A DNA stretch of 35,245 nucleotides from Methanofastidiosum sp. (GTDB lineage: Archaea; Methanobacteriota_B; Thermococci; Methanofastidiosales; Methanofastidiosaceae), in NCBI GenBank assembly GCA_013178285.1, contig JABLXD010000020.1, positions 1 to 35,245 on the forward strand. The letters are read 5' to 3'. A program made the translations under genes and the position numbers. Below, in pieces: positions 1 to 35,245 of this stretch; the stretch's first letter is position 1; every line of letters begins with the position of its first letter. Under the pieces are notes generated by a model, which worked only from the letters and a program-made list of their open reading frames with translations, made no database searches and had not been told where the DNA came from.

Positions 1-810
1 TTCTTCTTCATTTACTGAAAATTTACTTTTTACATCCTTCATCATAAGCCCAAGCCAGAAGTGGCAAGCGCATATTCCAATATCAACATCCGGGTGTTCC
101 CACTTAAGATGTTTATACCCGACAGGCATTGCTATTGAAATTGTTTTTAGATTTGAAGAAACTTTGAAGCGCCAGTGCTGGCTATTGGCCCCTGAAGGGG
201 CTTTCCTAGCAAGATCAAATGCATATAGGAGTTCAGGGGTGAGGGATTCTTCTTTTACCTCTCCATCAAGTAAGGCATTAATTTCTTTTCTCTTATAACT
301 CATAAATGATCCAGTTACCCTGTCTGTTAATCTAAGGCCCTCTTTTTTCCTGTATCCAAGAGGGGATATGCAAATTGCACGTTTACCTTCGACTACGCCC
401 TTCCCGTACCCCCATTTTGGTTTATCTAAATCTTTATTATTTCCAAGATGGGGCATAATACGTTCTAATTCTTCAAGAGTGTAATGCCCATACCAACAGG
501 TTGATATCCCCAAGCTAGTTGCATAGAGTATTGCCATCTCTCCAACGAATCCAACTTTCGAGATTGATGCAATATCGGTATTAGAAATAAATGCCATGCC
601 ATCAGGGGGCGAATTAAAGAAGGTCAAAAGTTTTTTGTCATAATTGGCCTTAAAAAATCTTATTTTAATATCGTGATTGAATGGAACTTCCATATTATCT
701 ATAAAATTATTAAGTTTGTTCATACTGTCTTTATCTATCTCACGCATCTCATAAGTTCTTACAGATCGACGAACATTTATTGCAGATTCCCAATCAATTT
801 TCTCAAGCAT
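1..810 (-). CDS. Nitroreductase-family protein, 3' end cut by window edge
   Basis: The frame is open from an ATG at 810 down to base 1, giving 270 residues without a stop, so the C-terminus lies outside the window. The N-terminus carries a nitroreductase-like opening (INVRRSVRTYE). A second similar segment (LARKAPSGANSQHWRF, near residue 205) gives the two-part layout of the TM1586-type putative nitroreductases. Such proteins bind FMN and reduce unknown substrates with NAD(P)H. An AGGGATT Shine-Dalgarno-like sequence precedes the ATG by a few bases. The physiological substrate cannot be read from the sequence. The gene diverges from the PadR gene. Confidence 0.75.
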   Translation of the reverse strand, partial: MLEKIDWESAINVRRSVRTYEMREIDKDSMNKLNNFIDNMEVPFNHDIKIRFFKANYDKKLLTFFNSPPDGMAFISNTDIASISKVGFVGEMAILYATSLGISTCWYGHYTLEELERIMPHLGNNKDLDKPKWGYGKGVVEGKRAICISPLGYRKKEGLRLTDRVTGSFMSYKRKEINALLDGEVKEESLTPELLYAFDLARKAPSGANSQHWRFKVSSNLKTISIAMPVGYKHLKWEHPDVDIGICACHFWLGLMMKDVKSKFSVNEEE

Positions 811-876
811 AATAATCCCTATATTTGTTTTAGGGTTGTGATTGTTAAATAGTTTTAGTTGATTGTTATTGATAAG

Positions 877-894
877 AAAAAGTGCGGGGGAAGG
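877..894. repeat. Direct repeat of tRNA-Leu 3' end, distal copy (att-like)
   Basis: AAAAAGTGCGGGGGAAGG here matches 3535-3552 exactly and in the same orientation. The second copy is the 3' end of the tRNA-Leu gene plus its flanking A/T tract. Allowing a one-base gap, similarity continues into GATTT. The two copies bracket 2.66 kb. This is the arrangement left by integration into a tRNA 3' end, but no integrase lies between them. Confidence 0.55.
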
Positions 895-941
895 ATTTTC
901 AGAAGAATTATTACCTGTTAATGATTGCCACTTATTAAATA

Positions 942-979
942 GTTCGATATTGAACAGTTCGAAACCGAAATATTTAAAT
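942..979 (+). promoter_or_regulatory. padR promoter with two operator-like dyads
   Basis: A TATA box (TATTTAAAT, 971-979) lies about 25 bases upstream of the ATG at 1003, so the mRNA should be nearly leaderless. Two dyads of the same form, TTCG-N4-TGAA (943-954) and TTCG-N4-CGAA (958-969), are centred 15 bases apart directly upstream of the TATA box and run through the BRE position. PadR proteins usually repress their own promoters, so these are candidate operators (inference). Confidence 0.55.
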
Positions 980-1002
980 AGTTCCTGTTATAACTTCCTA
1001 AT

Positions 1003-1479
1003 ATGGCGGGGTTATGGAAATTATCGAATGAAAAAGGAGAAAGCTCCAGTTTTTTGACAATTTATGTACTTCATAGCATAAAAAAGAACCCAAAAACTGG
1101 CTACGAAATATTGTCTGAAATTAAACAGAAATGTGGAGATAAATGGGCCCCAAGTAAAGGAACAATATACCCATTATTAAAACAATTAGAGAAAGAAAAT
1201 TTGATAATGATAAAAAATACAGGGCCTCGCTCAAAAAATATTTTTGAAATTACCTCTAAAGGAAAGATACACTTATCTTCCATGCTCAAAGAAAGGCAAA
1301 AATTAAAGGAATCATTCTCATATTTCAGAAATCTATTTGCAGATATAATGGGAGAAGAGAATGCGAATATTGCAGAGTTACTCTTTGAAATAAAAGAGGT
1401 CTCTTTCACAAAAACAACAAAAGAAGAAGTTAAAAAAATTCTTGAATATTGTTTATCTGAATTGAGGGGGGTTGAGTAA
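1003..1479 (+). CDS. PadR-family transcriptional regulator
   Basis: A 158-residue protein with the PadR winged-helix signature: KTGYEIL around residue 31, then SKGTIYPLLKQLEKENLI, a wing with the GPRSKNIFEIT strand, and a helical C-terminal dimerisation segment. Family members sense small molecules or phenolic compounds and repress adjacent genes. The ATG fits the TATA box at 971-979. The stop is followed after one base by another ATG (1481), a typical operon junction, although that reading frame ends quickly. Base composition is AT-rich like the rest of the window, unlike the hydrolase that follows. It probably controls the hydrolase and flavodoxin, but this is inferred from position only. 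Confidence 0.85.
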   Translation: MAGLWKLSNEKGESSSFLTIYVLHSIKKNPKTGYEILSEIKQKCGDKWAPSKGTIYPLLKQLEKENLIMIKNTGPRSKNIFEITSKGKIHLSSMLKERQKLKESFSYFRNLFADIMGEENANIAELLFEIKEVSFTKTTKEEVKKILEYCLSELRGVE

Positions 1480-1480
1480 A

Positions 1481-1534
1481 ATGCCTACAATAAAAATTGA
1501 AAATTCAACTAAGAAGGAGCATAATGATCAGTGA
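1481..1534 (+). pseudogene. Possible stub of a displaced gene (17 codons)
   Basis: An ATG one base after the padR stop opens a frame encoding MPTIKIENSTKKEHNDQ and then TGA. The placement is that of a coupled second gene of the padR operon. The frame dies exactly where the hydrolase ribosome-binding site and start begin (1513-1524), which is also roughly where composition changes. It could be the beginning of a gene truncated when the hydrolase arrived, or chance. No homology can be assigned. Confidence 0.25.
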
Positions 1535-2813
1535 TCATATGAAAAAGAAAACATCAAAAAAGGAGATTGGGATAAGCAATACGTATCCAATTGCGGATCT
1601 TTCACAAATCTTAAATTCAGGACCACATTGGACAACAACTAAATATAGCAAGAATATGATGATGGATGCCTTGGTGAAACACCTCCTGAGCCTGATGCAA
1701 TATGGCATGTCAGACCTTGGAGAAGTTCTAGAAGTAGTGGGTCAGACTAAACCTGGGGACGAAGAGCTCTGGATAAACGCTTGGAGTGCCATGGCACAAC
1801 GACTACAACATCGAGCTGAAAAGGCCGAACGCACAGGCAAACGAGTTACAGCATCTACTGCATATCTACGGGCATCGACTTACTGGCGTGCCTCCTTAAT
1901 GTACTTCAGTCACCCTAATGATTCACGCATAAAAGAAAATGCGCACGCTAGCTCCAAATGCTATGAACGCTACTTAGAATTATCTGGTTACCCTGGACAG
2001 TATGTCAAGATCCCTTATGAAAATAATTTCCTTCCTGGACACTTCTACAGGTCTCCAGTTGCAGGAAAAAAAGCCCCTCTGCTTATCATCACACCAGGTC
2101 GAGACACTTGGGCTGAAGATACATGTTGGGTCTACGATGCCGCCATCCGCAGAGGCATTCACTGTCTAGTATATGATGGCCCTGGCCAAGGATATGCACT
2201 AAGACTTAACAATCTTAAATTTCGACATGACTGGGAAAACGTTGTGACTCCAGTGATTGACTTCGCACTGAAACTTCCCGGAATAGACTCGTCAAGAATC
2301 GGACTTATGGGATTAAGCTTCGGCGGTTTTCTGGTACCTCGGGCCGCTGCCTTTGACAAAAGAATAAAAGTATGCATTGCTGACCCAGGAAACCCCAGCT
2401 GGGGCGATTCAATTATTGGTCACTTCCCCACTCTTATAAGCCAAATACTTTTGGGAAAACGAGGGGATTTTCTTCGCAGATCATTAACATCGATTCTTGA
2501 TCGTTTGCCATTTATGAAATGGTTATTAAGAGACTATGCATGGAAACATGGCGTCTCGACTCAGGAAGTATTCCAAATACTTCAAAAATATGACAACACC
2601 TCCATTTTAGATAAAGTCACATGTGAGACGCTCATCATAGATGGAACTGAAGAGATTGTAAGAGGTCAAGCAAAAAAGATCTTTGATGCTTTGAAATGCC
2701 CAAAAGACTACATATTGTTTGATGAAATCACTACCGCACAATTGCATTGTCAAATAGGGGGTTACGCCACTGCATCAGAGTATTTGTTTGACTGGATAGA
2801 CGAACGGCTTTGA
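1524..2813 (+). CDS. Alpha/beta hydrolase, DHPON-hydrolase/FrsA-like
   Basis: A 429-residue hydrolase with a long helical N-terminal region (about residues 1-160) followed by an alpha/beta-hydrolase domain. Visible features are the oxyanion-side strand LLIITPGRDTWAE, the GPGQG turn, and the nucleophile elbow GLSFGG. A late acid position appears in TLIIDGTEE and a late catalytic His in AQLHCQIGG. This layout resembles 2,6-dihydroxypseudooxynicotine hydrolase-like and FrsA-like enzymes, which cleave C-C or ester bonds; the real substrate is unknown. The ATG at 1524 is chosen because GAAGGAG (1513-1519) precedes it; a TTG at 1497 lacks such a site. Codons are visibly GC-richer (CGA, GCC, CTG, GGC) than in neighbours, suggesting recent acquisition. 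Confidence 0.8.
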   Translation: MISDHMKKKTSKKEIGISNTYPIADLSQILNSGPHWTTTKYSKNMMMDALVKHLLSLMQYGMSDLGEVLEVVGQTKPGDEELWINAWSAMAQRLQHRAEKAERTGKRVTASTAYLRASTYWRASLMYFSHPNDSRIKENAHASSKCYERYLELSGYPGQYVKIPYENNFLPGHFYRSPVAGKKAPLLIITPGRDTWAEDTCWVYDAAIRRGIHCLVYDGPGQGYALRLNNLKFRHDWENVVTPVIDFALKLPGIDSSRIGLMGLSFGGFLVPRAAAFDKRIKVCIADPGNPSWGDSIIGHFPTLISQILLGKRGDFLRRSLTSILDRLPFMKWLLRDYAWKHGVSTQEVFQILQKYDNTSILDKVTCETLIIDGTEEIVRGQAKKIFDALKCPKDYILFDEITTAQLHCQIGGYATASEYLFDWIDERL

Positions 2814-2895
2814 TGATTTAGTTGCAAATGATCGTCCAAGAAGAATTGAAATATGAAAAAGAAAATAATAATGGAGAATGTTGAAAGGTGAAAAA

Positions 2896-3348
2896 ATGAA
2901 TACATTAATTATCTATAAGTCAGTACATAAAATGAACACCGAGAAAGTGGCAAGGGCCATGGCAGAAGCTATAAATGCGGACATTCGGAAGGTCGAGGAT
3001 GCCAAATCATCCATGCTGGCGAAGTACGATTTAATTGGCTTCGGGTCAGGCATTTACTACGGAAAACATCACGAAACGCTACTTGACTTCGTAAATGGTC
3101 TACCACAGCAGGAGGGCAAAGCGGCATTCGTTTTCTCTACTAGCGGCGGTTCTATAAAAAGCATGAATCGAGAACTGCGGCGGGCCCTCATGGAGAAAGG
3201 GTTCACGATTAAGGGCGAATTCACATGCCCCGGGTTTGAAACCTTTGGGGTATTTGGACTCATCGGTGGGTTTAGGAAGGGGCGTCCGAATGTGAAGGAT
3301 CTAGACAAAGCCCAGAAATTCGCAAAGGGCTTGCTGCAAGCTCCATAA
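2896..3348 (+). CDS. Flavodoxin-domain protein
   Basis: A 150-residue single-domain flavodoxin. The N-terminus MNTLIIYKSVHKMNTEKVA is the FMN phosphate-binding loop in its usual place, followed by YDLIGFGSGIYYGKHH and the STSGGS loop. It probably carries electrons, or acts as an FMN-dependent quinone reductase or protoporphyrinogen oxidase-like protein; these cannot be told apart here. The start at 2896 is preferred over the ATG at 2878 because it gives the canonical family N-terminus and follows AAAGGTG. Like the hydrolase, it appears markedly GC-richer than surrounding genes, and both sit inside the tRNA-Leu direct repeats. Confidence 0.8.
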   Translation: MNTLIIYKSVHKMNTEKVARAMAEAINADIRKVEDAKSSMLAKYDLIGFGSGIYYGKHHETLLDFVNGLPQQEGKAAFVFSTSGGSIKSMNRELRRALMEKGFTIKGEFTCPGFETFGVFGLIGGFRKGRPNVKDLDKAQKFAKGLLQAP

Positions 3349-3375
3349 AAGCGTCACGGTACAAAAATGCCGTAT

Positions 3376-3419
3376 TGGCCCAAACCTCAGATACCTTTGC
3401 TTAGGCCATCTTTTATTTT
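3376..3419 (+). terminator. Hairpin plus T tract after the flavodoxin gene
   Basis: TGGCC (3376-3380) can pair with GGCCA (3404-3408), extended by two A-T pairs beyond a mismatch, and is followed by TCTTTTATTTT. It lies 28 bases after the flavodoxin stop. Archaeal termination mainly needs the T tract, so the hairpin may be incidental. Confidence 0.4.
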
Positions 3420-3534
3420 GCAAAAAGGGACCAAGTAACATTAAAAGAATTTTAATTATATTTTTTATTTTATTAAGTTATCTTGATTAATTAAATTGAT
3501 TTTAGAAGAAACTAATTACCGCATTAGATTTATA

Positions 3535-3552
3535 AAAAAGTGCGGGGGAAGG
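3535..3552. repeat. Direct repeat, tRNA-proximal copy (att-like)
   Basis: This 18-base copy of the repeat at 877-894 covers the last 12 bases of tRNA-Leu and the first 6 bases downstream of it. It is the intact tRNA side of the presumed integration site. Confidence 0.55.
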
Positions 3553-3625
3553 GATTTGAACCCCTGGACCCCTGCGGGAATAGATCTTGAGTCTATCGCC
3601 TTTAGCCATGCTCGGCAACCCCCGC
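3541..3625 (-). tRNA. tRNA-Leu(CAA)
   Basis: An 85-nt class II tRNA read on the minus strand. The acceptor stem is GCGGGGG/CCCCCGC with discriminator A, and the D arm contains TGGCTAAAGGC. The anticodon stem ATAGA/TCTAT encloses loop CTCAAGA, so the anticodon is CAA (reads UUG). The long variable arm (CCCGCAGGG) is diagnostic of Leu, and the T arm has GGTTCAAATCC. No CCA is encoded and no intron is seen. A minus-strand TATA-like sequence (3649-3659) lies about 28 bases upstream of the 5' end, inside the tail of the next gene. Confidence 0.95.
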
Positions 3626-3662
3626 GTATTGGAAAGTTTATTCTGGGAATATAAAAAGGTTT

Positions 3663-4223
3663 CTAAGTCTTACTTTTCAGCTCCCTTGAGATGTAGTAAA
3701 ACCTAGTAAAGACTGTTATATAGACGACAGCAAGCAACACGTAAAGCCCTATCTCTAAATTGATGAAGGAAAACACAAATATTATCAGTATTCTCTCAGC
3801 CCGCTCACCAATTCCTATTCCCATTACCTTTACCCCTAGAGCTTCCCCTTTAGCACGCATGTAGCTTATGAGATAGGCTCCGATCATTATGATAAAGCAA
3901 ATAGTAAGATCATAGGACAATCCGATTCCTAAAAGAACAACGCCATCCCCTATTCTGTCAAACGTCGAGTCTAAAAACCCGCCCAAGACAGTTGTTCTCT
4001 TAGTATACTTTGCAACTGATCCGTCAACTAGATCAAGGAATCCCGAAACAGCAAGGATAATGGCACCAATGTATGGGAATCCAAGGTAGTAATAGTAACC
4101 TGAAAAGAAGACGACAACTAAACTGATAGTTGTTATGAGATTTGGCGGCAGGAATCTAAAAATCCGCCCTATAAGATTAACAATTGAAATAAATGATTTA
4201 TTTTTACGGATGTTATTAAGCAT
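3663..4223 (-). CDS. CDP-alcohol phosphatidyltransferase, archaetidylinositol-phosphate synthase-like
   Basis: A 186-residue membrane enzyme with the family motif: D64, D67-G68, A71, G81, D85 and D89 are in register (DG-x2-A-x9-G-x3-D-x3-D). The usual Arg after the Ala is Lys72. Five or six hydrophobic segments are visible. The GIGERAERILI segment is typical of archaeal enzymes that join CDP-archaeol to 1L-myo-inositol 1-phosphate, so this is the likely reaction, making the inositol headgroup of membrane ether lipids. A minus-strand TATA-like GATTTAAAT lies about 30 bases upstream. Other CDP-archaeol alcohol transferases cannot be excluded. Confidence 0.8.
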   Translation of the reverse strand: MLNNIRKNKSFISIVNLIGRIFRFLPPNLITTISLVVVFFSGYYYYLGFPYIGAIILAVSGFLDLVDGSVAKYTKRTTVLGGFLDSTFDRIGDGVVLLGIGLSYDLTICFIIMIGAYLISYMRAKGEALGVKVMGIGIGERAERILIIFVFSFINLEIGLYVLLAVVYITVFTRFYYISRELKSKT

Positions 4224-4258
4224 GCCTCTTGAATAAATTAGGTATATTTAAATCTTTT

Positions 4259-5440
4259 TTATGCTATCTTTATTGGAACAATCATTGTTGATATGACAAA
4301 CAATACTATGGCAACTGCTATCATGGCCCAATGTTTTCCCTCAATAGGCGTAATCTCATCCATTGATCCTGGGTGCCCCCGGTAAGCTAGGTAAATACCT
4401 ATTATCCCCCAAAGGCTCCAGCCAGCCCAGGTAAATATTCCCATAACAAATAACAGAACAGCAACGATAAATGATAGATATCTGTGATTTTTTGGGCCTA
4501 AAACAGCCCTTGCAATATGCCCGCCATCAAGCTGGCCCATAGGGATCAAATTAAGCATGGTAACAAATATCCCTGCCCAACCTGCAAATGCAACAGGATG
4601 CAAGTATAGCGAATTACCCTCAGCAACAGTTACAAGCGATTTGGCTATAAATTGGAATATAAGTGGCTCGCCCAAGAATATTGAGCTCTCTCCAAAAATA
4701 GTAATTGGGACTACGGGCGACATCATAACTCCAACTATGGTGATTGGTATAGCTACTAACATACCAGCAAGAGGCCCTGAAAGGCCTAGTTCAATTGCAC
4801 TGTTTTTAGTCGGGATAAATGATCTTATGTTTATCACAGCACCCATTGTACCTAGAACAAAAGGGGCAGGTATGAAATACGGGAGTGTTGCATCAACGCC
4901 ATTTCTCCTTGCAACAAGGTAATGCCCCATCTCATGTGTTCCTAGAATTACCATTATTGAAAATGAAAATGCTATAGCCCCAATCCATGGATTTGACATG
5001 AATCCATAATCAACATGTGGCACAGACATAAAATAGCCAGCAACGGTAGTTGAGATAATTGTTAAGAAAAATAATATTAAGTTCTTTTTGTAGGTAAAAT
5101 CCTTTTTAGGAGGGGAAGATCTTAACAAAACATAGAGCTTCCCATCTTCCTTTCTAATAAATGGGTAAAAATTTATTTTTTCAAACGAGGAGATTATATC
5201 TTCAGGCTTTTTGAAAAGTTCCTTCACTTCAAACAAGGCAGAATAATTGTCAGTTTTAATATTTCCATATGAGAAGTTCTCATTTGCAACATTAATTATC
5301 TCCTGCAGTTGCACAGGCAGCTCATTTTTTTCTTGGCCAATTACTATAGAGTTACATGATGGGCATCTATCGTAATCTTTATCCTCTGCCAACTGATATT
5401 CCTTGTACCCACATTTTTCACACTCCATCACTTTGACCAT
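4259..5440 (-). CDS. Site-2-protease-family (M50) membrane metalloprotease
   Basis: A 393-residue protein. A zinc ribbon (C7, C10, C26, C29) opens it, followed by a soluble domain to about residue 115, then several membrane segments. The catalytic HEMGH (H169, E170, H173) lies in the second hydrophobic segment, and NLIPMGQLDGGH near residue 300 supplies the third zinc ligand, an Asp. These are the hallmarks of S2P intramembrane proteases, which cut transmembrane helices of regulatory proteins. The zinc ribbon plus the soluble domain are an archaeal-style N-terminal extension. A TATA-like TTTTATAAG about 25 bases upstream suggests a leaderless start at 5440, divergent from the NAD(P)HX repair gene. 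Confidence 0.88.
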   Translation of the reverse strand: MVKVMECEKCGYKEYQLAEDKDYDRCPSCNSIVIGQEKNELPVQLQEIINVANENFSYGNIKTDNYSALFEVKELFKKPEDIISSFEKINFYPFIRKEDGKLYVLLRSSPPKKDFTYKKNLILFFLTIISTTVAGYFMSVPHVDYGFMSNPWIGAIAFSFSIMVILGTHEMGHYLVARRNGVDATLPYFIPAPFVLGTMGAVINIRSFIPTKNSAIELGLSGPLAGMLVAIPITIVGVMMSPVVPITIFGESSIFLGEPLIFQFIAKSLVTVAEGNSLYLHPVAFAGWAGIFVTMLNLIPMGQLDGGHIARAVLGPKNHRYLSFIVAVLLFVMGIFTWAGWSLWGIIGIYLAYRGHPGSMDEITPIEGKHWAMIAVAIVLFVISTMIVPIKIA

Positions 5441-5527
5441 AGGGAATTCTTATTCAAATTACTTATAAAATTTCCCCAATATGCAAAAACTTATTTATTC
5501 AAAATCGCATTTATTTATGGGAGTGAT

Positions 5528-6913
5528 ATGGATACATATATTATTGATTCAAACTGTAAGTATTACGGCCTTGATACGCCAATCCTTATGGAAAATGCAG
5601 GAAGAGGAGTAGCATCAGAAATAGAAAAAAGATTTGGAACAAGAAATAAAATAGCAGTTTTTTGTGGCCTTGGTAACAACGGTGGCGATGGCTTTGTTGC
5701 TGCTAGATACCTATCAAAAGAAAACAGGGTTACAGTGTATTTGATAGGGGATCCAGAAAATATAAAGGAAGGGGCAGCAGTTTCAAAGTGGAACCTATTA
5801 AAGCACCTGGATATTGAAAAAATTCTTATCAAGGATTCCTCCGATATAGAAAAGATAAGGCCTGATTTTGAAATTTATGTGGATGCGATATTCGGCGTCG
5901 GCGTCAAAGGGACACTCAGGCGCCCCTATTCCGATGTTATTAACAAGGTTAATGAGATTAATGGAGTAAAAGTTTCAATAGATGTTGCATCCCCTTACTT
6001 TATGCCAAATGTCGTGGTATCCTTACACACTCCTAAAGAAGGTGCAACTACCGTAGTTGATATAGGGATCCCAAAGGAATTCAATAATCTAACAGGCCCT
6101 GGGTATGTCAATAAACTAAACAAAAGATCCTCTGATTCTCATAAAGGTGACAACGGGAAGGTATTAGTTATAGGTGGATCAGAAGAATACCATGGAGCCC
6201 CAATATATGCTTCTCTTGCGGCATCCTACTTATCTGATCTTGTATACATAGTATCTCCAAAAAAGTGTGCAAAGGTAATAAAGTCTTACTCCCCTGACTT
6301 TATAGTTTTCCCAACCGAAGAAAGTCACTTTGTTTTAGATGATGTGGAATACCTAAAGACTCTCTCTGATAAAGCTGACTCAATACTTTTGGGGGTTGGC
6401 ATGGGGAGGGATCAAGAAACTATTGATACAGTATTAGAGTTTTTGAAAAATATTTCCTGTAAGAAGATTATAATAGATGCTGATGGCCTCTTTGCAATTA
6501 AAGGAAATCTTGACCTCCTAAAGAAAAATGATGTTTGTGTAACTCCTCACCACTCTGAATATCGGATGGTATTTGATGAGCATTTGACACAGGATAATAT
6601 ACTACTCAACGCAGAAAAATACAAAACTTCTATAGTTTGTAAGGGAGAAGTTGATCTTATATCCGATGGTAAAAAAGTTATTAAAAATTTCACAGGAAAC
6701 GCAGGCATGACAACAGGAGGTACAGGAGATATTCTAGCAGGCTTAATAACTGCTTTCTCTACAAAGGGTACTTTACTAGAAGCAGCTTGTGCAGGGACCT
6801 TCCTAAACGGATTAGCAGGAGAAATAACGGCAGAAGAAATGGGAATGAATTTTAGAAGCTCTGACATACTGGATAGGATCCCGAAAGCTCTAAAATTCTC
6901 TAGTAACTTTTAA
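5528..6913 (+). CDS. nnr: Bifunctional NAD(P)HX epimerase / ADP-dependent dehydratase
   Basis: A 461-residue two-domain repair enzyme. Residues 1 to about 200 form the NnrE epimerase (MENAGRG; CGLGNNGGDGFVAARYL nucleotide-binding loop). The rest is the ribokinase-like NnrD dehydratase (GDNGKVLVIGGS, IIDADGLF, VTPHHSEY, and GNAGMTTGGTGDILAGL near the end). Together they rescue hydrated NADH and NADPH: the epimerase interconverts R and S forms and the dehydratase restores the cofactor using ADP. The fusion is the common microbial form. Its ATG follows GGGAGTGAT, and a TATA-like sequence lies near 5488-5497. Confidence 0.93.
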   Translation: MDTYIIDSNCKYYGLDTPILMENAGRGVASEIEKRFGTRNKIAVFCGLGNNGGDGFVAARYLSKENRVTVYLIGDPENIKEGAAVSKWNLLKHLDIEKILIKDSSDIEKIRPDFEIYVDAIFGVGVKGTLRRPYSDVINKVNEINGVKVSIDVASPYFMPNVVVSLHTPKEGATTVVDIGIPKEFNNLTGPGYVNKLNKRSSDSHKGDNGKVLVIGGSEEYHGAPIYASLAASYLSDLVYIVSPKKCAKVIKSYSPDFIVFPTEESHFVLDDVEYLKTLSDKADSILLGVGMGRDQETIDTVLEFLKNISCKKIIIDADGLFAIKGNLDLLKKNDVCVTPHHSEYRMVFDEHLTQDNILLNAEKYKTSIVCKGEVDLISDGKKVIKNFTGNAGMTTGGTGDILAGLITAFSTKGTLLEAACAGTFLNGLAGEITAEEMGMNFRSSDILDRIPKALKFSSNF

Positions 6914-6914
6914 T

Positions 6915-7430
6915 TTATTTTTTTACCTCACACTCAATATAGTTAACAATTTCTTTAGCCCATTTTAGAGCGGCATCAGGGCCATTAGCAGTTATAATTT
7001 TTCCATCCCTTACAACATCCTTGTCTTCAAAGACTACTGCTTCTTTGTCAAAAAGATCTGGGCCACCCCACACAGTTGCTTTTTTCCCTCTTAGAACACC
7101 AGCTTTTGCCATTATGTTAGGGGCGTAACATATGCCTCCAAATAGTGGTAAAACTCTTTCTGCTTCTTGTATATGCCTATGAAGTGTCTCATCATCAGTA
7201 AGATTAAAAGTACCTGGACCTCCAACTAATAGAAAAGCATCATAATCTTCTAGCTTGACCTCCCCAATTCCGATTACATCGATTATTTTTCCAAACTTAC
7301 TCCAAGCCGTACCTTTTTCGTGAGAAACAACAGTTACAGTGTATCCATTTTCCTCAAATATTGATCTCGGGATAAATAGCTCTTCATCTCTAAAACCTTC
7401 TTGGGCAACCCACATCAAAATACATACCAT
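6915..7430 (-). CDS. DJ-1/PfpI-superfamily protein
   Basis: A 171-residue protein with the DJ-1/PfpI fold: an early acidic motif (FRDEEL), LLVGGPGT, and the nucleophile elbow GGICYAPNIMA with Cys101. PfpI-type proteases have His directly after the Cys; here it is Tyr102. The classical Cys-His pair is therefore absent, and a peptidase role is unlikely by that mechanism. Deglycase, glyoxalase-like or chaperone roles remain possible. GGAGGT (7436-7441) sits 5 bases before the ATG. It ends next to the nnr gene, convergently. Confidence 0.8.
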   Translation of the reverse strand: MVCILMWVAQEGFRDEELFIPRSIFEENGYTVTVVSHEKGTAWSKFGKIIDVIGIGEVKLEDYDAFLLVGGPGTFNLTDDETLHRHIQEAERVLPLFGGICYAPNIMAKAGVLRGKKATVWGGPDLFDKEAVVFEDKDVVRDGKIITANGPDAALKWAKEIVNYIECEVKK

Positions 7431-7461
7431 AACATACCTCCAGTTGAAAATAAATTATAAT

Positions 7462-7827
7462 TTAAATAGCAATTATTTCATAGCCTTCTTCCATATACCT
7501 TGCCATGCTGGGATGGCCAAATAATTCATCGCAAAGTTTAAGATTTTGTTTCTTTGCTTCTTCAATAGTTCCACTTTTTGTTGCACAGGCTTTACAAACA
7601 CAGTCGATAAGTCCTTCATCTTTAACTCTCGCATAATAGTAGTTTAGTGGATTTCCAGGTTCGTTTAACTTCCCGATAAGTCCTGTAGCTGAACCTTCAA
7701 TTATTAACTTAGTATCATACCCTTTAGCATTAAATTCAATAGCATTTATTAATGCATGAACTATGCACATTGGGTCCCCATTAAATGCAAATATTGCAAC
7801 TTTCCTTTGCATCCAAAATTCGGTCAT
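7462..7827 (-). CDS. DsrE-like small sulfur-relay-type protein
   Basis: A 121-residue soluble protein resembling DsrE/DrsE-fold families. It opens with a beta strand (KVAIFAFNGDPMCIVHALINA), has LIIEGSATGL, and a Cys-rich loop CVCKACATK (C76, C78, C81). DsrE-fold proteins move sulfane sulfur on cysteines, and C81 or a neighbour is at the usual reactive region. The first Met is supported by GGGGTGA 7 bases upstream. It lies between PfpI-like and Rieske genes on the same strand, each apparently with its own promoter. The partner and sulfur substrate are unknown. Confidence 0.65.
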   Translation of the reverse strand: MTEFWMQRKVAIFAFNGDPMCIVHALINAIEFNAKGYDTKLIIEGSATGLIGKLNEPGNPLNYYYARVKDEGLIDCVCKACATKSGTIEEAKKQNLKLCDELFGHPSMARYMEEGYEIIAI

Positions 7828-7899
7828 TTTTCTTTCACCCCATGTATTTGAAATATTGGTAAAGAGTAAATATAAATCTAATTACTTAAATGTAATTTA

Positions 7900-8226
7900 T
7901 TATAATTTGATTAGTATTTCCTCTCCTTCGATCTTCACATCATACTTTTCTTCATCGTTTATCTTAAGTTTCAACAGAGGTATCTTAGGCCCAGAAATAG
8001 CTTTACCTGTTGTAACATCAAACTTTGATCCATGCTTGGGACAAGTTACTATGTTTCCTTCAAGCTTACCATTAGAAAGGTCACCGCTTCTATGGGTGCA
8101 TTTATTATCAATTGCATAGAATTTTCCGCCAACATTTGAAACTAGGATTTCTTTTCCCTTAACTTCATATTTCTTCATGCTACCTTCTTTAATATCAGAT
8201 ATCTTACCTACTTTGACAAATTCCAT
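7900..8226 (-). CDS. Rieske [2Fe-2S] ferredoxin
   Basis: A 108-residue Rieske domain protein. The cluster ligands are clear: C43-T-H45 and C62-P-K-H65, with the usual GSKFD after the second pair. It has no membrane segment and no fused oxygenase, so it is a small soluble electron carrier of the NirD/BphF type. Its redox partner is not evident from neighbours. GGGGAT precedes the start codon by a few bases. Confidence 0.9.
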   Translation of the reverse strand: MEFVKVGKISDIKEGSMKKYEVKGKEILVSNVGGKFYAIDNKCTHRSGDLSNGKLEGNIVTCPKHGSKFDVTTGKAISGPKIPLLKLKINDEEKYDVKIEGEEILIKL

Positions 8227-8326
8227 AGAATCCCCATTTATAATCCGGTTTAATCTTATTAAAGTTTACCGTGAATAAATGATAAAGAATAAATAGTAGA
8301 AATCAAAATTATGTGCAGGTGATATA

Positions 8327-8800
8327 ATAAAATTATTAAGCAAAGCCTTTAATCAAGGAGAAGTTATCCCCTCTAAATATTCTTATGAAGAAGGGAATAT
8401 ATCGCCACCACTTGAATGGAGCTCTTTGCCTAAAAACACAAAAAGCCTTGCTTTAATTTTAGAAGATCCAGATGCACCAATGTTTAGCTGGACGCACTGG
8501 ATTGTTTATAATATTCCGATTACCCAGACAGATCTTCCAGAAGGGATCCCTCCAGAAAAAGAAGTTAATGGGATAAAACAGGGAATTAATAGTTGGAAAA
8601 AGAATGGTTATGGGGGCCCATGCCCTCCCTGGGGGACTCATCGATACGTTTTCAAATTATATGCTTTGGACACTGAATTAGAAATTGACCCAGAAGCACC
8701 TAAATCAGAACTTATAAATCAAATAAAAAATCACGCAATAAGCGAAGCAAAACTCGTTGGGAAATATAAAAGTCATTATGACAAGTGTTTTACTCGTTAA
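8327..8800 (+). CDS. PEBP-family (YbhB/YbcL-like) protein with apparent AUA start
   Basis: A 157-residue phosphatidylethanolamine-binding-protein family member. Typical motifs are ISPPLEWSSLP, ALILEDPDAP, WTHWIVYNIP, the long GYGGPCPPWGTHRY loop and a closing helix. Family function in archaea is poorly defined; homologues bind anionic ligands or inhibit proteases. Conserved sequence (KLLSKAFNQGEVIPSKYSY) runs upstream to 8330, and the frame has a TAG at 8297 with no ATG, GTG or TTG in between. The ribosome-binding site AGGTGAT (8317-8323) points at ATA codons at 8324 and 8327. The spacing copies neighbouring genes that read GGGATATAATG, so 8327 is taken as the start. The first regular start, TTG at 8426, would remove a third of the fold core. 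Confidence 0.8.
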   Translation: MKLLSKAFNQGEVIPSKYSYEEGNISPPLEWSSLPKNTKSLALILEDPDAPMFSWTHWIVYNIPITQTDLPEGIPPEKEVNGIKQGINSWKKNGYGGPCPPWGTHRYVFKLYALDTELEIDPEAPKSELINQIKNHAISEAKLVGKYKSHYDKCFTR

Positions 8801-8854
8801 AATCTCCATTTATTAGGCAAATATCACCATTATACTCATAAAAATGTCCATAAA

Positions 8855-8895
8855 TAAAAATAGTAAAAAAAGAAAAGATAAAAATATCTTTTCTT
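8855..8895 (-). terminator. Hairpin terminator between convergent genes
   Basis: AAGAAAAGATA (8870-8880) and TATCTTTTCTT (8885-8895) form an 11-bp perfect stem with an AAAA loop, between the PEBP gene and the convergent HTH gene. Read on the minus strand, the stem is followed by a T-rich tract, so it should end HTH transcripts best; it may work in both directions. Confidence 0.6.
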
Positions 8896-8898
8896 AAA

Positions 8899-9132
8899 TT
8901 AATTTCCTGCCCCTTTATAGCGTATCTTTTTTAAAGGTCCTTCGTAGTAGATCTCTACTTCTTCGTTTAGATATTCATAGAGATATCTCTCAACGGTACT
9001 TCTTGGTATGTCCGTATCGTTAACAAGTTCCTGAATGAAGTAGTCTCTTCCGCTGTTTTGCTTTTGCTTTAGAAGAACTCTTAGTTCATTAATACGCTTT
9101 TCTCTAGTTTCAAATTGTCTTCTCCATCCCAT
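8899..9132 (-). CDS. Small helix-turn-helix DNA-binding protein
   Basis: A 77-residue basic protein. The centre reads as a helix-turn-helix: FIQELVNDTDIPRSTVERYLYEYL, with the recognition-type helix at STVERYLYE. It is preceded by a Lys/Arg-rich helix and followed by a short beta-wing-like tail. No ligand domain is present. AAGGTG precedes the ATG. It diverges from the Fe-S assembly operon across a 239-base region with several dyads, so it may regulate itself or that operon (inference). Confidence 0.6.
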   Translation of the reverse strand: MGWRRQFETREKRINELRVLLKQKQNSGRDYFIQELVNDTDIPRSTVERYLYEYLNEEVEIYYEGPLKKIRYKGAGN

Positions 9133-9151
9133 ATTTTTTCACCTTTTAGTG

Positions 9152-9208
9152 CTAACTATCATCTCTCAAATGTTAGTTACTAATATTGATAATCATTAGT
9201 ATATAAAT
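9152..9208 (-). promoter_or_regulatory. Promoter and dyads upstream of the HTH gene
   Basis: A minus-strand TATA box (ATTTATATAC, 9199-9208) precedes the HTH gene. Two inverted repeats overlap or follow it: ACTAAT (9179-9184) with ATTAGT (9195-9200), and CTAAC (9152-9156) with GTTAG (9172-9176). Placement at the likely transcription start fits autorepression. Confidence 0.4.
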
Positions 9209-9325
9209 CTTTTGGTTGTATAGCCTAACATTAATGTAAATAATATTATAATTAATGATATAATTTAATTAAACATTGGATTGCATTATTTTAAATTAAC
9301 TAATTAATTTGAAAATAAGGTCAAC

Positions 9326-9357
9326 CGAAACCTTTAAATAATAATGAATATATATTC
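9326..9357 (+). promoter_or_regulatory. Promoter of the Fe-S/NifX operon with a palindrome
   Basis: BRE-like CGAAA (9326-9330) and a TATA-like CTTTAAATA (9332-9340) precede the gene at 9372. The perfect 12-bp palindrome GAATATATATTC (9346-9357) sits between the TATA box and the expected start of transcription near 9360, a good position for a repressor site. Confidence 0.5.
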
Positions 9358-9371
9358 GTTTGGTGAGTAAA

Positions 9372-9641
9372 ATGTGGGGAAGAACATTTCATAGGGGATT
9401 TCACGCATATTGCGGCAGAAATCTATATGAGCCAGACTACAGAATTGCAGGACTTGGAAGGGGCCGAGGAGGTCTTGGAAGAGGGCCATGTGCATATTTG
9501 ATAGAATCTGAGCTTTTTAAAGAGGGAAGAATCTCCAAAGAAGAAGAGAAAAAGATCCTGGGGGACAACATCGACCTCTTAAAGAAAGAGATCCAGCAGT
9601 TAGAAGCAAGGCTAAATAAAATTTCAGAAGATGTTGAATAA
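9372..9641 (+). CDS. Glycine/arginine-rich plus coiled-coil protein (DUF5320-like)
   Basis: An 89-residue protein. The first 40 residues are rich in Gly, Arg and aromatic residues (GLGRGRGGLGRGPC). The rest (about 50-89) is a Lys/Glu/Leu-rich coiled coil (LKKEIQQLEARLNKI). This composition matches DUF5320-type small proteins commonly found beside NifX-like and Mrp-like genes in archaea and anaerobic bacteria. GGTGA lies 5 bases before the ATG at 9372; a TTG at 9360 is less likely. It leads an operon of six further genes. Function unknown. Confidence 0.65.
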   Translation: MWGRTFHRGFHAYCGRNLYEPDYRIAGLGRGRGGLGRGPCAYLIESELFKEGRISKEEEKKILGDNIDLLKKEIQQLEARLNKISEDVE

Positions 9642-9642
9642 A

Positions 9643-9795
9643 ATGGTTGGATATCGATATGGCAGGGGTCCGGAAGGAGAGTGTATCTGTCCGAAATGCG
9701 GATATAAAGAGCCGCATGAGAGAGGGGCCCCATGCTTGGATAAAAAGTGCCCTAAATGCGGGGCTACAATGATAAGAAATTTGCAGGGATTATGA
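9643..9795 (+). CDS. 50-residue zinc-ribbon protein
   Basis: A short ORF starting one base after the preceding stop and overlapping the next gene in TGATG. The protein has CICPKCG (C14, C16, C19), then C31 and CPKCG (C36, C39), a zinc-ribbon or rubredoxin-like knuckle pair. It starts MVGYRYGRGPEGE, echoing the Gly/Arg-rich leader of the upstream protein. Tight coupling on both sides argues that it is translated. It may bind Zn or Fe within the Fe-S assembly set; its function is unknown. Confidence 0.75.
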   Translation: MVGYRYGRGPEGECICPKCGYKEPHERGAPCLDKKCPKCGATMIRNLQGL

Positions 9796-10166
9796 TGAAA
9801 GTAGCTATATCTTCAACAGGAACAGAAATAGACTCTGAAGTTGACCAAAGATTTGGCAGATGCAATTACTTTTTAATCGTTGACGTCGAAACAAATAGTT
9901 TTGAAGTATTTCGGAATTCATCTGCATCTGCTCCAAATGGGGCCGGCATAGAGGCTGCTAAAAATTTAGCTAAGAAAGGAATTAAAGCGATAATAAGTGG
10001 AAACATAGGGCCAAATGCATTTCAGGTTTTAGATGCAGAGGGGATAGACGTTGTGCAAGAATTCAAAGGAACTGTAAACGAGGCAATTAAAAACTTTAAA
10101 GAAGGCAACTATTCTAAAGCTTCTTCGCCTAACGTTAGAACACATTCGGGAGTAAGGGGGCGATGA
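9795..10166 (+). CDS. NifX/NifB-C-like dinitrogenase cofactor-domain protein, copy 1
   Basis: A 123-residue protein of the dinitrogenase iron-molybdenum cofactor family (NifX, NafY and the NifB C-terminal domain). Features are MKVAISSTG at the start, VDQRFGRCNYFLIVD, GIEAAKNLAKKGIKAIISGNIGPNAF, and a basic tail. In nitrogen fixers this fold carries Fe-S-Mo cofactor precursors. Without nif genes here it more likely binds or delivers an Fe-S cluster for another enzyme. The ATG at 9795 overlaps the upstream stop; the ATG at 9792 would add one residue. Confidence 0.85.
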   Translation: MKVAISSTGTEIDSEVDQRFGRCNYFLIVDVETNSFEVFRNSSASAPNGAGIEAAKNLAKKGIKAIISGNIGPNAFQVLDAEGIDVVQEFKGTVNEAIKNFKEGNYSKASSPNVRTHSGVRGR

Positions 10167-10170
10167 TTAA

Positions 10171-10560
10171 ATGAAACTTTGTTTTCCGACAAATGGACAT
10201 GCAGGATTAGTTGAATCCATAGGGGAGCATTTTGGAAGAACGCCAACGTATACAATATATGACATAGAATCTCATGATGTAAAGGTAATAGAAAATTCCA
10301 GTGAACATATGGGCGGAATAGGATATCCTCCCGAGATCATGAAAAAAGAAAAAGTCGATGTTCTAATATGCCGGGGTTTAGGAAAAAGAGCTCTAGGCAT
10401 GTTTGTTGACTATGGAATTGATGTATATATTGGGGCAACTGGAACTGTTGAGAACTCCCTATCTGACTATAAAAACATGAAATTAAAAAAGGCTACATTT
10501 AGTGATTCATGTATTGAACATAAATTTGGTGACCACAACAAAGGAAGTTGTCACCATTAA
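10171..10560 (+). CDS. NifX/NifB-C-like cofactor-domain protein, copy 2
   Basis: A 129-residue second member of the same family, four bases after copy 1. It shares SIGEHFGRTPTYTIYDIE, VDVLICRGLGKRALGMF and the final helix, but differs by a Cys/His-rich tail (SCIEH, then KGSCHH) that could hold metal. It is diverged from copy 1, so they are probably distinct partners rather than a recent duplication. The gene ends 24 bases before the first MinD-like ATPase. Confidence 0.83.
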   Translation: MKLCFPTNGHAGLVESIGEHFGRTPTYTIYDIESHDVKVIENSSEHMGGIGYPPEIMKKEKVDVLICRGLGKRALGMFVDYGIDVYIGATGTVENSLSDYKNMKLKKATFSDSCIEHKFGDHNKGSCHH

Positions 10561-10584
10561 TTTTCTTTTCTAACTAGTGAGAAG

Positions 10585-11418
10585 ATGATACTTTCTATAG
10601 CAAGTGGTAAAGGGGGCACAGGTAAAACTACCGTTTCCGTTAATTTGGCATTAAGCCTAGGCCGAGTTCAATTGATAGATTGTGATGTCGAAGAACCGAA
10701 TGACAATATTTTCATCAAAGCCAATATAGATAGTATTCAAGATGTTAACGTAGAAATACCTCAAATTGATTCTGAAAAGTGTTTAAATTGCGGAGCATGT
10801 GCAGATTTTTGTAGCTTTAATGCTATAGTTGACCTTTCTTCAGGCATAAAGATCTTTTCAGGACTATGTCATTCTTGTGGAGGGTGTAAATTAGTATGCC
10901 AAAACGATGCTATAAGTTGGAAAGATAAAAAAATTGGCAGTATAAGAAAAGGAAAAAATGAGGATATTTTATTTTGTGAGGGCATTTTAGATATCGGAGA
11001 GAGTCGACCAACACCAATAATAAAATCCCTAAAGTATCAAATAAGGACAGGCATTGATACAATACTTGATTGCCCTCCAGGAACTTCTTGCTCATTTCTT
11101 GAAACAGTAAATGGGTCTGATTTCTGTATACTAGTTACAGAACCAACTCCTTTTGGCTTCAATGATCTAAAGATCGCCGTAGAAGCATTGAAAGAAATGG
11201 GCGTTCCGTTTGGAGTTGTAATTAATCGTGATGGGATAGGCGACGATGAAATTGAAATCTTCTGTAAAAAAGAAATGATTCCAATATTGCTCAAAATACC
11301 TTATAATAAAGAAATTGCCAAGTTGTATTCTAAAGGGGAGTCATTTATAGATTATTTTCCTGAAATATCTGGGCAGCTTGTTTTTGTATTTAATAATATT
11401 AAAGGTATGGTAAAATGA
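10585..11418 (+). CDS. MinD/Mrp-family ATPase with inserted 2x[4Fe-4S] ferredoxin, copy 1
   Basis: A 277-residue deviant-Walker P-loop ATPase: SGKGGTGKTT (7-16), IDCDVEEPN (switch I), and DCPPGT (switch II). Between them is an inserted bacterial-ferredoxin domain with two clusters (C66, C69, C72, C76 and C95, C98, C101, C105). This architecture is known for archaeal and clostridial paralogues of Mrp/NBP35 that usually occur in pairs. A role in ATP-driven Fe-S or cofactor transfer is inferred. GTGAGAAG precedes the ATG, and the stop overlaps the next start in ATGA. Confidence 0.88.
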   Translation: MILSIASGKGGTGKTTVSVNLALSLGRVQLIDCDVEEPNDNIFIKANIDSIQDVNVEIPQIDSEKCLNCGACADFCSFNAIVDLSSGIKIFSGLCHSCGGCKLVCQNDAISWKDKKIGSIRKGKNEDILFCEGILDIGESRPTPIIKSLKYQIRTGIDTILDCPPGTSCSFLETVNGSDFCILVTEPTPFGFNDLKIAVEALKEMGVPFGVVINRDGIGDDEIEIFCKKEMIPILLKIPYNKEIAKLYSKGESFIDYFPEISGQLVFVFNNIKGMVK

Positions 11419-12278
11419 AACAGATTGCTATCGTTAGTGGCAAGGGCGGAACAGGTAAGAGTTCATTAGCATTGGCCTTTTCATCTTTAGCTAAAAATGC
11501 AGTCATTGCAGATTGTGATGTCGACGCTTCAAATCTACATATAGTCTTGAATCCCACAGTATTAAAAACTGAAGAATTTATAGGCTCACAAATAGCCCAA
11601 GTGGATAAAAATAAGTGTACAAATTGTATGAAATGCTACCTTGGATGTAAATTTAGTGCAATTACTAAAGAAATTGAAATAAAAGAATCGTTGTGCGAGG
11701 GCTGTGGGGTATGCCGTTTAGTATGCCCTGAAAAAGCCATAACTATGAAGGATAAGGTATCTGGTTATACATATATCTCTGAAACACGTTTTGGCCCATT
11801 GGCGCATGCATTTTTAAAACCTGGGGCCGAATCATCTGGAAAACTAGTAAATGAAGTAAGAAAAAATGCAATAGAGATTTCAATTAAGAATAATAAAGGG
11901 CTAATACTTATTGATGGACCACCCGGAATTGGATGCCCTCTAATATCCACTATTTCAGGAATCAATCTTGCAATCGTTGTAACGGAACCCACCTTTTCTG
12001 CCATCCATGACCTTGAAAGGGTATTTGAGGTCAATAAACACTTTGGGGTTAAATCTGTAGTATGTATAAATAAATCGGATATTAATAGTTTCAATACTTC
12101 AAAGATTAGAGAATACTGTAATCTCAATGATATTATAGTTATTGGAGAAATACCTTATGATCCAATTGTAAACTCTGCAATAGTATCGCGCAAGACATTA
12201 ATTGAACTTTCAGATTCACAACTTTCATCTAAAATAATTGAAATATGGAAAAAAATTTTGGAGGAAATAAATGGATAA
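11415..12278 (+). CDS. MinD/Mrp-family ATPase with inserted 2x[4Fe-4S] ferredoxin, copy 2
   Basis: A 287-residue paralogue of the preceding gene, overlapping it by four bases. The P-loop is SGKGGTGKSS (8-17), switch I IADCDVDASN, and switch II DGPPGIGCP. Ferredoxin cysteines are C68, C71, C74, C78 and C94, C97, C100, C104. The pair probably forms a heterodimer, as expected from strict adjacency in related clusters (inference). It overlaps the downstream radical SAM gene by eight bases, so all three are translationally coupled. Confidence 0.88.
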   Translation: MKQIAIVSGKGGTGKSSLALAFSSLAKNAVIADCDVDASNLHIVLNPTVLKTEEFIGSQIAQVDKNKCTNCMKCYLGCKFSAITKEIEIKESLCEGCGVCRLVCPEKAITMKDKVSGYTYISETRFGPLAHAFLKPGAESSGKLVNEVRKNAIEISIKNNKGLILIDGPPGIGCPLISTISGINLAIVVTEPTFSAIHDLERVFEVNKHFGVKSVVCINKSDINSFNTSKIREYCNLNDIIVIGEIPYDPIVNSAIVSRKTLIELSDSQLSSKIIEIWKKILEEING

Positions 12279-13227
12279 AATGGAACCAAATGATAAGATT
12301 GTTTTTGGACCTGTACCTTCGAGGAGATTAGGCGCAAGTCTTGGAATAAATAATATACCTCCCAAGATATGCTCTTATTCTTGCATTTATTGCCAAATTG
12401 GGAAAACCTATAAAATGACTTCAGATCGAAACACATTTTATAAAAATGAAGATATTTTTGAATGTGTAAGATCTAAGCTAAAAGACATCTACTATAAAGG
12501 AGGCCATGTCGATTACCTTACTTATGTTCCAGACGGAGAACCAACTCTTGACATTGAACTTGGTAAAGAAATAGAACTATTGAGTTCATTAGGAATTAAA
12601 ATTGCTGTTATCACAAATTCTTCATTGTTGGCTAAAGAAGATGTTAGAGAAGACTTGTATAAAGCAGATCTTGTTTCTGTAAAGATTGATTCAATTGATC
12701 CAGAAATATGGAAGAAGATAAACAGGCCGCATAAATCCCTAAATCTAGAAGAAATAAAATCAGGAATCATTGAATTTTCTATGGGATTTAAAGGATTGTT
12801 ACTAACTGAAACAATGCTAGTTAGAGGGTATAATGACAATGCTATTGACCTCAACAATACCGCCAACTTTATCAAAAGATTAAATCCACAGCGGAGCTAT
12901 ATATCTGTACCAATAAGGCCGCCTGCTGAGAAATTAGTACAAATACCAAATGAAGAAAATATCAATATAGCATACCAAATATTTAATGATAATAATCTAA
13001 ACACAGAATTGTTACTTGGTTACGAAGGAAATGATTTTTTCTATTCCGATAATCTTGAAGAAGAACTTTTGAGTATAGTCTCAGTTCACCCCATGAGGGA
13101 TGATGCAATTAATTCATATCTTACAAAAGCCAATTCAAATTGGAAATTTATAGAGTCCCTTATCAACGAAAATAAAATAAAAGAAATAGAGTATAAAGGC
13201 CACAAATATTATCTGAAGAAGATTTAA
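12271..13227 (+). CDS. Radical SAM protein, COG0731-like
   Basis: A 318-residue radical SAM enzyme. The cluster motif is CSYSCIYCQ (C34, C38, C41), preceded by the GPVPSRRLGASLGI signature seen in COG0731-type Fe-S oxidoreductases. VPDGEPTLD is the glycine-rich SAM-binding strand. The C-terminal 60 residues look like a small winged-helix or SAM-family tail. Its substrate is unknown; being the last gene of the NifX/MinD operon, it may modify a cofactor or protein handled by that system. GGAGG lies 6 bases before the ATG. The 3' end overlaps the convergent trpS gene by four bases. Confidence 0.85.
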   Translation: MDKMEPNDKIVFGPVPSRRLGASLGINNIPPKICSYSCIYCQIGKTYKMTSDRNTFYKNEDIFECVRSKLKDIYYKGGHVDYLTYVPDGEPTLDIELGKEIELLSSLGIKIAVITNSSLLAKEDVREDLYKADLVSVKIDSIDPEIWKKINRPHKSLNLEEIKSGIIEFSMGFKGLLLTETMLVRGYNDNAIDLNNTANFIKRLNPQRSYISVPIRPPAEKLVQIPNEENINIAYQIFNDNNLNTELLLGYEGNDFFYSDNLEEELLSIVSVHPMRDDAINSYLTKANSNWKFIESLINENKIKEIEYKGHKYYLKKI

Positions 13228-14342
13228 TCCTTTAGAAGGAATTTATCTAGTACGTCTTTTGCCTTTTCCCTGTTTTCTTGGTGTTTTGTAATAAATTTAA
13301 CAAGTTTCTCACTTAAGAGATTCTTACATTCTCCGCAGAATACCTCTCCGCTCTTACAACCATCGTGTATTTCTTTTATCTTTTTATTATCCTCTTCAAA
13401 GATGAAGTATAGATATTGGTAGATTGTGCATACTCCGGGATTGCCACCTTTTTCTTTGTGCTCTTTTACTGTCTGGCCACCGCCGGTAAATGCCCTTTTT
13501 ACTTTTTTATCTACTTCTTTTGGGGGGTCAACAGAAAAGATGGCGGTATCGCTCTTTGATGCGGACATCTTACCGCTTGGCCCTTCAAGGCCTGGAAGGA
13601 ACATGTTGTGTATGGCAGCGGGTTTATAATAACCAAGCTTTGGGGCAACATCCCTTGTTATTCTCCAGTAAGGGTCTTGATCAATTGCAGCTGGAATTAA
13701 AACTGGAACATTATATCCTTTAAGAACTGAAGGTAAAAAACAAGGTGCAGCCTGCACAGAGGGGAAGAAAACCATCCCAATATTAGTTGAGTTCTTGAAA
13801 CCAAATACGGCTTTAGCTGTTGAAGTTGTCACATTCTTTGCAACTTGGATTGATATTCTGTAGAGCGTTTTAGCATAGTCAATATCAGAGAATATAAAGG
13901 TCTTTTTTGGATCAAATCCTAAGGCGATGACATCTAAAGCATTTTCATAGGCAAAAGCATGTGTTTGTTCAAGCGTAAGATCTGGCCTCATCATGAACTT
14001 TTCATCATCAGTCATCTGAAAATAAAATTCACAATCGAATTTGTCCTGAAGCCACTTACAGAATATCCATGGAACTAGATGTCCAAGGTGGGTGTGGCCA
14101 GAAGGCCCCCTCCCTGTATAAAGAGCAAACTTTTCTCCCTCTTCATATTTCTTTAAAATCCAGCCAAGATCCCTATGAGAAAAAAACAATTTCCTTCTAA
14201 GGAAAGGGTGCAAATCTCCTGTATATTTTTTTATTGTATTCAATAAATCTTCAGTTAGAATATCTGTTCCGAACTGTTTAATTAGTTTATTATAATCAAT
14301 TTCTCCCTCGACTTCCCAAGGAGTGACAACAGATTCATCCAT
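13224..14342 (-). CDS. trpS: Tryptophanyl-tRNA synthetase
   Basis: A 372-residue class I synthetase charging tRNA-Trp. The HIGH-type motif is GHTHLGH near residue 82 and the KMSKS-type loop is KMSAS near residue 260. The N-terminal region (TPWEVEGEIDYNKLI) and overall length match archaeal/eukaryotic TrpRS rather than the shorter bacterial enzyme. A Cys-rich stretch (GVC, then CKSGEVFCGEC) lies near the C-terminus. It is the last gene of a minus-strand run that also holds trpB. Confidence 0.96.
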   Translation of the reverse strand: MDESVVTPWEVEGEIDYNKLIKQFGTDILTEDLLNTIKKYTGDLHPFLRRKLFFSHRDLGWILKKYEEGEKFALYTGRGPSGHTHLGHLVPWIFCKWLQDKFDCEFYFQMTDDEKFMMRPDLTLEQTHAFAYENALDVIALGFDPKKTFIFSDIDYAKTLYRISIQVAKNVTTSTAKAVFGFKNSTNIGMVFFPSVQAAPCFLPSVLKGYNVPVLIPAAIDQDPYWRITRDVAPKLGYYKPAAIHNMFLPGLEGPSGKMSASKSDTAIFSVDPPKEVDKKVKRAFTGGGQTVKEHKEKGGNPGVCTIYQYLYFIFEEDNKKIKEIHDGCKSGEVFCGECKNLLSEKLVKFITKHQENREKAKDVLDKFLLKD

Positions 14343-14378
14343 AATATCAGAATAACCTGATTTTAATGCTTTTTAAAT

Positions 14379-15482
14379 TTAATCTTTTCTTATTTCTTTT
14401 CTCTGGGCCATTCTGTAAGCGCAGACTACAAGGGTCTTACCAGATAGTTCTTTATCTAATTCATCATCGCCCGTATCAACTAATAGAAAAGGGGTATTCT
14501 CTAATTTTTGAGGAGTTGCAATAATTATAATATTATCTTTGCCAACTTTTCTTAAAACTTGACTTGAAATCTGTTGATTTCCTCTACCAAAAACAAATCC
14601 CTGTGCCCCTATCGGGCTCACTATTATTTTGACACTCTTTTCATCTTTGATATATTCTAAGATTGCCTTTTCATTGACATCACTTGCAATTAGTTTTTCA
14701 TCTTTTATTAAGTCTACACCGAGCATTGTCTTCTTCAGACCCATAACTTCTGCAATCTTTGCTGTTGTTGAACCAGCACCGACTATATACAAAGAACCGT
14801 CGGACATAAATTCACTTGCAAATACTGCTATCCCATCCTTTGCCATTTCTTCGTCGTGGCCTTCAAATAAAGCCTTGGCATCTTGCACCAAATTTGGTAT
14901 ATACGGTGTTTTTAGATATCCATACAACTTCATTTTGAATTTATCTGCCCTATAGCTTTCCTCATCAATATCTAATACGTCAGAATCTTTGTACTTAGAA
15001 TTTCCTTCTAAAAAAGCTTTAAGGATATCTGACGCGGCTTTTGGATTAATTGCAAAAACTGATGAAAACATCTTTACTCCTGCAGGCATTCCGATAACTG
15101 GAATATCTTTACCGATGGCCTCACAAATATCTCTTGCTGTACCATCTCCCCCGCAGAATATTATGAGCTCAACTTTTCTCTTTTTGAACTCTTCTATCGT
15201 TTTTAGAGTATCATCTCTACTAGTTAATCCCTTAACTGTATAAACAACTTCATATTCAAGCTCTTTGTTTTTTATTAAGTCTTCACCCATCTCGCCAGAA
15301 GGAACAAGAAATTTTACATCTTTTACTTTGCCAAGTGATTCAAAAAATACTTCTGCCCTCTTTTTTGACACCTTTTCTGCACCAAGTTCCAGGGCTTTTT
15401 CATATAGTCCGTCAGTTCCTTTTAGCCCAACTGAACCCCCCATACCAGAAATTGGATTGACCAAAAAACCAAGAGTTTTCAT
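14379..15482 (-). CDS. ATP-NAD kinase-like protein (COG3199/AcoX family)
   Basis: A 367-residue protein of the diacylglycerol/NAD-kinase superfamily. GFLVNPISGMGGSVGLKGTDG opens the nucleotide-binding fold, and FCGGDGTARDI is the conserved GGDGT motif. IPVIGMPAGVKMFSSVFA follows, and a GRGNQQIS motif lies in the C-terminal part. COG3199 proteins are predicted NAD kinases or related phosphotransferases; the exact activity is unproved. GTGAT precedes the ATG by three bases. It is separated from trpB by a terminator-like palindrome and probably shares a transcript region with trpS. Confidence 0.8.
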   Translation of the reverse strand: MKTLGFLVNPISGMGGSVGLKGTDGLYEKALELGAEKVSKKRAEVFFESLGKVKDVKFLVPSGEMGEDLIKNKELEYEVVYTVKGLTSRDDTLKTIEEFKKRKVELIIFCGGDGTARDICEAIGKDIPVIGMPAGVKMFSSVFAINPKAASDILKAFLEGNSKYKDSDVLDIDEESYRADKFKMKLYGYLKTPYIPNLVQDAKALFEGHDEEMAKDGIAVFASEFMSDGSLYIVGAGSTTAKIAEVMGLKKTMLGVDLIKDEKLIASDVNEKAILEYIKDEKSVKIIVSPIGAQGFVFGRGNQQISSQVLRKVGKDNIIIIATPQKLENTPFLLVDTGDDELDKELSGKTLVVCAYRMAQRKEIRKD

Positions 15483-15489
15483 TTTATCA

Positions 15490-15522
15490 CAAAAATAAAA
15501 AAATAGGAGGATTAATCCTCCT
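15490..15522 (-). terminator. Palindromic terminator at the end of trpB
   Basis: AGGAGGATTAATCCTCCT (15505-15522) is a perfect 18-bp palindrome able to form a 7-bp stem with a TTAA loop. On the minus strand it is followed by TATTTTTTTATTTTT. The trpB stop codon TAA lies inside the loop, so ribosomes reaching the stop would cover the hairpin. Confidence 0.7.
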
Positions 15523-16879
15523 TGATGTTTGGAAGTTTTTTAAGAGACTGTTTTACAAGTTCTACTGGGTACTCGTAGTCTGTTAGTTTGCCATGAAGGT
15601 AGAGTTCGTAAGATTTAAGGTCAAAGTGTCCATGTCCGCTTGCATTGAATAGGATTACCTTTTCTTCGCCAGTTTGTTTACACTTCTTTGCTTCTTCAAT
15701 AACAGATTTAACTGCATGGGCAGTTTCTGGGGCCGGAACATGACCTTCTGTTTGTGCAAAGAGCATTGCCGCTTCAAATACTTCAGTTTGGTGGTATGCT
15801 TGAGCTTCGATAATGTTTTGATCTTTTAGTGCACTTACTATAGGTGATGCACCGTGGTACCTTAATCCTCCGGCATGGATGCCTGGGGGGATGAAGTCAT
15901 GACCCAAAGTAAACATTTTTGCAATTGGACCTAACTTTGTGGAGTCACCATAATCGAATGCATAAAGACCTTTTGTAAGAGTTGGACATGAGTGTGGTTC
16001 AACGCCAACAATTCTTAGATCTTTTTTATCTTCCTTTAATTTATCGTGTATGAACGGGAATGAAACCCCAGCAAAGTTGGAGCCTCCGCCAACACAACCG
16101 ATTACTATGTCTGGATATCTTTCTTCCATCTTTAACTGTTCTCTAGCTTCAAGACCGATTACTGTCTGGTGCATACAAACGTGATTTAAAACACTTCCAA
16201 GAGAGTATTTTGTATCCTCATGTGTTGCTGCATCTTCTACTGCTTCAGATATAGCAATTCCAAGACTTCCAGGATGTTCTGGATTATCTTTTAGGTAAGT
16301 TCTTCCTGCGTTTGTCTTATTGCTTGGACTTGGAAATACTTCTGCACCCCACAAGTGGATTAGATTTCTTCTGTAAGGTTTTTGTTCGTAACTTACTCTT
16401 ACCATGTAAACTCTGCACGTTATGTCAAATAAACTCGTTGCGTAGCTTAATGCAGATCCCCACTGGCCTGCACCAGTTTCAGTTGTTATCGTTTGCGTGC
16501 CTTCTTTCATATTATAGTATGCTTGTGCAACTGCTGTGTTTGGTTTGTGACTGCCTGCAGGTGAAACCCCTTCCCATTTGAAATAAATTTTTGCAGGGGT
16601 TTTTAGGGCCTTCTCTAATCTTAGAGCTCTGTAAAGTGGAGAAGGTCTCCATACTGCATAAATATCACGTATGTCTTGCGGAATATCAATCCATCTTTCT
16701 TGAGATACTTCCTGTTTTAGAATTTCCATTGGAAAGAGTACTGAAAGCTCTTCCAATGTAGCCTGTTTTAAGGTTCTGGGACTATATACCGGCGGCAGAG
16801 CCTTTGGCAGATCTGCCTGTATATTGTACCATTTTTTTGGCATTTGGTTTTCGTCCAAAAATATTTTGGTTCTTTCCAT
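15512..16879 (-). CDS. trpB: Tryptophan synthase beta chain, TrpB2 type
   Basis: A 455-residue PLP enzyme joining indole and serine to make tryptophan. The PLP lysine is K112 in AGSHKPN, the phosphate-binding loop is [11 protein letters not shown], and [11 protein letters not shown] surrounds the substrate site. The extended N-terminus (about 80 residues before the conserved core) and its length mark the TrpB2 group rather than the about 400-residue TrpB1 that pairs with TrpA. No trpA lies nearby, which is usual for TrpB2 and suggests indole salvage or a free-standing enzyme. GGGAGG precedes the ATG, and a TATA-like sequence lies at 16910-16924. Confidence 0.92.
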
Positions 16880-16909
16880 TTTTTATCCTCCCTTAATACT
16901 TTTTTAAAA

Positions 16910-16924
16910 ATCTATAAAATATTT
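16910..16924 (-). promoter_or_regulatory. TATA box of trpB
   Basis: Read on the minus strand this is AATATTTTATAG-like sequence about 38 bases upstream of the trpB ATG. It would start a short leader and leaves the structured RNA at 16983-17096 upstream of this promoter. Confidence 0.45.
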
Positions 16925-16982
16925 TAACTAAATAAACTAAGACCTCTAAAAATCTCTAGATGTCTAATTTATACTAAAATCC

Positions 16983-17096
16983 CTATGAGTAAGCGAAAAA
17001 CCTAAAGTTAGGCCGCTTAGTATCGCCACCACCAAAATTTAAGAAAAGAGTCTTTTGTGACTACTTTGGCTGTTTTGGATGGCTTTAAACTCATAG
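16983..17096 (-). ncRNA. Predicted three-way-junction structured RNA
   Basis: The only sizeable gene-free stretch here (16880-17142) holds nested pairings. P1: 16983-16990 with 17089-17096, 8 perfect bp. Arm A: 16990-16995 with 17014-17019, capped by CCTA/TAGG. Arm B: 17025-17028 with 17080-17083, then 17032-17037 with 17073-17078, then 17045-17052 with 17059-17067 (one bulge), closing a 6-base loop. The minus strand is preferred: a TATA box (17122-17131) predicts transcription from about 17100, right at P1, and one extra G-U pair forms only on that strand. A long trpB leader is the alternative. I recognise no known family. Confidence 0.55.
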
Positions 17097-17121
17097 TACC
17101 AAAAAATTTAATCATAGATCT

Positions 17122-17131
17122 ATTTATAAAT
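17122..17131 (-). promoter_or_regulatory. TATA box for the structured RNA
   Basis: ATTTATAAAT is a symmetrical TATA element in an A/T-rich context. On the minus strand its spacing predicts initiation about 26 bases downstream, near 17100, which is four bases outside the P1 helix. On the plus strand it would start inside the tail of an antisense gene, so the minus reading is favoured. Confidence 0.5.
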
Positions 17132-17142
17132 CTTTGTATTAA

Positions 17143-17892
17143 TCATTTCTTCGCTTTTCCTTGATTTGCTACAGATTTAATTGCTTTTTCGATCTCCTCA
17201 GCATCTCCCAAATAATAGTGTTTAATAGGTTTTAAGTTGTTATCCAATTCGTAGACAAGTGGTATCCCCGTGGGTATGTTTAAACTTACTATTTCTTCTT
17301 CAGGGACGTTATCAAGATACTTAACAAGTGCCCTAAGGCTATTTCCATGGGCCGCAATTAGAACTCTCTTTCCGCTCTTTATAGTTGGCGCTATTGTCTC
17401 GTGCCAGTAAGGTAAAAATCTTTCAACGGTATCCTTAAGGCATTCACTTTGAGGGATTTGATCTTCAGTTAGCTCTGTGTAGCGTGGATCGAACCCTGGA
17501 TATCTTTGATCCTTTTTTTCCAGAGCCGGAGGCCTTATGTCATAACTTCTTCTCCAGATTAAAACTTGTTTTTCCCCATATTTTTTGGCCATCTCTGATT
17601 TGTTAAGTCCTTGAAGTGCACCATAGTGCCTTTCATTTAGCCTCCATGAGTTGATTACCGGTATCCACATGAGATCCATTTCATCTAAGGTTAACCATAA
17701 AGTCCTTATTGCTCTCTTGAGTACAGAAGTAAAAGCTATGTCAAATACGTACCCTGATTCTAGTAATACTTTCCCTGCATTTTTTGCTTCAGTTATTCCT
17801 TTTTCAGAAAGATCTACATCTGTCCAGCCGGTAAATCTGTTTTCTTTGTTCCAAGTGCTTTCCCCATGCCTCAATAGTACAACTTTATACAT
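17143..17892 (-). CDS. gpmA: 2,3-bisphosphoglycerate-dependent phosphoglycerate mutase
   Basis: A 249-residue enzyme interconverting 3- and 2-phosphoglycerate in glycolysis and gluconeogenesis. RHGES with nucleophile H9, [24 protein letters not shown], the [12 protein letters not shown] segment and the second His in IAAHGNSLR are all present. The length is that of typical bacterial dPGM. Archaea generally use the unrelated cofactor-independent enzyme, so a bacterial origin is likely. The Lys-rich C-terminal tail is a little different from usual. It stands alone, upstream of the structured RNA. Confidence 0.95.
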
Positions 17893-17946
17893 TTAAATCC
17901 CTTAATCTTCTTACTCTTTCAATTTTTAGATACCTTCTTTTTAAGT

Positions 17947-18570
17947 TTATTTACATTTGGCCTTAACACACACGTAATGCCCTTTGTCAATAATTGTCTT
18001 TTCAATCTTAAATCCATTCTTTTCTAAAATTCCATAAACCCCATTTTCTTCCAGAAATGATTTGTAATTCCGGTAGTGCTCTCTTCCGGCAAGAAATTCA
18101 ATTATTGAATTACTAGCTCCTTGAATGGAGAAAGATTGCCTAACTAGATAATCATATACAATTATTTTATCTGAGACTTTCTTAATTTCTTCCAAGATCT
18201 TATGCCTAGTTTCAGATTTCATTTCATGAAGAGACAAAGAAAAAATAGCATAATCAAATCTTTCATTTGTTAATACTGAAACTTTTTCTGCATTTCCGTA
18301 AATAAATTTTACATTTGGAATATTTTTCCCTTCTTTTGCGGAATTTGCATATTCTACCATTCTTTTAGAAAGCTCTATTCCTAAGATATTGCTACCTTTT
18401 TCTGAAAGGTGAAATGCTAAGGAGCCTGTCCCACATCCAATATCTATGATTTTAGAATTCTTTTCAATTAGGCTTGAAATTATTTTTCTTGTATCTCCAG
18501 TATTAGGATCAATCAAATAGTTGTATAGTTTTCCATCATACCAGTGTCTTTTGTCTTCTTTCTCCAACAT
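17947..18570 (-). CDS. Class I SAM-dependent methyltransferase
   Basis: A 207-residue methyltransferase. Motif I is IIDIGCGTGSLAFHLSEKG around residue 45, followed by ILGIELSKRMVEYA (motif II acidic end) and FDYAIFSLSLHEM (motif IV region). The C-terminal half has a helix IQGASNSIIEFLAGREHYRNY. The substrate is unknown; HEMKSE-type loops occur in quinone, arsenite or small-molecule methyltransferases, but nothing here decides. It is monocistronic, divergent from the membrane-protein gene at 18632. Confidence 0.8.
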   Translation of the reverse strand: MLEKEDKRHWYDGKLYNYLIDPNTGDTRKIISSLIEKNSKIIDIGCGTGSLAFHLSEKGSNILGIELSKRMVEYANSAKEGKNIPNVKFIYGNAEKVSVLTNERFDYAIFSLSLHEMKSETRHKILEEIKKVSDKIIVYDYLVRQSFSIQGASNSIIEFLAGREHYRNYKSFLEENGVYGILEKNGFKIEKTIIDKGHYVCVKAKCK

Positions 18571-18631
18571 ATATCCTCATACAGTATATTAAACTAAAAC
18601 TTAAATAGTTATACTCAATAACTTATGCATA

Positions 18632-19210
18632 ATGAGAACGAGTGCCATGAAAAATGAATCAAACATTGAGGAAAGTGAAGACCCAAAAATTATCTTACGT
18701 GAGAAAAATGTTAGTCTAATACTTGATTCATATGATGATATATTCTCAGATTTTGACCCAAGACCTTACTCTTCAAGGGGACTATCTAACGATTTCTTGA
18801 TTGAGTGCAGGAGGGCTGTTAGGGGCATAAAAACCGAATCACCAGTGCTCGAATTGAGATTACTTGTACCAAAAAACAAAAGAAAGGCTGCCAAAGAAAC
18901 TATGATCAAAAAAAGATTGAAAGATTACTTTCAGAATCAGGTAAAAGAAAAACAAATGGAGTTGAAACAGACAAGGAGGGATGGAGGAAAATGGATCCTT
19001 ATTGGATTTTCATTGGCCTTAATTTCGACTTTATTAATTACCCAAGAAGAATTTTTATTTAAATTGCCCTTGATTATCACAGAGCCAGGTGGTTGGTTTA
19101 GCTTTTGGACTGGCCTTGATAAAATATTTATTGAGCCAAAGGGCAAAAAGCCTGAATTTGAGTTTAATAATAATATGGCGAATATGAATGTCCGCTTTTA
19201 TAGTTATTAA
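18632..19210 (+). CDS. Unrecognised membrane-anchored protein
   Basis: A 192-residue protein I do not recognise. Residues 1-115 are soluble and charged, with a basic helical stretch (about 81-118). A hydrophobic helix spans about 119-137 and a second weaker one about 141-165, ending in GGWFSFWTGLDKIFI. The last 25 residues are polar (Asn-rich). The soluble part is probably cytoplasmic, with two membrane segments forming a hairpin. A TATA-like AACTTAAATAG lies upstream of the ATG, compatible with a nearly leaderless mRNA. ATG at 18647 is an alternative start. Confidence 0.65.
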   Translation: MRTSAMKNESNIEESEDPKIILREKNVSLILDSYDDIFSDFDPRPYSSRGLSNDFLIECRRAVRGIKTESPVLELRLLVPKNKRKAAKETMIKKRLKDYFQNQVKEKQMELKQTRRDGGKWILIGFSLALISTLLITQEEFLFKLPLIITEPGGWFSFWTGLDKIFIEPKGKKPEFEFNNNMANMNVRFYSY

Positions 19211-19211
19211 A

Positions 19212-20024
19212 CTATAAAAAATATTTTTTATCTTCTAAGAATTTACGGCTTTTAATGATATCTTCAGTTTTTGTCATTTCTAGTATTATCCTGCCGGCGT
19301 AATTAATATCTTTAAGAGCTCTGAATATTTTTGGGAAGTTAATGTTTCCCTCCCCAAGTGGCAAGTGATTATCAAATTCACCAAAATTATCATGAAGATG
19401 GATGTGAATGAGATACTTTCTTAGATCATGGATATATTCTCCTATATCTACGTTATTAGTTTCTAGGTGGCCTACATCCATCGTATGTTTAATCTCTGAT
19501 AACTCTTTATTTTCAAGAACTTCCAATACTTCTTTAGAAACTTTCATCGTTGTAATAAAAGTGTCAGGCATATTCTCTAGTGCAATAGTGACGCCATAAT
19601 CTTTATTATAATCTGATATTTCTTTTAATGAATCAAATAGTATTCCTTTTGTATTCTCTTTTGCTTTGCTTGTGGCTGCAGAATGTCTTCCAGGATGGAA
19701 AGTCATCACCTTTCCGCCTATTTCATTTACGGCAAATATACAGTATTTAACTTGCCTTATTGACTCTTTTCTAATACTTTTGTTTAGGCTTGATATGTTT
19801 ATATCAGAAAAAGGGGAATGAACTGTGTAATCAAAACTATAAGAAGATAACAATTCTTTGATCTTGGGCAGTGTTTCTTCATCAATTGCATGATTGTTTT
19901 CAGCAACTATCTCCATAAGATCAAAATTATTGCTTTCCCCCCATGAAAGGGCTTTTTCTAGATTATCTTCATAGAATGCCAGAGAGGAAAAACCTAATCT
20001 TTTATTCATCGAATTTGAGAACAA
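19212..20024 (-). CDS. Sugar-phosphate isomerase/epimerase or endonuclease-IV-like TIM-barrel protein
   Basis: A 270-residue protein of the AP-endonuclease-2/xylose-isomerase-like TIM-barrel family. Metal-site motifs appear in order: DLMEIVAEN, TVHSPFSDINI, MTFHPGRHS, ALENMPDT, MDVGHLETN and HIHLHDNFGEFDNHLPLGEG. These supply the His/Glu/Asp ligands of a di- or trinuclear metal centre. Sugar isomerases, epimerases and endonuclease IV share this layout; its length and the GEGNINF motif suit a sugar-phosphate isomerase-like enzyme best. It converges on the unknown membrane-protein gene, with two bases between the stops. Confidence 0.8.
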   Translation of the reverse strand: MFSNSMNKRLGFSSLAFYEDNLEKALSWGESNNFDLMEIVAENNHAIDEETLPKIKELLSSYSFDYTVHSPFSDINISSLNKSIRKESIRQVKYCIFAVNEIGGKVMTFHPGRHSAATSKAKENTKGILFDSLKEISDYNKDYGVTIALENMPDTFITTMKVSKEVLEVLENKELSEIKHTMDVGHLETNNVDIGEYIHDLRKYLIHIHLHDNFGEFDNHLPLGEGNINFPKIFRALKDINYAGRIILEMTKTEDIIKSRKFLEDKKYFL

Positions 20025-20113
20025 CTAACTCTTTTAATAGTTTTCTATTAATTGTTGCTTGATTTTTTTTATTAAATTATTAACTACTTTTTATTAATAT
20101 TTATTATAGAAAA

Positions 20114-20144
20114 GTTTAAATATTATTACATCGATATTATTACA
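20114..20144 (+). promoter_or_regulatory. Metal-transporter promoter with 11-bp direct repeat
   Basis: A TATA-like AGTTTAAAT (20114-20122) is followed by two copies of ATATTATTACA (20120-20130 and 20134-20144) with a 14-base period. They cover the expected transcription start of the operon, where a metal-dependent repressor would block initiation. The period is more than one helix turn. Confidence 0.45.
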
Positions 20145-20154
20145 GAGGCCTATC

Positions 20155-21042
20155 ATGAATAAATATTTTCTTTCTATTTTATTGGTGCTAACAATTTCTT
20201 TTTCATTAGGGTGTGCGAATGAAAAAACAGATTCTGACGGAAGATTGATTGTATATGCGACAATATCTCCCCAAAAAGAAATGATTGAGGCAATTGGAGG
20301 AGAAAAGGTTAATGTGAATATACTTGTCCCTCAGGGCAGCGATCCACATACTGCAGATTTAAAACCAAATCAACTGACTGAATTATCCAAAGCAAAGATT
20401 TACGTAATGGTTGGTTCAGGCATTGAATTTGAGATAAAATCGATGGGTAAGATAAGGGATCTTAATAAGAATATGTATGTTTTAGATAGCTCTAAGGGAA
20501 TAGAATTAATTGGGATGACAGAACACAATCATGAAGATGAAATTCATAATGAAGCAGAAGGTGGGAAAGACCCCCATATCTGGACTTCTTTAAGAAATGG
20601 GAAGATAATGATTCAAAACATATACGAGGGGCTCGTGGCCGTTGACCCAGCTAATAAAGAATACTACTTGAAGAATAGGGATGATTATTTGGTTAGGTTA
20701 GATGAAGCAGATACATACATAAAAAATGAGCTGGAAGGTCTAGAGAATAGGTCTTTCATGATATTCCACCCCTCATGGGGGTATTTTGCAAAGGATTATA
20801 ACTTGACTCAAATTCCAATTGAGATTGAAGGAAAAGAGCCTACTTTACAATCACTTGCTAAAATAATAGAAGAGGCAAAAGAAGAGAATATTAAGACGAT
20901 ATTTGTATCTCCCGGGTTTAGTAGTAAAGCAGCCGATATAATCACGAAGGAGATTGGTGGAAAAACTGAAGTGATTGATCCTCTTGCAGAAAACTACATA
21001 GATAATCTTAAAATTACCGCAAACAAAATAAAAAATCAGTAA
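20155..21042 (+). CDS. Metal ABC transporter substrate-binding lipoprotein (TroA/ZnuA family)
   Basis: A 295-residue cluster-A-I binding protein. A signal peptide ends in FSLGC, lipidation at C20. Metal ligands are in family positions: H65 (GSDPHTADLKP), H141 (KDPHIW), H205 (FHPSWGYF) and D275 (EVIDPLAENY). A short His/acid loop (EHNHEDEIHNEAEGG, 123-136) precedes the second ligand, as in zinc-binding members. It captures Zn, Mn or possibly Ni outside the membrane for the ATPase and permease that follow. GAGG precedes the ATG by a few bases. First gene of an operon ending with NikR and RNase HII. Confidence 0.88.
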   Translation: MNKYFLSILLVLTISFSLGCANEKTDSDGRLIVYATISPQKEMIEAIGGEKVNVNILVPQGSDPHTADLKPNQLTELSKAKIYVMVGSGIEFEIKSMGKIRDLNKNMYVLDSSKGIELIGMTEHNHEDEIHNEAEGGKDPHIWTSLRNGKIMIQNIYEGLVAVDPANKEYYLKNRDDYLVRLDEADTYIKNELEGLENRSFMIFHPSWGYFAKDYNLTQIPIEIEGKEPTLQSLAKIIEEAKEENIKTIFVSPGFSSKAADIITKEIGGKTEVIDPLAENYIDNLKITANKIKNQ

Positions 21043-21046
21043 TATT

Positions 21047-21805
21047 ATGAAAAAAGAAATAATCAAGTTGGAACATATATCATTTGACTATGGAGATCAT
21101 AGAGTTTTAGAGGACATTAACCTTACAGTTTTTGATGATGATTTTCTTGGAATAATAGGGCCTAATGGCGGAGGTAAATCTACACTTCTGAAGATAATTC
21201 TTGGCCTTCTTATTCCTACTGAAGGTAATATTTCCCTTTTCAACAAAAGTCCAAGAGAAGGTAGAAAATATGTCGGGTATGTTCCACAATATACCTTAGT
21301 TGATAGGAACTTCCCAATTAATGTTGAGCAAGTTGTTCTTAGTGGTAGGATAGGTCATACAGATTTTTTAAGAAGATACTCAGATAATGATAGAAAAATT
21401 GCTGAAAAATCTATGGGTATAATGGGAATTAAAGAACTAAGGGATGCCCAAATTGGAAAATTATCAGGTGGACAGCTTCAAAGGGCTTTAATTGCAAGGG
21501 CACTTGCAACAGAACCCAAATTACTTCTTCTGGATGAACCCACTTCAAACATAGATGTTCAGGCAGAAACTGATTTTTATGATTTCTTACATGAGCTTTC
21601 TGAAAAGATGGCAATTATACTAGTAACACATGATACTGGAGCTATTTCGTCCCATGTTAAAACAATTGGTTGTATAAATAAGACCCTTCACTATCACGGT
21701 GAAAAGAACATACCTCCAAAAGTATTTGAAAAATTATATGGATGCCCGATAGAGTTGATAGGTCATGGTATACCGCATAGAGTTTTGAAGGAGCATGAAG
21801 ACTGA
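21047..21805 (+). CDS. Metal ABC transporter ATPase (ZnuC-like)
   Basis: A 252-residue ABC ATPase. Walker A is GPNGGGKST (38-46), the signature LSGGQLQRALIARAL, Walker B LLLLDEPTS, and the H-loop VTHD. The C-terminal tail (GCPIELIGHGIPHRVL) contains His residues as in ZnuC/MntB-type proteins. It powers uptake through the permease encoded next. The start is four bases after the upstream stop, and its stop overlaps the permease ATG (TGATG). Confidence 0.93.
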   Translation: MKKEIIKLEHISFDYGDHRVLEDINLTVFDDDFLGIIGPNGGGKSTLLKIILGLLIPTEGNISLFNKSPREGRKYVGYVPQYTLVDRNFPINVEQVVLSGRIGHTDFLRRYSDNDRKIAEKSMGIMGIKELRDAQIGKLSGGQLQRALIARALATEPKLLLLDEPTSNIDVQAETDFYDFLHELSEKMAIILVTHDTGAISSHVKTIGCINKTLHYHGEKNIPPKVFEKLYGCPIELIGHGIPHRVLKEHED

Positions 21806-22608
21806 TGGTATTTCAATATGTATTTTTCCAGAACGCTTTAATGGCTGGCATACTGGCCGCTATTGCATGTGGTGTAATTGGCTCCTATGTTATTGTGAAA
21901 AGATTAGTCTTCATATCTGGAGGAATATCCCATGCAGCATTTGGTGGGATAGGTCTTGGATTATTTTTAGGATACAATCCTCTTTTAACGGCCATTTTAT
22001 TTAGTATTTTCTCTAGTTCTATACTTGGAATTATTTCAAGAAAAGCATATCAACGTGAGGATACTTTAATTGGAGCAATGTGGGCAATTGGGATGGCATT
22101 TGGTTTATTTATGATATACCAAATACCAGGATATGTGCCGGATCTTGCCAGTTACTTATTTGGGAATATCCTTACCGTTTCGAGAATAGATATCGTAATC
22201 ATGATTGCCCTAAATATAATTATTGTACTTATTGTATTTATCAGATATAATGAATTCCTTGCTTTTTCATTTGATGAGGAGTTTTCAGAAGTAACAAATG
22301 TTCCAGTAATGAGAACTTACATTGTTTTGCTGTCCCTTGTAGCCTTGACGGTTGTAGTTTTAGTGAGTGTTGTAGGGATAATCCTAGCAATGGCACTCCT
22401 TACCCTTCCTGCTGCAACTGCAAGCCTTTTTACGAACAGTCTCAAAAAGATGATATTTCTCTCAACTTTAATAGGTGTGTGCTACATGCTTATTGGGATA
22501 GCTATGTCTTTCTTTTTGAATCAACCATCTGGAGCAACAATAGTTATTATTTCAGGAATATCTTATCTGGGAATTTTGGGAATAAAATCTTTAATTATAA
22601 AATCATAA
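21805..22608 (+). CDS. Metal ABC transporter permease (ZnuB/ABC-3 family)
   Basis: A 267-residue integral membrane protein with about eight hydrophobic segments. Family landmarks are FQNALMAGILAAIACGVIGSYVIVKRLVFISGGISHAAFGGIGLG near the N-terminus and the VVGIILAMALLTLPAATASL stretch near residue 200. It forms the channel of the metal importer. The start overlaps the ATPase stop by one base, giving tight coupling. Downstream NikR begins 17 bases later. Confidence 0.93.
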   Translation: MVFQYVFFQNALMAGILAAIACGVIGSYVIVKRLVFISGGISHAAFGGIGLGLFLGYNPLLTAILFSIFSSSILGIISRKAYQREDTLIGAMWAIGMAFGLFMIYQIPGYVPDLASYLFGNILTVSRIDIVIMIALNIIIVLIVFIRYNEFLAFSFDEEFSEVTNVPVMRTYIVLLSLVALTVVVLVSVVGIILAMALLTLPAATASLFTNSLKKMIFLSTLIGVCYMLIGIAMSFFLNQPSGATIVIISGISYLGILGIKSLIIKS

Positions 22609-22625
22609 AATTAAGAAGGGATATA

Positions 22626-23018
22626 ATGTCCGTTATTAGCATATCAATAAATGATGAACTGCTCGATAAACTCGATAAATTACTTCCAGTAAAAGGATTC
22701 TCAACTAGATCTGAACTCTTTAGAGAGGCTTTGAGAGACTATGTCACCACTGAAGTATGGGAAGAGGGAAAAGGACCATTAGTTGTCACAGGGATGGTTA
22801 TCTCGAGTAAGAAGTCTGAAAGTCCATTGAATACGATACACCATAAGTATGAACACGTAGTTGAAACAACTTTACACACCCATCTCGATGAAAAGAATTG
22901 CCTTGAAATATTCATTCTAAAAGGGGAAACAAAAGAAGTAAAAGAGTTTTTAACAGAATTAAAAGGCCTAAGCGGTGTCAAAGCTGTGAGACATGCTTTG
23001 CTATCTGCGGAGGTTTAA
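22626..23018 (+). CDS. nikR: NikR-type nickel-responsive regulator
   Basis: A 130-residue regulator. The N-terminal ribbon-helix-helix (SISINDELLDKLDKLLPVKG through RSELFREALRDYV) binds DNA; the C-terminal ACT-like domain binds metal. The square-planar Ni ligands of E. coli NikR (H76, H87, H89, C95) correspond in spacing to H73, H84, H86 and C92 here, all present. The C-terminus matches NikR in length. The ATG at 22626 follows GGGAT. Its position in a TroA-type ABC operon suggests that it controls that transporter by nickel, and the direct repeat at 20120-20144 is a candidate site. Confidence 0.88.
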   Translation: MSVISISINDELLDKLDKLLPVKGFSTRSELFREALRDYVTTEVWEEGKGPLVVTGMVISSKKSESPLNTIHHKYEHVVETTLHTHLDEKNCLEIFILKGETKEVKEFLTELKGLSGVKAVRHALLSAEV

Positions 23019-23022
23019 TACA

Positions 23023-23685
23023 ATGCATGTGTGTGGAGTGGACGAAGCAGGTAGAGGGCCAGTTATAGGGCCACTAGTAGTGGCTTCTTTCTCGATACCC
23101 GAAGATAAAATTAATCTAATTGAGTCTCTTGAAGTCAAGGATTCAAAGAAGCTCACTGCAAAAAGAAGAGAAGATTTGTTCTTAGAAATATTGGGCCTTC
23201 CAGGAAAGCATTTCTTTAGGATCCTATCGCCTAATTTTCTAAATACTGAAATGAAGAAATATAGTCTAAATGATATTGAGCTAGTTGCTTTCAAGGAAGC
23301 CATACTTGGCCTCAATATACCAATAAAAAAAGTGATATGTGATTCATGTGACGTTGATGCAGATAGATTTTCTCGAAATCTTAAAGAGTCATTAGGAAAT
23401 GAATTCGTGTCGTGCGAAGTAATAGCCTCTCATAAAGCCGAAGATAAATATCCAATGGTTGCAGCCGCTTCAATACTAGCAAAAGTAAAGAGGGACGAAC
23501 TAATTAAAAAAATAGAAGAAGATTCAGGCTTTTCATTTGGAAGTGGCTATCCAAGTGACCCAAAAACCATAAGATTCCTTGAAGATTACTATAAAATAAA
23601 TAATAGTTTTCCTGATTTTGTGAGGACAGAATGGAAAACTTTATCCAATATTAAAAGTTCTGTTAATCAGAGAAAACTTTGTTGA
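23023..23685 (+). CDS. rnhB: Ribonuclease HII
   Basis: A 220-residue enzyme removing RNA from RNA/DNA hybrids. The catalytic residues of the family are D7 and E8 (GVDEAGRGPVIG), D107 (VICDSCDVD) and D141 (HKAEDKYP). It has the GSGYPSDPKT motif near residue 173 and the single-domain length of archaeal RNase HII. GGAGGT (23009-23014) inside the nikR tail serves as its ribosome-binding site, so it is the last gene of the metal-transport operon. Confidence 0.96.
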   Translation: MHVCGVDEAGRGPVIGPLVVASFSIPEDKINLIESLEVKDSKKLTAKRREDLFLEILGLPGKHFFRILSPNFLNTEMKKYSLNDIELVAFKEAILGLNIPIKKVICDSCDVDADRFSRNLKESLGNEFVSCEVIASHKAEDKYPMVAAASILAKVKRDELIKKIEEDSGFSFGSGYPSDPKTIRFLEDYYKINNSFPDFVRTEWKTLSNIKSSVNQRKLC

Positions 23686-23688
23686 ATA

Positions 23689-23874
23689 TCATTTGTCTTT
23701 TACGCCTATTTCTAATACAGTTGCCACTATTATTGCCATTATTGCCCCTAGTATAAAATTGTTAAATACTAGGCCAAAGACAGCACCCAAACCAACACCA
23801 ATAAGCATATTTGTTCCTTCGGATCTGAATTTTTTCTGACTCTTCTTCTGTTCCTTAATTTTTTCTTTTTTCAT
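23689..23874 (-). CDS. Small glycine-zipper-like membrane protein (61 aa)
   Basis: A 61-residue protein: a Lys/Gln-rich start (KKEKIKEQKKSQKKF) and one hydrophobic hairpin or long helix (MLIGVGLGAVFGLVFNNF and ILGAIMAIIVATVLEIG) with GxxxG spacing. AGAGGAAT precedes the ATG at 23874, so a Met 6 codons further upstream is less likely. No family recognised. It lies between the convergent rnhB gene and the racemase. Confidence 0.6.
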   Translation of the reverse strand: MKKEKIKEQKKSQKKFRSEGTNMLIGVGLGAVFGLVFNNFILGAIMAIIVATVLEIGVKDK

Positions 23875-23934
23875 GCTGATTCCTCTATTCACAAGATTTT
23901 TTTGACCCCTTAATATATTTTACTCTTATTAGCC

Positions 23935-24639
23935 CTATAATGAGAACTCCATAGCTTTGTTCATATGAATCTTTAAGGTATCAAATAGGGGCAAATCAGT
24001 TTCATTAGGATCAATTATCATTGGAAGTTCAGTGCAACCCAATATTATCCCTTCTGCACCGTCAATAACAAGCTTTTCGACTATTCTTTTTATTTCCTTT
24101 TTGGAGTTCAAATAAACTTTTCCTTGAGCAAGCTCCTTATAGATTATATCATTTATTAGCTCTATATCCTCATGATCCGGAACCAACACTTTTAACCCAT
24201 ATTTGCTTTCTAATCGTTTCTTATAGAAATCCCTTTCCATTGTAAACTTTGTTCCAAGAAGGCCTATTGACTTAATCATATTCTTTTGTATCTCCTCAGC
24301 TGTCGCATCAATGACATTTATTATTGGTATATTTATGTTGTCTTGAAGATCTTCTGCTATCAAATGCATAGTATTTGAACATATTACAATCCCTTTTGCG
24401 CCAGCTTTTTCAAGCGATACAGAGATATCTACCATTTTTTCTTTTACCAAATCCCACCTATTTTCCATCTCTAGAGCTAAAATTTCTTCAAAATCAACTG
24501 AATATAGTACAACTTTTGCAGAGTGATTTTCTCCAAGCTTCTCATTGATGAGCCCATTTAAAATTTTATAGTACTCTATTGTAGACTGCCAGTTCATACC
24601 CCCAATTAATCCAAGTAGTTTCATGAATATATTTGACAT
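23935..24639 (-). CDS. Aspartate/glutamate racemase family protein
   Basis: A 234-residue cofactor-independent racemase-fold protein. The two catalytic cysteines are C87 (VICSNTMH) and C202 (ILGCTELP), and GLIGGMNWQSTIEYY is the standard opening. It probably interconverts L- and D-aspartate or acts on a related amino acid. The family usually begins at KLLGLIGG, so the Met at 24624 is an alternative start five residues later; promoter evidence does not settle this. Confidence 0.85.
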   Translation of the reverse strand: MSNIFMKLLGLIGGMNWQSTIEYYKILNGLINEKLGENHSAKVVLYSVDFEEILALEMENRWDLVKEKMVDISVSLEKAGAKGIVICSNTMHLIAEDLQDNINIPIINVIDATAEEIQKNMIKSIGLLGTKFTMERDFYKKRLESKYGLKVLVPDHEDIELINDIIYKELAQGKVYLNSKKEIKRIVEKLVIDGAEGIILGCTELPMIIDPNETDLPLFDTLKIHMNKAMEFSL

Positions 24640-24713
24640 TATTAGAATAAATAATTATCTAGATATATTATTACAAGAGCTAGAATTATAAGCTAAATAA
24701 AAGAAAATAATAC

Positions 24714-24917
24714 ATGCGATTAAATGAGATTAATCCCATATTGTATTCAATTCTCTTGGCACTTTTATACTTTGTTTTTTTCACGTCATTCAACTTTTTT
24801 TTACTAAAGAATAATGATATTAAAACTCCAATAGCGGGGGCAATTATTTTTGCCATAGCCTATTTGATAATGCAGAAAATCCTTAAAATTAGAATAGAAA
24901 AGAAGATAAAAAAATAA
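24714..24917 (+). CDS. Small two-helix membrane protein (67 aa)
   Basis: Residues 8-31 and 38-56 are hydrophobic helices joined by a short polar loop (NNDIKTP). The protein ends with a Lys-rich cytoplasmic tail (RIEKKIKK). No ribosome-binding site stands out, so translation is plausible but unproved. It converges on the PRC-barrel gene, with one base between the stops. No function assignable. Confidence 0.5.
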   Translation: MRLNEINPILYSILLALLYFVFFTSFNFFLLKNNDIKTPIAGAIIFAIAYLIMQKILKIRIEKKIKK

Positions 24918-24918
24918 T

Positions 24919-25212
24919 TTATTCGGGAACCTTTGCAAACATTCCGACCCTTTCACTCTTCTTTGGAATCCTTCTGACATCAACAATAATGAAGTCCTTA
25001 ACTGCCCTTACGGCACTAAAAGGAACAAGGACTAGATTTTCCTTGTCTGTAATCATATTGTCTAAAATAACATCCGTTGTAGGTTCCACAACGAGAGCTA
25101 TGAGCTCTCCAGTATCTTCATTTATGACCATGTCAAAAAGGGTCCCTATTTCGTGCCCCTGTTCTGTTACAATCATTTTGTCTCTTAATCGAGTTGCCGC
25201 AATTTTACCCAT
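24919..25212 (-). CDS. PRC-barrel domain protein
   Basis: A 97-residue all-beta protein with the PRC-barrel signature: IAATRLRDKMIVTEQGHEIGTLFDMVINEDTGEL, VVEP, and LVPFSAVRAVKDFIIVDV. Small archaeal PRC-barrel proteins include CdpB factors linking FtsZ filaments to the cell division machinery, as well as uncharacterised paralogues; this one could be either. GGGG precedes the ATG by five bases. It is a single-domain protein without membrane segments. Confidence 0.8.
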   Translation of the reverse strand: MGKIAATRLRDKMIVTEQGHEIGTLFDMVINEDTGELIALVVEPTTDVILDNMITDKENLVLVPFSAVRAVKDFIIVDVRRIPKKSERVGMFAKVPE

Positions 25213-25263
25213 AAAATCCCCTTATAATATAATGTTATAGCATTGTTTGAATATAAGTTTTTC

Positions 25264-25599
25264 CTATTGTTTTTCAAGTAATTCTATAATTTTGTCAAGT
25301 TTTTCCTGAGTCATCAATGTATATGGGCTTCTTTTTGCCTCTACCATCTGTGTTGCCTGTGGAAACTTGACAAATTTGTCAAGAATGTATCCTAGTATGT
25401 AAGTTGCTACAAAAGATAGTGGAACTAATATCAATAAAAGCTCTGTAGTTTTTAGATCAATTATAAGTTTAATCTTATCTGATGCTGCTATTATAAGAAG
25501 TGCAAAGTTAACATAAACTAGAAATTGCCTACCAAGGTCAAATCTATATTTTTGCTCCAACAAAGATCTTCTTATACTTTTCAGTTTTTCTTTTGACAT
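25264..25599 (-). CDS. Small membrane protein (111 aa)
   Basis: A basic N-terminal helix, then two membrane segments (LVYVNFALLIIAA and LLLILVPLSFVATYILGYIL), and a cytoplasmic C-terminal helix. GAGG lies 6 bases before the ATG at 25599. An ATG at 25611 overlapping the upstream stop (ATGA) would add four residues. It is coupled to the 55-residue zinc-binding gene, suggesting joint expression. No family recognised. Confidence 0.6.
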   Translation of the reverse strand: MSKEKLKSIRRSLLEQKYRFDLGRQFLVYVNFALLIIAASDKIKLIIDLKTTELLLILVPLSFVATYILGYILDKFVKFPQATQMVEAKRSPYTLMTQEKLDKIIELLEKQ

Positions 25600-25607
25600 A
25601 CAATGCC

Positions 25608-25775
25608 TCATATGACTTTTTTATCCTTTAAGAAAGAAACAAAACAGTTCTTACTGCAAAAATAAAGTCTAGTGAGGTGTTTTTTATCTTTCCACAACTC
25701 TAGGACTATACGATTCTTGTCTTTTATATCAAAATCAGTCTGACATTGTGCACATTTTTTAATTTTCTTTTCCAT
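25608..25775 (-). CDS. 55-residue zinc-binding protein, MYM/TRASH-like
   Basis: A short gene preceded by GGTGAGG and reading CAQC (C8, C11) near the start, then FCSKNC (C40, C44) near the end. This C-x2-C ... C-x3-C arrangement, with hydrophobic strands between, matches treble-clef or TRASH-like metal-binding domains. Such domains act as metal sensors or as protein-interaction modules. Its stop shares bases with a possible start of the membrane-protein gene, so the two are probably one operon. Confidence 0.75.
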   Translation of the reverse strand: MEKKIKKCAQCQTDFDIKDKNRIVLELWKDKKHLTRLYFCSKNCFVSFLKDKKVI

Positions 25776-25836
25776 TTGCCTCACCAATCGGGGAATAATC
25801 TAAAATATAAAATTTTCTATTCGTTAAAGAAAAAAA

Positions 25837-26058
25837 TTAAATATTTAAATCCCTTAAGGCAAGTTCTATGTCCTCTGCCTTTATAGTCTTTCTTTTAGCA
25901 TGAGCTGAGTAATCCTTGGCCTTTCTTGCTATTATTCTTGAGTAATCTTCAAGAGCAACACCCAACACTTTACACGCGTCTTCTGAAACTCTTTCTGCCC
26001 CTTCTTTTCTAAGTAGTCTTTCAAGGGGAGCTAGAGGAAGTTCTTCTGGCTCTCTCAT
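25837..26058 (-). CDS. Archaeal histone
   Basis: A 73-residue single histone fold: LPLAPLERLLRKEGAERVSEDA, the long central helix, and the KRKTIKAEDIELALRDL ending are textbook. It compacts DNA into nucleosome-like particles as dimers and larger assemblies. The start is set by GGAGGT shortly before ATG 26058; upstream in-frame codons would be an unlikely 11-residue extension. A Cys appears in the central helix (DACKVLG). Confidence 0.95.
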   Translation of the reverse strand: MREPEELPLAPLERLLRKEGAERVSEDACKVLGVALEDYSRIIARKAKDYSAHAKRKTIKAEDIELALRDLNI

Positions 26059-26172
26059 AATTATACCTCCTTGGATTGCCGAAAAAGGCAAAAATAAAAC
26101 TTAAAATTAATAATAAAAAGTCTTATTTAAACTTTTCTCTAAAAAAAGCGTCAAATAAATTCAAAAAGAAAA

Positions 26173-26547
26173 TTATTCAATTAAAACGGCGTTAATAACT
26201 CCATCTTGTCCAGGTCTTGATGTAACTCTGGCCTTTCCAAGTTCTGTTGTTATTATTGCCCCCTTTGTAATAATGCTTCTTCTGACGAAGTGCCTGTTTG
26301 CGGGATTGTCAGTAACTCCAGTAATTTTAACTTTCTTGTATCCCTCTTTTGTTAGGAGATTAGAATAGTCTGTCTTCATGATCTTCATCTTTTCAGTTCC
26401 ACCGAAGCATCTTACTTTCTTTTTGTTAACTTCACCAATTACAGTAAATGTTGATTCTCTACCGAGCTCTCTCTTAAGTTTTTTTCTCGCTTGTGTTAGT
26501 CTTCCACCAGTAGATTTTCTTTTTGATCTAGCCTGCCAAATTGACAC
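26173..26547 (-). CDS. rps8e: Small-subunit ribosomal protein S8e
   Basis: A 124-residue archaeal/eukaryotic-type protein of the 30S subunit. The start SIWQARSKRKSTGG, the basic LTQARKKLKRELGRE stretch, and the C-terminal ITKGAIITTELGKARVTSRPGQDGVINAVL are diagnostic. The start is GTG at 26547; an ATG two bases upstream is in another frame. GGTGAT lies just before it. Monocistronic, divergent from hypE. Confidence 0.96.
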   Translation of the reverse strand: MSIWQARSKRKSTGGRLTQARKKLKRELGRESTFTVIGEVNKKKVRCFGGTEKMKIMKTDYSNLLTKEGYKKVKITGVTDNPANRHFVRRSIITKGAIITTELGKARVTSRPGQDGVINAVLIE

Positions 26548-26617
26548 ATTATCACCTTTATATCTTGCCTTAAAGGTCTAACAATGTTTATAAAGTTTTC
26601 CCATACTGTAATTTCAT

Positions 26618-27625
26618 ATGGACGAGTTTAATTCTGATATAATTAAGTCTGAACATGGAGGAGGCGGGGAGATGATGGAGGCAATGATCAAATCTCTCTA
26701 TGTTAAAGGCTTTTCCTTGAATAAAGTAACAGGAGGTCTAGGCCTTTCCGATATGGACGATTCTGGCACTATACCCTTTTGTGAAGGCCATATTGTTTTT
26801 ACAACAGATTCTCATACAGTCACCCCTCTTTTTTTCCCAGGTGGCGATATCGGTAGGCTTTCTGTTTCTGGAACAATAAATGATATCTCAGTTATGGGCG
26901 CAAAACCACTTGCTCTTTCCTCAGGAGTTATCTTACCAGAGGGTTTCCCCACAGATCAATTTCGTAAAGTCATAAAATCTATGAATGAAACTTTGAAAGA
27001 GGCAGACGTTCCATTAATTACCGGAGATACCAAAGTTGCAGGCAATGATCTTTTTATTAACACTTCTGGCGTCGGTTATACAAAGAATTTACTTTCTGAT
27101 AAAGGACTAAAAGAAGGTGATTTGATTATAGTATCGGGAACTGTGGGAGACCACGGCGCCTCAATGCTTTCTGTTAGGGAGGATATATCCTTCCTCTCCA
27201 ATATAAAATCAGACGTTGCTCCTTTGAATAAAATGATTGAAAAAATTCTCCCTTATAACATTCATGCAATGAAAGATCCAACAAGGGGCGGAATTGCCAA
27301 CGCGTTAAATGAATTCTCAAAAAAATCAGGTTTAAGAATTGAGATTAAAGAAGAAAATGTCCCAGTGAGAGAGGAAGTTTCTTCCATATGTGATATTCTG
27401 GGCCTAAACTACATGGAAATTGCATGTGAAGGTAAGGTCTTAGTAGCTGCTAGTAGAGAAGATGCAGAAACAGTTCTTGATATTTTGAGAAAAGATAAAC
27501 TTGGAAAAAATGCTGCTATCATAGGGGAAGTAAAGAAAGGGGAAAAAGTATTACTTGAAACAATAATCGGAGGAAAGAGAATACTAGAATCTCCTATAGC
27601 AGATCCTGTTCCAAGAGTATGTTAG
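26618..27625 (+). CDS. hypE: Hydrogenase maturation protein HypE
   Basis: A 335-residue enzyme that dehydrates the thiocarboxamide on its own C-terminal Cys to a thiocyanate, supplying CN ligands for the [NiFe]-hydrogenase Fe centre. HGGGGEMM opens the ATP-binding fold (AIR synthase-like), with ITGDTKVA and MKDPTRGGIANAL in the later domain. The C-terminus is PRVC, the required Cys. It shows that the organism makes [NiFe]-hydrogenase. No other hyp genes are in view. A TATA-like GTTTATAAAG about 30 bases upstream suggests a leaderless mRNA. Confidence 0.96.
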   Translation: MDEFNSDIIKSEHGGGGEMMEAMIKSLYVKGFSLNKVTGGLGLSDMDDSGTIPFCEGHIVFTTDSHTVTPLFFPGGDIGRLSVSGTINDISVMGAKPLALSSGVILPEGFPTDQFRKVIKSMNETLKEADVPLITGDTKVAGNDLFINTSGVGYTKNLLSDKGLKEGDLIIVSGTVGDHGASMLSVREDISFLSNIKSDVAPLNKMIEKILPYNIHAMKDPTRGGIANALNEFSKKSGLRIEIKEENVPVREEVSSICDILGLNYMEIACEGKVLVAASREDAETVLDILRKDKLGKNAAIIGEVKKGEKVLLETIIGGKRILESPIADPVPRVC

Positions 27626-28806
27626 ATTATTTCTTTTTCTTTGAATGATTTTATCTGTTCTTTTGTATATCCAAGACTTTCCAATATTTCTTCCGAATGT
27701 TCCCCTAGTACCGGGGGCGGTAGCTTCACCGAGCCACCTGTTTCAGATAATTTTACAGGCAATCCTGGGATTTTTATAGTTCCATATAAGGGATTAGTTA
27801 CTTTTTCAATCATTTTTCTATGTATTACCTGAGGATCATTTAATAGCCTATCAATAGTATAAATGGGACCAGAAGGTATTCCAGCTTTTTCGAGAAGAAC
27901 TAACCATTCATCTCCAGATTTTTTTACAAGAACCTCTTCTATTATTTTAACAAGTTCATCCCTCTTCTTTAGACGTTTTCCATTATCTGAAAATTTTTCA
28001 TGTTCTGCAATATCAAGTTCAAGTACCTCACAAAATTTCTTCCACATATCTTCATTTCCAACTGCAACATTAATGAAAATATCTTTAGTTCTAAAAGACT
28101 GGTAAGGACAAATGAATGAGTGGGCGCTACCTATTCTTGAAGGAATTTTTCCTGCAAAAAGATACCCCGTTGCAAAATAAGTTTGCCATGAAACTTGACA
28201 GTCAAGCATTGAAGTATCAATAAATTGGCCTTTCCCTGTTTTTGATCTTGCAATAATTGCACTAAGGATACCATAACAGGCAAACATACCAGCTGAGATA
28301 TCTGTCACTGCAATACCTATTTTTACAGGACCTCCATTTGGCTCACCAGTCTCACTCATAAGCCCACCCATTCCTTGTAAAATAAGATCATAACCAGGTT
28401 TGAATTTATATGGCCCATCTTGACCAAAACCAGAAATAGAACAGTAGATCAATTTTTCATTGATTTTCTTCATCTCTTCATATCCAAGACCTAACTTCTC
28501 CATAGTGCCGGGCCTAAAATTTTCTAAAAGAATATCAGAATTTTTTACTAGTTTCTTTACTACTTCCCTGGCTTCCGGATCCTTAATATTTAAACTAATA
28601 CTTTTTTTGTTCCTGTTTATGCTTGCAAAATAAGTGCTCAAGTTTTCCGAAATATATGGAGGCCCCCAACCCCTAGAGTCGTCCCCTCTTTTTGGTCTTT
28701 CAACCTTAATAACTTCCGCTCCCATATCTCCTAAAAGCATGCTACAGTAAGGCCCAGATAAAGCTCCTGTAAAATCTAATACTTTTATTCCGTCAAGTGG
28801 CATCAT
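27622..28806 (-). CDS. CaiB/BaiF family CoA-transferase
   Basis: A 394-residue class III CoA-transferase. MPLDGIKVLDFTGALSGPYCSMLLGDMGAEVIKVE and the DDSRGWGPPY segment form the CoA-binding N-terminus. The Asp that becomes the covalent acyl intermediate is in TSMLDCQ, and NILLENFRPG-like sequence is present (DILLENFRPG). It moves CoA between carboxylic acids; the natural substrates are not evident. The start at 28806 follows AAGGTG with an 8-base spacing, and a TATA-like TATTTAAAT lies about 30 bases upstream. Its 3' end overlaps hypE by four bases convergently. Confidence 0.9.
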   Translation of the reverse strand: MMPLDGIKVLDFTGALSGPYCSMLLGDMGAEVIKVERPKRGDDSRGWGPPYISENLSTYFASINRNKKSISLNIKDPEAREVVKKLVKNSDILLENFRPGTMEKLGLGYEEMKKINEKLIYCSISGFGQDGPYKFKPGYDLILQGMGGLMSETGEPNGGPVKIGIAVTDISAGMFACYGILSAIIARSKTGKGQFIDTSMLDCQVSWQTYFATGYLFAGKIPSRIGSAHSFICPYQSFRTKDIFINVAVGNEDMWKKFCEVLELDIAEHEKFSDNGKRLKKRDELVKIIEEVLVKKSGDEWLVLLEKAGIPSGPIYTIDRLLNDPQVIHRKMIEKVTNPLYGTIKIPGLPVKLSETGGSVKLPPPVLGEHSEEILESLGYTKEQIKSFKEKEII

Positions 28807-28992
28807 TAAAAAACACCTTGAACTTATTTGAAATTCAAATTTAAATAACTTTTCCAATAATCCCAATTACAAGCTATAAATTCAAGCTGAACAAAAAATA
28901 TTTTAGGATTATGATTATAATTGCTTAATTCTTTATGAAAAATAAGAGAAAATTTTAATAGTAGTTCTTCATTTTAATAATAGAGGGATATA

Positions 28993-29574
28993 ATGAGCAA
29001 AACTTTAGAAAATTTGACTAAGGCTTTCATTGGGGAAAGTATGGCAAGAAACAGATATACAATCTACTCTAAGATAGCGTCTAAAGAAGGTTACGATGAA
29101 ATATCTGAGATCTTTCTCCTAACAGCAGACAATGAAAGGGAGCATGCCAAATGGCTCTTTAGAATGATTAACGATATAAAAAAGAATGAAGGAAGTCCTA
29201 CTGAAATAAAAGTAGAAGCTGAAGCTCCTTTAATTCTTAGTAATACAATTGAAAATATAAAAGGTGCAATTGATGGTGAAAACTACGAATACACTAAAAT
29301 GTACCCCGAGTTTGCAGACACAGCTGAGAAAGAAGGATTTAAAGATGTAGCAACAAGACTCAGGGCAATTGCCGTAGCAGAAAAGCACCACGAAGGCAGA
29401 TATAAAAAACTCCTAAAAGAGCTTCAAGAAGGGACATTTTTCAAAAAGAAAGAAAAAGTTGTCTGGGTATGCAGGAAGTGTGGATACATTCATGAAGGGA
29501 ATGAACCCCCAGAGGCTTGCCCATCCTGCAATCACGAGAAAGCCTATTTTGAAAGGCAGTGTGAAACATACTAA
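28993..29574 (+). CDS. Rubrerythrin
   Basis: A 193-residue peroxide-scavenging di-iron protein. A four-helix ferritin-like domain carries the iron ligands ([20 protein letters not shown], and [11 protein letters not shown]). A C-terminal rubredoxin-like domain has C160, C163, C176 and C179. It reduces hydrogen peroxide with electrons from rubredoxin or NAD(P)H systems and is typical of anaerobes. GGGAT precedes the ATG. With msrA next on the same strand it forms an oxidative-stress pair, though each probably has its own transcript. Confidence 0.96.
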
Positions 29575-29576
29575 GA

Positions 29577-29604
29577 TTTTTTTATTTTCTTCTTCTTTTT
29601 AATT
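29577..29604 (+). terminator. T-rich terminator after the rubrerythrin gene
   Basis: Three T runs (TTTTTTATTTT, TTCTTCTT, CTTTTT) follow the stop codon with no stable hairpin, matching archaeal oligo-T termination. Confidence 0.5.
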
Positions 29605-29676
29605 ATATAATAAGATTTAGACTCGTTTTTTATTTATAATAAATAGAATTAAGTAATAGTACTATCTATATAAGGC

Positions 29677-30159
29677 ATGAGCAAAAATCAAAAAGCAACA
29701 TTTGCGGCCGGATGTTTTTGGGGGATAGAATCAGCATTCTGCCAGATAGATGGAGTCATATCAACACAGGTGGGGTATTCTGGAGGCCATACTCAAAATC
29801 CAACCTATGAAGAGGTATGCACAGACAGGACAGGACATGCAGAATCTGTACTAATCGAGTTTAACCCTGAAGTAGTATCCTATGAAAGACTTTTAGAAAT
29901 ATTCTGGAACATACATGATCCAACGACCCTTAATAGACAAGGCCCAGATGTTGGAAGCCAGTACCGGTCAATTGTATTCTATCATAGCGAGGAGCAGAAA
30001 AATAAAGCATTGGCATATAAAGAAAAACTTGAAAAATCTGGTAGATTTAGTAAAAAAATAGTAACAGAGATTATGCCTGAAAGTATATTTTATAGGGCGG
30101 AGGAGTACCACCAGAAGTATTTCCATAAACGTGGCATAGTAAAGTGCAAATCTAAATAA
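29677..30159 (+). CDS. msrA: Peptide-methionine (S)-S-oxide reductase
   Basis: A 160-residue enzyme repairing methionine sulfoxide in proteins. The catalytic Cys is C13 in AGCFWG; GYSGGHTQNPTYEEVC, TGHAESV, FWNIHDPTTLNRQGPDVGSQYRS and the EEYHQKYF tail are all conserved. No MsrB domain is fused. Its ATG has a TATA-like sequence upstream and little leader. It faces the convergent transporter gene with no gap between the stops. Confidence 0.96.
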   Translation: MSKNQKATFAAGCFWGIESAFCQIDGVISTQVGYSGGHTQNPTYEEVCTDRTGHAESVLIEFNPEVVSYERLLEIFWNIHDPTTLNRQGPDVGSQYRSIVFYHSEEQKNKALAYKEKLEKSGRFSKKIVTEIMPESIFYRAEEYHQKYFHKRGIVKCKSK

Positions 30160-31398
30160 TTAAAATAGAGAAAGATATAAGTAATATACTAGGGTATTAA
30201 GTGTAGTCATAGGTATACCTATTTTTGCAAACTCAAAGAAGGTAATAGTTTCATTTGCCTTCTTTTCTGCATTCTGAATGATAATGACTGTGCTTGCCGC
30301 TCCTAAAATGAATAAATTGCCTGCAATGGTGCTACCTGCAGCGAGTGCTAACATCTCTTTTGAAGAAGCGCCAGCTTCAAGTAACATTGGTAGGTACAAT
30401 GCAACAAGTGGAACATTTGAAATGAACTGACTTAGCACTATACTCACAATAAAGATCATCACTAGATTTGTTATATTTAGATCCATATTGCTTATTATTT
30501 CTTGAATGAATCCGCTGTTCCAAACACTTTGCATCAAGATGAACATCGATACAAAAAATATCAATGTCTTCCAGTCTACATTTTTTAGAATTTCATATCT
30601 ATTCTGTGCAAAAATAAGTATGGGCAAAGAAGCAACTAGAGAGATATATGTTAGTCTAAAATCAATGTTTACCCCAGAAGTTACTATAGAGATCTTCAGG
30701 AGAATCATTGCTACAATGAGAAAAAGGGAAACTTTGGATAGAATCGCAAGCCTCCTATTTTTTATTGGCTCTTCTGAATGATTAAGTGGATTAGTATGGA
30801 AATTATCTTTATAGAAAAATCTCAACAAGAAAAATGCAACGGCCAAATTTATCATCGTAGGGATTAAAAGATATTTAAAGAATAATACGAAGGGATTTTT
30901 TATATTTCCTTCTAGGGCTATTAGAAGATTCTGAGGATTTCCAATTGGACTCATTACACTTCCGATAGTAACTGCAAAGGCTAAAGTCAAGAGTAGTAGT
31001 TTTGGAGAAGTCTTATGTTTTCTACTTAGGTGAAGAACTACAGGCGTTCCGATTATTGCGAGAGTATCATTCATCAAAAATGCAGAGGCAGTTCCAATAA
31101 CAAAAAGAATTAGGAATAATAACTCGTCAGGAGTTTTTGCCCTCTTAAAGATTTTGTATGAAATATGGGAAAGATATCCACTTTCTTCAAGCCCAACACC
31201 CACCACAAACATCCCAAACAGAAAAAGGATTACATCAAGATTAATAGACCTAAAGGCTTCATTTGGCGATATTTGACCCGTAATAAGGCAAGCAAAAGCC
31301 CCGAAGAACATTACTTGCCATATTTCTAATTTAATTTTTCCAACTTGCCTTATCGCAATCAAAGAAAATACTACTAAGAGTATCCCTATTGAAATCAC
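30160..31398 (-). CDS. Anion/arsenite-type transporter, ArsB/CitM superfamily
   Basis: A 412-residue membrane protein with about eleven hydrophobic segments. Two inverted-repeat landmarks of the ion-transporter superfamily are visible: GSVMSPIGNPQNLLIA near residue 150 and SNVPLVALYLPML near residue 330. MNDTLAIIGTP and AGSTIAGNLFILGAAS are also typical. It probably moves a divalent anion (dicarboxylate, sulfate, arsenite or phosphate); which one is undecided. No arsenic-resistance genes are adjacent. Confidence 0.82.
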   Translation of the reverse strand: MISIGILLVVFSLIAIRQVGKIKLEIWQVMFFGAFACLITGQISPNEAFRSINLDVILFLFGMFVVGVGLEESGYLSHISYKIFKRAKTPDELLFLILFVIGTASAFLMNDTLAIIGTPVVLHLSRKHKTSPKLLLLTLAFAVTIGSVMSPIGNPQNLLIALEGNIKNPFVLFFKYLLIPTMINLAVAFFLLRFFYKDNFHTNPLNHSEEPIKNRRLAILSKVSLFLIVAMILLKISIVTSGVNIDFRLTYISLVASLPILIFAQNRYEILKNVDWKTLIFFVSMFILMQSVWNSGFIQEIISNMDLNITNLVMIFIVSIVLSQFISNVPLVALYLPMLLEAGASSKEMLALAAGSTIAGNLFILGAASTVIIIQNAEKKANETITFFEFAKIGIPMTTLNTLVYYLYLSLF

Positions 31399-31483
31399 AG
31401 AGGTTCACTCTTAGACTTAGTATATAAACATTACTGGATAAAAGTAATTAGAAAAATAAATTATTCTTTATTTAGAATTAAAA

Positions 31484-31804
31484 TTAAACATAGTCTTGTC
31501 TAACTGGGTAAAAGACATCTATTGCATTCGTCTTTTTTATCGCTTTGCCGGAGTGCGGTACATTAGAAGGGATAATCGCTATGTCCCCTGGCATTAATAT
31601 TTTAGTATCTCTTCCCACTTTTAGTTCAAGTTTTCCTTCTAACATACTTAGAACCTGCTCATGCTCATGAGAATGCTCTGGAAATGACGATCCTTCCTCA
31701 ATCGTCCAGTGCGCAAAAGTCATATTTTCGGAGTGTACAAATTTGGCTTTATATCCTGGAAAGATTTCTCTTTCCTTAATATTCTTTAAATTTTGGAACG
31801 ACAT
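31484..31804 (-). CDS. Small cupin-domain protein
   Basis: A 106-residue single cupin barrel. Motif 1 has the metal-binding HSHEHEQ pattern (FPEHSHEHEQVLSMLEGKLEL) with a following Glu/Gln, and motif 2 is PGDIAIIPSNVPHSGKAI with the third His. Such stand-alone cupins are isomerases, dioxygenases or small-molecule sensors; function here is unknown. A minus-strand promoter-like region lies in the 100 bases between it and the divergent flavin protein gene. Confidence 0.85.
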   Translation of the reverse strand: MSFQNLKNIKEREIFPGYKAKFVHSENMTFAHWTIEEGSSFPEHSHEHEQVLSMLEGKLELKVGRDTKILMPGDIAIIPSNVPHSGKAIKKTNAIDVFYPVRQDYV

Positions 31805-31904
31805 ACCTATATTTTAGTGTTTAATATATTTAAATTTTACTAATTATCTTTTCCCATAATTCAAATAGAAAAGCCATAAATAATAGAATTATATATTTTT
31901 TTTC

Positions 31905-32357
31905 ATGAATAGAAAAGATAGGGAAATTAAGAGTTTTAAAGAAATTGAAGAAATACTCAATAAAGCTAATGTATTACGAATAGCTTTATGTGAAGATAAT
32001 ATTCCTTATATTGTTCCATTAAACTTTGGTTACAAAGATAAATGTATTTATTTGCACTGCTCAAATAAAGGAAAGAAAATAGATATCTTAAACAAAAATA
32101 ATAATGTCGCTTTCGAAGTCGATATAGACACAGAGCTTGTTTCATCTGAAATTGCGTGCGGCTGCTCTATGAAATACAAAAGTGTCATTGGATTTGGCAA
32201 AGCCTATTTCATTTCTGATTCTAAAGAAAAAAAGCAAGCTCTAAATGTAATTATGTCCCATTATCTTAATGGGAGTTTTGAATATTCCCCGGGAGAAATA
32301 GATAAAACATGCATTATTCGAGTTGAAATTGAGTCTATGACCGGAAAAAAATCATAA
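31905..32357 (+). CDS. Pyridoxamine 5'-phosphate oxidase-like (NimA-type) flavin protein
   Basis: A 150-residue split-beta-barrel FMN-binding protein. VLRIALCEDNIPYIVPLNFGY, IYLHCSNKGKKIDIL and CGCSMKYKSVIGFGKA are the family hallmarks, including the Cys-rich loop typical of NimA-like proteins. It may bind FMN or F420 and act as a small-molecule reductase or sensor; nitroimidazole resistance is only a name here. It precedes tRNA-Val on the same strand. Confidence 0.85.
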   Translation: MNRKDREIKSFKEIEEILNKANVLRIALCEDNIPYIVPLNFGYKDKCIYLHCSNKGKKIDILNKNNNVAFEVDIDTELVSSEIACGCSMKYKSVIGFGKAYFISDSKEKKQALNVIMSHYLNGSFEYSPGEIDKTCIIRVEIESMTGKKS

Positions 32358-32360
32358 GAC

Positions 32361-32369
32361 TTATATATT
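32361..32369 (+). promoter_or_regulatory. TATA box of tRNA-Val
   Basis: TTATATATT lies 26 bases upstream of the mature tRNA 5' end, directly after the preceding gene's stop codon. Confidence 0.6.
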
Positions 32370-32390
32370 AATTTTAATACGATAACTTGC

Positions 32391-32464
32391 GGGCCCATGG
32401 TCTAGTTGGTCATGACGTCGCCTTTACACGGCGGAGGTCCTGAGTTCGAATCTCAGTGGGCCCA
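32391..32464 (+). tRNA. tRNA-Val(UAC)
   Basis: A 74-nt cloverleaf: acceptor GGGCCCA/TGGGCCC with discriminator A, D arm with AGTTGGTCATGAC, anticodon stem TCGCC/GGCGG around loop TTTACAC (anticodon TAC). The T arm contains GAGTTCGAATCTC. No CCA is encoded and there is no intron. It reads valine GUA and wobbles to others. Confidence 0.96.
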
Positions 32465-32515
32465 CTATTTTTGGATAATTTTTTAAATGATATTTATAAA
32501 GTTTTTTCGATAGAT

Positions 32516-33922
32516 ATGAGCGTTTTAGAATTTATTTCAGGTTTGGTAGGGACTTTAGATTCTATTATTTGGGGACCTATGATGTTAGTATTACTTGTCG
32601 GAACTGGTATCTATCTCACAGTTATTTTGAGAGGTATACAGTTTAGAAGACTTATATTATCGATTAAGAATTTATTAGAAAGTGCATTTAAGAAAGAGGA
32701 TCTTCAAGGAGATATTCCCTCATTTCAGGCACTTACAACAGCTCTTTCTGCAACAGTTGGAACAGGCAACATTGCAGGAGTTGCCACTGCTATTGTGATG
32801 GGGGGACCAGGTGCACTTTTTTGGATGTGGGTTACATCAATTGTAGGCATGGCCACAAAATTTTCTGAAGTTGTTTTAGGTGTAAAGTATAGGGAGAAAA
32901 ACCCTGATGGAGAGTATTCTGGAGGGCCAATGTATTATATCCAAAAAGGATTCAAAGAAAAATACAATATAGATGCAAAAGTATTGGCAATTCTTTTCTC
33001 TATTTTTGGAGTAATCGCGTCCTTTGGTATAGGTAGCATGGCACAAGCCAACTCTGTTATTTTGGCCATAATCTCTAATGTGGGCAAAGGCAGCATAATT
33101 TCTATCCCAGTTTTTGGGGAGGTATTTATGGCCTCGGCAATACTTGGGGTAATTTTAGTATTTGTAACTGCTCTTGTTATATTTGGTGGTATTAAAAGAA
33201 TAGGTGAAGTTACATCTTACTTAGTGCCCTTCATGAGTTTATTATATGTCTTGGCTGCATTAATCATTATATTGATACACTTTGATAGGATACCTTATGC
33301 ATTTGCTTCAGTCGTAGGTTACGCATTTTCTCCTACAGCATTTACTGGGGGGGTGGCAGGATTCGCAGTTTCCAGAGCAATAAGATTTGGAATAGCAAGG
33401 GGAGTATTCTCAAATGAAGCTGGATTAGGGAGTGCCCCAATAGCTCACTCTGTAGCAAAAACTCCCCATCCTGTGAGACAAGGTACATTGGCAATTGTTG
33501 AAGTATTTATTGATACAATAATACTTTGTTCAATGACTGGATTTGTCATACTTGAGAGTAACTTAGACATATGGGGCGGAGATCTTACCTCTTCTGCTTT
33601 AACAAGTGCGGCTTTTGCTCAGACTTTAGGCATATTTGGAACAGTTGTAATAGTTTTATGCTCTGTGCTATTTGGTTATTCAACTATACTGGGATGGTCA
33701 TACTACGGTGAAAAGTGTTTTGAATACCTTTTTGGGGTCAAGAAAAAATATCTATATAAGATAGTTTTCTTATTTACAGTATTTTTCGGATCAGTTACTT
33801 ACGTAGATATAGTGTGGAATATATCAGACATGTTTAATGGTCTTATGGCCATACCTAACTTAATTGCACTAGTTGCTTTAGGCGGAATAGTTGTTGAAGA
33901 AGTAAGAAGATATTTCAAATAA
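32516..33922 (+). CDS. Alanine/glycine:sodium symporter (AGCS family)
   Basis: A 468-residue APC-fold transporter with about eleven membrane helices. Signature stretches are GTGNIAGVATAIVMGGPGALFWMWV near residue 85, GGPMYYIQKGF, and FSNEAGLGSAPIAHS near residue 300. These match the sodium- or proton-coupled alanine/glycine symporters, a family characterised in Methanococcus. It takes up alanine or glycine. A start within the preceding tRNA is excluded; the ATG at 32516 gives the family N-terminus, with a TATA-like TTTATAAAG about 20 bases upstream. Confidence 0.93.
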   Translation: MSVLEFISGLVGTLDSIIWGPMMLVLLVGTGIYLTVILRGIQFRRLILSIKNLLESAFKKEDLQGDIPSFQALTTALSATVGTGNIAGVATAIVMGGPGALFWMWVTSIVGMATKFSEVVLGVKYREKNPDGEYSGGPMYYIQKGFKEKYNIDAKVLAILFSIFGVIASFGIGSMAQANSVILAIISNVGKGSIISIPVFGEVFMASAILGVILVFVTALVIFGGIKRIGEVTSYLVPFMSLLYVLAALIIILIHFDRIPYAFASVVGYAFSPTAFTGGVAGFAVSRAIRFGIARGVFSNEAGLGSAPIAHSVAKTPHPVRQGTLAIVEVFIDTIILCSMTGFVILESNLDIWGGDLTSSALTSAAFAQTLGIFGTVVIVLCSVLFGYSTILGWSYYGEKCFEYLFGVKKKYLYKIVFLFTVFFGSVTYVDIVWNISDMFNGLMAIPNLIALVALGGIVVEEVRRYFK

Positions 33923-33935
33923 AAATGAGGAAATT

Positions 33936-34535
33936 ATGGGCTTTGATTCAATAACTAAAAGAAAAACGATAAGAAAATTTAAGGATATCAAAATTGAAAA
34001 AGAAGATATCCTTTCTTTAATTGTAGCGGCAACTCAAGCACCTTCAGCCCATAATTTTCAACCTTGGGAGTTTATTCTAATTGATTCAAATGAGGTCAAA
34101 GAAAAGTTGTCTTTTAAGATGACATCTACTTGGATTAAAAACTTGACTAAAGATGGCAGGTCCCCTCTTGAAATCCAAGAAAGAGTTAATTTATCTAAGA
34201 AACGAATAATCAATGCTCCCCTTATTGTTATACCATGTTTTGATACTTCAAAAGTAGAAAAATATGGAGACGAAAGAGATAATGCCGAATTTATAATGGG
34301 GATACAGAGCGTTGCATTGGCCTCAGAAAATCTACTACTAAAAGCCACAGAAAATGAATTAGGAGTCTTGTGGCTATGCGCGCCTCTTTTCTGTCCAGAT
34401 GATGTCAGGGATGTTCTTAAAATACCTAGCCATATATTGCCCCAGGAGATCCTAATAATTGGCATACCTGATGAGGATCCAATTAAACCAAAAAGAAGAA
34501 ATCTAAATGATGTAATCCACATAAATGGGTGGTAA
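33936..34535 (+). CDS. Nitroreductase-family protein resembling FbiB C-terminal domain
   Basis: A 199-residue FMN reductase-fold protein. KRKTIRKFKD opens it, followed by ATQAPSAHNFQPWEF, WIKNLTKDGRS, ERVNLSKKRIINAPLIVIPC and FCPDDVRDVLKIP. The last features, from memory, resemble the C-terminal FMN domain of mycobacterial FbiB, which reduces dehydro-F420. It ends one base before the cofD start, so the two are coupled, consistent with a role in F420 synthesis. GAGG precedes the ATG. A generic nitroreductase is the alternative. Confidence 0.8.
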   Translation: MGFDSITKRKTIRKFKDIKIEKEDILSLIVAATQAPSAHNFQPWEFILIDSNEVKEKLSFKMTSTWIKNLTKDGRSPLEIQERVNLSKKRIINAPLIVIPCFDTSKVEKYGDERDNAEFIMGIQSVALASENLLLKATENELGVLWLCAPLFCPDDVRDVLKIPSHILPQEILIIGIPDEDPIKPKRRNLNDVIHINGW

Positions 34536-34536
34536 T

Positions 34537-35245
34537 ATGATAACAGTTCTTTCTGGTGGTGGTGGCGGGGCAAAATTTATCGATGGGCTCTCTAGAGTGA
34601 CTAATGAATTTTCTGTTATCGCCAATACTGGAGACGATATTAAGATTTATGGTTTGCATATTTCTCCTGACGTAGATACTATCATGTATACTCTTTCAGG
34701 TGAACTTGATTTAAGAAAAGGTTGGGGTATAAAAAATGATACTTTTACCTGTCAGAAATACCTCAAATCTTTAGGATATGAAGACTGGATAATGTTGGGT
34801 GATAAAGATCTAGCAGTTCATATAAAGAGAACAGAACTTTTGAACAATGGAAAAAGATTAACTGAAGTAACAAATGAACTCTGTAAGAAATTTGGAGTCA
34901 GTATACCTGTGATACCTATGTCAGATGATTTCTTCCAAACACACATCCAATTAGATTCTAAAACAATTCATTTTGAAGAGTATTATATAAGAAGGCCAGA
35001 GGGCAACATAAAGAATATTATTTACAAAGGCATAGAAAATGCAAGACCATCTAAAGAATTCTTAGAAGCGTTAGATATTTCAGATTGGATTATTCTTCCA
35101 CCTTCAAATCCTTTAGTTAGTATAGGAACTATTTTATCTCTAAAAGGAATTAAAAAAATATTAAGAGAAAAATACGTGGTGGGGGTTTCTCCGTTAATCC
35201 AAGGAAGGGCAGTAAAAGGTCCTTTAGTTGAGATGATGAGTTCTT
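34537..35245 (+). CDS. cofD: 2-phospho-L-lactate transferase CofD, 3' end cut by window edge
   Basis: The first 236 codons of CofD, which joins the phospho-lactyl or phosphoenolpyruvyl group to the deazaflavin Fo in coenzyme F420 synthesis. SGGGGGAKFIDGLSRV opens the GDP-binding fold; NTGDDIKIYGLHISPDVDTIMY and the GDKDLAVHI and PPSNPLVSIGTIL stretches are conserved. The rest of the protein (roughly 60-80 residues) lies outside the window. GGGTGGT precedes the ATG within the tail of the nitroreductase gene. Confidence 0.95.
   Translation, partial: MITVLSGGGGGAKFIDGLSRVTNEFSVIANTGDDIKIYGLHISPDVDTIMYTLSGELDLRKGWGIKNDTFTCQKYLKSLGYEDWIMLGDKDLAVHIKRTELLNNGKRLTEVTNELCKKFGVSIPVIPMSDDFFQTHIQLDSKTIHFEEYYIRRPEGNIKNIIYKGIENARPSKEFLEALDISDWIILPPSNPLVSIGTILSLKGIKKILREKYVVGVSPLIQGRAVKGPLVEMMSS

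What the first reader, a model, noticed from the sequence alone, without database searches (positions are those of the whole stretch)
16983..17131. Undescribed three-way-junction RNA upstream of trpB with its own TATA box
An otherwise empty 263-base gap contains an 8-bp closing helix (16983-16990/17089-17096) that brackets two independently foldable arms. A TATA box is placed so that minus-strand transcription would begin at about 17100, at the edge of that helix. A second TATA box (16910-16924) sits between the structure and trpB, so it may be a free RNA rather than a leader. If it is a leader, it sits in front of a tryptophan gene and near trpS, so a regulatory role would be attractive. I recognise no known archaeal RNA or riboswitch.
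Basis: partly seen in the sequence, partly recalled or inferred. Interest (0 to 1): 0.72.

Follow-up and report, generated by a model that had tools for sequence, protein, structure and literature searches.

The report
Archaeal tryptophan leader-peptide attenuator
The "mystery RNA" in front of a tryptophan-making gene of a methane-producing archaeon contains a tiny gene for a peptide with three tryptophans in a row, which looks like the bacterial trick of sensing amino-acid shortage through stalled ribosomes, a kind of control not known in archaea according to a 2021 paper.

Summary
The 263-base gap is real, promoter-like and conserved upstream of trpB in 9 of 10 Methanofastidiosum genomes; in the tenth, the contig ends inside trpB. 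It is not a non-coding RNA. On the minus strand, about 35 nt after a conserved TATA box, lies a 24-25 codon ORF (17017-17094), MSLKPSKTAKVVTKDSFLKFWWWRY*. It has three tandem Trp codons just before its stop and precedes trpB2 - NAD-kinase-like - trpS. In all nine genomes the start, the WWWRY codons, the stop and the frame are kept, through a 3-nt deletion and a paired deletion that also preserves a helix. Most of these genomes lack trpA and trpC, so TrpB2 is probably an indole-salvage enzyme.

The same genome has conserved leaders with Tyr/Phe codons (YYYFSFRY*) before chorismate mutase/DAHP synthase and Tyr codons (YCYYYYGY*) before an aryl-CoA ligase operon. One relative has a second Trp leader (TWWWN*) before an aryl-CoA ligase and TrpP transporter.

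Best reading: a leader-peptide attenuator sensing Trp supply, a bacterial-type mechanism with no known archaeal example as of 2021 (PMC8448881). Sensing codons are well supported comparatively; the read-out (termination or Shine-Dalgarno masking) is unresolved, and there are no expression data.

The parts
17121..17131 (-). TATA box of the leader promoter (TTTATAAAT on the minus strand)
   Evidence: Conserved in the nine genomes, 35 nt before the leader ATG in most; start site not mapped
17017..17094 (-). Leader-peptide ORF MSLKPSKTAKVVTKDSFLKFWWWRY* (25 codons plus stop)
   Evidence: Start, frame, WWWRY and stop kept in nine genomes; only open frame of the three
17026..17034 (-). Three tandem Trp codons TGGTGGTGG, the proposed sensing codons
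   Evidence: Invariant in nine genomes; position; among 1171 intergenic small ORFs only this one has three W in four residues
16983..17096 (-). P1 closing helix (17089-17096 with 16983-16990): pairs the leader start codon region with the segment after the stop
   Evidence: Fold; 7 pairs invariant, one mismatch in one genome, no covariation
16991..17018 (-). P3 hairpin directly after the stop codon (17014-17018 with 16991-16995, inner stem 17008-17012 with 17001-17005)
   Evidence: Conserved; G004 has lost one base on each side of the helix while the stop becomes TAG
16928..16964 (-). Hairpin 16941-16964 followed by a U-rich tract; candidate terminator
   Evidence: One pair changed on both sides in the consensus fold (G-C to A-U); U-tract quality varies between genomes and one genome folds it poorly
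16885..16892 (-). Shine-Dalgarno GGGAGGAT of trpB
   Evidence: Conserved; consensus fold pairs it weakly with UUUUCUU in the leader ORF
15512..16879 (-). trpB2, TrpB-like tryptophan synthase
   Evidence: TIGR01415 and NF009057 above cut-off
14379..15482 (-). NAD-kinase-like gene, second in the operon
   Evidence: PF01513/PF20143
13224..14342 (-). trpS, tryptophanyl-tRNA synthetase, third in the operon
   Evidence: TIGR00233 and PRK12285 above cut-off; same order in the genus

Best explanation
The stretch is a ribosome-dependent attenuator in an archaeon. Transcription starts just before the ATG of a 25-codon leader peptide whose last residues are WWWRY. If charged Trp-tRNA is scarce, the ribosome stalls on the three Trp codons; if Trp is plentiful it runs to the stop and leaves. 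The two states leave different parts of the leader RNA free to pair, which decides whether trpB2 and trpS, with the gene between them, are expressed: ON when Trp is short, OFF when it is plentiful. Shown here: the conserved ORF, sensing codons, operon, promoter-like box and RNA elements. Inferred: that the peptide is translated, that stalling is the signal, and the direction of control. The read-out is open: termination at the hairpin plus U-tract (16928-16964), or masking of the trpB Shine-Dalgarno by the UCUUUUCUU stretch just upstream of the Trp codons, which a stalled ribosome would cover.
For: Nine genomes keep ATG, frame, WWWRY and stop, with a whole-codon deletion and a paired deletion that keeps both stop and helix; the other two frames contain stops. 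Operon trpB2-NADK-trpS conserved, leader stays with it where the upstream gene differs. trpA in 1 of 10 and trpC in 2 of 10 genus genomes, so lone TrpB2 fits indole salvage. It is the only one of 1171 intergenic small ORFs with three W in four residues. Independent leaders with matching codons: YYYFSFRY* before chorismate mutase/DAHP synthase, YCYYYYGY* before an aryl-CoA ligase operon with whole-codon Tyr indels, TWWWN* before an aryl-CoA ligase and TrpP. The Tyr leader has mutually exclusive pairings.
Against: No RNA, ribosome or peptide data. Substitutions in the ORF are not enriched at third positions (6/6/5). Constrained folding of the trp leader shows no antiterminator or Shine-Dalgarno switch. 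Not found outside the genus.
Confidence: 0.83

Rival explanations
1. A structured non-coding element (riboswitch-like aptamer or free small RNA); the WWW frame is a by-product of a conserved GGUGGUGG motif.
For: Stable fold; synonymous positions around the Trp codons are fixed and changes are not third-position biased; P3 shows a paired deletion.
Against: Start, stop and frame are conserved through indels; no covariation in P1 or P2; unrelated leaders in the same genus share tandem codons matching their operons but not this RNA sequence.
Confidence: 0.09
2. A leader peptide that arrests the ribosome when free Trp or indole is bound (TnaC-like), rather than through uncharged tRNA.
For: The C-terminal WWWRY and RY* endings are conserved at residue level; the Tyr/Phe leader also ends RY* in most genomes.
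Against: The other leaders end in different residues (GY*, N*) and share only pathway-matching codons, which points to codon sensing.
Confidence: 0.05
3. A T-box-like element that binds uncharged tRNA-Trp directly through UGG sequences.
For: UGG repeats in a structured leader of trpB/trpS.
Against: No T-box match at E<=10; such an element would not need a conserved start codon, frame and stop.
Confidence: 0.02

Closest known systems
Ribosome-mediated amino-acid attenuators of bacteria (E. coli trpL, pheA, his type)
   Same: Short ORF between promoter and first gene, tandem codons for the amino acid made by the operon near its end, hairpins after the stop, U-rich tract before the structural gene.
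   Different: In an archaeon with TATA promoter and near-leaderless start; no classical antiterminator found in the trp leader; Trp codons lie at the very end of the ORF; helix joins the start codon region to the segment after the stop. Bacterial features are from general knowledge.
Translational attenuators (ermC type)
   Same: In the Tyr leader, alternative pairings can mask or free the downstream Shine-Dalgarno.
   Different: Signal would be amino-acid supply, not a drug; for the trp leader the Shine-Dalgarno switch is not shown.
T-box riboswitches
   Same: Respond to tRNA charging and control trp genes and synthetases in bacteria.
   Different: No T-box match; the element here has a conserved ORF.
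Archaeal regulators TrpY and TK0271 (PMC6737238, abstract)
   Same: Control of aromatic amino-acid genes in archaea.
   Different: Those are proteins acting on transcription initiation; this is a leader acting after initiation. Their binding sites were not searched for here.

Membership tests
Leader-peptide (ribosome-mediated) attenuator | Short ORF between promoter and first structural gene | tested here: met
   TATA box, ORF 17017-17094, then trpB; nine genomes
Leader-peptide (ribosome-mediated) attenuator | Tandem codons for the amino acid concerned | tested here: met
   WWW invariant, upstream of trpB2 and trpS
Leader-peptide (ribosome-mediated) attenuator | Mutually exclusive RNA structures linked to ribosome position | tested here: inconclusive
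   None found for the trp leader by constrained folding; present in the Tyr leader of the same genus
Leader-peptide (ribosome-mediated) attenuator | Terminator or masked ribosome-binding site before the structural gene | tested here: inconclusive
   Hairpin plus variable U-tract; weak pairing with the Shine-Dalgarno
Leader-peptide (ribosome-mediated) attenuator | Leader is translated and expression responds to the amino acid | not testable with these tools
   Needs ribosome profiling and expression data
T-box riboswitch (RF00230) | Match to the family's covariance model | tested here: not met
   No match at gathering or E<=10
Known Rfam RNA or riboswitch family | Match to a covariance model | tested here: not met
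   P1 and P2 have no compensatory change; one both-side change in an inner stem pair and a paired deletion in P3

The most novel reading that the evidence does not exclude
Methanofastidiosum runs a small regulon of leader-peptide attenuators (Trp twice, Phe/Tyr, Tyr) controlling salvage and synthesis of aromatic amino acids: the first ribosome-mediated attenuation known in archaea. It may have arisen independently of the bacterial systems and uses a near-leaderless start and a helix joining the leader start to the region after its stop.
Probability: 0.65. Interest if true: 0.92.

Novelty: new variant of a known kind. Interest (0 to 1): 0.85.

Why it matters
A 2021 study states that no example of transcription attenuation or antitermination is known in archaea (PMC8448881). 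A set of conserved leaders with matching sensing codons would show that archaea too read amino-acid supply through ribosomes, would imply close interplay of ribosomes with nascent or leader mRNA in this group, and gives a concrete, testable promoter-leader-operon unit.

Tried and rejected
Rfam at gathering and E<=10: nothing. Covariance model of the leader against 115 genomes of the phylum: only the genus. Upstream regions of about 70 other trpB2 loci: no Trp leader outside the genus; one W-rich ORF (L076) is out of frame inside a longer ORF. Trp operons of G001 and (partly fetched) G003: no W-rich leader. Aryl-CoA ligases of other families of the order: no convincing aromatic leader. Constrained folding of the trp leader with stalled ribosomes: no switch found. 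Other run-bearing small ORFs inspected lay inside longer ORFs or lacked a fitting gene. TrpP occurs in the phylum sample only in G009, so it could not extend the set. Literature searches returned no archaeal leader-peptide attenuator among the titles and abstracts listed; most subscription journals are not held. One tool paper names archaea in a general sentence on uORF attenuation (PMC10219788); the works it cites were not read.

Full report
OBSERVATION. The inverted repeat, the fold and the upstream TATA box are as described. The 114-nt minus strand folds far better than shuffles (z -3.9, 1 of 200 as good), and nothing in Rfam matches. The window lies in a genome whose nearest named relatives are Candidatus Methanofastidiosum (record titles). 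A DNA search of 61 genomes found the whole gap in nine genus genomes, the window's own included, at 72-100% identity, and nowhere else at comparable score. The tenth genome, G008, has a contig that ends within trpB.

WHAT IT IS. Aligning the nine sequences on the minus strand shows that the conserved core is an ORF. In G000 it reads ATG AGT TTA AAG CCA TCC AAA ACA GCC AAA GTA GTC ACA AAA GAC TCT TTT CTT AAA TTT TGG TGG TGG CGA TAC TAA: MSLKPSKTAKVVTKDSFLKFWWWRY* (17094-17017). Relatives read MSLEPSNTTKVVKKDSFLRFWWWRY*, MSIEPSNANKMVKKDSFLRFWWWRY* and MSLEPTSRNFVENDAVLRVWWWRY*. G004 and G005 lack exactly one codon. In G004 one base is lost at the stop, turning TAA into TAG, together with a base on the other strand of helix P3, so frame, stop and helix all survive. 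The other two frames contain stops in all nine genomes. The ATG lies 35 nt after the TTATA box in most genomes, so by usual archaeal spacing the leader mRNA would be nearly leaderless; the start site is inferred, not mapped. In-frame ATGs further upstream exist in several genomes, but only this ATG is common to all.

CAVEAT ON CODING EVIDENCE. Changes in the ORF are spread evenly over codon positions (6/6/5). There is no third-position excess, and synonymous positions near the Trp codons are also fixed. This fits attenuator leaders, where the sensing codons and the RNA are selected, but it is not independent proof of translation.

CONTEXT. trpB2 (TIGR01415), an NAD-kinase-like gene and trpS (TIGR00233/PRK12285) follow with gaps of about 30-40 nt, in the same order in the genus genomes whose fetched contigs reach that far. 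In two relatives (L032, L033) the gene before the leader is not the phosphoglycerate mutase found elsewhere, yet the leader remains with trpB2. trpA was found in 1 of 10 and trpC in 2 of 10 genus genomes, while both families rang in all 14 control genomes. TrpB2 is therefore probably an indole-salvage synthase, and the operon would couple Trp production to Trp-tRNA charging.

MORE LEADERS. TGGTGGTGG occurs 24 times in the genome. Apart from this site, the only one found in an ATG-started short ORF is an 8-codon ORF whose context was not examined. I fetched 1.92 Mb of the 2.12 Mb genome and scanned small ORFs. Among 1171 intergenic small ORFs upstream of genes, the trp leader is the only one with three W in four residues, and the top-scoring Tyr ORF is MRDSMRENLYEPTYVLFENSLSTVYCYYYYGY*. 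The latter sits 53 nt before an aryl-CoA ligase (nearest to PaaK models, below their cut-offs), followed by an SSF-family symporter and an ACT-domain protein. It is conserved in nine genus genomes with a variable body, an invariant YCYYY(Y)GY ending and whole-codon Tyr indels. A third leader, M(M)GKIRSSESVSRKLYYYFSFRY*, precedes chorismate mutase, two DAHP synthases and 3-dehydroquinate synthase, and is conserved in the seven genomes read in detail. G009 alone has a fourth, MAMMLVSPKTQVKFSREGTIFVNTWWWN*, before an aryl-CoA ligase and a TrpP-family transporter. It has no comparative support but is unrelated in sequence.

HOW IT MAY WORK. In the Tyr leader, the segment after the stop (UUGAAUUCCCUCGU) is complementary to the leader start region (GGGAUUCAAUG, AUGAGGGAG) and, alternatively, to the ligase Shine-Dalgarno (CCUCGU/ACGGGG) and start region. 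Masking the leader start with an initiating ribosome lowers modelled Shine-Dalgarno accessibility to 0.14-0.22 in all eight genomes, from 0.45-0.68 in six of them; in the other two it is already low. Its hairpin before U7 shows compensatory changes by eye. In the Phe/Tyr leader, UCUUUCC can pair with the leader start GGAAAGA; modelled accessibility changed little there. For the trp leader the read-out is not resolved. The hairpin at 16941-16964 is followed by a U-rich tract of variable quality and its modelled formation does not depend on ribosome position. The consensus fold pairs UUUUCUU, just upstream of the Trp codons, with the trpB Shine-Dalgarno, which a ribosome stalled on WWW would mask; this pairing is weak and has no covariation. 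P1 might limit re-initiation on the leader. These are proposals.

LITERATURE. Blombach et al. [quoted passage not shown] A 2021 review of archaeal transcription-translation coupling contains neither 'attenuation' nor 'leader peptide' (PMC8116511). My searches returned no counter-example among the listed titles and abstracts, but the library lacks most subscription journals, so priority is not certain.

VERDICT. The best-supported explanation is a tryptophan leader-peptide attenuator, one of a small set in this archaeal genus. Sensing codons and conservation are shown; translation, direction and read-out are inferred.

Noticed in passing
G000:C2:67777-68041 (L305), outside the window: Conserved Tyr-rich leader ORF (…YCYYYYGY*) before an aryl-CoA ligase - SSF symporter - ACT-domain operon, with alternative pairings of the segment after its stop.
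   Followed up: yes
G000:C2:19855-20180 (L185), outside the window: Conserved Tyr/Phe leader ORF (…YYYFSFRY*) before chorismate mutase, two DAHP synthases and 3-dehydroquinate synthase.
   Followed up: yes
G009:C70:2253-2497 (L344, L366): Second Trp leader (…VNTWWWN*) before an aryl-CoA ligase and a TrpP-family transporter, found in one genome only.
   Followed up: partly
G001:C100:9000-18828 (L165): One relative carries a full trp operon (trpA, trpB1, trpC and others) without any W-rich leader.
   Followed up: partly
window 14379-15482: An NAD-kinase-like gene sits between trpB2 and trpS in all genus genomes examined; why it belongs to a tryptophan operon is unexplained.
   Followed up: no
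G000:C33, about 11366-11374 (L157): Another ATG-started short ORF with three Trp codons (MLWCWWWC); surroundings not examined, possibly out of frame inside a gene.
   Followed up: no
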